The position numbers and the translations under genes were made by a program. From an uncultured Clostridia bacterium (GTDB taxonomy: Bacteria; Bacillota; Clostridia; TANB77; CAG-465), in NCBI GenBank assembly GCA_944388565.1, contig CALXJG010000008.1:1-33538 (forward strand): a DNA stretch of 33,538 nt, read 5' to 3'. The notes below the pieces were generated by a model. It ran no database searches. It saw only the letters and a program-made list of their open reading frames with translations, and was not told the origin of the DNA. This document shows positions 1-33,538 of the stretch, in pieces; position 1 is the first letter of the stretch, and each line of letters begins with the position of its first letter.

Positions 1-25
1 TGTGTGTGTGTGTGTGTGTGTGTGT
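1..25. repeat. (TG)12 dinucleotide tract at the window edge
   Basis: Twenty-five bases of uninterrupted TG alternation. It may continue beyond the window, so its true length is unknown. It lies inside the small peptide ORF. The window may start here because an assembly broke at this low-complexity repeat. Confidence 0.9.
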
Positions 26-60
26 AGTTCAATGCTATTTATACGTTCTTTTGTTACCAT
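1..60 (-). CDS. Small peptide gene with dinucleotide tract, truncated by the left edge
   Basis: An ATG at 58-60 on the minus strand follows a purine-rich SD (AGAAGAGGT) nine bases upstream. The frame reads MVTKERINSIEL and then an alternating His-Thr run encoded by a CA/AC dinucleotide tract that leaves the window. A near-identical start with its own SD and a similar tract occurs at 21312-21374, and 38 of the 40 bases next to the tract match. That second copy ends after 20 residues, so this one is probably also a short peptide rather than the start of a large protein, but its end cannot be seen. A weak -10 (TATAGT) lies at 82-87 with no good -35. Function is unknown; the tract would be prone to slippage. 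Confidence 0.45.
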   Translation of the reverse strand, partial: MVTKERINSIELHTHTHTHT

Positions 61-158
61 AATCTAAACCTCTTCTCTATTACTATATTTTTATTTTACC
101 ATATATTTAAAAAAAATAAAAGACTTTTTTCAAATTTTACTATATATTACTATTGTTA

Positions 159-187
159 TTAACAAATATTTAACATTAACATATAAT
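159..187 (+). promoter_or_regulatory. Promoter of the three-gene Cys-rich cluster
   Basis: TTAACA (159-164), 17-base spacer, TATAAT (182-187), about 23 bases before the start codon: a near-consensus sigma-A promoter. The same bases contain CATATAATA (180-188), which fits the sporulation sigma-K -10 pattern CATAnnnTA with AC 16 bases upstream. Vegetative or mother-cell expression cannot be decided from sequence in such AT-rich DNA. Confidence 0.6.
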
Positions 188-209
188 ATATTAATTCGAG
201 GTGAATAGA

Positions 210-533
210 ATGGAAGATGTTTGTTGCTACACACTTGCTATAAGGCAAAGAACGTGTCAAAATGGAATTTCAAAAGTTACAGATAATGTTTTTACAGATG
301 TAGCTATAAATAGTGTAATTCCACTTGCCTTTGGCTATACTTTAACAGCTCTTGCTAAAAGTTGTTCTCATATTACTATTCAAATTTCAAATCCTGATTT
401 CATACCAACATTAATATTTAACATACCTTGTGGTAGCTTCAAAATTTTTGATTTACCAAAAGAATCCGGATGTATAAGAATATTCATAGGTGCTACTATT
501 ACATGCTGTGGAAAATCAAGTTCATGTTGCTAA
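210..533 (+). CDS. Cys-rich small protein, possible spore-appendage (Ena/DUF3992-like) subunit
   Basis: A 107-residue protein with no signal peptide. The GTG at 201 is part of the SD (GAGGTG), so the start is the ATG at 210. The N-terminus is MEDVCC, nine residues, then Cys16. The body is rich in beta-branched residues and looks all-beta. The C-terminus has G-x3-CC followed by a final CC. A hydrophobic residue before CC-xm-C at the N-terminus and G-x(2/3)-CC near the C-terminus is, in outline, the disulfide-connector pattern described for DUF3992 endospore appendage (S-Ena) subunits of Bacillus. That resemblance is inference from motif spacing and not a recognised full-length match. The next gene shares the Cys and beta-rich style. 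Alternative: another Cys-rich coat or exosporium protein. Confidence 0.45.
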   Translation: MEDVCCYTLAIRQRTCQNGISKVTDNVFTDVAINSVIPLAFGYTLTALAKSCSHITIQISNPDFIPTLIFNIPCGSFKIFDLPKESGCIRIFIGATITCCGKSSSCC

Positions 534-545
534 AGAGGTGATTAT

Positions 546-839
546 ATGGATGAATTTAATATTACACTTACAATAAGAGATGTAATTTGTTGTAAAAATT
601 GCAAAGATTCAAATAAACTTACTACAACAGTTACAAATTCTAGTCAAACTATTGAATTAAAAGGAAATTTTATATTAAATATAGTTAGAGTAACTAATAC
701 ATATTTTACAGTTATAATCCAAAATGGTATAGAAACTATTATACGAAATATATTTGTTTCTTCTCCTGTTCAACTTTGTCTACCTTGCAAATGTGCAACG
801 CATATACTTACTATATCCGGAATAATAAATAATACATAG
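546..839 (+). CDS. Small Cys-containing beta-rich protein, possible paralogue of its neighbour
   Basis: A 97-residue protein with SD AGAGGTG eight bases before the ATG. It begins 12 bases after the previous stop, so the two are co-transcribed. The N-terminal part has VICC-x2-C (about residues 14-19), and a CLPCKC cluster lies near residue 80. The C-terminal half aligns loosely with the preceding protein (FTVIIQN-type strand, a cysteine-flanked loop, then an ITISGII-type strand), suggesting duplication and divergence. It lacks a C-terminal CC. No signal peptide or membrane segment is visible. Function is not recognised; a role in a disulfide-linked spore structure is a guess from neighbourhood and composition. 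Confidence 0.5.
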   Translation: MDEFNITLTIRDVICCKNCKDSNKLTTTVTNSSQTIELKGNFILNIVRVTNTYFTVIIQNGIETIIRNIFVSSPVQLCLPCKCATHILTISGIINNT

Positions 840-1079
840 ATGAATGATTTTGATATACTCAAATGTTGTAGATTTGCAGGGGCTGATTTAGTTACATATT
901 CAACTATAATTTCTATATTACTTGCACAAAATCTAAATTCTGATGATATAGATTTACTAGGAAATTTTATATCATGTATCGGTCAAAATCTTTCTGCTAT
1001 AGCACTTTTAAAACAAAAATGTGAGTTAGAAGTTCAAAATAAAAATGAAGTACCAATAATAGAAGGCACTACTAAATAA
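840..1079 (+). CDS. Small helical protein resembling DUF6774-type clostridial proteins
   Basis: A 79-residue protein whose ATG directly abuts the stop of the gene before (TAG then ATG), so translation is probably coupled. After a short Cys-Cys segment (KCCRF) it is predicted helical: an alanine/isoleucine-rich stretch, then an acidic link and LLGNF-x6-GQNLSAIALL. Short clostridial proteins of the DUF6774 type share the arrangement of a hydrophobic helix, acidic turn and LG..L..IA helix, so that family is proposed from memory. Their function is unknown. Its position as third gene of a Cys-rich cluster suggests a shared process. The 3' end overlaps the terminator stem. Confidence 0.5.
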   Translation: MNDFDILKCCRFAGADLVTYSTIISILLAQNLNSDDIDLLGNFISCIGQNLSAIALLKQKCELEVQNKNEVPIIEGTTK

Positions 1080-1097
1080 TATAGTAATGCCTTTTAT
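1063..1097 (+). terminator. Intrinsic terminator after the Cys-rich cluster
   Basis: AAGGCA...TACT pairs with AGTA...TGCCTT around a short AT loop, with one C-A mismatch on this strand, followed by TTTTATTT. The stem starts inside the last codons of the third gene. On the minus strand the mismatch becomes a G-U pair but the U-tract is poor, so it serves the + genes better than smpB. Confidence 0.7.
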
Positions 1098-1565
1098 TTA
1101 ATTTTTAAATAAATTCATTTGTCTATCAGCTTGTCTTTTCTTTATAGTCTCTCTTTTATCATATAATTTTTTGCCTTTACATACACAAAGTTCTAGCTTA
1201 AGCCATCTACCCTTAGTATATATCCTTGAAGGTACTAAAGTATATCCGCCTTGTTTTAAGTAATTTAATAACTTAAGTATTTCCTTTTTATGAAGTAACA
1301 ATAGTCTATCTCTAGTTGGATTTACATTATTTATATTTCCTTTATCATAAGGCGATATATGCATATTTTTTAAAATAACATCGTTATTTTTTATTAATGC
1401 AAAACTATCTTTTAAATTACACTTTCCAGATTTAATAGACTTTGCCTCTGTACCACATAAAGAAATTCCAGCCTCTATCTTTTCAATTATTTCATATTTA
1501 AAATTTATATTCCTATTTAATATATTAACTTCATATCTTTTTGATGTCTTATCCAATTTATTCAC
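1098..1565 (-). CDS. smpB: SsrA-binding protein SmpB
   Basis: A 155-residue protein matching SmpB over its full length. It binds tmRNA and delivers it to stalled ribosomes for trans-translation. Family hallmarks: the N-terminal NR-x3-FKYEIIEKIEAG strand, GTEAKSIKSGK near residue 40, MHISPY near 70, LLLHKKEI near 90, and the basic tail GKKLYDKRETIKKR near 130-145 that enters the ribosomal A site. The start codon overlaps the last eight bases of the radical SAM gene upstream, so it is co-transcribed and probably translationally coupled. The usual neighbours rnr and ssrA are not next to it. Confidence 0.95.
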   Translation of the reverse strand: MNKLDKTSKRYEVNILNRNINFKYEIIEKIEAGISLCGTEAKSIKSGKCNLKDSFALIKNNDVILKNMHISPYDKGNINNVNPTRDRLLLLHKKEILKLLNYLKQGGYTLVPSRIYTKGRWLKLELCVCKGKKLYDKRETIKKRQADRQMNLFKN

Positions 1566-3366
1566 CTTTTTTTAATTTAAATTTATTTAAAAAATTACAC
1601 TCTGTAATTTGAGTAACACCACAAGCAGAACAATTTTTTTGACAATTTAAAGTAGTCTCTTCTTTTATTGCCTTGTTATACTCTCTCTTTAAAAATTCTT
1701 TTGTTACTCCATGCATTATATTATCCCATTTAAATTTATAATCTAAATCATATTCTTTATTTGCATAATCAGAAATATTAATATTAAGTTTTTCTGCTGC
1801 TTTTTCCCAAGCATCAACATTTAAATATTCTTCCCAACTATCAAATTTAGCACCATTTTTAAAAGCTTCGTATATAATATCACAGACTTTATCATCACCC
1901 CTAGATACTAATGCTTCAAGTCTACTAACTTGTGGATTATGCCAAGAATATTTAATACTTTTGTTTTTCAAATTATCTTTTAAAAACTGTTGCTTTAATT
2001 CTATTTTATCAAGCGTATTTTGTCCAAACCATTCAAATGGTGTATGTGGTTTTGGTACAAATGTTGAAGTTGAAACTGTTACTGTACATTTTCCATTTCT
2101 TTTTTCTCTTGGTAAAGAATAATACAAGTCAACTATTTTATTTGCAAGTGTAACAATTTGAGATAAATCTTCAAAAGTTTCTGTAGGAAGTCCTATCATA
2201 AAATATAACTTTACAGTATTCCAACCACTTTCAAAAGCAATCTTACACCCATTTAATATCTCCTCCTCGGTTATATTTTTATTTATAACATTTCTTAATC
2301 TTTGACTTCCAGCCTCAGGTGCAAATGTAAGAGAACTTTTTCTAACAGCTTGTACCTTATTTAACACATCCAAGTTAACTGTATCAATTCTTAAAGATGG
2401 TAGTGATAAACCTATTTTATCTTTATCACAAATATCTATAAGGGAAGTAGTTAACTTTTGAAACTGTGAATAATCGCTTGTACTTAAAGATGAAAGTGTA
2501 ATATCATTTAATCCAGTTGCCTTAATTGATTCTTTTGCAATTTTTAATAATTTATCTGCAGACTTTTCTCTTACTGGTCTATAAATATACCCAGCCTGAC
2601 AAAATCTACAACCTCTACTACACCCTCTAAATAATTCAAGTGAAATTCTATTTTGAACAATTTCAGTATTTGGAACGACAAAGTTAATTGGGTATTCAAC
2701 ATTTTCCATATCTTTAATAACTGCTTTTTTTATAACATCATTTTCTGTATGTATGCTTGGAATGAAAACTCCAGTTATATCTTTAATACTTTCTAAGAAA
2801 TCCTTTTTTGATAATTTTTTACTTTTCCAAATTACAAATTTATCAACTACTTGATTTAATTGTTCCTCTCCTTCACCAAGTAAAAAGAAATCCATAAACT
2901 TTATAAGTGGATATGGATTTGATGCACAAGGACCTCCTGCAAAAACAAAAGGATCATCTTCTTTTCTGTCTTTAGAATATATAGGAATATTTGCTAGATC
3001 AAGCATATTTAATATATTAGTATAACTCATTTCATATTGTAGAGTAAAACTAACCATATCAAAATTTCTAATACTATCTTTTGACTCTAACCCATATAAT
3101 TCTATTTTCTTTCTTCTCATAAGTTCTTCAAAATCAGGCCATGGTGCAAATACCCTTTCACACCATGTATCATTTCTTTTGTTTAAGACATCATACAATA
3201 TCTTCATGCCAAGATTTGACATACCAATATCATATATATCAGGAAAGCAAAAAGCATATCTACATTTAACACTTTTTGCATCCTTTATAACCTGATTATA
3301 CTCTCCACCAACATATCTTGCTGGCTTACTAACACTTAGTAGTTCATTTCTAGTTAAATTTAACAT
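1558..3366 (-). CDS. B12-type radical SAM protein (TIGR03960-like)
   Basis: A 602-residue protein. The N-terminal ~230 residues resemble the cobalamin-binding-like domain of the family (FPDIYDIGMSNLG near 41-53, FAGGP near 142). The radical SAM core follows with the [4Fe-4S] motif C249-x3-C253-x2-C256 and downstream LSLPSLR and FAPEAGS segments. A C-terminal C-x3-C-x2-C cluster (near 576-583) may hold a second metal site. This is the family annotated as TIGR03960, often fused or adjacent to a DUF2344 protein and near ribonuclease G or ribosomal protein genes. Here the DUF2344 part is missing and smpB follows. The reaction is unknown. SD GAGGGG precedes the ATG. Confidence 0.85.
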   Translation of the reverse strand: MLNLTRNELLSVSKPARYVGGEYNQVIKDAKSVKCRYAFCFPDIYDIGMSNLGMKILYDVLNKRNDTWCERVFAPWPDFEELMRRKKIELYGLESKDSIRNFDMVSFTLQYEMSYTNILNMLDLANIPIYSKDRKEDDPFVFAGGPCASNPYPLIKFMDFFLLGEGEEQLNQVVDKFVIWKSKKLSKKDFLESIKDITGVFIPSIHTENDVIKKAVIKDMENVEYPINFVVPNTEIVQNRISLELFRGCSRGCRFCQAGYIYRPVREKSADKLLKIAKESIKATGLNDITLSSLSTSDYSQFQKLTTSLIDICDKDKIGLSLPSLRIDTVNLDVLNKVQAVRKSSLTFAPEAGSQRLRNVINKNITEEEILNGCKIAFESGWNTVKLYFMIGLPTETFEDLSQIVTLANKIVDLYYSLPREKRNGKCTVTVSTSTFVPKPHTPFEWFGQNTLDKIELKQQFLKDNLKNKSIKYSWHNPQVSRLEALVSRGDDKVCDIIYEAFKNGAKFDSWEEYLNVDAWEKAAEKLNINISDYANKEYDLDYKFKWDNIMHGVTKEFLKREYNKAIKEETTLNCQKNCSACGVTQITECNFLNKFKLKKGE

Positions 3367-3384
3367 TTTTCCCCTCTTTCAAAA

Positions 3385-5031
3385 CTAAGCTTTAGATTTA
3401 ACATCATCTACATTTAAATCTTCATATATTTTTTCCATTTTTAAATAAGTATCAACTAATTTATTTAATTGTTCACTTAATTTATTAGATAAATCTTCAA
3501 CTTCTATATATAAACTAGTATTACAATAATCTAAATAATCTTCTAAAGTCTCAGGTAACTCTAAATATATGTATTTCATTTCTTCTAATACATTAGAATC
3601 TGTATATTTAGAGATATCTGTTGTTTTTGATGTAGTAGCTTTTAACTGACTATTGACATTTGCTGTATAAAATTTATTTTCTCTTGTTATATAATCTTTA
3701 TATATATCATATAATTGCTCTAAAACGCTTTCTTTTTCCTCTAATGTAATTTCTTCTTTTTCCACATTATTCTCTTCTGCTGTTTCTACTTGTTCTTCAT
3801 TACCTTCTACTTTAGTAGGAAAATATTTTTCTATAAGAGTTTCAATATTATCTATATCTTGTTTTAATATTCCAACTATATCAGCTGAAGTTACATCATA
3901 TTTTTTTATTTCCTCAATTGTTATATTTTCATCTAAATTAGTATTTTGCTCATCTACTATTTGTTCATCAGAATTATTATTTTCATTTACTACTTCTTCA
4001 TCTTTTTTTACTTCTCTTTTTTCTACAGAATTTAAAACATATTCTTCTATAGACTTTTGTCTATTTTCAAGTCTTTCTTTCATTCTATTTAGCATTACTT
4101 CTAAATTAATATTTTCTTTTTGTGATAATAAAGCTTTCTCTAGACCATCTGTTAATTCTAAAGATCTAGCCTCAATATCTATAACATCTCTTTGTGCATC
4201 TCTTAACGCTTCATCAGCAATTAATACATTATCAACTACTATCTTACTTTGTTTTATATTAGAACTTAATTCTTTAAATGTGTTATAATAATTATTTAAT
4301 GCATCTTGTTCCTCTTTATTTTCTACTAACATATCTAGTTTTATTGTATTCATATCTTGAGTTACCAAATTCTCTTCAAGCTTAGTTAATCTTCTTTGTA
4401 ATTCTGTTATCTGTTCTAGTTTTTCTTTAGGAATATATTCTCTAAAGTTTTTATTTATTTGTTTATCAAGAAATTCTATAGCACTATCTGCTTTTTGACT
4501 ATATTGCATAAGCTTTAAAACAGCATTATTAGCATCACTTAATTCAATGTCTTCATTTAGTTTTACATCTCTTGTACTTACTACAATCCCTGCAAATGTA
4601 ACGTCTGGTAATTTAATACTCCTATTTTTAATAACTGTTCTAATAGAATAGCCAGATGCAACATCTGCCGCAGAAACATCTTGAGTAATATTTAATTTGT
4701 TATTTGTAACTTTCACAAGTCCAAATAATGGTGTATCCATATTTAATCTTATAGCAGGATATGTCTCATACTCCTCTGTTGATCTAATTTCCTCTACTCT
4801 TTGATCTATATAATTAATCTTTACAAGAATTTCATCAAGAAGTTGTTTTATCATATTATTTAATTGTTCTTTTTGTAATTTTAGTTCTTCGCTTTCTTGA
4901 GTTGTTTCACTATTATTTACATTATTTTCATTTACTTCTACTTCTTCTATTGCTGCATATAAGTTTACAAAACATATTAAATTTATTGCGATAAATAGCA
5001 AAGCAAACTTAATGTATATCTTTTTTGCCAT
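3385..5031 (-). CDS. Secreted coiled-coil protein of unknown function
   Basis: A 548-residue protein with a clear signal peptide (KK, then a hydrophobic core to about residue 26, ending LYAA). The mature part is acidic and Glu/Lys/Asn-rich. A short beta-rich segment (about residues 95-175) includes IRTVIKNRSIKLPDV, and long helical, probably coiled-coil stretches follow (about 180-345 and 440-548), separated by a Glu/Asn-rich low-complexity linker. There is no catalytic motif, membrane anchor or sortase signal. SD GGAGG sits eight bases before the ATG and a good promoter lies upstream. It heads a probable operon with the radical SAM gene and smpB, with an 18-base gap to the former. I do not recognise the family. 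Confidence 0.7.
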   Translation of the reverse strand: MAKKIYIKFALLFIAINLICFVNLYAAIEEVEVNENNVNNSETTQESEELKLQKEQLNNMIKQLLDEILVKINYIDQRVEEIRSTEEYETYPAIRLNMDTPLFGLVKVTNNKLNITQDVSAADVASGYSIRTVIKNRSIKLPDVTFAGIVVSTRDVKLNEDIELSDANNAVLKLMQYSQKADSAIEFLDKQINKNFREYIPKEKLEQITELQRRLTKLEENLVTQDMNTIKLDMLVENKEEQDALNNYYNTFKELSSNIKQSKIVVDNVLIADEALRDAQRDVIDIEARSLELTDGLEKALLSQKENINLEVMLNRMKERLENRQKSIEEYVLNSVEKREVKKDEEVVNENNNSDEQIVDEQNTNLDENITIEEIKKYDVTSADIVGILKQDIDNIETLIEKYFPTKVEGNEEQVETAEENNVEKEEITLEEKESVLEQLYDIYKDYITRENKFYTANVNSQLKATTSKTTDISKYTDSNVLEEMKYIYLELPETLEDYLDYCNTSLYIEVEDLSNKLSEQLNKLVDTYLKMEKIYEDLNVDDVKSKA

Positions 5032-5058
5032 TTAAAAAACCTCCGGATTATGTAGTAT

Positions 5059-5087
5059 ATTATATCACTTATATTTTCACTTGTAAA
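5059..5087 (-). promoter_or_regulatory. Promoter of the secreted protein-radical SAM-smpB operon
   Basis: On the minus strand: TTTACA (5087-5082), 17-base spacer, TATAAT (5064-5059), 28 bases before the start codon. It matches consensus at 11 of 12 positions. Confidence 0.7.
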
Positions 5088-5107
5088 TACATCTTTTATA
5101 CATTAGC

Positions 5108-5142
5108 AAAAAGGAGTAAAAATTAATTTTTTTACTCCTTTT
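5108..5142 (-). terminator. Terminator of the orphan gene 5147-6016
   Basis: A 14-base perfect stem (AAAAGGAGTAAAAA with its complement) and six-base loop begin five bases after the stop codon, followed on the minus strand by TTTTTG. It separates this gene from the operon that starts downstream. Confidence 0.85.
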
Positions 5143-5146
5143 ATGT

Positions 5147-6016
5147 TTACTTTTCAGAAATCACTGAATGAACTTTTATCTCATACTCTTCTTTCAATCT
5201 TTCTTTTTCAACATCAAATTTGGCATTTGCTGTTTTGATGTCTTTTAAGATATTAGCAGCTTTTAAAACTGCTTCCTCAAGTTCAAGAATCGTGTTTCCA
5301 AGCGAAGAAATCTTATCCTCATAAAGCCTAAGAAGATTTTCCTCATATTCTCTCCTTAAAGCAATCAACTCATATCCAATATCCGCATTGGGAGTTGTTG
5401 CAACTTTAGCATGATCCGAGAAATTAGATTCTATTTCCTGATCCTGCTGTGTTTTAGTAGGTATAACGGTTCTTCCGTCTACCCACTCGTTAAATTGTTC
5501 AAGTGTGATTTTACCACTCTTGAGCTGTCTTTTACGCTTTTCATATGCTTTTTCTGTGATTGTGTTCTCATCCTTGTACTCTCTATATGTATTTGCTAAT
5601 TTAGAAAGCTCCGGTTCATTTGGAATAACAATTTCCATTTGATTTTCGTAGAAATAATTATCCAGATAAAGTGTATACTCTTTTTTAGCTTCTGGGATAT
5701 AGTGTTCCATAAGAACAAATGTCGGCTCATGACAAATGAACCTTATTTTACCCTCGCTAGTAGTATACTTTTCTCCAGTTTCTTCATCATTCCAACCATG
5801 TCCATAGCCTCTTACACGGCGATATACATCTGGTCCTGATACATAGTACCGTATAGTTTCTAGTTTTTCTTTTTCTTCTTCAGTAAGAAAAACAGAAGCT
5901 AAAATGTACTTTCCTGTAGCGCCATAAATCGAATCAACTACTATTACTGATAATTCATCTTTCTTAAAGTATTTTACCTCGTTTATTCCTTCAAGACCTA
6001 CAACTTTGTTAAGCAT
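5147..6016 (-). CDS. Orphan protein of unknown function with atypical codon use
   Basis: A 289-residue soluble protein without signal peptide. The N-terminal ~150 residues look alpha/beta and have an aromatic, glycine-rich patch (YVSGPDVYRRVRGYGHGWND, about 58-77). Residues 150-185 are Lys/Arg-rich with a short LKSGKITLEQFNEWV segment like a helical linker. The C-terminal ~80 residues are heptad-rich and likely coiled coil. Codons are richer in G and C than in neighbouring genes (for example GTC, CTC, GCG and CGG-type triplets), suggesting recent acquisition. It has its own consensus promoter, a hairpin in the leader and its own terminator, so it is monocistronic. SD is GGAGTG. I do not recognise a family; a phage-derived or host-interaction gene is possible. 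Confidence 0.65.
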   Translation of the reverse strand: MLNKVVGLEGINEVKYFKKDELSVIVVDSIYGATGKYILASVFLTEEEKEKLETIRYYVSGPDVYRRVRGYGHGWNDEETGEKYTTSEGKIRFICHEPTFVLMEHYIPEAKKEYTLYLDNYFYENQMEIVIPNEPELSKLANTYREYKDENTITEKAYEKRKRQLKSGKITLEQFNEWVDGRTVIPTKTQQDQEIESNFSDHAKVATTPNADIGYELIALRREYEENLLRLYEDKISSLGNTILELEEAVLKAANILKDIKTANAKFDVEKERLKEEYEIKVHSVISEK

Positions 6017-6051
6017 AAATCAACACTCCTATTATAATATTTATAGATGTC

Positions 6052-6073
6052 TAGCTAAAAATTATCTTAGCTA
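6052..6073 (-). promoter_or_regulatory. Inverted repeat in the leader of the orphan gene
   Basis: TAGCTAA and TTAGCTA are perfect 7-base inverted repeats separated by eight bases. They lie between the -10 at 6093 and the SD, so they are in the transcribed leader. Could be an operator or an RNA hairpin. Confidence 0.4.
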
Positions 6074-6092
6074 TATACTTTCACCTAATAGG

Positions 6093-6121
6093 ATTATATC
6101 AAATTATGTAATCTTTGTCAA
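6093..6121 (-). promoter_or_regulatory. Perfect consensus promoter of the orphan gene
   Basis: Minus strand TTGACA (6121-6116), 17-base spacer, TATAAT (6098-6093): an exact sigma-A consensus, unusual in this window, where most promoters deviate in the -35. Implies strong vegetative expression unless repressed. Confidence 0.85.
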
Positions 6122-6204
6122 TATATATAACATATATTTTCGTGATTAAATTAAACATATATAGTACAAAAACGTAACATTAATATAACAAATATGATTT
6201 ATGA

Positions 6205-7113
6205 CTACAAAAATCTATAAAAATAAAAATCTTCTTTAGTAATACACTCAGATAATATCTCAGATATGTAATCAACTTTTTTTCTTATATTCTGTCCTTC
6301 TTCTAAAAACTTAACTTTTTTATTTAAAATCATAACTTCAGCAAAAATTTCTGCTCTATCTTCTTTTTCTGTTACTTTAGAATATTTAGTAACAAAATAT
6401 GGATTAACATTTTCTTCATCTATTATTTCATTATTGCTTACATCTATATTGCTCTCATCAATAAGACTATTTTCTTTATATACATATTTATCGTCTAAAA
6501 GAGAAATATCTTCTTCATATTTAAAATTACTTGGATTTAATTTATTCCAAGATGCAAATAAATATTTTTGTGTATCTGACATATAATACTCCAGTACATG
6601 ATACATTTCATGATGAAAAGCTCTTTCAAATTTTGGAGTATTACTTATATAAATTCTAAATTCATTTAGGTTATTTCTAGATGCAAGAGCCAAATTATTA
6701 TTATTAAATTTATCAATAATAACTATAGTTATTGGATATTTTTTATTTCTGCTCATATCAAATACATCATCTGGATACTTTTTTAAGGCATAATATATAA
6801 GTTTTATATTATTGTTTATAATTGCTTCATTATACTGAGCATTACCTTCTATTTTTTCCATGTAGTCTTCTGTACTTTTACCATACTTTATATTAATACT
6901 ATATTCCTCTTTTATTTTCTTAATATAACTTTCATTTTCTCTTTTTATATCAGTATCAGATTGAGCATACATAGCTAAATTACTACTATCTTCTAATAAT
7001 TCAGATATATTAAGCTGTTTTAATAATAAAATAGTTATTAGCACAATAAATAAAAATAGTATAAATTCAGTTATAAAAGAAATCTTTCTTTTCTGATTAA
7101 TCTCACCCATCAT
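6205..7113 (-). CDS. Membrane-anchored zinc metallopeptidase (HExxH)
   Basis: A 302-residue protein. A cytoplasmic basic N-terminus (about 10 residues) is followed by one membrane segment (about 12-31), so the rest lies outside the cell. The zincin motif HEMYH is at residues 168-172 in FHHEMYHVLEYY. A downstream EDRAEIFAEV segment (about 251-260) supplies a plausible third zinc ligand, as in gluzincin-like families. Between them is an acidic, Asn-rich insert. The exact family is not recognised. It starts 18 bases after the stop of the membrane protein gene upstream and shares its promoter. Substrate unknown; a surface-protein or peptidoglycan-associated target is a guess. Confidence 0.7.
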   Translation of the reverse strand: MMGEINQKRKISFITEFILFLFIVLITILLLKQLNISELLEDSSNLAMYAQSDTDIKRENESYIKKIKEEYSINIKYGKSTEDYMEKIEGNAQYNEAIINNNIKLIYYALKKYPDDVFDMSRNKKYPITIVIIDKFNNNNLALASRNNLNEFRIYISNTPKFERAFHHEMYHVLEYYMSDTQKYLFASWNKLNPSNFKYEEDISLLDDKYVYKENSLIDESNIDVSNNEIIDEENVNPYFVTKYSKVTEKEDRAEIFAEVMILNKKVKFLEEGQNIRKKVDYISEILSECITKEDFYFYRFL

Positions 7114-7131
7114 TTGTCCCCTATATTATAT

Positions 7132-8175
7132 TTAATCTATATATTCAATTTTTAAAGCTCTTTGAATATATTTATAATCTTCTTCTACATTAAGTTCTTT
7201 ATTTTTTCTATAACCCTCTAAATATACATTAGATTCTAGATTTTGTTTACTATCTTTAGTGCTTTTTAATTTTAATGATAATTGTGTAATATTATTATTT
7301 TTAGGATACTCTTCTAATTTTTCAATATACTTAACAACTTCTTTTGAATAATTTATAATCTCATTATCATCTATATTTTCTATTTGTTTTGAAATTTCAA
7401 GTTCAAATTCATCATTAAATATAGAATTTATCGATATTTCTATATTATCAATTTTAAACTCTTTACTTTCTAAAAACTTAATAAAATCTTCTTCTAATTC
7501 TAGTTTTTCTTTAGAATTTAAATACTCTTTATATCCATCTTGTATATCAAGTTCTTTGTTTAAATATACAGTAAAGTTATAATTATTTCCATCTTCATTA
7601 TTTTTCATCGTAAATAAAAAGCTTCTATCTTTAAACATGTTGTAATTAGATGAAACATATTCAAATTTATCCTCACCATAATTACTAACAATATATTTAT
7701 TTAGTTTTTCTTCATTTGCAAAATATGTAAATAAATTAGAATTTGCAACATTATTCAAAAAAAGTGCTAGTAAAAAAGTAACAATAACTAATACATATGA
7801 TATAATTGCCTCTTTAGTCTTTTTTTTCTTTTTACTTTTTAAATACTTTAAAGAATCTTTTAGATACTTTCCACATATTTCACCAAGTGCAATATATATT
7901 GCCATAAATAAACTTAATATTACAATTAAAAGTAATTCGCTTATACCACTAATTTTTAACATACATATAGCTATGCAAAAGCCAAATATAGTTGTTATTA
8001 GAGGTCTATCAAAGATTATCTTACCAACAATACCAAGTAAAAATAACAGTGGTATCATTTTTATATATGTAGGTCCAAAACAGTTTGCAAAAACAACTAC
8101 AACTATGCATAATATATACACTATTGCTTCGACAAAATATCTTGTTTTATCTTCAACCATTTCTTTTTTTGACAT
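7132..8175 (-). CDS. Polytopic membrane protein with extracellular domain, unknown function
   Basis: A 347-residue protein. Residues 10-100 form about four closely spaced membrane helices. A Lys-rich cytoplasmic loop (KSKKKKKTKE, about 112-121) precedes a further helix (about 124-142). The remaining ~200 residues are hydrophilic and presumably outside, with alternating beta and helix. No motif is recognised. The topology resembles small clostridial envelope proteins of unknown role. SD GAGGTG is followed by ATG. It is the first gene of a two-gene operon with the metallopeptidase, so it could be its partner, regulator or substrate; this rests on co-transcription alone. Confidence 0.6.
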   Translation of the reverse strand: MSKKEMVEDKTRYFVEAIVYILCIVVVVFANCFGPTYIKMIPLLFLLGIVGKIIFDRPLITTIFGFCIAICMLKISGISELLLIVILSLFMAIYIALGEICGKYLKDSLKYLKSKKKKKTKEAIISYVLVIVTFLLALFLNNVANSNLFTYFANEEKLNKYIVSNYGEDKFEYVSSNYNMFKDRSFLFTMKNNEDGNNYNFTVYLNKELDIQDGYKEYLNSKEKLELEEDFIKFLESKEFKIDNIEISINSIFNDEFELEISKQIENIDDNEIINYSKEVVKYIEKLEEYPKNNNITQLSLKLKSTKDSKQNLESNVYLEGYRKNKELNVEEDYKYIQRALKIEYID

Positions 8176-8211
8176 ATTTTCACCTCTAAATACAAGATTA
8201 AACTTAAGAAT

Positions 8212-8240
8212 ATTATATTATATATAAAAAAAATAAGCAA
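8212..8240 (-). promoter_or_regulatory. Promoter of the membrane protein-metallopeptidase operon
   Basis: Minus strand TTGCTT (8240-8235), 17 bases, TATAAT (8217-8212), about 37 bases before the start codon. Confidence 0.6.
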
Positions 8241-8370
8241 TAATAATTTCTTTTATTTTTTTATTTTTAAAGTCTAAACTTAAAGGTTGTACTATAAATT
8301 TTTAAGTACTTTCTTTTTATTAAGATATATTTTTCTTAATAGTTCATATAATTAATTGAGGTGTACCCTA

Positions 8371-9528
8371 ATGAAAAAAAACTCGTTAATAGTATTTTTA
8401 TTTATATTATTTTTAATTGTATTTTCATTTAATAATATATATGCAAATACATCATCAAAAGATTTTGTAGATATAAAGGTTCCAGCAGCTGTTGTTATTG
8501 ATTATGATACTGGCAGAGTACTATTTGATAAAAATGCTAGTGACAAAAGACCAATGGCATCTCTTACTAAAATTATGACAAGTATTTTATTAGTAGAAAA
8601 TTGTGAAATGGACGAAATGATAGAAGTACCCTCTCAAGCAACTTGGATTGGCGGTTCAACTGTTGGATTAAAAAAGGGTGATAAAGTAAGTGCAAAAAGC
8701 TTACTTTATGGTATGTTACTTCCTTCAGGTAATGATTGTGCTTATACCGTAGGTATACATATAGGCGGTGATATTACAAATTTTGCAAATATGATGAATA
8801 AAAAAGCAAAAGAAATTGGTGCTACAGATACAAGTTTTGCAAATCCTCATGGACTAGATTCAAAAACTCATTATACAACTGCAAAAGATATGGCACTTAT
8901 CACAAGATATGCCCTAAGAAATAAGTATATAAATGAAACGGTAAAAACAAAGTCTATTACAATAAATTTTGGCTCTTTTTCTAAATTATTAAATAATACT
9001 AATGCCCTTTTAAAAACATATGATAAGGCTGATGGTGTAAAAACAGGTTTTACAAATGGTGCTAATAGATGCTTAGTAGCTTCCGCAACTGATAATGGTA
9101 GAAGATTTATAGCTGTAGTACTTGGTGCAGAAACAACTAATATACGATTTTCTACTGCTAAAACAATTCTTGAAGAATCTTTTAAAAGATATGAGAAAAT
9201 GGATATATCAAAATATCTTAATTTTTATATTAATATTCCAATTATTAAGGGAAACAAAGAGTTTTATGAAAGACAATTTTCAGATAGTTTAATCTTACCT
9301 TTAACTAAGCAAGAATACGAAGATATATATATAAAACAAGACACAATCCAAAAAATAGAAGCTCCTATGGAAGCTGGAAGTTATGTAGGAAAAATTCAAG
9401 TTGTTTTAGAAGATGAAATACTTTATGAGAAATCATTTTATTTAGAAGAAGATATATACAAAAAAAGTGTTAAAGACTATATTTTAGAAGGAATTCATAA
9501 TTTATTTAGACCTACACAAAAAATATAA
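8371..9528 (+). CDS. dacF: D-alanyl-D-alanine carboxypeptidase (DacF/PBP5 type)
   Basis: A 385-residue serine DD-carboxypeptidase (peptidase S11) that removes the terminal D-Ala from peptidoglycan stem peptides outside the membrane. A signal peptide covers about residues 1-25 (ending IYA). Active-site motifs are S64-L-T-K67, SGN near 119-121 and KTG in DGVKTGFT near 225. The C-terminal ~100 residues form the beta-rich PBP5_C domain, and the last residues look like a weak amphipathic membrane-binding helix. The earlier TTG at 8356 belongs to the SD (TTGAGGTG), so ATG at 8371 is chosen. A TATAAT at 8347-8352 has no good -35, so sporulation-sigma control is possible, as for dacF of Bacillus. Confidence 0.9.
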   Translation: MKKNSLIVFLFILFLIVFSFNNIYANTSSKDFVDIKVPAAVVIDYDTGRVLFDKNASDKRPMASLTKIMTSILLVENCEMDEMIEVPSQATWIGGSTVGLKKGDKVSAKSLLYGMLLPSGNDCAYTVGIHIGGDITNFANMMNKKAKEIGATDTSFANPHGLDSKTHYTTAKDMALITRYALRNKYINETVKTKSITINFGSFSKLLNNTNALLKTYDKADGVKTGFTNGANRCLVASATDNGRRFIAVVLGAETTNIRFSTAKTILEESFKRYEKMDISKYLNFYINIPIIKGNKEFYERQFSDSLILPLTKQEYEDIYIKQDTIQKIEAPMEAGSYVGKIQVVLEDEILYEKSFYLEEDIYKKSVKDYILEGIHNLFRPTQKI

Positions 9529-9553
9529 AAGAGTTCACTATGAACTCTTTTTA
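9527..9553. terminator. Bidirectional terminator between dacF and the SpoIIM-like gene
   Basis: AAAAGAGTTCA, CTA loop, TGAACTCTTTT: an 11-base perfect stem flanked by A-tract and T-tract, so it works for both converging genes. It overlaps both stop codons. Confidence 0.85.
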
Positions 9554-10243
9554 TATTACCATACCCACTAACACAAATATTATACTTATAATAAAAGAAA
9601 CAATAAATGTTAAATATGGTACTTTTACATTATACTTTTTCTTTTCTTCAAACTTCTTTCTATTGCTTTCTTCTACCTTTTTCATACCTTCTTTATCATT
9701 TTTTAAATTATAAAAGGTGCTTTTTATATCATTTAAACCATATGTAGTATTACTAGAAAATTTTCTTCTTTTAGTTGATATTCTACAATAATTAATACCA
9801 GTTGCAACACAAAGTGAAAAACCAATTAATTGTATTACTCCACCTATAATCATAAATACAAATGAAGTTGTACTTCCATTTAATATATAATTTATAATTA
9901 TATTATTTGCTAAACTATATCCACAAAATAATCCTATAACAGAAATATATAAATATGGAGTAAAACCAGCAAAAATTATTAGAAATGCAAGGAAGATTTT
10001 TTCTCCTAAACTTGAAATAAAAGGAACCCCTTTAACGCTTTCAGTAATAATTTCTTTTGCCTCTTGATTATTTAAATTTGTGTAAAATAAATTTAAACTT
10101 AAAGCAAAGATAATTACCATTATAATGAAACATACAATATGTTTTACTTTTAAATTTTCTTTATAATATTTAATAAAGTTTTTCAAAATACTTTTTAAAC
10201 TAATTTTCTTTTTTTTAATTACATTTTCTTTAATATCTACCAT
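9551..10243 (-). CDS. SpoIIM/DUF95-like integral membrane protein
   Basis: A 230-residue protein. A basic cytoplasmic N-terminus (~33 residues) is followed by a membrane helix (about 36-55), an outside loop, three helices (about 85-150) with GFTPYLYISVIGLFCGYSL, a basic cytoplasmic loop and a C-terminal helix (about 209-229). Five membrane segments with a central glycine-rich block suit the SpoIIM/DUF95 family. SpoIIM works with SpoIID and SpoIIP in the engulfment complex, but many family members are not sporulation proteins and the C-terminal helix placement is loose here. The SD is weak (AGGG). It lies downstream of the S66 peptidase gene by 65 bases. Moderate confidence in the family, low in the role. 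Confidence 0.55.
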   Translation of the reverse strand: MVDIKENVIKKKKISLKSILKNFIKYYKENLKVKHIVCFIIMVIIFALSLNLFYTNLNNQEAKEIITESVKGVPFISSLGEKIFLAFLIIFAGFTPYLYISVIGLFCGYSLANNIIINYILNGSTTSFVFMIIGGVIQLIGFSLCVATGINYCRISTKRRKFSSNTTYGLNDIKSTFYNLKNDKEGMKKVEESNRKKFEEKKKYNVKVPYLTFIVSFIISIIFVLVGMVI

Positions 10244-10308
10244 TATATCACAAACCCTAACTTCCCTTAATATAACCTATAAAGTATCTAACTTTTAGGC
10301 TTAGTCAA

Positions 10309-11322
10309 TTAATTTATATTTTCATATTTTATAGTATATTTACCATTTTTATATGTTAATATTGCATCTCCACCAGTTATTAGTGTATTAAAAGGTCTTA
10401 CATGTCCAAAGTCGCAATTTATTATTATTGGTACATTATACTTTGATAAAATATTCAATAATATATTATTTTGTTCATTTAAAAATTGTTGATCTAAAGT
10501 TATTTTTCCTCTTCCTATCATAAAACATCTTACATTTTTAAACCATTCATTTCTCTCCATACTTTGTAAAGTACTTTTTAGTTCCTCAATGCTCAAAGCA
10601 CAATTTTCTATAAACCAAATTATATTTTTATGTTTTCGATTATATTCTCTCAATTTATCATATTTAGTATTTATTATCGCTTTTAACACATCCATACACC
10701 CACCTAATAAAGTACCATTTATTATAAAATTATCATTATTAGTTAGGTCAACTACTTTATTTGTAGTATCTAAGTTATATCCGTATAATTCTTTTCCCTT
10801 TACTTTTTTAAACGAATATGTTTCAAAAAAATCTTGTGAACTTTGTTCAATAATATTCCCTTTAAGTAATTCTAAATTATCGCTTATTGTTTTATCCCAA
10901 TTATCATATCCAAATGTAGGAAAACATGGGGCATAATATGTCTTCCAATCGGATAAAGTAGCCAAAAGAAAAGTTAATATTGAATTATCGGAAAAACCTT
11001 GAAAAATCTTTTTTCCTTCTTTCTTATCCTTTAATTTTTCAAAATCAAAATATTCAATAATATTTATTTCTGTTTCACCACCATTTGCAGCTATAACTGT
11101 ATCAATATTATCATCTAATAATGCCTTTTCAACTTCTAATGCTTTTAGTTTATATTCCTCATCATTATATAAATTTTTCATTTCTACAGTTTTTCCTAAT
11201 ATAACTTTAATTCCTATACTATTAAATTTTTTTATTGCATTTTCCAATCTTAATTTATCACCCTCACTACATATTGAATCAGATGGAGCTGTAACAAATA
11301 TATTATCTTTTAAAAATCTCAT
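10309..11322 (-). CDS. Peptidase S66 family LD-carboxypeptidase
   Basis: A 337-residue protein of the LD-carboxypeptidase/MccF family. The catalytic triad is visible: nucleophile Ser111 in GFSD, Glu in FIENC near 240 and His in DFGHVRP near 305. The oxyanion-region AANGGE motif is near 80. Family members cleave L,D-peptide bonds of murein tetrapeptides in the cytoplasm (recycling) or inactivate microcin C-like nucleotide peptides, and sequence alone does not separate these. An upstream ATG at 11364 is rejected because it has no SD and lies within a base of the -10; the chosen ATG has GGGATGTG eight bases upstream. No signal peptide, so cytoplasmic. Confidence 0.85.
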   Translation of the reverse strand: MRFLKDNIFVTAPSDSICSEGDKLRLENAIKKFNSIGIKVILGKTVEMKNLYNDEEYKLKALEVEKALLDDNIDTVIAANGGETEINIIEYFDFEKLKDKKEGKKIFQGFSDNSILTFLLATLSDWKTYYAPCFPTFGYDNWDKTISDNLELLKGNIIEQSSQDFFETYSFKKVKGKELYGYNLDTTNKVVDLTNNDNFIINGTLLGGCMDVLKAIINTKYDKLREYNRKHKNIIWFIENCALSIEELKSTLQSMERNEWFKNVRCFMIGRGKITLDQQFLNEQNNILLNILSKYNVPIIINCDFGHVRPFNTLITGGDAILTYKNGKYTIKYENIN

Positions 11323-11364
11323 TATTTTCACATCCCAAAAATATATTTTCAATACATCTACCAT

Positions 11365-11393
11365 ATTATATAATATTATAAATGAGACATCAA
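11365..11393 (-). promoter_or_regulatory. Promoter of the S66 peptidase gene
   Basis: Minus strand TTGATG (11393-11388), 17 bases, TATAAT (11370-11365). Transcription should start near 11357, giving a ~35-base leader to the ATG at 11322 and excluding the ATG at 11364. Confidence 0.65.
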
Positions 11394-11401
11394 TAATTCT
11401 A

Positions 11402-13606
11402 TTAAAAATTATCTTTAAAACTATTTATTCTTAATGCATTAGTAACAACAGATACAGAACTAAAAGCCATTGCAAGTGCTGCTATCATTGGATTTAATAA
11501 AGGCCCGCCAAATATATGTAATACTCCCATAGCAACTGGAATCCCTAGTGCATTATATCCAAATGCCCAAAATAGATTTTGTTTTATTACTCTCATAGTT
11601 TTTTTACTAAGTCTAATTGCATTATATATATCTAATATATCATTTTTAACTAATATTACGCCAGCTGACTCTATGGCTACATCTGTACCATTTCCTATTG
11701 CAATTCCAACATCAGAGCTCATAAGTGCTGGTGAATCATTTATACCATCTCCAACCATTGCTACTTTATTATTTTTATCCATAATTTCTTTTACTTTATT
11801 TGCCTTATCCTCCGGCAATGTATTTGCAATTATATTTTTTATTCCTACTTGTGATGCTATGTGTTTTGCTGTATTTTCATTATCACCTGTTATCATATAT
11901 GTAGATATTCCCATATTCTCTAACTTTTCTATAAGTTTAGCACTGTTTTCTTTTATTATATCAGCAATTGCAATTATTCCTATTAATTTTTCTTTTAAAA
12001 TAGCAAACATAACCGTTTTTCCTTCAGCTTGAAACTTAGAAATTATATCTTCGTAATCTTTTGTATCAACATTATTTTCATTTGCAAGTCTTAAGTTTCC
12101 AATACTTATCTTTCCTTCATTTATGTTTGCACTCACTCCTTTACCGACTAAAGTTTCAAAGTTATTTACCTCTACTTTTTTTGCGTTATTTTCTAAAGAA
12201 TAATTAACTATTGCTTTTGAAATAGGATGCTCAGATTTTTCTTCAACTGAAAAAATATAGCTTAATAAAGTATCTTTTGATATTTCTATTGGTATTATAT
12301 CAGTTAAATATGGTTTACCAACAGTTAATGTACCAGTTTTATCAAAAACTATTGTATTAATTTTGCTTAACGTTTCAAGTGAAGTAGCATCTTTAAATAA
12401 TATTCCAAGGGAAGCTCCTTTTCCAGTTGATACCATTATTGCAATCGGTGTTGCAAGTCCTAAAGCACATGGACATGCAATAACAAGTACAGATACAAAA
12501 ATAGTAAGTGAAAACGTAAATTCTTTAGTTGCTATAAACCAAGCAACAAATGAAATTATAGCAAGAACAAGTACTACTATCGTAAAATACTTTGACACAA
12601 TATCTGCAAGCCTTTGAGCTGGAGCTTTAGAATTTTGAGCATTTTTTACAAGCTCTATTATTCTAGATAAAACTGTATCTTTTCCAATTTTTGTGGCTCT
12701 AAATTTTATATATCCACTTTGATTAATAGTTCCACCGACAACATTATCATTAACTTTCTTTTCAACAGGTAAACTCTCTCCCGTTAACATTGATTCATCT
12801 ACACTTGCATTACCAGATATTATCACACCATCAACTGGTATCTTATCACCGGCTTTTACAATAACCACATCATTTTCTACTATATCATCTATACTAATTT
12901 TTATTTCTTTACCATCTCTTAAAACTGTTCCCTCTTTTGGAGCTATATTCATTAAAGCTTTTATTGCATTACCTGTTTTATTTTTTGACCTTGATTCTAA
13001 ATACTTACCAAGCTCAACTAAAGTAATTATTGTTGCAGTAGATTCAAAATATAAATTATGGATATAATCAAAATTTCCCGTACATATTTTATATACAGAG
13101 TATAAACTATATACAAACGAAGCTGTAGTTCCTATTGCAACTAAAGAGTCCATATTTGGCACTCCTTTAAATAACAATTTAAATCCTACAGTATAAAATT
13201 TATAACCACAAATTATAACTGGAATAGTTAAAATAAGTTGTATTAATGCAAAATTTATTTTGTTAATATTGGGATTTATTATGTCCGGATAAGGTAAATT
13301 AATATTTGGTAACATATGTGCCATTGCAATATATAATAATGGAATTGTAAATATTATAGATATTATTAATTTAAGTTTTGAGTTATCTTTTTCTTCCTCA
13401 TTTTCTTTTACAATATGAAAACCTAAAGATTTTATTGCATTTTCAATAACCTTAAATTTTAAATCATCATCATATTCAATTTGCATAGTTTGAGTTGCAA
13501 AACTTACTTCTACTTTTTTTACTTTTTTTATTTTCTTTAAAGTTCTTTCTATACCTGATGCACATGCAACACAGGTCATACCTCCTATTTTTAATTGTTT
13601 GTTCAT
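11402..13606 (-). CDS. copA: Copper-exporting P1B-type ATPase
   Basis: A 734-residue membrane ATPase that pumps Cu(I) out of the cytoplasm. One N-terminal heavy-metal-associated domain carries GGMTCVAC (C12, C15). The ion-path CPC motif is at 378-380 in [15 protein letters not shown] near 275-278 (actuator), DKTGTLT with phosphorylated D422, SEHP (P1B-specific, ~458-461) and GDGINDS near 620 follow. The last helix has [14 protein letters not shown], whose M-x2-SS signature is typical of Cu(I) rather than Zn or Cd pumps. SD GGTGA lies seven bases before the ATG. No copZ or csoR/copY gene is adjacent, so its regulator is elsewhere. Divergent from cca. Confidence 0.95.
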
Positions 13607-13623
13607 ATAATTTCACCAATATT

Positions 13624-13652
13624 ATTATATATCACATTTTTAACTAAGTAAA
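13624..13652 (-). promoter_or_regulatory. Possible copA promoter
   Basis: Minus strand TTTACT (13652-13647), 17 bases, TATAAT (13629-13624), 18 bases before the start codon. The -35 is weak. No clear CopY box or CsoR operator was seen. Confidence 0.4.
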
Positions 13653-13698
13653 TGTATTTTTTTAACTTACACAAATTTAGACTTATTTTTCTTATAAT

Positions 13699-13727
13699 TT
13701 GACTTATTTTTTAATTTAATATATTAT
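13699..13727 (+). promoter_or_regulatory. cca promoter with very short leader
   Basis: TTGACT (13699-13704), 17 bases, TATTAT (13722-13727). The ATG of cca is only 17 bases after the -10, so the mRNA leader would be about 10 bases or less, consistent with the absence of an SD. Confidence 0.6.
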
Positions 13728-13743
13728 ATTTATGTGATATATT

Positions 13744-15000
13744 ATGGATTTAGAAAATATTTTTAGTATAGCAAGGACTATTGCATTAAATGGTGGTAGA
13801 CTATATTTGGTTGGTGGTGCTGTACGTGACGAGATAATGGGGTTAATTCCATCTGATTTTGATTTTTGTGTTACGGGTTTGGCCGAAGAAAAGTTCATGC
13901 AATTATTTCCAGTTGCTAAAAAAGCTGGTAAATACTTTCCAGTTTTTTATATAAAAAAATATGAATTTGCTCTTGCAAGAAGTGAAAGAAAAGTTTCAGA
14001 AGGTCATAAAGGATTTGAATTTAATGTTTCTGATAAAATTACAATTAATGAAGATTTAAAACGAAGAGATTTTACTATAAACGCTATAGCAAAAGATGTA
14101 TTAACTGGTGTATTTGTTGATCCATTTGGCGGTGCAAAAGATATAGCAAATAAAACAATAAGACACATAAGTAATGCTTTTTTAGAAGATCCACTAAGAG
14201 TATATAGAGCTGCAAGATTTGCTGCCACATTTAATTTTAATATTGCAGAAGAGACTTTAGAAATAATGAAGAATATAAAACAAGAATTAAATACTTTATC
14301 CAAAGAAAGAGTTTTTAAAGAACTATATAAAGCTCTTGAAACAGATACTCCATCAATTTTCTTTAATATTTTAAAAAATACAAATACATTAGATGTACAT
14401 TTTAAAGAACTATATAATCTTATAGATATTCCTCAAAATATAGAATATCATCCAGAAGGTGATGTATATAATCACACTATGCTTGTACTAGATAGAGTAT
14501 CAAAAGCCACTAAAGATGAAAGTCTAAGATATTGTGCTCTTGTACATGACTTTGGAAAAGCTTTAACACCAAAAAATGTTTTACCTAAACATACAGGACA
14601 TGATAAAGCAGGGATAAATATAGTAAAAGATTTTTCCGACTATATTACTGCACCAAAAATTTGGAAACAAAAAGCTATGACTACAGTAAAATATCATATG
14701 CTTGCAAAAGAATGTGATAAACTAAGCCCTATTACTTTTGCAAAGTTTATAAATGCAATAAATCGTTCAAAACTAACTTTAGATGAATTAGAGACTATCG
14801 TTAACTGTGATACTATTATAAAAAATCAAAATATTAGTTTTGCTAATTTAGGAAATAAAATGTTATCTACTGTTACTGGTAAAAAATTAATAGAACAAGG
14901 GATTACTCCCGAAACTGTCGGAATAGAGAAATTTAAAAATTTACTTATACAAAGGCAAGCAAAGTTTATAACTGAAGAAAGAAAACTAGCTAAATTTTAG
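13744..15000 (+). CDS. cca: CCA-adding tRNA nucleotidyltransferase with HD domain
   Basis: A 418-residue class II nucleotidyltransferase that adds or repairs the 3' CCA of tRNA. The head domain has VGGAVRD (23-29) and the metal-binding SDFDF (37-41). ALARSERK and the RRDFTINA motif near 111-118 follow, then EDPLRVYRAARFA of the neck. The C-terminal part holds an HD phosphohydrolase domain (HPEGDVYNHT and LVHDFGK). Length and the ALARxERK..G..GF block resemble the multifunctional enterobacterial type (412 residues) rather than the shorter Bacillus enzyme without HD domain. No SD precedes the ATG, so it probably has a near-leaderless mRNA. Monocistronic. Confidence 0.93.
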   Translation: MDLENIFSIARTIALNGGRLYLVGGAVRDEIMGLIPSDFDFCVTGLAEEKFMQLFPVAKKAGKYFPVFYIKKYEFALARSERKVSEGHKGFEFNVSDKITINEDLKRRDFTINAIAKDVLTGVFVDPFGGAKDIANKTIRHISNAFLEDPLRVYRAARFAATFNFNIAEETLEIMKNIKQELNTLSKERVFKELYKALETDTPSIFFNILKNTNTLDVHFKELYNLIDIPQNIEYHPEGDVYNHTMLVLDRVSKATKDESLRYCALVHDFGKALTPKNVLPKHTGHDKAGINIVKDFSDYITAPKIWKQKAMTTVKYHMLAKECDKLSPITFAKFINAINRSKLTLDELETIVNCDTIIKNQNISFANLGNKMLSTVTGKKLIEQGITPETVGIEKFKNLLIQRQAKFITEERKLAKF

Positions 15001-15014
15001 CCAGTTTTCTTTTA
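14980..15014. terminator. Bidirectional terminator between cca and the thioredoxin gene
   Basis: A 14-base stem (AGAAAACTAGCTAA with TTAGCCAGTTTTCT; one A-C mismatch on the + strand, G-U on the minus) and a three-base loop, followed by TTTT. It contains the cca stop codon and ends at the trx stop. Confidence 0.8.
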
Positions 15015-15326
15015 TTCATCTAATGCTCTTGTATATTTTGATTTATTATTTAAACCTATTATTTCTTCGACATTTTCATTATTTTTAAATATGATTACAG
15101 TTGGTACTGACATAATATTATACTCATTTGCTAACTCTTCATTTTCATCTATATCAATTTTACAAACTACTACTTTTCCTTCATATTCTTTTGCAATTTC
15201 TTCTATAACAGGACTTAACATTTTACATGGCATACACCAACTAGCATAAAAATCAACTAAAACTAAAGCATTATTCTTTAAAATTTCATTTAATTCCTCT
15301 TTATTAGGATGTCTTATTTCTGACAT
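15012..15326 (-). CDS. trxA: Thioredoxin with WCMPC active site
   Basis: A 104-residue cytoplasmic thioredoxin of normal length. The redox motif is W30-C31-M-P-C34-K, with Met in place of the usual Gly. The buried Asp before the active site (VDFYASW) and the cis-Pro (SVPTV, about 73-77) are present. It reduces protein disulfides and should receive electrons from the flavoprotein encoded immediately upstream: that gene's stop codon directly abuts this ATG. The Gly to Met change would alter redox potential and partner choice. Second gene of a two-gene unit. Confidence 0.92.
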   Translation of the reverse strand: MSEIRHPNKEELNEILKNNALVLVDFYASWCMPCKMLSPVIEEIAKEYEGKVVVCKIDIDENEELANEYNIMSVPTVIIFKNNENVEEIIGLNNKSKYTRALDE

Positions 15327-16190
15327 TTAAATCATCTCCTTTAACTTATCTATATATTTGGCTGCATTTTGAGCAGCAACTAAACCTTCTCCTGTTGCTT
15401 TAGAAATTTGTAATGGCTTTCCTTTACAATCTCCACAAGCATATATTCCTTTTATATTAGTCTCCATATTCCTATTAACTACTATATACCCATCTTCTAA
15501 AATTAGGTCTTTTACAATAGAATTTGGAGCTATAGAATTTCTTAATAAAAATAATCCATCAAGCTTTATATATTTATCATTTATTATAATACCTTCAAGT
15601 TTATTATCACCAATTATATCACTAATTATCCCATTTATAACATTTATATTTTGATTTAATCCTTTTATATCTTTTTTTACAGTTATATAGTTTACATTTG
15701 CTCCAAGACTAGATAAAAAGTTTGCTTCTTCTATTATATCATCTGCATTACCATAAACAGCAATATTTTTTCCTTTATATAAAGCTCCATCACAAGTTGC
15801 ACAGTAGCTAATTCCTTTTCCAAGTAGTTTTTCTTCATTATTTAACATTTTTTCTTTTGTAATTCCAAGTGCTAATACTACTGCTTTTGCATTTATAATT
15901 TTGCCATTAAAATTAATCATAAACATATCGTTATATTTCATTATATCTATTACTTTTCCGTATTCAAACGAAACATTTAATTTATTTGCATGATCTACAA
16001 ACTTTTCCATTAGTTCTTGCCCAGAAATATTATAAAATCCAAGATAATTATCCACTTTTTCAGCTTTTTGTAAATAATTTAAAGCATTTGTAAATATCTT
16101 AACACTTTTATTTCTTAAGACTGCATTTATCGCAGCAGATAAACCGGCAGGTCCACCCCCAATTACAGCAATATCAAGTGTATCTTCCAA
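15327..16190 (-). CDS. Thioredoxin reductase-like flavoprotein with altered NADPH motif
   Basis: A 287-residue flavoprotein, shorter than typical TrxB (about 310). The FAD-binding GGGPAG is at 11-16, the redox CATC at 130-133 and the C-terminal FAD motif GIYACGD near 250. In the pyridine-nucleotide domain the usual GGGxSA is replaced by YGNADD (146-151), and the HRR.x.R stretch that binds the NADPH phosphate is replaced by ITVKKDIKG. Clostridial ferredoxin-dependent flavin thioredoxin reductases (FFTR) lack those residues, so ferredoxin may be the electron donor; this is inference. The start is TTG, eight bases after AGGAGG; no in-frame ATG is near. Its partner is the adjacent thioredoxin. 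Confidence 0.82.
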   Translation of the reverse strand: MEDTLDIAVIGGGPAGLSAAINAVLRNKSVKIFTNALNYLQKAEKVDNYLGFYNISGQELMEKFVDHANKLNVSFEYGKVIDIMKYNDMFMINFNGKIINAKAVVLALGITKEKMLNNEEKLLGKGISYCATCDGALYKGKNIAVYGNADDIIEEANFLSSLGANVNYITVKKDIKGLNQNINVINGIISDIIGDNKLEGIIINDKYIKLDGLFLLRNSIAPNSIVKDLILEDGYIVVNRNMETNIKGIYACGDCKGKPLQISKATGEGLVAAQNAAKYIDKLKEMI

Positions 16191-16252
16191 TATATCAACC
16201 TCCTTTTTATGGTTATATTTACTAATATTTTTTGATAACTTTTATTGTATAT

Positions 16253-16281
16253 ATACTATCATATTTAAAAAGATTTTACAA
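16253..16281 (-). promoter_or_regulatory. Promoter of the reductase-thioredoxin operon
   Basis: Minus strand TTGTAA (16281-16276), 17 bases, TAGTAT (16258-16253), about 63 bases before the TTG start. Confidence 0.5.
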
Positions 16282-16304
16282 TACTTAAATATTATGAAGC
16301 TAAT

Positions 16305-16339
16305 GTATATAAAAGAAACTCCCCTTTTTAGAGGGAGTT
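16305..16339 (-). terminator. Terminator after the interrupted small gene
   Basis: Minus strand AACTCCC and GGGAGTT form a 7-base stem around a ten-base loop, followed by TTCTTTTATA. It lies 15 bases beyond the distal stop codon of the interrupted gene, matching the readthrough length rather than the early stop. Confidence 0.65.
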
Positions 16340-16353
16340 AAAACAAAAATTTT

Positions 16354-16650
16354 TTATTCTAATGTGGAGTACTTGGCCGTATCCTTCCAAGAGGTATTGT
16401 CACTTTTTTTCATAGCAATTGCAGAATATAATCCATCGGAACTCGTTCCCTTGTTAGTGAAATATCATTTATCATAATACCACCCTTCAGGAAAAATTAA
16501 ATTTTTAGGTTCTACATCTGTAATAATTGCACGCCCACATAGTGACTTTTCCTTCATTGTAAGCTTCACATGACTAATATTAAGCATTTGAAAAACTTTT
16601 GCTGCTATAATACCAGGCATATCGCACATTTTTACAACTCTAACTGACAT
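16354..16650 (-). pseudogene. Small protein gene interrupted by in-frame TGA
   Basis: An ATG at 16650 with excellent SD (AGGAGG, eight bases) opens a 61-residue frame ending at a TGA (16467-16465). The same frame continues another 36 codons without a stop (YFTNKGTSSDGLYSA...STLE) to TAA at 16354, and the terminator follows only there. The full product would be about 98 residues, starting MSVRVVKMCDMPG and containing FPEGWYYDK just before the TGA. A one-base change from TGG, AGA, CGA or TCA would explain it. Function is not recognised. Codon use is richer in G and C than the surroundings. Alternatives: sequencing error, deliberate readthrough or a naturally short protein. Confidence 0.55.
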
Positions 16651-16711
16651 TTAAAAATCCTCCTAAAAAAAATTATTTTTTTATTTTAAAAGAGCAACGG
16701 ATATATTATAT

Positions 16712-16741
16712 CACAAAAATAACATAGATTTACTCTATGTT
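16712..16741 (-). terminator. Terminator of spoIVB
   Basis: AACATAGA and TCTATGTT pair around a five-base loop, followed on the minus strand by TTATTTTTG. The stem contains the spoIVB stop codon. Confidence 0.7.
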
Positions 16742-17791
16742 ACTCATATCTTCTATCATATTTTCTATAAAAACTCCATATCCCCTTGTTGGATCATTTA
16801 AAAATACATGTGTCACAGCTCCTACTAATTTTCCATCCTGTACTATAGGACTACCGCTCATTCCTTGTACTATACCACCTGTTTTTTCAAGTAATTCCTT
16901 ATCAGTTACACTAATTATCATATTTTTATTTCCACTAGATGTAAGTAATACTTTTTGAATTTCTATCTCATATTCTTTAACTTGATTATCATCTAAAGTA
17001 CAATATATACTTGCTTTACCTTCTTTTATCTGTGACTTTGGTAATATTTCTATCTTATTTTTGTTTTTTATAATACTATCTTGAAGTATTTTACCATATA
17101 TTCCTTTATCAGTATTTCCATTAATTTCACCAATTATATTAGTAGTTATTGTACCTTTTAATTCACCTGGTACTTTTGCAACACCCTTTTTGATTGAAAA
17201 TATATTTGTGGTCGTGATTCCACCTGTTTCTATCGGTAATATATAGTTTTCTTTAGTTTCAGTAACTCCATGCCCAAGTGCTGCAAATTTATTAGTTTTT
17301 TTATCATAAAAAGTTATAGTTCCGACACCAGCACTACTATCTTTTACCCATAACCCCAATTTATATTCATTACTTATACTATCTATAACTGGTGATATCT
17401 TAGTATTAAAAACTTCTCCTTGCCTATAAACTTCTAAATCTAATTCATTCCCATTTGAATCTTTTGCACACTGTAATAATTCTGAATTTGTTTCAATTTT
17501 CTCATCGTTTACTTTTAAAATTATATCTCCAACTTGTAAATTTGTATCTTCTCTATCTACTCCCATTATGAGTACACCTGTAGCAAGTAATTTAATTCCT
17601 ACTGCCTCTCCTCCAAGTACTACTTCCATATTAGAGTATGTATCTATAATATCTTTTTCAAAATTATATACTGCTATTAAACTATTATAATTTAAAACAC
17701 AATATATAGCTAAAAGTAAAACAATTACAAATACTGAAATAAATATTTTTTGTTTATTTTTAAAAATTTTTGTATTAAAATTTATTTTCAT
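16730..17791 (-). CDS. spoIVB: SpoIVB serine peptidase
   Basis: A 353-residue sporulation signalling protease (peptidase S55). In Bacillus it is secreted from the forespore and triggers pro-sigma-K processing by cleaving SpoIVFA. One N-terminal membrane anchor lies at about 14-36. A PDZ domain follows (about 65-125, with GVLIMGVDRE and VGDIILKVNDEKI), then the peptidase domain with catalytic His in ALGHGV and Ser in GMSGSPIVQDGK. The start at 17791 is chosen because its ATG overlaps the TGA of the upstream gene (ATGA) and is preceded by GGAG; an upstream in-frame start lies inside the coding region of that gene. It marks the organism as a spore former. The gene is not next to recN and spo0A as in Bacillus. 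Confidence 0.93.
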   Translation of the reverse strand: MKINFNTKIFKNKQKIFISVFVIVLLLAIYCVLNYNSLIAVYNFEKDIIDTYSNMEVVLGGEAVGIKLLATGVLIMGVDREDTNLQVGDIILKVNDEKIETNSELLQCAKDSNGNELDLEVYRQGEVFNTKISPVIDSISNEYKLGLWVKDSSAGVGTITFYDKKTNKFAALGHGVTETKENYILPIETGGITTTNIFSIKKGVAKVPGELKGTITTNIIGEINGNTDKGIYGKILQDSIIKNKNKIEILPKSQIKEGKASIYCTLDDNQVKEYEIEIQKVLLTSSGNKNMIISVTDKELLEKTGGIVQGMSGSPIVQDGKLVGAVTHVFLNDPTRGYGVFIENMIEDMSNIE

Positions 17792-18147
17792 ATATTTACT
17801 CCAATTATTCCTCCTATAATACCAGCAACTGCACATATTGCCATATATATTCCTAATGTATTAGACACAAAAAAACTACTTGATTCTATAACTGCTATAA
17901 TGTAAATAAGTAAACAATAAATAATACCAAAAATAGCTCCATGTAAAAGACCTTTTTCTTTTATTCTTCTTGCAAGAATAGTTGATCCAACTAACACTGA
18001 AACAAGTAATGTTCCAAATACAAAAGATTGTAAATGCCTATCATTTATATTAGTATATGCAAAAATAATTGCTGTTAAACTTATAAATACTATAGATATT
18101 ATGAATGAAATAACTATACTCATGCTATAACTTTTTAACTTTGTCAT
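17788..18147 (-). CDS. TIGR04086-type four-helix membrane protein
   Basis: A 119-residue protein with four membrane helices (about 9-30, 38-58, 66-87 and 96-118) separated by short loops, including the basic LARRIKEKGLLHGAIFG loop typical of TIGR04086 proteins, which are known mainly from clostridial spore formers and have no assigned function. GTG at 18156 sits too close to the SD (GGGAG), so the ATG at 18147 is preferred. The stop overlaps the spoIVB start by four bases, so the two are translationally coupled. This suggests a membrane partner of SpoIVB or simple co-expression. It carries the only intact TGA stop in the window. Confidence 0.8.
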   Translation of the reverse strand: MTKLKSYSMSIVISFIISIVFISLTAIIFAYTNINDRHLQSFVFGTLLVSVLVGSTILARRIKEKGLLHGAIFGIIYCLLIYIIAVIESSSFFVSNTLGIYMAICAVAGIIGGIIGVNI

Positions 18148-18220
18148 ATTTTTCACATCTCCCTTTTATACATATATATTTAGATTACAAAAAAATATGT
18201 TCAAAATTTATTCTTTCGCG

Positions 18221-18332
18221 TTAAAATCATAATGTAACAAAGTTTTTAAATATTTTAAGGAAGTGATGTTTAAGCTATAGTAAGATTTATCTTAAAAGTA
18301 ACACTATTAAAAGTATTATTTTATGATTTTAA
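18221..18332. repeat. Widely spaced perfect inverted repeat between spoIVB operon and dinD
   Basis: TTAAAATCATAA (18221-18232) and TTATGATTTTAA (18321-18332) are exact inverted repeats of 12 bases, 88 bases apart, each followed by AATGTA. They lie in the 268-base divergent intergenic region, which holds no gene I can see. Could be paired operator sites or chance in AT-rich DNA. Confidence 0.35.
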
Positions 18333-18354
18333 TGTATAAAAATTTAAAATACCA

Positions 18355-18383
18355 TTGACAAATGTAAACAAATGTTCTATAAT
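18355..18383 (+). promoter_or_regulatory. Consensus dinD promoter with overlapping direct repeat
   Basis: TTGACA (18355-18360), 17 bases, TATAAT (18378-18383): exact sigma-A consensus. Two direct copies of ACAAATGT (18358-18365 and 18368-18375), ten bases apart, cover the end of the -35 and the spacer, where a repressor would block polymerase. A clear LexA box (GAAC-N4-GTTC) is not present. Confidence 0.75.
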
Positions 18384-18415
18384 AATATTCAAATATAACA
18401 AGGGAGGTGATATTA

Positions 18416-19244
18416 TTGAAAAAAGTAGAAAAGACTAATAAATCGTTTGAGAATATAAAGCATATTGATGAAAGTGGTGTTGAATATTGGTACGCTAGAG
18501 AACTTATGACTATTTTAGAGTACAATAAATGGGAAAATTTTGAAAAGGTAATCAATAAAGCTAAAAAGTCGTGTCAAAATAGCGATATTAGTGTGTTTGA
18601 ACATTTTCCTGACGTCAGGAAAACGATAAAAATGCCTAAAGGGGCAGAAAAAACAATTTTAGATTATAAATTAACTCGTTATGCTTGTTATCTAATAGCA
18701 CAAAATGGAGATAGTAGAAAAAAAGTTATTGCACTTGCTCAAACATATTTTGCTGTTCAAACTAGAAAACAAGAAATAAGTGAAAAAGAATATAGTATGT
18801 TAACGGAAGATGAAAAAAGATTTTATCAAAGAGATTTAACAAGAAAGGGAAATTATTCACTTAATCAGGCTGCAAAAAATGCAGGTGTTAAAAATTTTGA
18901 TAAATTTCATAACGCAGGATATAAAGGATTATATAATGGAGAAACCGCTGATGATATTGCAAAAAGAAAAGGCTTAAGATATAGAGAAGATATTTTAGAT
19001 AATATGGGAAGTGATGAACTTATTGCTAATTTATTTAGGATTTCTCAAACAGAACAAAGATTAAAAAGAGATAGAGTTGATACTGAAAGTAAAGCATGTG
19101 ATACTCATAATAAAATTGGAAAAATAGTTAGAAAAGCTATTAAGGAAGCAGGACGGAACTATGCCAGAAGATTTACCTACACCTAAAAAAAGTTTAAAAG
19201 AGTTAGAAAAAGAAAATATAAAATCACTAAATAAAAGTAAGTAG
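18416..19244 (+). pseudogene. dinD: DinD-like DNA-damage-inducible protein gene with 3' frameshift
   Basis: The product resembles DinD over its length: an N-terminal BRO-N-like domain (about 10-110, with YWYARELMTILEY, TRYACYLIAQNGD and AQTYFAVQTRKQE), then the DinD C-terminal region (AGYKGLYNGETADDI, ILDNMGSDELIANLFR). E. coli DinD is LexA-regulated and inhibits RecA activities. The start is TTG at 18416, eight bases after GGGAGG; the GTG at 18407 is inside the SD. At 19154 an extra C shifts the frame: without it the protein reads ...EAGGTMPEDLPTPKKSLKEL and stops at 19244, the known DinD tail. As sequenced it ends at 19186 with an aberrant tail. Only the last ~30 residues are affected, so residual function is possible. 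Sequencing error is the main alternative. Confidence 0.8.
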
Positions 19245-19254
19245 GATATTTTTC

Positions 19255-19282
19255 TTGAATATAATAATATATTTAGTATAAT
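19255..19282 (+). promoter_or_regulatory. Promoter giving a leaderless mRNA
   Basis: TTGAAT (19255-19260), 16 bases, TATAAT (19277-19282). The ATG of the next gene starts six bases after the -10, where transcription itself should begin, and no SD is present. Confidence 0.6.
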
Positions 19283-19288
19283 TAAAAT

Positions 19289-19672
19289 ATGAATAAAAAA
19301 GAGTTGTTAAAATTATTAAATAGTTTAAATTTACCAAAAACAGAATATTATATCTTATCAAGTGGTTCTATGTTATTATATGGTTTAAGAGATATTGCAA
19401 ATAATTTAGATTTATGTGTTTCTAATGAACTTTTTAAAATTTTAAAAGAAAAATATAATCTAAATGAAAATAATAAAAATGATTCTGGATTTTACAAAAT
19501 TTCAGAAGATATTGAAATAATACCAAATGATAAGAAAAATTTTAAAATGGATTATATAAACGGATATCCTGTTGAAAATTTAAAAACTATTTTGGAGTTT
19601 AAAGAAAAAAGAAATTTACCTAAAGATAAAAAAGATATAGAAAATATAAAAAAATATTTAAATATTATATAA
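19289..19672 (+). CDS. Nucleotidyltransferase-fold-like small protein
   Basis: A 127-residue soluble, Lys/Asn-rich protein. The segment LSSGSMLLYGLRDIANNLDLCVS (residues about 23-45) resembles the G-S...G.R...DLDL core of minimal nucleotidyltransferases and of the AbiEii/DUF6036-like group. The second acidic position is Asn-Leu-Asp rather than the usual Asp-x-Asp, so activity is uncertain. A later EDIEIIP could supply the third carboxylate. It has its own promoter with no leader and its own terminator, so it is an independent unit just downstream of dinD. No HEPN or antitoxin gene is beside it. Possibly part of an accessory island. Confidence 0.5.
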   Translation: MNKKELLKLLNSLNLPKTEYYILSSGSMLLYGLRDIANNLDLCVSNELFKILKEKYNLNENNKNDSGFYKISEDIEIIPNDKKNFKMDYINGYPVENLKTILEFKEKRNLPKDKKDIENIKKYLNII

Positions 19673-19703
19673 AAATGACTATAGTGACACTATAGTTATT
19701 TTT
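19671..19703 (+). terminator. Terminator of the nucleotidyltransferase-like gene
   Basis: AAAAATGACTATAG pairs with CTATAGTTATTTTT (one G-U on this strand) around a short loop, ending in TTTTT. Confidence 0.8.
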
Positions 19704-19709
19704 CATATA

Positions 19710-19746
19710 ACAAAAAATCAACCAGATTCTATTTTCTGATTGATTT
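19710..19746 (-). terminator. Terminator of the prepilin-like gene
   Basis: On the minus strand AAATCAATCAGA pairs with TCTGGTTGATTT (one G-U) around an eight-base loop and is followed by a U-tract. It lies 45 bases beyond the stop codon. Confidence 0.8.
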
Positions 19747-19791
19747 TATATAAATTACACTCTATCTTTAAATTATTCGACAGTGGCAGTA

Positions 19792-21162
19792 CTACAAATA
19801 CAAGGCAATACGTGAACCAAAGCGATCGATAGAGTCAGTAGGATTACTGTCGCTACGGAGACCAGTATACCAGTAGTAAGAATTAGTGTGGTAATAATAA
19901 TACCCATGAAGGACACGATTGTTGCTAGAATGCAATTCTACTGTCCAATCATATACATTTCCAGCCATATCATATATATTATTTACTGAACCTACTGAAC
20001 CTGTTGACTTTCTACTACCACTAAAGTTTGCATTAACGCCATTTTGCGCATTTACTGGATATGTTGATACATTATTGTCTTTACTCTTTGCAAACCATCT
20101 CATTGTCGCATCCCACTGACTTCCATATATCATATTTGATTTTATCTTTGTTCCATTTAACTGAGTAGCATATTTCTTTTCTTTTGCATACATTGTATAC
20201 CATGTTTGGTTTCCTATATCTTCATTTCCTTTTTTAATTACTACTTTATCCTTACTTAAATCTCCTGTTTCGTATCTTCCTATATAAAATCCATGATATT
20301 CTTTTACACTATTATATATATCATTATATTCCTTTTGCATTAAAGCTTTTAAATCCGTTCCTACTGCTAAACTTGTTCCTAATATTCCATTTATTATATT
20401 TAAATTATCTATATTATTATCATAGATACTATCATTTAAATAACCTGGCTCTCTATAACCATTTGATGAATATGATATTTCTGTTCCTGTATTTAGACCA
20501 TCTTTTGCAAACCCCCATAGTTTTCCTCTCATATTTGGATTTCCATTTTCATCATTTGTTCCATCTTCTTCTGCAAATAAATTTAGCTCACTTTCTGGTA
20601 CTGGTACCCATACAAACTCACTTTCATCTGGGGCTATTACTACTAGTCCTGTTTCTATTGTTTGTTCTTCTTCTTTTTCTGATACCTTAAATCCTTGTGG
20701 AATAGTAGCTATATCTACTTTTCCTTCTGAGTTTTTACTAGTATATATTGCTTCTCCCGTTACAACTACCCCTGGTATTGCCTCTCCCATTATTTCTTTA
20801 AATAATTTTTCTTCTTTTTCTATTGTTCCTGTGTATATTAACTTTCCATTTTGTACTTCTATTTTTCCTTTTAATCCACTACTTTTTATGCTTGTTAGTA
20901 TTTCTTCTATCTTTGGTGTTGTCGTTTCACTTAAATTTAATTCTTCTGCTTTAAATACTCCTAATGTATCTGCTGTTTGTTTTGCTATATACATTGTTAA
21001 TTCTGATTGTAATGTTTTTACATCTGATTTAAATGTTGCTTCTTTTGCATTTTCTATTGGGTTATTGTTATTTAATGTTAATATTACTGCTGCTGCAAGG
21101 ATTATTATTACTATTATTGTTATTACAAGTGTTATTAGACTTATTCCTTTCTTTTCTTTCAC
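19792..21162 (-). CDS. Prepilin-like protein with FGE/C-type-lectin-like C-terminal domain
   Basis: A 456-residue protein. The N-terminus KKGISLITLVITIIVIIIL (from residue 4) is a type IV prepilin-like leader and hydrophobic helix (about 5-30), implying export and possible pilin-like assembly or anchoring. Residues 35-110 are helical. The rest resembles the formylglycine-generating-enzyme/sulfatase-modifying domain: FVWVPVP near 187, YHGFYIGRYE near 291, then NIYDMAGNVYDWTVE (395-409) and a terminal GSRIALYL. Such domains without catalytic cysteines commonly act as C-type-lectin-fold ligand binders and as targets of diversity-generating retroelements; the last 43 codons show that signature (see the entry at 19804-19932). 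Start GTG, eight bases after GGAGG. A terminator and a leader ORF lie just upstream. Confidence 0.75.
   Translation of the reverse strand: MKEKKGISLITLVITIIVIIILAAAVILTLNNNNPIENAKEATFKSDVKTLQSELTMYIAKQTADTLGVFKAEELNLSETTTPKIEEILTSIKSSGLKGKIEVQNGKLIYTGTIEKEEKLFKEIMGEAIPGVVVTGEAIYTSKNSEGKVDIATIPQGFKVSEKEEEQTIETGLVVIAPDESEFVWVPVPESELNLFAEEDGTNDENGNPNMRGKLWGFAKDGLNTGTEISYSSNGYREPGYLNDSIYDNNIDNLNIINGILGTSLAVGTDLKALMQKEYNDIYNSVKEYHGFYIGRYETGDLSKDKVVIKKGNEDIGNQTWYTMYAKEKKYATQLNGTKIKSNMIYGSQWDATMRWFAKSKDNNVSTYPVNAQNGVNANFSGSRKSTGSVGSVNNIYDMAGNVYDWTVELHSSNNRVLHGYYYYHTNSYYWYTGLRSDSNPTDSIDRFGSRIALYL
19804..19932 (-). other. Candidate DGR variable region
   Basis: This stretch encodes residues 411-453 of the prepilin-like protein. 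By hand count 40 of 43 codons end in C or T (exceptions GGG, TGG, TCA), against about 18 of 36 in the segment just before, and its GC content is about 42% in a ~28% window. Arg is CGT/CGC here but AGA elsewhere in the gene. DGR variable regions derive from template NNY codons rich in AAY whose adenines are mutated at codon positions 1 and 2. The runs of Tyr, Ser, His, Asp, Thr and Asn (TAY, AGY/TCY, CAY, GAY, ACY, AAY) fit that. The GC-richer sequence continues about 20 bases beyond the stop. No template repeat or reverse transcriptase lies in this window. Confidence 0.55.
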
Positions 21163-21207
21163 TTTTTATTCCTCCTTTTGTTTTGGTTTACTATGTTTTT
21201 TTACGTA

Positions 21208-21247
21208 CAAAAAGCCAGCTTAAAATATTTCTATTTTAAACTAGCTT
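21208..21247 (-). terminator. Terminator between leader peptide and prepilin-like gene (possible attenuator)
   Basis: On the minus strand AAGCTAGTTTAAAATA pairs with TATTTTAAGCTGGCTT (16 pairs, two of them G-U), GAAA loop, then TTTTTG. It lies 65 bases after the leader ORF stop and 46 bases before the GTG start of the prepilin-like gene. The gap after it has no recognisable promoter. Confidence 0.85.
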
Positions 21248-21311
21248 CTTTATATATTTTACTTTTTTTACAACTTTTACCTTCTTCTATTTTTTACTTT
21301 TTAATAAAGAA

Positions 21312-21374
21312 CTACTTGTGTGTGTGTGTGTGTGTGTGTAGTTCAATGCTATTTGTACGTCCTTTTGTTACCAT
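21312..21374 (-). CDS. Twenty-residue leader peptide with CA dinucleotide tract
   Basis: ATG at 21374 follows the SD AAAAGGTG by five bases, and a promoter lies 33 bases farther upstream. The frame reads MVTKGRTNSIEL, then His-Thr repeats and HK, stopping at TAG (21314-21312). It shares its first 12 codons, with two substitutions, with the truncated ORF at 1-60. Changing the tract by one or two units moves the ribosome to other frames that end within about 20 codons, so peptide length is slippage-dependent. GAACTAC and GTAGTTC flank the tract and could pair as RNA, looping out the repeat. Its place ahead of a terminator and a gene without its own visible promoter suggests a regulatory leader. 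Function unproven. Confidence 0.5.
   Translation of the reverse strand: MVTKGRTNSIELHTHTHTHK
21317..21339. repeat. (TG)11 dinucleotide tract flanked by a 7-base inverted repeat
   Basis: Twenty-three bases of TG alternation, preceded at 21309-21315 by GAACTAC and followed at 21338-21344 by GTAGTTC, exact reverse complements. The downstream flank is repeated at 26-65, beside the tract at the left edge of the window. Confidence 0.9.
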
Positions 21375-21406
21375 AATTTCACCTTTTCTTTTGTTTATAC
21401 ATTTAT

Positions 21407-21435
21407 ATTATATAATATATCTTTTTTATTTGCAA
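21407..21435 (-). promoter_or_regulatory. Promoter of the leader peptide/prepilin-like unit
   Basis: Minus strand TTGCAA (21435-21430), 17 bases, TATAAT (21412-21407). It lies directly after sbp, with no terminator between them, so transcripts from the dcw operon could also enter. Confidence 0.65.
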
Positions 21436-21462
21436 GTTATTTTTGTTTTGTTATTTTCTGTT

Positions 21463-21885
21463 TTAGCTTTCTTCTTCTACTTTACTCTCAGTTATTTTCT
21501 TTTCTTCTTTTTTGTTTTTCTTTTCATTTTTTAATTCATTCTTTTTATTATCTAATCTTTCAATAAATTCTCTTCTAATAGTAGAGAAATTATTTAACAG
21601 TCTAGATCCGAAAACTATAACAGCGGCTAAGTAAATTTCAACATTTAATTTACTTCCAATATATACTAAAAACATAGCTATTATTGCATTACCAAAAAAA
21701 CCTGATAAGAAAGTAGACATTCTAAATTTCTTTTCTATATTAGCTGAAAAAGCACCAAATACAGAATCAAGGCAAGCTAGTATAGCAACTGCGATATATT
21801 GAGAATATGAATATGGTATTATAACATTAAGACCTGTTAAAACACCAGCTATAACAAATCCAATTACGATAATTATTCCTGTCAT
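21463..21885 (-). CDS. sbp: Small basic protein Sbp (DUF1290) with charged tail
   Basis: A 140-residue membrane protein matching Sbp of Firmicutes dcw clusters. Three or four membrane helices, with YSQYIAVAILACLDSVFGA, SGFFGNAIIAMFL and the conserved FGSRLLNNFSTIRRE near 90-105. The B. subtilis protein has about 121 residues; here an extra Lys/Glu-rich tail of about 30 residues follows. Role unknown; conservation beside DUF881 and division genes suggests envelope or division function. SD GGAGGG. Last gene of the murE-to-sbp run, 14 bases after the DUF881 gene. Confidence 0.9.
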   Translation of the reverse strand: MTGIIIVIGFVIAGVLTGLNVIIPYSYSQYIAVAILACLDSVFGAFSANIEKKFRMSTFLSGFFGNAIIAMFLVYIGSKLNVEIYLAAVIVFGSRLLNNFSTIRREFIERLDNKKNELKNEKKNKKEEKKITESKVEEES

Positions 21886-21899
21886 ATCATATCCCTCCT

Positions 21900-22709
21900 T
21901 TAATTACTTTCTACCGCAGTTCTAAAGCTTAATACGCCATCATATTTTGGTATAGTTACTTCATTTTCTCTACTTACTGTTATACCAATACCTGCTGTTC
22001 CTTTTAATAAATCAACTATTCCATTTTTTATATTCATAGCACTTTCCAAATACTGTGCATTTCCAATTGCTTTAATAACTATTGGAGTAGCAACTTTCTG
22101 GTAATTTACTTGTATTACTGGTCCAACACAACGTATAGCTGAAGTTGATATAATTCTTTGATCATTTACACTTATTGCCTCTGCACCTGCAGCTTTTAAT
22201 TCATTTACAACAGTCAATACATCACTATCGTGAACTAAACTATTAGAATCTACTTCTGCAGCGTTTTTAGTACCATCTGTAAGAGTAATTATAATTCCTT
22301 CTCCTTTTAAATCTGTTGTTCCAGCAAGTGTAGAAAGATTTTCTATTTCTTTTTTCATAGAATTAATAAGAGCATCATTAGTTGATGAATTATTTTTGTA
22401 TTCTTCAACTATCTTTTCACTAGCAGAATATTTATCTTTTAAAGCTTCATATTCTTGTTGCAAAGTAAGTAATTCATCTGCAAGTTGTGCCTCTCTTTTC
22501 CCAGCAATTACTTCTTCTGTATTACTAATAGTCTTCATTTGTGCTGTAAGTAACATACTTAAGAAAAATAATGCAATACCAATTACTGTATATGAAATTA
22601 TAGAATACTTTTTAAAAAATTCTACTACTTTTTCTTTAAATAATTTCTTCTTTTCTCCATTTTCTTCTACTACTTCTTTTTCTTCATTTAATTCTTTTTT
22701 ATTTGTCAC
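21900..22709 (-). CDS. DUF881 (YlxW-like) division-cluster protein
   Basis: A 269-residue bitopic membrane protein. A charged cytoplasmic N-terminus (about 36 residues), one membrane helix (about 38-58), a coiled-coil segment (about 68-130) and a C-terminal alpha/beta DUF881 domain with GEGIIITLTDG and ISVNDQRIISTSAIRCVGPVIQVN. DUF881 proteins are conserved next to ftsQ and sbp in Firmicutes; their molecular job is unknown. Start GTG, preceded by AGGGGG. Spacing to ftsQ upstream is 15 bases, so co-transcribed. Confidence 0.88.
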   Translation of the reverse strand: MTNKKELNEEKEVVEENGEKKKLFKEKVVEFFKKYSIISYTVIGIALFFLSMLLTAQMKTISNTEEVIAGKREAQLADELLTLQQEYEALKDKYSASEKIVEEYKNNSSTNDALINSMKKEIENLSTLAGTTDLKGEGIIITLTDGTKNAAEVDSNSLVHDSDVLTVVNELKAAGAEAISVNDQRIISTSAIRCVGPVIQVNYQKVATPIVIKAIGNAQYLESAMNIKNGIVDLLKGTAGIGITVSRENEVTIPKYDGVLSFRTAVESN

Positions 22710-22724
22710 TCTTATGCCCCCTCA

Positions 22725-23555
22725 TTAAAAAGATGAAAATATAGGTTTATCTTTTGTCATATCTATAACGCCTACTGATTCAGCAGGTAACTTTTCTATT
22801 ATTCCCTTTAAAAAGTTCATCTTATATTCTAATTCAATTTCATTTGGAAACTTAACAATAAGTTTATCATCTAAAGTAAGAGTTGTCAAGGAATTTTCAA
22901 AACTTACTTTCGTTATAGTCATACCAATTCCACTCTTATCATATTCTTTTTTTACATTTAAATATGTTAGGATTTTTGAATAGTCTATTTCATTTATTTT
23001 TTCACCAAATATGATTTCATCTGCAAAAGTAATACCATATACTAACATTTCATCTTCTGTTTTTTCTTCTATTTTTCCTTCTTCTAAAATATAACCTTCT
23101 CCATCTATTTTAAAAAACTTATTCTTTTCTTTATCATAAGCTAAGTATTTAGAAGTTCTTTCTGAAACGTTTAATTGTATTTTATTTGGTAGTTTTATAT
23201 TTAAATTAATATCACTTAAATATGGAAATTTATTAATATTCTCTTTATTATAACTAAAGAACTCAATAAATATATTCTTACCAAGAGAAATATCAAGACT
23301 ACTCATAATCTCCTCTTTAGTATAACGCTCTGTTCCATTAAGCTCAACCTCGGATACATCAAAAGTAGAACTAGTAAATAGTAGATAACAACCTGAGGCC
23401 AAAACTCCTATAATTAAAAATATAAGTATTATTATAAAGGCTTTTTTTCCTTTTTTCTTCTTTTTTATTTTTCTTTTATTTTCTTCATAATTCCTTTTTG
23501 TAGAAGCACTATTTTTTCTAGTACTTGTCCTAGAGTTATTACCTCTATTTCCCAA
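22725..23555 (-). CDS. ftsQ: Cell division protein FtsQ/DivIB
   Basis: A 276-residue bitopic division protein that bridges FtsL and FtsB-type proteins in the septal complex. A very basic N-terminus (about 40 residues), one membrane helix (about 41-63), then the POTRA domain (FDVSEVELNGTERYTKEEI) and the beta domain with KLPNKIQLNVSERTSKYLAYDK. The GTG at 23564 lies in the SD AGGTGA, so TTG at 23555, six bases after it, is the better start. It begins nine bases after the murG stop. Confidence 0.88.
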   Translation of the reverse strand: MGNRGNNSRTSTRKNSASTKRNYEENKRKIKKKKKGKKAFIIILIFLIIGVLASGCYLLFTSSTFDVSEVELNGTERYTKEEIMSSLDISLGKNIFIEFFSYNKENINKFPYLSDINLNIKLPNKIQLNVSERTSKYLAYDKEKNKFFKIDGEGYILEEGKIEEKTEDEMLVYGITFADEIIFGEKINEIDYSKILTYLNVKKEYDKSGIGMTITKVSFENSLTTLTLDDKLIVKFPNEIELEYKMNFLKGIIEKLPAESVGVIDMTKDKPIFSSF

Positions 23556-23564
23556 TATTATCAC

Positions 23565-24689
23565 CTACTTTTTTAACGCATCTAATATACATTTATATAT
23601 TTTTTCTTCAACATCTAATTTAACGACTTTTCTTGCATTTTTGGACATTTCATAAAGATTATTTTCTTTAGTCATTTCTTTTATTTTTAAATCAAGACTA
23701 TTTGCATTTAAATCTTTTTGTTCAATTATTTTTCCAGCTCCAATATTTTCTAATACTTTTGCATTATATAATTGATGATTTTCAGCAGCTGTTGGAAGCG
23801 GTATTAATATTGCTGGTTTAGCAGATAAAGCAAGCTCTGTAATTGTCATGGCTCCAGCTCTTGTTATACACATATCAACTGCTTTATACATTTTATCCAT
23901 ATCATATACAAATTTTTCAATTCTTATTTTATTTGAAAAATCAATATTGTTTTCTTTACCTATCTTCTCTATTTTACTTTTTATATTATCATAATTTTTA
24001 TTTCCAGTTACTAAAACTATAAAATAATCATTAACAAGATTATTCTTTAACATTTCAATAATTGTTTCATTTACTCTAACAGCACCTTGTGAACCACAAG
24101 TAACTAGTACTATCTTTTTAGATATCTTATCTAAACCAAATTCTTTTTTACATTCCTCTTTATTAAGTTTGTCAAAAGAAGTTGTATCAAATCTAGCAGG
24201 TGTACCAGTATAAACTATATTCTCTCTATCTTTTAATCTTTTTCTTGCATCTTCAAAGCCAATCATTACTTTTTTAGCTTTTCTTGCAAGTAATCTTACT
24301 GATACTCCTGGGAATGCATTACTTTCATGCAAAACATATGGTACTTTTAATTTTCGGCTTGCAAGCATTACAGGTCCACAAATATATCCACCAGTTCCAA
24401 TTACTAAATCAGCATTAAATTCTTTTATTATTTTTTTTGCATCTCCAATACCTTTATATGTATTAGTTATTGCTTTAAAATTTTTTAAAGTAAAAGAACG
24501 AATAATTTTTCCTGTACTTATATGTTCTATATCAAATCCTGCATTTTTTACAAGAGAGTTCTCAAGTCCATCTTTTGTTCCTATAAATAATACTTTTGTA
24601 TCTGGTTTGTTTTTTAAAATTATTTTTGCCATAGCAATAGCTGGATTAACATGCCCTCCTGTACCAGCACAAGCAAATATCACATTCAT
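23565..24689 (-). CDS. murG: UDP-GlcNAc:lipid I GlcNAc transferase MurG
   Basis: A 374-residue GT28 glycosyltransferase at the inner face of the membrane that makes lipid II. The start MNVIFACAGTGGHVNPA has the donor/acceptor GTGGH loop. GTGGYICGP near 95, HESNAFPG near 118 and the second-domain CGSQGA near 195 and R-x-GAMTITEL near 272 are all present. The ATG at 24689 follows GAAGGTG; an upstream TTG would place the SD inside the gene and overlap the preceding frame, so it is rejected. Length is normal for the family. Confidence 0.95.
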   Translation of the reverse strand: MNVIFACAGTGGHVNPAIAMAKIILKNKPDTKVLFIGTKDGLENSLVKNAGFDIEHISTGKIIRSFTLKNFKAITNTYKGIGDAKKIIKEFNADLVIGTGGYICGPVMLASRKLKVPYVLHESNAFPGVSVRLLARKAKKVMIGFEDARKRLKDRENIVYTGTPARFDTTSFDKLNKEECKKEFGLDKISKKIVLVTCGSQGAVRVNETIIEMLKNNLVNDYFIVLVTGNKNYDNIKSKIEKIGKENNIDFSNKIRIEKFVYDMDKMYKAVDMCITRAGAMTITELALSAKPAILIPLPTAAENHQLYNAKVLENIGAGKIIEQKDLNANSLDLKIKEMTKENNLYEMSKNARKVVKLDVEEKIYKCILDALKK

Positions 24690-24703
24690 CTTTTCACCTT
24701 CTC

Positions 24704-25225
24704 TTATCTCCAAGTCGAATTTTCATTTTCTTCAAAAATTTCATCTAAATTTCTATTTACAGGTATTTTTCCTTCCAAATAACTATACCCTTCACCATTA
24801 TTTTTTAATAAAAATCTATAGTATGGCTTAGGATATATCTCATTTGCTATATAAAAACTAAGCTTTACGATTTCATAGTTTTCCCCGTATTTTTCTTGTA
24901 CATCTTTTGCTAAGTCTAAATCAACTATATTAAGAGATATACTATCTTCTTTTGATATATTATTTATATCGTCACAATTTACTGTTCCATATAACTCAAT
25001 ATCATCAACCTTAGAAAAATATAATTCATAACTTATTTTATCTGTTTTACTTTTAACTCTTTTATATTTTTCTAATTTTGTATCTATATCATAATTTTCT
25101 TTTACTATTTCACTAGCTATGGTTGCAACATTTTCAAATCTTACCCTTTTTACTTCTATTACAACTACAGTAATTATCATTATAACAAGAATTACTACAC
25201 CTACAATTATTAATTTTTTCTTCAT
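24704..25225 (-). CDS. Small bitopic membrane protein inserted between ftsW and murG
   Basis: A 173-residue protein with a basic N-terminus and one membrane helix (about 4-23); the remaining 150 residues face outside. The outer part is mixed alpha/beta with a charged helix (about 30-65) and segments such as YELYFSKVDDIELYG and YRFLLKNNGEGYSYLEGKIPV. No family recognised. SD GGTGG. It sits 18 bases after ftsW and 14 before murG, so it belongs to the operon. Its conserved-operon position suggests an envelope or division accessory role, but nothing in the sequence shows it. Confidence 0.65.
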   Translation of the reverse strand: MKKKLIIVGVVILVIMIITVVVIEVKRVRFENVATIASEIVKENYDIDTKLEKYKRVKSKTDKISYELYFSKVDDIELYGTVNCDDINNISKEDSISLNIVDLDLAKDVQEKYGENYEIVKLSFYIANEIYPKPYYRFLLKNNGEGYSYLEGKIPVNRNLDEIFEENENSTWR

Positions 25226-25243
25226 TAAGTACCACCATAACTT

Positions 25244-26380
25244 TTAGTTTTTGCAATTTCTAGAAATACTTAGTAATATACCCATTGCACAAAGATTTAT
25301 ACAAAGAGCTGTACCACCATAACTAAAGAATGGTAATGGCATTCCCGTTACTGGCATAGTACAAGTTACAACCGCTATATTTACAAATATCTGTAACGCA
25401 AAGACACTCGTTATTCCGGTTGCAATCATTGAACCATATAAATCTTTACAAGTAATAGCAATTCTATATCCTCTATATATAAAGAATGTAAAGACCCCTA
25501 GTACCACTAATGTTCCAATAAGACCAAATTCTTCACCCAGTACCGAAAATATAAAGTCATTTTGTGCTTCTGGCAGCCACAAATATTTTTGTCTACTTTG
25601 CCCAAGTCCAAGTCCAAAAACTCCACCAGAACCAATCGCATATAAACTTTGTGCTGCTTGCCAGTTACCATCTTGTATATCTTCTTCTGGATTTAAAAAT
25701 GATAATATTCTCTTCATTCTAAATTCTTCTGCAGTAATAAATATGGTACCAGCTACAAGTACAATAAGTATAAATGCTATAATATACCTTGCCTTTATCT
25801 TAATTCCACTTGCAAATATTATAGAAAAAGAAGCCACTATCATAACTAATGTACCACTCATGTGCTTTTGTAAAAACATCACTACCACTACAAGTGTTAA
25901 CATAAGTAAAGGAATTATATAACCTTTAAAAGAATTTAGTTTTTTAGTATTTAAAGATATATAAGTTGCAGTTGCAAGTACTAATACTATTTTCATAATT
26001 TCAGATGGTTGGAACCTAAAAGATTCACCAAATCCAAGCCATCTTTTAGCACCATTAACAGAAACACCAAGTGGAGTAAGTACTGCTATTAAAAGTAATA
26101 GTGCAAGAACATATCCGATGTAACTCCACTTTTTGTATACTCTATAATCAATTTTAGAAATTATTAGCATAGCTATTACACCAATAACTGCAAATATTAA
26201 TTGTTTTGTAAGAAGCTCATTACTATTTCCATATGTGCTTAAAGCATAGTATGAGCTTGCTGTTGCAACCATAATTAATCCCATACATAGTAATAACATT
26301 ATAGTAACAAGCATACTAAAATCCATATTCTTTTTTTCTTCACCATCGCTACTTTTAGTAATAAGCTTAAATTTTTTCAT
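25244..26380 (-). CDS. ftsW: SEDS peptidoglycan glycosyltransferase FtsW/SpoVE
   Basis: A 378-residue, ten-helix SEDS protein that polymerises lipid II together with a class B PBP. Signatures: NGAKRWLGFG and FRFQPSE near 120-135, LPEAQNDFIFSVLGEEFG near 275 (containing the catalytic-type Asp) and MPLPFFSYGGTAL near 350. The N-terminal ~20 residues are cytoplasmic and basic. Position between mraY and murG fits FtsW or SpoVE; spoVE of Bacillus is the sporulation paralogue in the same place, and with no second SEDS gene visible I cannot separate them. SD AGGAGA. Confidence 0.92.
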   Translation of the reverse strand: MKKFKLITKSSDGEEKKNMDFSMLVTIMLLLCMGLIMVATASSYYALSTYGNSNELLTKQLIFAVIGVIAMLIISKIDYRVYKKWSYIGYVLALLLLIAVLTPLGVSVNGAKRWLGFGESFRFQPSEIMKIVLVLATATYISLNTKKLNSFKGYIIPLLMLTLVVVVMFLQKHMSGTLVMIVASFSIIFASGIKIKARYIIAFILIVLVAGTIFITAEEFRMKRILSFLNPEEDIQDGNWQAAQSLYAIGSGGVFGLGLGQSRQKYLWLPEAQNDFIFSVLGEEFGLIGTLVVLGVFTFFIYRGYRIAITCKDLYGSMIATGITSVFALQIFVNIAVVTCTMPVTGMPLPFFSYGGTALCINLCAMGILLSISRNCKN

Positions 26381-26389
26381 ACATCTCTC

Positions 26390-27343
26390 CTAAATTAAAT
26401 ATGCAATAACACAGCAAATAGCTGTAACTATCCAAAAAATTAAAACAACTTTAGTTTCTTTCATACCACTAAGTTCCATGTGATGATGGAACGGAGCCAT
26501 TTTAAATATTCTTTTTCCTTTAGTAATTTTAAAATATGTAACTTGTAATATTACTGATAATGTATCTATAATACTTACAAGAGCAACAATTGCTAAATAT
26601 AAAGGCATTTTTAATATTATAGCAATAGATGCAACTGCTCCACCAAGAGCAAGAGAACCTATATCTCCCATAAATACTCTTGCAGGGTGGAAATTAAATA
26701 ATAAAAATCCTATACATGTACCAACTGATGCTGCACCAAGTATTATCATCTCAGTGTTTTGTTGTTTTACAGCAACAATTGTAAAGAAAGTCATAATAAT
26801 TGCTACTACACCAGAAGCAAGACCATCTAGTCCGTCTGTTAAATTTATTGCATTACTAGTGGCAAGTAATATAAAAGCAGTAAATACAATAAATACACCA
26901 GTAGATAAAGTTACAGGTTGATTTACAAGAGGAATTATAATATCAGTTCCCATATCAAATACATTTATATATAATATAATAAATATAGCTGTAACTATAA
27001 ATAATCCCAACATTTTTAATTTTGGTGATAATCCCTTTGGACTTTTTAAAACAAGTTTCTTGTAATCATCAATAAACCCTATTATACCAAATCCTAATAT
27101 TGCAACTATTGGAAGTATTAATACTGGATTTTTTATTGCATGTATTCCAAGTATTACAACAAGTACAATAACAATAACTATACCACCCATAGTTGGTGTA
27201 CCACTCTTTTTAAGATGTGATTTTGGACCATCATCTCTAACTACTTGCCCAACTTTTAATTTTTTTAATTGTGGAACAACAATCATTCCCAGTAATACGG
27301 TAGCTGCAAAAGCTACTAATAAATTTAACGTTTGTGTATTCAT
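26390..27343 (-). CDS. mraY: Phospho-MurNAc-pentapeptide transferase MraY
   Basis: A 317-residue polytopic enzyme that transfers phospho-MurNAc-pentapeptide from UDP to undecaprenyl phosphate, forming lipid I. Signatures: DDGPKSHLKKSGTPTMGG near 38-55, GFIDDYKK near 89-96 (Asp pair), NAINLTDGLDGLASG near 165-179, MGDIGSLALGG near 223 and APFHHHMELSG near 285. Ten helices, normal length. Nine-base gap to ftsW downstream. In most Firmicutes murF precedes and murD follows mraY; neither is present here. Confidence 0.96.
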   Translation of the reverse strand: MNTQTLNLLVAFAATVLLGMIVVPQLKKLKVGQVVRDDGPKSHLKKSGTPTMGGIVIVIVLVVILGIHAIKNPVLILPIVAILGFGIIGFIDDYKKLVLKSPKGLSPKLKMLGLFIVTAIFIILYINVFDMGTDIIIPLVNQPVTLSTGVFIVFTAFILLATSNAINLTDGLDGLASGVVAIIMTFFTIVAVKQQNTEMIILGAASVGTCIGFLLFNFHPARVFMGDIGSLALGGAVASIAIILKMPLYLAIVALVSIIDTLSVILQVTYFKITKGKRIFKMAPFHHHMELSGMKETKVVLIFWIVTAICCVIAYLI

Positions 27344-27363
27344 ATTTTCTCTCCTTGTCTTAG

Positions 27364-28833
27364 CTATTCTATATTTTTATCTGGCATTTTATCTGCTATA
27401 TCTTTTACTACTTTTCTTTCATCAAAATCAATTCTTTTTCCATTTTTTAACTCTTGATATGTCTCATGCCCTTTTCCAGCAATTAAAACTAAATCATTTT
27501 TCCAAGCAATTCTCATAGCAAAAGCTATAGCATCTTTCCTATTTTCAATAATCTTATATAATCCTTTTGTTTTCTTTACACCATCTTCAATTTCCTTCAT
27601 TATAATAGATGGATCTTCATTTCTTGGATTATCAGTTGTAATAACTGTAAAATCTGCTAATCTACCTGATATTTCACCCATCATCGGACGTTTTTCCTTG
27701 TCTCTATTGCCTCCACATCCAAAGACACATATTATTCTACCTTTTACATATTTCTTTATTGATGATAATATCGCCTCTAAGCTAGATGGGTTATGTGCAT
27801 AATCTACCATAACAGTAAATGTTTTTTGTACATCAATAATTTCACTTCTGCCAGGTACTTTTATATTAGAAAGTGCTAATAATATAGCATCCATCTGAGC
27901 TCCTAGTAAACTACATGTTCCTATAGCAGCAAGTGCATTATATACTGTAAATCTACCAGGTATATTAATAACTATTGTTTCTAGCATTTTATTTACATAC
28001 ATTTTAAATTCTACATTATTATTATTTATTCTAACATCACTAGCAGTAATATTAACCGCATTATCAAGACCAAAAGTTGCAGTTTTACACTTTATCATTT
28101 TCTTTAATCTTGGCGTATGTATATCATCACCGTTTACAAGTGCAAAATCACACATTTCAAATAATTTTGATTTAGCAAGTAAATAGTTATCCATTGTTCC
28201 ATGAAAATCTAAATGTTCTTGTGAAAGATTAGTAAATATTCCAATTGCAAAATGTAGACCATAAACTCTATCTAGTACTAAGGAATGGGAACTTACTTCC
28301 ATTACTACATATTCCATTTGTGCATCAACCATATCTTTTAATAGTTTTTGTAAATCTAAACTTTCTGGGGAAGTCCTACTTGCTTCAATACAAACATTTC
28401 CATATGTATTATATATAGTACCTATCATTCCTGTTTTTTTACCAGACGCATTTAATATATCTCTTATCATATATGCAGTAGTAGTTTTCCCTTTTGTACC
28501 TGTTATCCCAATTAATTTTAGCTTTCTAGCTGGGAAATCATAATATTTTGATGCAATCAAAGAAAGAGCTATTCTACTGTTTTGTACTCTAACTATTGTA
28601 ATATTTGGTAATTTACTAGCATCTAGATTATCTTCTGTTACAATACATACAGCACCTTTTTCTACTGCCTCTTTAATATAATCATTTCCATCTTCTTTAT
28701 ATCCTTTAATTGCAACAAATATATCATTTTGTTCTATCTTTTGCGAATTATACTCTATCTTATTTATATCTATATTGGTATCTCCAGTAATTACTTTATC
28801 TGTTAGATTTTCAATTAAATATTGTAAAAGCAT
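27364..28833 (-). CDS. murE: UDP-MurNAc-tripeptide synthetase MurE (meso-DAP type)
   Basis: A 489-residue cytoplasmic ligase that adds the third residue to UDP-MurNAc-L-Ala-D-Glu. ATP-binding GITGTKGKTTT at about 109-119, the TSPESLDLQ substrate segment, MEVSSHSL near 178, and the specificity motif DNPR (in TTDNPRNEDP, about 400), which in characterised enzymes indicates meso-diaminopimelate rather than lysine. Two ATGs are possible; the one at 28833 is eight bases after AGGAGG, while that at 28839 is only two bases away, so 28833 is chosen. Has its own upstream promoter and heads the longest transcription unit of the cluster. Confidence 0.95.
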   Translation of the reverse strand: MLLQYLIENLTDKVITGDTNIDINKIEYNSQKIEQNDIFVAIKGYKEDGNDYIKEAVEKGAVCIVTEDNLDASKLPNITIVRVQNSRIALSLIASKYYDFPARKLKLIGITGTKGKTTTAYMIRDILNASGKKTGMIGTIYNTYGNVCIEASRTSPESLDLQKLLKDMVDAQMEYVVMEVSSHSLVLDRVYGLHFAIGIFTNLSQEHLDFHGTMDNYLLAKSKLFEMCDFALVNGDDIHTPRLKKMIKCKTATFGLDNAVNITASDVRINNNNVEFKMYVNKMLETIVINIPGRFTVYNALAAIGTCSLLGAQMDAILLALSNIKVPGRSEIIDVQKTFTVMVDYAHNPSSLEAILSSIKKYVKGRIICVFGCGGNRDKEKRPMMGEISGRLADFTVITTDNPRNEDPSIIMKEIEDGVKKTKGLYKIIENRKDAIAFAMRIAWKNDLVLIAGKGHETYQELKNGKRIDFDERKVVKDIADKMPDKNIE

Positions 28834-28865
28834 ATACATTGCCTCCTTAAAACTGTACGAATATT

Positions 28866-28894
28866 ATTATATCATACTAAAAGTATAGTTGTAA
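28866..28894 (-). promoter_or_regulatory. Promoter of the murE-to-sbp unit
   Basis: Minus strand TTACAA (28894-28889), 17 bases, TATAAT (28871-28866), 33 bases before the murE start. Confidence 0.6.
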
Positions 28895-28908
28895 ATTATT
28901 ACAACTAT
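28885..28908 (-). terminator. Hairpin after spoVD, possible weak terminator
   Basis: ATAGTTGTAA and its complement form a 10-base stem with a four-base loop directly at the spoVD stop, followed by CTTTTAG rather than a strong U-tract. It overlaps the -35 of the murE promoter. Confidence 0.45.
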
Positions 28909-31085
28909 TAAGGTAAATCTGTAGTATCAACACATTTTATAGTAATTATTGAGCCTTTTTCAATAACGCTATTTGCGGCTGGATCTTGACTTAATACAAA
29001 GCCTGAACCTACCACTCTTACATTAAATCCTGCTGCCCTTAATCTACTTATAGCGACATCTGACGTTAGTTTATATAAATTTGGTACACTTGCTGTTTGT
29101 TTTGCCTCATCTGTAGTATATACTCTAATAGTAGAACCTTCCATTAAAGAAGCACCATTTTTTGGTATTTGGTCTTTTATTATATCTCCATCATTTAAAG
29201 TAGTATCAGATGCAATTTTAAATCCTTGCTCTTCTATTATTTTTTTAGCTTCAGCAACTGTTTTTCCAGTTACTTCTGGTATTACTTTTTCTTTTATAGA
29301 ATTTTCTTGTAAAGTATAGTCAGGACTTATATCTAAATATCTTAAAGTTTCATCTATTATTGAGCCTACTATAGGTGCACAAATTGTACCACCACCATGA
29401 CCGGCTTCACCTTGTGGTGCATATGCATTAACAACAACTACTATTTCTGGATTACTAACAGGTGCAATACCAGCAAAACCAGCCATATATTTTTTGTTTT
29501 CGCCTCTTCCTTGTTCACCAGTAGCTGTTTTTCCTGCAACTCTATATCCATTTACAATAGCTCCTTTTGCTGTACCAGTTTCAACTGTATCTTCAAGTGC
29601 ATCTAAAATACCATCTGCTGTTTCTTTTGACATTATTTGTTTTACTACTTTTGATTCAGTAACTTTTTCATAATTTCCACTACCACTTTTTATTTCTTTT
29701 ACAACATAAGGTGTTACTAAATATCCACCATTTGCAACAGCACAATAGTTTACAGCTGTTTGCAATGTTGTTATAGAGATTGTTTGACCAAATGAAGTTG
29801 TTGCTAAATCAACTGCTGTCATAGCATTAGGATCATGCATTATACCTGATGCCTCACCAGGTAAATCAATACCTGTTTTAGAATCTAAATTAAATGCTTT
29901 TAAATATTCACAATATTTCTCTATTCCAATTTTTTGAGATACTTGCATAAATACTGGGTTACATGAATTCATAATTCCTTCTCTTAAAGATTGTGCCCCA
30001 TGTGCTCTTGGTGATCTCCAACATCTAATTGTCCAACCACCTATTTTCATACTGCCACTACAATTAAATTCTCCTGCATTATCCAGCTCAGTTACATTTT
30101 CTTCTAAAGCCGCTGTTGCAGTAACAATTTTAAAAGTAGAACCTGGTTCTGCTACATTTGAAATAGTTTTATTTCTCCACATATCATTAAGTGCGTTATT
30201 TTTTTCTTCACTTGTCATTGTATCCCATTTTTGTTTTAATTCATCACTATATGGAGTAAAAGGATCATTTGGATCATAAGTTGGTGTAGTTGCTATAGCT
30301 AAAACCTCTCCTGTTGAAGGTCTTAATACTACAGCTGTTGAATACTCACATTGATTTTCTGTATTTACTTTATTTAAATATTTTTCTGTTATTGCTTGTA
30401 TAGTTGCATCTATAGTAAGTACAAGGTCTTTTCCATCTATTGGTTCAATATACTGTTCATTTGTAAATGGTGTCTCTCTTCCTCTTCCATCAGTACTTCC
30501 AACTATTTTTCCAGGAATTCCAGCTAAATCATCTTCATAGTATGCTTCTATTCCATTAAGTCCTCTATCAGTACCCACAAAACCAAGTGCATGAGCAGCT
30601 AATGTTCCATATGGATATATTCTTTTTGTATCTTCGTCTACCCTTATTCCAGATATTTCTTCTTCACTTATATATTCCAAAACTTGTTTGGCTTTTTCTT
30701 CTGATACTTTGCTTGCTATAGTTTCACTGGATGTTTTTTTATTTAATTTTACTAAAACATCTTCTCTTTGAAGTTCAAGTATTTCTGCAAGTTTAGTTGC
30801 TATTTCTTCTTTTTTATCAGAATCGATGCTAGTTGGAGTAACTGTAACAATATTTACTGATACACTTTGTGCTAATACTTTTTCGCCAGTTGCATCATAT
30901 ATTGTCCCCCTTTTTGCTGCAACTTTTCTTTCTCTTGTTTGTTGATCATATGCCATTTGGGTATAGTGCTCTGATTTTATAACTTGTATATACACAAGCC
31001 TAATTACTAAAACCATAGCAACAGCAAGACATACAATAAGCATTTTTATTATTCTCTTTTGATTTTTAAGACTCATATAAGCCAC
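28908..31085 (-). CDS. spoVD: SpoVD/FtsI-type class B penicillin-binding protein with PASTA domains
   Basis: A 725-residue septal or cortex transpeptidase. One N-terminal membrane anchor (about 14-36), the dimerisation domain (KRGTIYDATGE near 58-69), then the transpeptidase domain: S316-T-F-K319, SCN near 374-376 and KTATG near 519. Two C-terminal PASTA domains (about 590-650 and 655-722), as in B. subtilis SpoVD. Works with the adjacent SEDS protein. In this cluster it is the only class B PBP, so it may serve division, spore cortex or both. GTG at 31094 lies inside the SD (AGAGGTG), so GTG at 31085, six bases after it, is chosen; ATG at 31076 is the alternative. Confidence 0.9.
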   Translation of the reverse strand: MAYMSLKNQKRIIKMLIVCLAVAMVLVIRLVYIQVIKSEHYTQMAYDQQTRERKVAAKRGTIYDATGEKVLAQSVSVNIVTVTPTSIDSDKKEEIATKLAEILELQREDVLVKLNKKTSSETIASKVSEEKAKQVLEYISEEEISGIRVDEDTKRIYPYGTLAAHALGFVGTDRGLNGIEAYYEDDLAGIPGKIVGSTDGRGRETPFTNEQYIEPIDGKDLVLTIDATIQAITEKYLNKVNTENQCEYSTAVVLRPSTGEVLAIATTPTYDPNDPFTPYSDELKQKWDTMTSEEKNNALNDMWRNKTISNVAEPGSTFKIVTATAALEENVTELDNAGEFNCSGSMKIGGWTIRCWRSPRAHGAQSLREGIMNSCNPVFMQVSQKIGIEKYCEYLKAFNLDSKTGIDLPGEASGIMHDPNAMTAVDLATTSFGQTISITTLQTAVNYCAVANGGYLVTPYVVKEIKSGSGNYEKVTESKVVKQIMSKETADGILDALEDTVETGTAKGAIVNGYRVAGKTATGEQGRGENKKYMAGFAGIAPVSNPEIVVVVNAYAPQGEAGHGGGTICAPIVGSIIDETLRYLDISPDYTLQENSIKEKVIPEVTGKTVAEAKKIIEEQGFKIASDTTLNDGDIIKDQIPKNGASLMEGSTIRVYTTDEAKQTASVPNLYKLTSDVAISRLRAAGFNVRVVGSGFVLSQDPAANSVIEKGSIITIKCVDTTDLP

Positions 31086-31113
31086 AAGTTTCACCTCTTA
31101 CAATACCGATAAT

Positions 31114-31142
31114 ATTATAACATAAAATATTAAATAAACCAA
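31114..31142 (-). promoter_or_regulatory. spoVD promoter overlapping the preceding terminator
   Basis: Minus strand TTGGTT (31142-31137), 17 bases, TATAAT (31119-31114), 29 bases before the GTG start. The -35 is formed by the distal arm of the ftsL terminator stem. Confidence 0.6.
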
Positions 31143-31189
31143 GATAATTTTTAAGTTCTAATACATAATACTTAAAATTTACCTTGGTT
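31137..31189 (-). terminator. Long terminator-like hairpin after ftsL
   Basis: AACCAAGGTAAATTTTAAGT pairs with ACTTAAAAATTATCTTGGTT: 19 of 20 positions pair (one G-U, one A-A mismatch) around a 13-base loop, followed by TTTATTTAATATTTT. The stem is unusually long and its U-tract interrupted. Confidence 0.7.
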
Positions 31190-31203
31190 ATTCCAGCTTT
31201 ACA

Positions 31204-31710
31204 TTAAAATATGTTATTTATAAAATTTTTTATAGAGTTAACTATATTATCTATTAACGTAGTTTCCTCTGTTGTTTCTATTGTTTGTGCAGTATTTGAT
31301 GTATCTACATATATAGTTTGATTCTTATCTGGTTTTTGCATTCCTAATTGTTGTTTAGCGTAAGCTTCAATTTTGTTTAAATCAGTTTGTTGCTCTACAT
31401 CTATTTTTGCATTAAGTAATGCAGATTCAGCAGCAGCTAATTCTTCTTTTAATTCTTGAGCTTGTAAGTTTTTCTCACTTATTAGGTTATACCTATATGT
31501 AAGTACCATGGCCATAGTAAAAACACATAAGATAAAAGCTACTGTAGAAACTCTTCTTTTTGTTTTTTGATTAGTAGCTCTATTTATTTTATTTTTACCG
31601 TATCTTCTCTTAACATTTGACTGTTCATCTTGATAATCGTTAGTATATTCTCTTTTTTTTGCTGTAGAACCCATTTCATAGTCATATGCATAAGCTTTTC
31701 TAGCGGCCAT
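31204..31710 (-). CDS. ftsL: FtsL-like cell division protein
   Basis: A 168-residue bitopic protein. A long basic, Tyr/Lys/Arg-rich cytoplasmic segment (about 50 residues), one membrane helix (about 53-75), then a leucine/alanine-rich coiled coil (about 80-125) containing LNKIEAYAKQQLGMQKPD, typical of FtsL/septum-initiator proteins. A Thr/Glu-rich linker and a C-terminal helix follow. Scaffolds the septal synthase with FtsQ. The GTG at 31722 is inside the SD (GGGGTG); ATG at 31710 is chosen. Identity is supported by position between rsmH and spoVD. Confidence 0.85.
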   Translation of the reverse strand: MAARKAYAYDYEMGSTAKKREYTNDYQDEQSNVKRRYGKNKINRATNQKTKRRVSTVAFILCVFTMAMVLTYRYNLISEKNLQAQELKEELAAAESALLNAKIDVEQQTDLNKIEAYAKQQLGMQKPDKNQTIYVDTSNTAQTIETTEETTLIDNIVNSIKNFINNIF

Positions 31711-31741
31711 TAAACTTCTCACCCCAAACTTTATATAAAAT

Positions 31742-32680
31742 TTACTTTATTATTCTCTCAAAAATTCTAAGTTTTGCACTTCTAGCTCTAGGATTTTCTT
31801 TTAATTCTTCTTCATTAGATATAATAGGCTTTTTATTTACTATTCTACCATATGATATATAATTACAAACACATACTGGAAAATCTTTTGGACAAGTACA
31901 TCTACCTTGCATATCTTCATATGTATGTTTTACTATTTTATCTTCTAATGAATGAAATGTAATAATTGCTAATCTACCACCATTATTTAGAGCTTTTATA
32001 CTATCTTCAACTGCTTGTTTTAATTTTGTCAATTCCTCATTAACTTCTATTCTTATAGCCTGAAAAACTCTTTTAGCCGGATGTTGTTTTTCATTTAAAG
32101 CACTACTTGGCATAGCAGACTTTATAACTTCAACTAATTCTAATGTAGTAGATATTTTATTTTCTTCTCTTACTTTACAAATCTTTTTTGCAATAGATTT
32201 TGAATATCTTTCTTCACCATAGTCGAAAAAAATTCTAGATAATTTTTCTTCACTGTAATTGTTAACAACTTCATATGCAGATATCTTATCTTCTCTATTC
32301 ATTCTCATGTCAAGTGGTGCATCATTCATATAACTAAATCCTCTACTTGCTTCATCTAATTGATATGAAGACACTCCTAAGTCAAGTAATATTCCATCTA
32401 CACCTTGAATTCCTAAGTTTTTTAAAATTTCTAGAATGTTTGCATGATTGTCATGAACTGTAGTAAAATTATTAAATTCATTTAGTTTTTTACTAGCCGC
32501 GTTTAATGCATCTTTATCTCTATCTATTCCTATTAATCTTCCATTTGGGCTAAGTTTTCTTAATATTTCATAAGAATGTCCTCCGCCACCCAAAGTTCCA
32601 TCAACATATATTCCTTCTTTTTTTATATTTAAACCTTCTATACATTCATTAAGAAGTACAGATTTATGTTTGAATTCCAT
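31742..32680 (-). CDS. rsmH: 16S rRNA (cytosine(1402)-N4)-methyltransferase RsmH
   Basis: A 312-residue SAM-dependent methyltransferase (MraW) acting on C1402 of 16S rRNA. VDGTLGGGGHS near 27-37 (SAM loop), GIDRDKDAL near 51, DGILLDLGVSS near 96, RGFSYMNDAPLDMRM near 113-127 and HPAKRVFQAIRIEVN near 200 are all conserved, and the tail has NPRARSAKLR. SD GGAG is nine bases before the ATG. Separated from mraZ by 231 bases that hold a repeat array (see 32713-32903). Confidence 0.96.
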   Translation of the reverse strand: MEFKHKSVLLNECIEGLNIKKEGIYVDGTLGGGGHSYEILRKLSPNGRLIGIDRDKDALNAASKKLNEFNNFTTVHDNHANILEILKNLGIQGVDGILLDLGVSSYQLDEASRGFSYMNDAPLDMRMNREDKISAYEVVNNYSEEKLSRIFFDYGEERYSKSIAKKICKVREENKISTTLELVEVIKSAMPSSALNEKQHPAKRVFQAIRIEVNEELTKLKQAVEDSIKALNNGGRLAIITFHSLEDKIVKHTYEDMQGRCTCPKDFPVCVCNYISYGRIVNKKPIISNEEELKENPRARSAKLRIFERIIK

Positions 32681-32712
32681 ATTTACTCCATTAACTAAAT
32701 ACTTAAAAATTT

Positions 32713-32903
32713 TATCTTTTGTTCATCGATATTTTATAAATATTTTATCCTTTGTTAATTGATTATTTTTCTTTTGTACTATATACTAAAACTTATCGTT
32801 TGTATAACTAAACATTTTTCTTTTGTTTTACCTAATTTGGTACTTATCTTTTGTTTTCTTTAATTTTTATTTATCTTTTGTATTTAAAAATTTTATCTTT
32901 TGT
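32713..32903 (-). repeat. Array of eight ACAAAAGATA-like repeats between mraZ and rsmH
   Basis: Read on the + strand the unit is TATCTTTTGT, at 32713, 32746 (TATCCTTTGT), 32768 (TTTCTTTTGT), 32794 (TATCGTTTGT), 32817 (TTTCTTTTGT), 32845, 32872 and 32894. All are in the same orientation, spaced 22 to 33 bases start to start, separated by unrelated AT-rich sequence. The outermost copies share 20 identical bases (32703-32722 and 32884-32903). No gene lies in this 231-base gap. It lies in the mRNA leader of rsmH or in a regulatory region upstream of it. Confidence 0.75.
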
Positions 32904-32911
32904 ATATATAT

Positions 32912-33343
32912 CTAAATGCCTAAGTTAGACATTTGATTTGCAATTTCATCTAAGTCCATATTTTCTGGACTAGTATAGTTATCCCACTTTTCTTTATCCC
33001 AAATTTCAACTCTTGTTGAAACACCAATTATATATACATCCTTTGAAAGTGATGCATATTCACGTAAATTTTGTGGAATATTAATTCTTCCTTGTTTATC
33101 AATTTCGCATTCAGTGGCACCTGAAAAGAAGAATCTTATAAAGTTTCTGGCATTCATATTTGTAAGAGGTAAGTTTTTTAATTTTTCTTCAAATGTTTTC
33201 CACTCTTCTTTAGAGTAAGCAAATAAGCAATTATCTAGACCTTTAGTAACAATAAATGTATGCCCTAAGTCTTCTCTAAACTTAGCTGGAACACTTACTC
33301 TTCCTTTTGCATCTAGATTATGACTGTATTCACCAAGTAACAT
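32912..33343 (-). CDS. mraZ: Transcriptional regulator MraZ
   Basis: A 143-residue protein with two AbrB-like SpoVT/MraZ motifs: the N-terminal block [20 protein letters not shown] and, around residues 78-91, a second [14 protein letters not shown]. Forms a ring-shaped oligomer that binds repeated GTGG boxes upstream of its own gene and represses the dcw cluster. SD AGGTGAG. Matching repeats lie directly upstream (33356-33390). First gene of the cluster. Confidence 0.96.
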
Positions 33344-33355
33344 TTGAATCTCACC

Positions 33356-33390
33356 TCACTTCATACCACTTCATACCACTTTGTACCACT
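33356..33390 (-). promoter_or_regulatory. MraZ-binding repeats
   Basis: Minus strand GTGG boxes at 33389-33386, 33379-33376 and 33369-33366, exactly ten bases apart (TGGTACAAAG, TGGTATGAAG, TGGTATGAAG), with a degenerate fourth (GTGA) at 33359-33356 merging into the SD. Ten-base-spaced TGG repeats are the known MraZ operator design. They lie between the -10 and the start codon, suiting autorepression. Confidence 0.85.
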
Positions 33391-33398
33391 TTGATATA

Positions 33399-33427
33399 AT
33401 TTTAGTATATAATTTGGGAAAAATCAA
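33399..33427 (-). promoter_or_regulatory. mraZ (dcw cluster) promoter
   Basis: Minus strand TTGATT (33427-33422), 17 bases, TAAAAT (33404-33399), just upstream of the MraZ boxes. The remaining ~110 bases to the window edge hold no gene I can see. Confidence 0.6.
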
Positions 33428-33538
33428 TACTTTTTTAAAAAAATATTAAAAAATGTGCAAATTGCAAAATTTTCATTGCCAATGCAACAACTTTTTTCCT
33501 AAAAAGTGTTGTCATATTCTCGTTTTATATTTTTGATT

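Follow-up and report, generated by a model that had tools for sequence, protein, structure and literature searches.

Among the described systems closest to the locus reported here, the diversity-generating retroelement (DGR) of Bordetella phage BPP-1 (Brt, Avd, TR/VR and Mtd) shares with it the family of the reverse transcriptase (RT), the Avd protein and the adenine-specific transfer of sequence from a template repeat (TR) to a variable region (VR), as well as a VR that forms the 3' end of the region coding for a C-type-lectin-like domain, here a predicted one, and a cis element just after the VR. The two differ in that the target is a tail fibre in BPP-1 and a prepilin-lectin here, where the system lies in a bacterial chromosome, includes an added gene with MutS domain I, carries a CACTG repeat element with no hairpin found, and has a second target on another contig. 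A MutS-like accessory gene of DGRs is already known, and pilus proteins of Bacteroides are known DGR targets. Type IV pilins are also varied by DNA inversion, as in the PilV shufflon of R64, where alternative C-terminal cassettes, lying inverted, join a constant N-terminus at a short repeated sequence. DGR targets of the DUF1566 class with pilin or pilus features have likewise been described (cited in PMC6642488). Like those of Bacteroides, they resemble the target presented here in being diversified adhesins of the surface or pilus, and differ from it in that the latter, which comes from gut Clostridia, combines the N-terminus of a type IV prepilin with an FGE-like domain. In Thiohalocapsa PB-PSB1 a chromosomal DGR with one RT and TR has additional targets at other loci; FGE-type C-type-lectin domains occur in one of its target classes, and the VRs attributed to action in trans are identical to the TR at every non-A position (Doré et al., PMC10907252); those trans targets are sensors of conflict systems, whereas the remote target described below is a pilin-lectin that has diverged at non-A sites as well. 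VRs remote from the RT would not be detected by the survey method of Roux et al. (PMC8144416).

The window (the whole stretch of DNA analysed, 33,538 nucleotides from an uncultured Clostridia bacterium) contains a gene whose 3' end had been taken, in a sequence-only reading, for a probable DGR variable region on account of its richness in NNY codons (Table 1). The count on which this rested is exact, with NNY at 40 of the last 43 codons (93%, 19932 to 19804 on the minus strand), while the upstream share, given as about half, had been overestimated and amounts to 124 of 410 codons (30%; Fisher p=3e-16 for the two segments). The 43-codon end is also GC-richer, as had been noted (GC 0.419 and GC3 0.372, as compared to 0.295 and 0.127 upstream), and the best 43-codon stretch in any other ORF of the window of at least 150 aa reaches 30 of 43. 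The GC-rich segment, which had been described as continuing past the stop codon, extends only about 14 nt beyond it when read off the sequence, but a conserved element is located there. The hairpin and T-run further downstream would probably act as the transcription terminator of the gene, and the GT tract upstream could be a slippage site acting on its expression. The Bro-N gene and the nucleotidyltransferase-like ORF are possibly remnants of mobile elements at the dcw-SpoIVB junction. Phage origin of the target gene itself was considered and rejected, with no match in 50,697 phage records.

Table 1. Positions of the target gene, its elements and its neighbours in the window.
Feature	Position	Strand	Remarks
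SpoIVB	16730-17836		target gene sits between DUF1290 and SpoIVB
Bro-N domain gene	18407-19186		adjoins target gene, opposite orientation
ORF	19289-19672		possible nucleotidyltransferase-like
Hairpin then T-run	19712..19747	(-)	read from sequence
Post-VR element TAGTACTGCCACTG	19781..19794	(-)	overlaps stop codon of target gene
Target gene	19792..21162	(-)	456 aa, GTG start; prepilin N-terminus, linker, predicted C-terminal FGE/C-type-lectin-like domain
Variable region (VR)	19803..19932	(-)	78% identity to TR on contig C20; A-biased non-synonymous differences
20-bp crossover-like site CAAAATGGCGTTAATGCAAA	20027..20046	(-)	one copy in target gene
Type III (prepilin) signal and hydrophobic alpha-1, KKG followed by ISLITLVITIIVIIILAAAVILTLNNNNPI	21058..21162	(-)	nearly identical in pilins of the type IV pilus (T4P) gene cluster of contig C9
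AGGAGG ribosome-binding site of target gene	about 21171-21176		
GT dinucleotide repeat	about 21319-21338		upstream of target gene
DUF1290	21463-21885	(-)	dcw-side neighbour
DUF881	21900-22709	(-)	dcw-side neighbour
FtsQ	22725-23564	(-)	dcw-side neighbour
MurG	23565-24713	(-)	dcw-side neighbour

The assembly to which the window belongs (1.38 Mb in 80 contigs, 98% complete, with gaps remaining) carries a complete DGR on contig C20, consisting of RT, Avd, a MutS-domain-I protein, TR and target. An RVT_1 search of this assembly returned two genes, one on contig C1 and one on C20. The RT that the sequence-only reading had predicted elsewhere in the genome is the one on C20, which shows the [IVL]GxxxSQ motif in the form GIPIGNYTSQ, invariant in the seven RTs aligned (the C20 RT and six relatives). 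Compared with the PDB, the RT alignment matches entry 8ub7 best, at 209.8 bits, followed by a group II intron RT at 104.3 bits; we take 8ub7 to be the BPP-1 DGR RT complex. The C1 gene was dismissed as a DGR RT, since it looks like a maturase of the group II intron type. Upstream of the C20 RT lie an avd gene, whose product scores above the cut-off of PF22296 and matches NF033474 with E=3.6e-16, below the curated cut-off of that model, and a gene whose 145-aa product contains MutS domain I (PF01624), a domain present in each of the six members tested. An AAC-rich TR follows downstream of the RT, and the cis target gene, 85% identical to the window gene, precedes the RT cassette, giving the order target gene, MutS-domain-I gene, avd, RT, TR. 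Between the cis target and the MutS-domain gene there are about four tandem copies of CCTAACGGCGAGTTAACTCC (L002:409-485, corresponding to C20:18815-18891).

Comparison of this TR with the cis VR shows differences at 22 of 43 adenines and at 2 of 90 other bases (p=2.6e-11), which is the signature of DGR action. The same TR matches the NNY-rich segment of the window gene, as had been anticipated, so that with RT, TR and an A-specific cis VR in the genome this segment is confirmed as a DGR variable region. Here the TR and the window VR disagree at 13 of 39 adenines and at 13 of 88 non-A sites. The changes at adenines are non-synonymous in 12 cases and silent in one, those at other bases non-synonymous in four and silent in nine; over all sites of the window VR alone the A bias is modest (p=0.017), and at codon positions 1-2 changes affect 12 of 38 adenines versus 4 of 46 non-A sites (p=0.008). 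Eleven of the 13 adenines changed in the window VR are also changed in the cis VR. The expectation that the two copies would differ only where the template has A is thus met in the A-biased non-synonymous changes but fails at the non-A sites, where the identity to the TR of a recently homed VR is not found in the window VR. According to Yan et al., 46% of TR-VR pairs had non-A changes, at a mean of 2.58% in those pairs (PMC6642488), and the non-A change rate of the window VR lies well above this mean. The window VR further contains one extra codon and three mismatches in the 3' core. In sum, the window VR carries the imprint of a DGR but does not look recently homed from the C20 TR.

Directly after the stop codon of the C20 cis VR stands TAGCACTGACCACTG, the consensus of a post-VR element from which the copy in the window gene differs by one substitution and one deletion. 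Across 84 RT loci (80 from named gut Clostridia/Bacilli MAGs, obtained via the RT alignment, and four whole-genome loci) a script found 49 A-biased TR/VR pairs, and an element of the form ACTG-N1-3-CNCT stands after 22 of 49 VRs and after 0 of 49 TRs, with 0.38 expected by shuffling. Within the window's genome a loose form of the element, TARNACTGN{1,3}CACTG, occurs at exactly two sites, one at the stop codon of the window gene, the other at the C20 target. Elsewhere in the genus its matches fall on targets that are of DGRs or VR-like, three of the four in G003 and those in G015 and G027, besides two looser matches in G013, and a reversed control pattern gave one match in 28 genomes. The same data served to discover the element and to count it; the genome-wide tally of the pattern is a partly independent test. 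Paralog C25, whose 3' end is neither NNY-rich nor TR-like, lacks the element. No stable DNA fold corresponding to a BPP-1-type hairpin or cruciform was found after the window VR, where the CACTG repeat element stands instead. The comparison with the IMH/hairpin region of BPP-1 (PMC3240598) leads us to infer that the element marks targets for the DGR; the recognition signal probably consists of the shared 3' core and the CACTG repeat element after the stop, which is absent from the TRs. Perfect or near-perfect inverted repeats follow the VR at some targets, in three cases without the CACTG element (L160, L162, L131) and in one with it (L112), which suggests two types of recognition element among related RTs.

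That the NNY richness of the window VR reflects ordinary codon bias, or selection for Tyr, Ser, Asn and Asp in a lectin loop without any DGR, is hardly credible: the tips of FGE and C-type-lectin domains are indeed often rich in polar residues, yet no other ORF of the window exceeds 30 of 43, the genome contains the RT, the TR and the A-specific cis VR, and paralog C25, which has the same domain but is not TR-like and is without the element, has no NNY stretch at this place. Codon bias as the sole cause was rejected on account of this paralog and of the TR match. A reading that we regard as quite possible, though falling a little short of probable, is that the copy is a fossil: this or an ancestral DGR diversified it in the past, and today it evolves like any other gene, by drift under purifying selection, and no longer takes part in retrohoming. 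It would account for the nine silent third-position changes, the extra codon, the three core mismatches and the degenerate post-VR element, and orphan variable regions without a detectable template occur in G003 too; the frame and the recognition element are nevertheless mostly kept. Simple drift since duplication is moreover insufficient, as the stretch just before the VR (20142-19963) is 95-100% identical between the window gene and the C20 target, yet 9 of 41 third-position non-A sites (22%) within the VR differ from the TR. Outside the linker most stretches of the two genes are 93-100% identical, while their VRs reach only 70-84%.

Such divergence between near-identical flanks calls for another template or for homogenised flanks, and speaks for a VR written from a second template, be it a lost or unassembled DGR or an earlier C20 TR, or acquired by recombination with a paralogous cassette. 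Two paralogous cassettes, C14a and C71b, are A-biased against the TR as well, and the dcw junction of G015 has an RT and TR of its own; the 98% complete assembly, in which gaps remain, however yielded neither a second DGR RT nor a better-matching TR, and no better template for the window VR was found among all loci compared. We hold this origin to be conceivable but somewhat doubtful. Three causes would each account for the divergence, namely an older version of the TR, loss of a second template, and homogenisation of the flanks, and we do not choose between them. The writing of the window copy lies some time back or used another template, and the copy is probably a weak target at present; that it is currently being diversified appears rather unlikely, no strain or read data being at hand.

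The prepilin leader proposed for the window protein is borne out by its N-terminus, GISLITLVITIIVIIILAAAVILTLNNNNPI, which is nearly identical to that of two pilins in the genome's own T4P cluster on contig C9, and the protein gives profile matches to geopilin and PilE1. The mature protein lacks Glu at +5, having Thr there, and the C9 pilins have Val. Besides these pilins, the C9 cluster encodes a T2SSE/PilB-like protein, a second T2SSE (PilT-like), a T2SSF/PilC-like protein, PilN and the N-terminal domain of an A24 prepilin peptidase. The N-terminal helix of the C9 pilins (L039:6605-7689) and that of the DGR target (window 20980-21162) are almost identical. A gene on C1 (L040:7695-8600) is 93% identical to the target over the first 130 residues and continues with an unrelated C-terminus, suggesting an exchange of N-terminal modules. 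The C-terminal domain of the window protein matches Pfam FGE-sulfatase below the cut-off and SUMF2 (1y4j) by profile with E=6e-7; both AlphaFold models are poor in the VR, with low confidence, and a fold search with the full-length model gave no meaningful match. Export of the protein, its display on the type IV pilus and binding of a ligand by the lectin domain are inferred.

Taken jointly, these data make it very probable that the 3' segment of the window gene is a remote VR of the chromosomal DGR on C20, in a protein whose lectin would be displayed on type IV pili. In this DGR the TR transcript would be copied by the RT with misincorporation opposite adenines, and the cDNA would replace the 3' end of a target gene, probably recognised through the shared 3' core and the CACTG repeat element after the stop, so that about 11 AAY codons on the tip of the FGE/C-type-lectin-like domain would be rewritten; the type IV pilus machinery of the cell would then export the protein and build it in as a minor pilin, presenting the lectin. 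RT, Avd, TR, the A-specific cis VR, the homologous A-biased window VR, the post-VR element, the prepilin N-terminus and the T4P genes are observed, whereas export on a pilus, ligand binding and the role of the post-VR element are inferred only.

The sequence-only reading had seen the novelty in this target architecture next to the dcw cluster. The target class is unusual, but prepilin targets recur in many gut Clostridia/Bacilli, and the dcw-side location is conserved: in G015 the DUF1290-SpoIVB junction likewise holds a DGR, complete with an RT and TR of its own, and a VR-like target of G003 adjoins DUF881, from which we conclude that the location is old. An RT of this type is present in 6 of 28 genomes of the genus, the window's own included, and another four RT loci in the genus (L085, L086, L087, L089) have A-biased TR/VR pairs with a prepilin gene beside each. 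In the 80 MAG loci the VR-bearing frame could be assigned in 30, of which 15 encode prepilins by a motif rule; two of the 15 non-prepilin frames begin at the edge of a contig. G003 has several scattered VR-like genes for prepilins (L091, L092, L093), in which an NNY-rich 3' end precedes the CACTG element. No template was found in G003 for L091, and the three genes look like orphan targets, since the only DGR detected in this genome has a different VR and 3' context. In G012, two loci with DGR RTs, Avd and MutS-domain genes (L084 on C34, L088 on C31) showed no local A-biased TR/VR pair; L084 includes one TR-like stretch (2038-2166), which makes remote targets likely.

Paralogs of the window gene on C14, C74 and C29 share its lectin domain, and it is these, not the window gene itself, that match the arrangement of the R64 PilV shufflon. 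Headless C-terminal cassettes on C14 and C71 lie in opposite orientations, and alternative C-termini are joined at one short repeated site of 20 bp, each cassette starting exactly at CAAAATRGYRTTAATGCGAA, upstream of which homology ends. Twelve mismatch-free copies of this site family occur in the genome, all in the pilin-lectin gene family or at a cassette flank, and site sub-variants are concordant within each head-cassette group; a 22-bp form of the site is absent from 35 relatives of the family, and the copy in the window gene has no inverted partner within the window. The contig pairs C51/C71 and C74/C14 overlap by exactly 77 nt, beginning or ending at the site, and the end of C29 also falls there, as is expected if reads branch at the site. 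Shufflon-like prepilin-lectin heads and inverted cassettes were noted at L034 (C14:1-8000), L035 (C71), L036 (C74), L037 (end of C29) and L074 (end of C51). Cassettes carry an FGE tip, several with a LamG domain, and the A bias of C14a (p=3e-5) and C71b (p=0.001) against the C20 TR suggests that these two may be former DGR targets. In contrast to R64, the paralogs are chromosomal, with several heads and with FGE and LamG lectin cassettes, and no recombinase was found adjacent to the cassettes, recombinases being found only elsewhere in the genome. Inversion of the cassettes in a shufflon-like system is inferred from contigs, without reads.

The DGR itself is of a known kind; what is unusual is the class of target, a prepilin-lectin remote from the machinery. 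Found from the letters of the DNA alone, the window gene is a remote target of the kind that the method of PMC8144416 would miss, and the cis element TAGCACTGNNCACTG could be used for finding remote DGR targets across genomes and for testing target recognition. A search of the full-text literature, judged by title and abstract, gave no paper on a combination of DGR and DNA inversion. It remains a tentative idea, which we do not put forward as the probable one, that a single gut bacterium diversifies one T4P-lectin family in two ways, in some members by a DGR that alters codons for ligand binding, the window gene in trans among them, and in others by shufflon-like swaps of entire C-terminal lectin cassettes, some of which, as old DGR products, archive earlier variants. 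The finding connects the DGRs of gut Clostridia with type IV pili, in a system that is testable for glycan or cell binding, and the arrangement of the same protein family for DNA inversion would join two mechanisms of diversification in one surface organelle.
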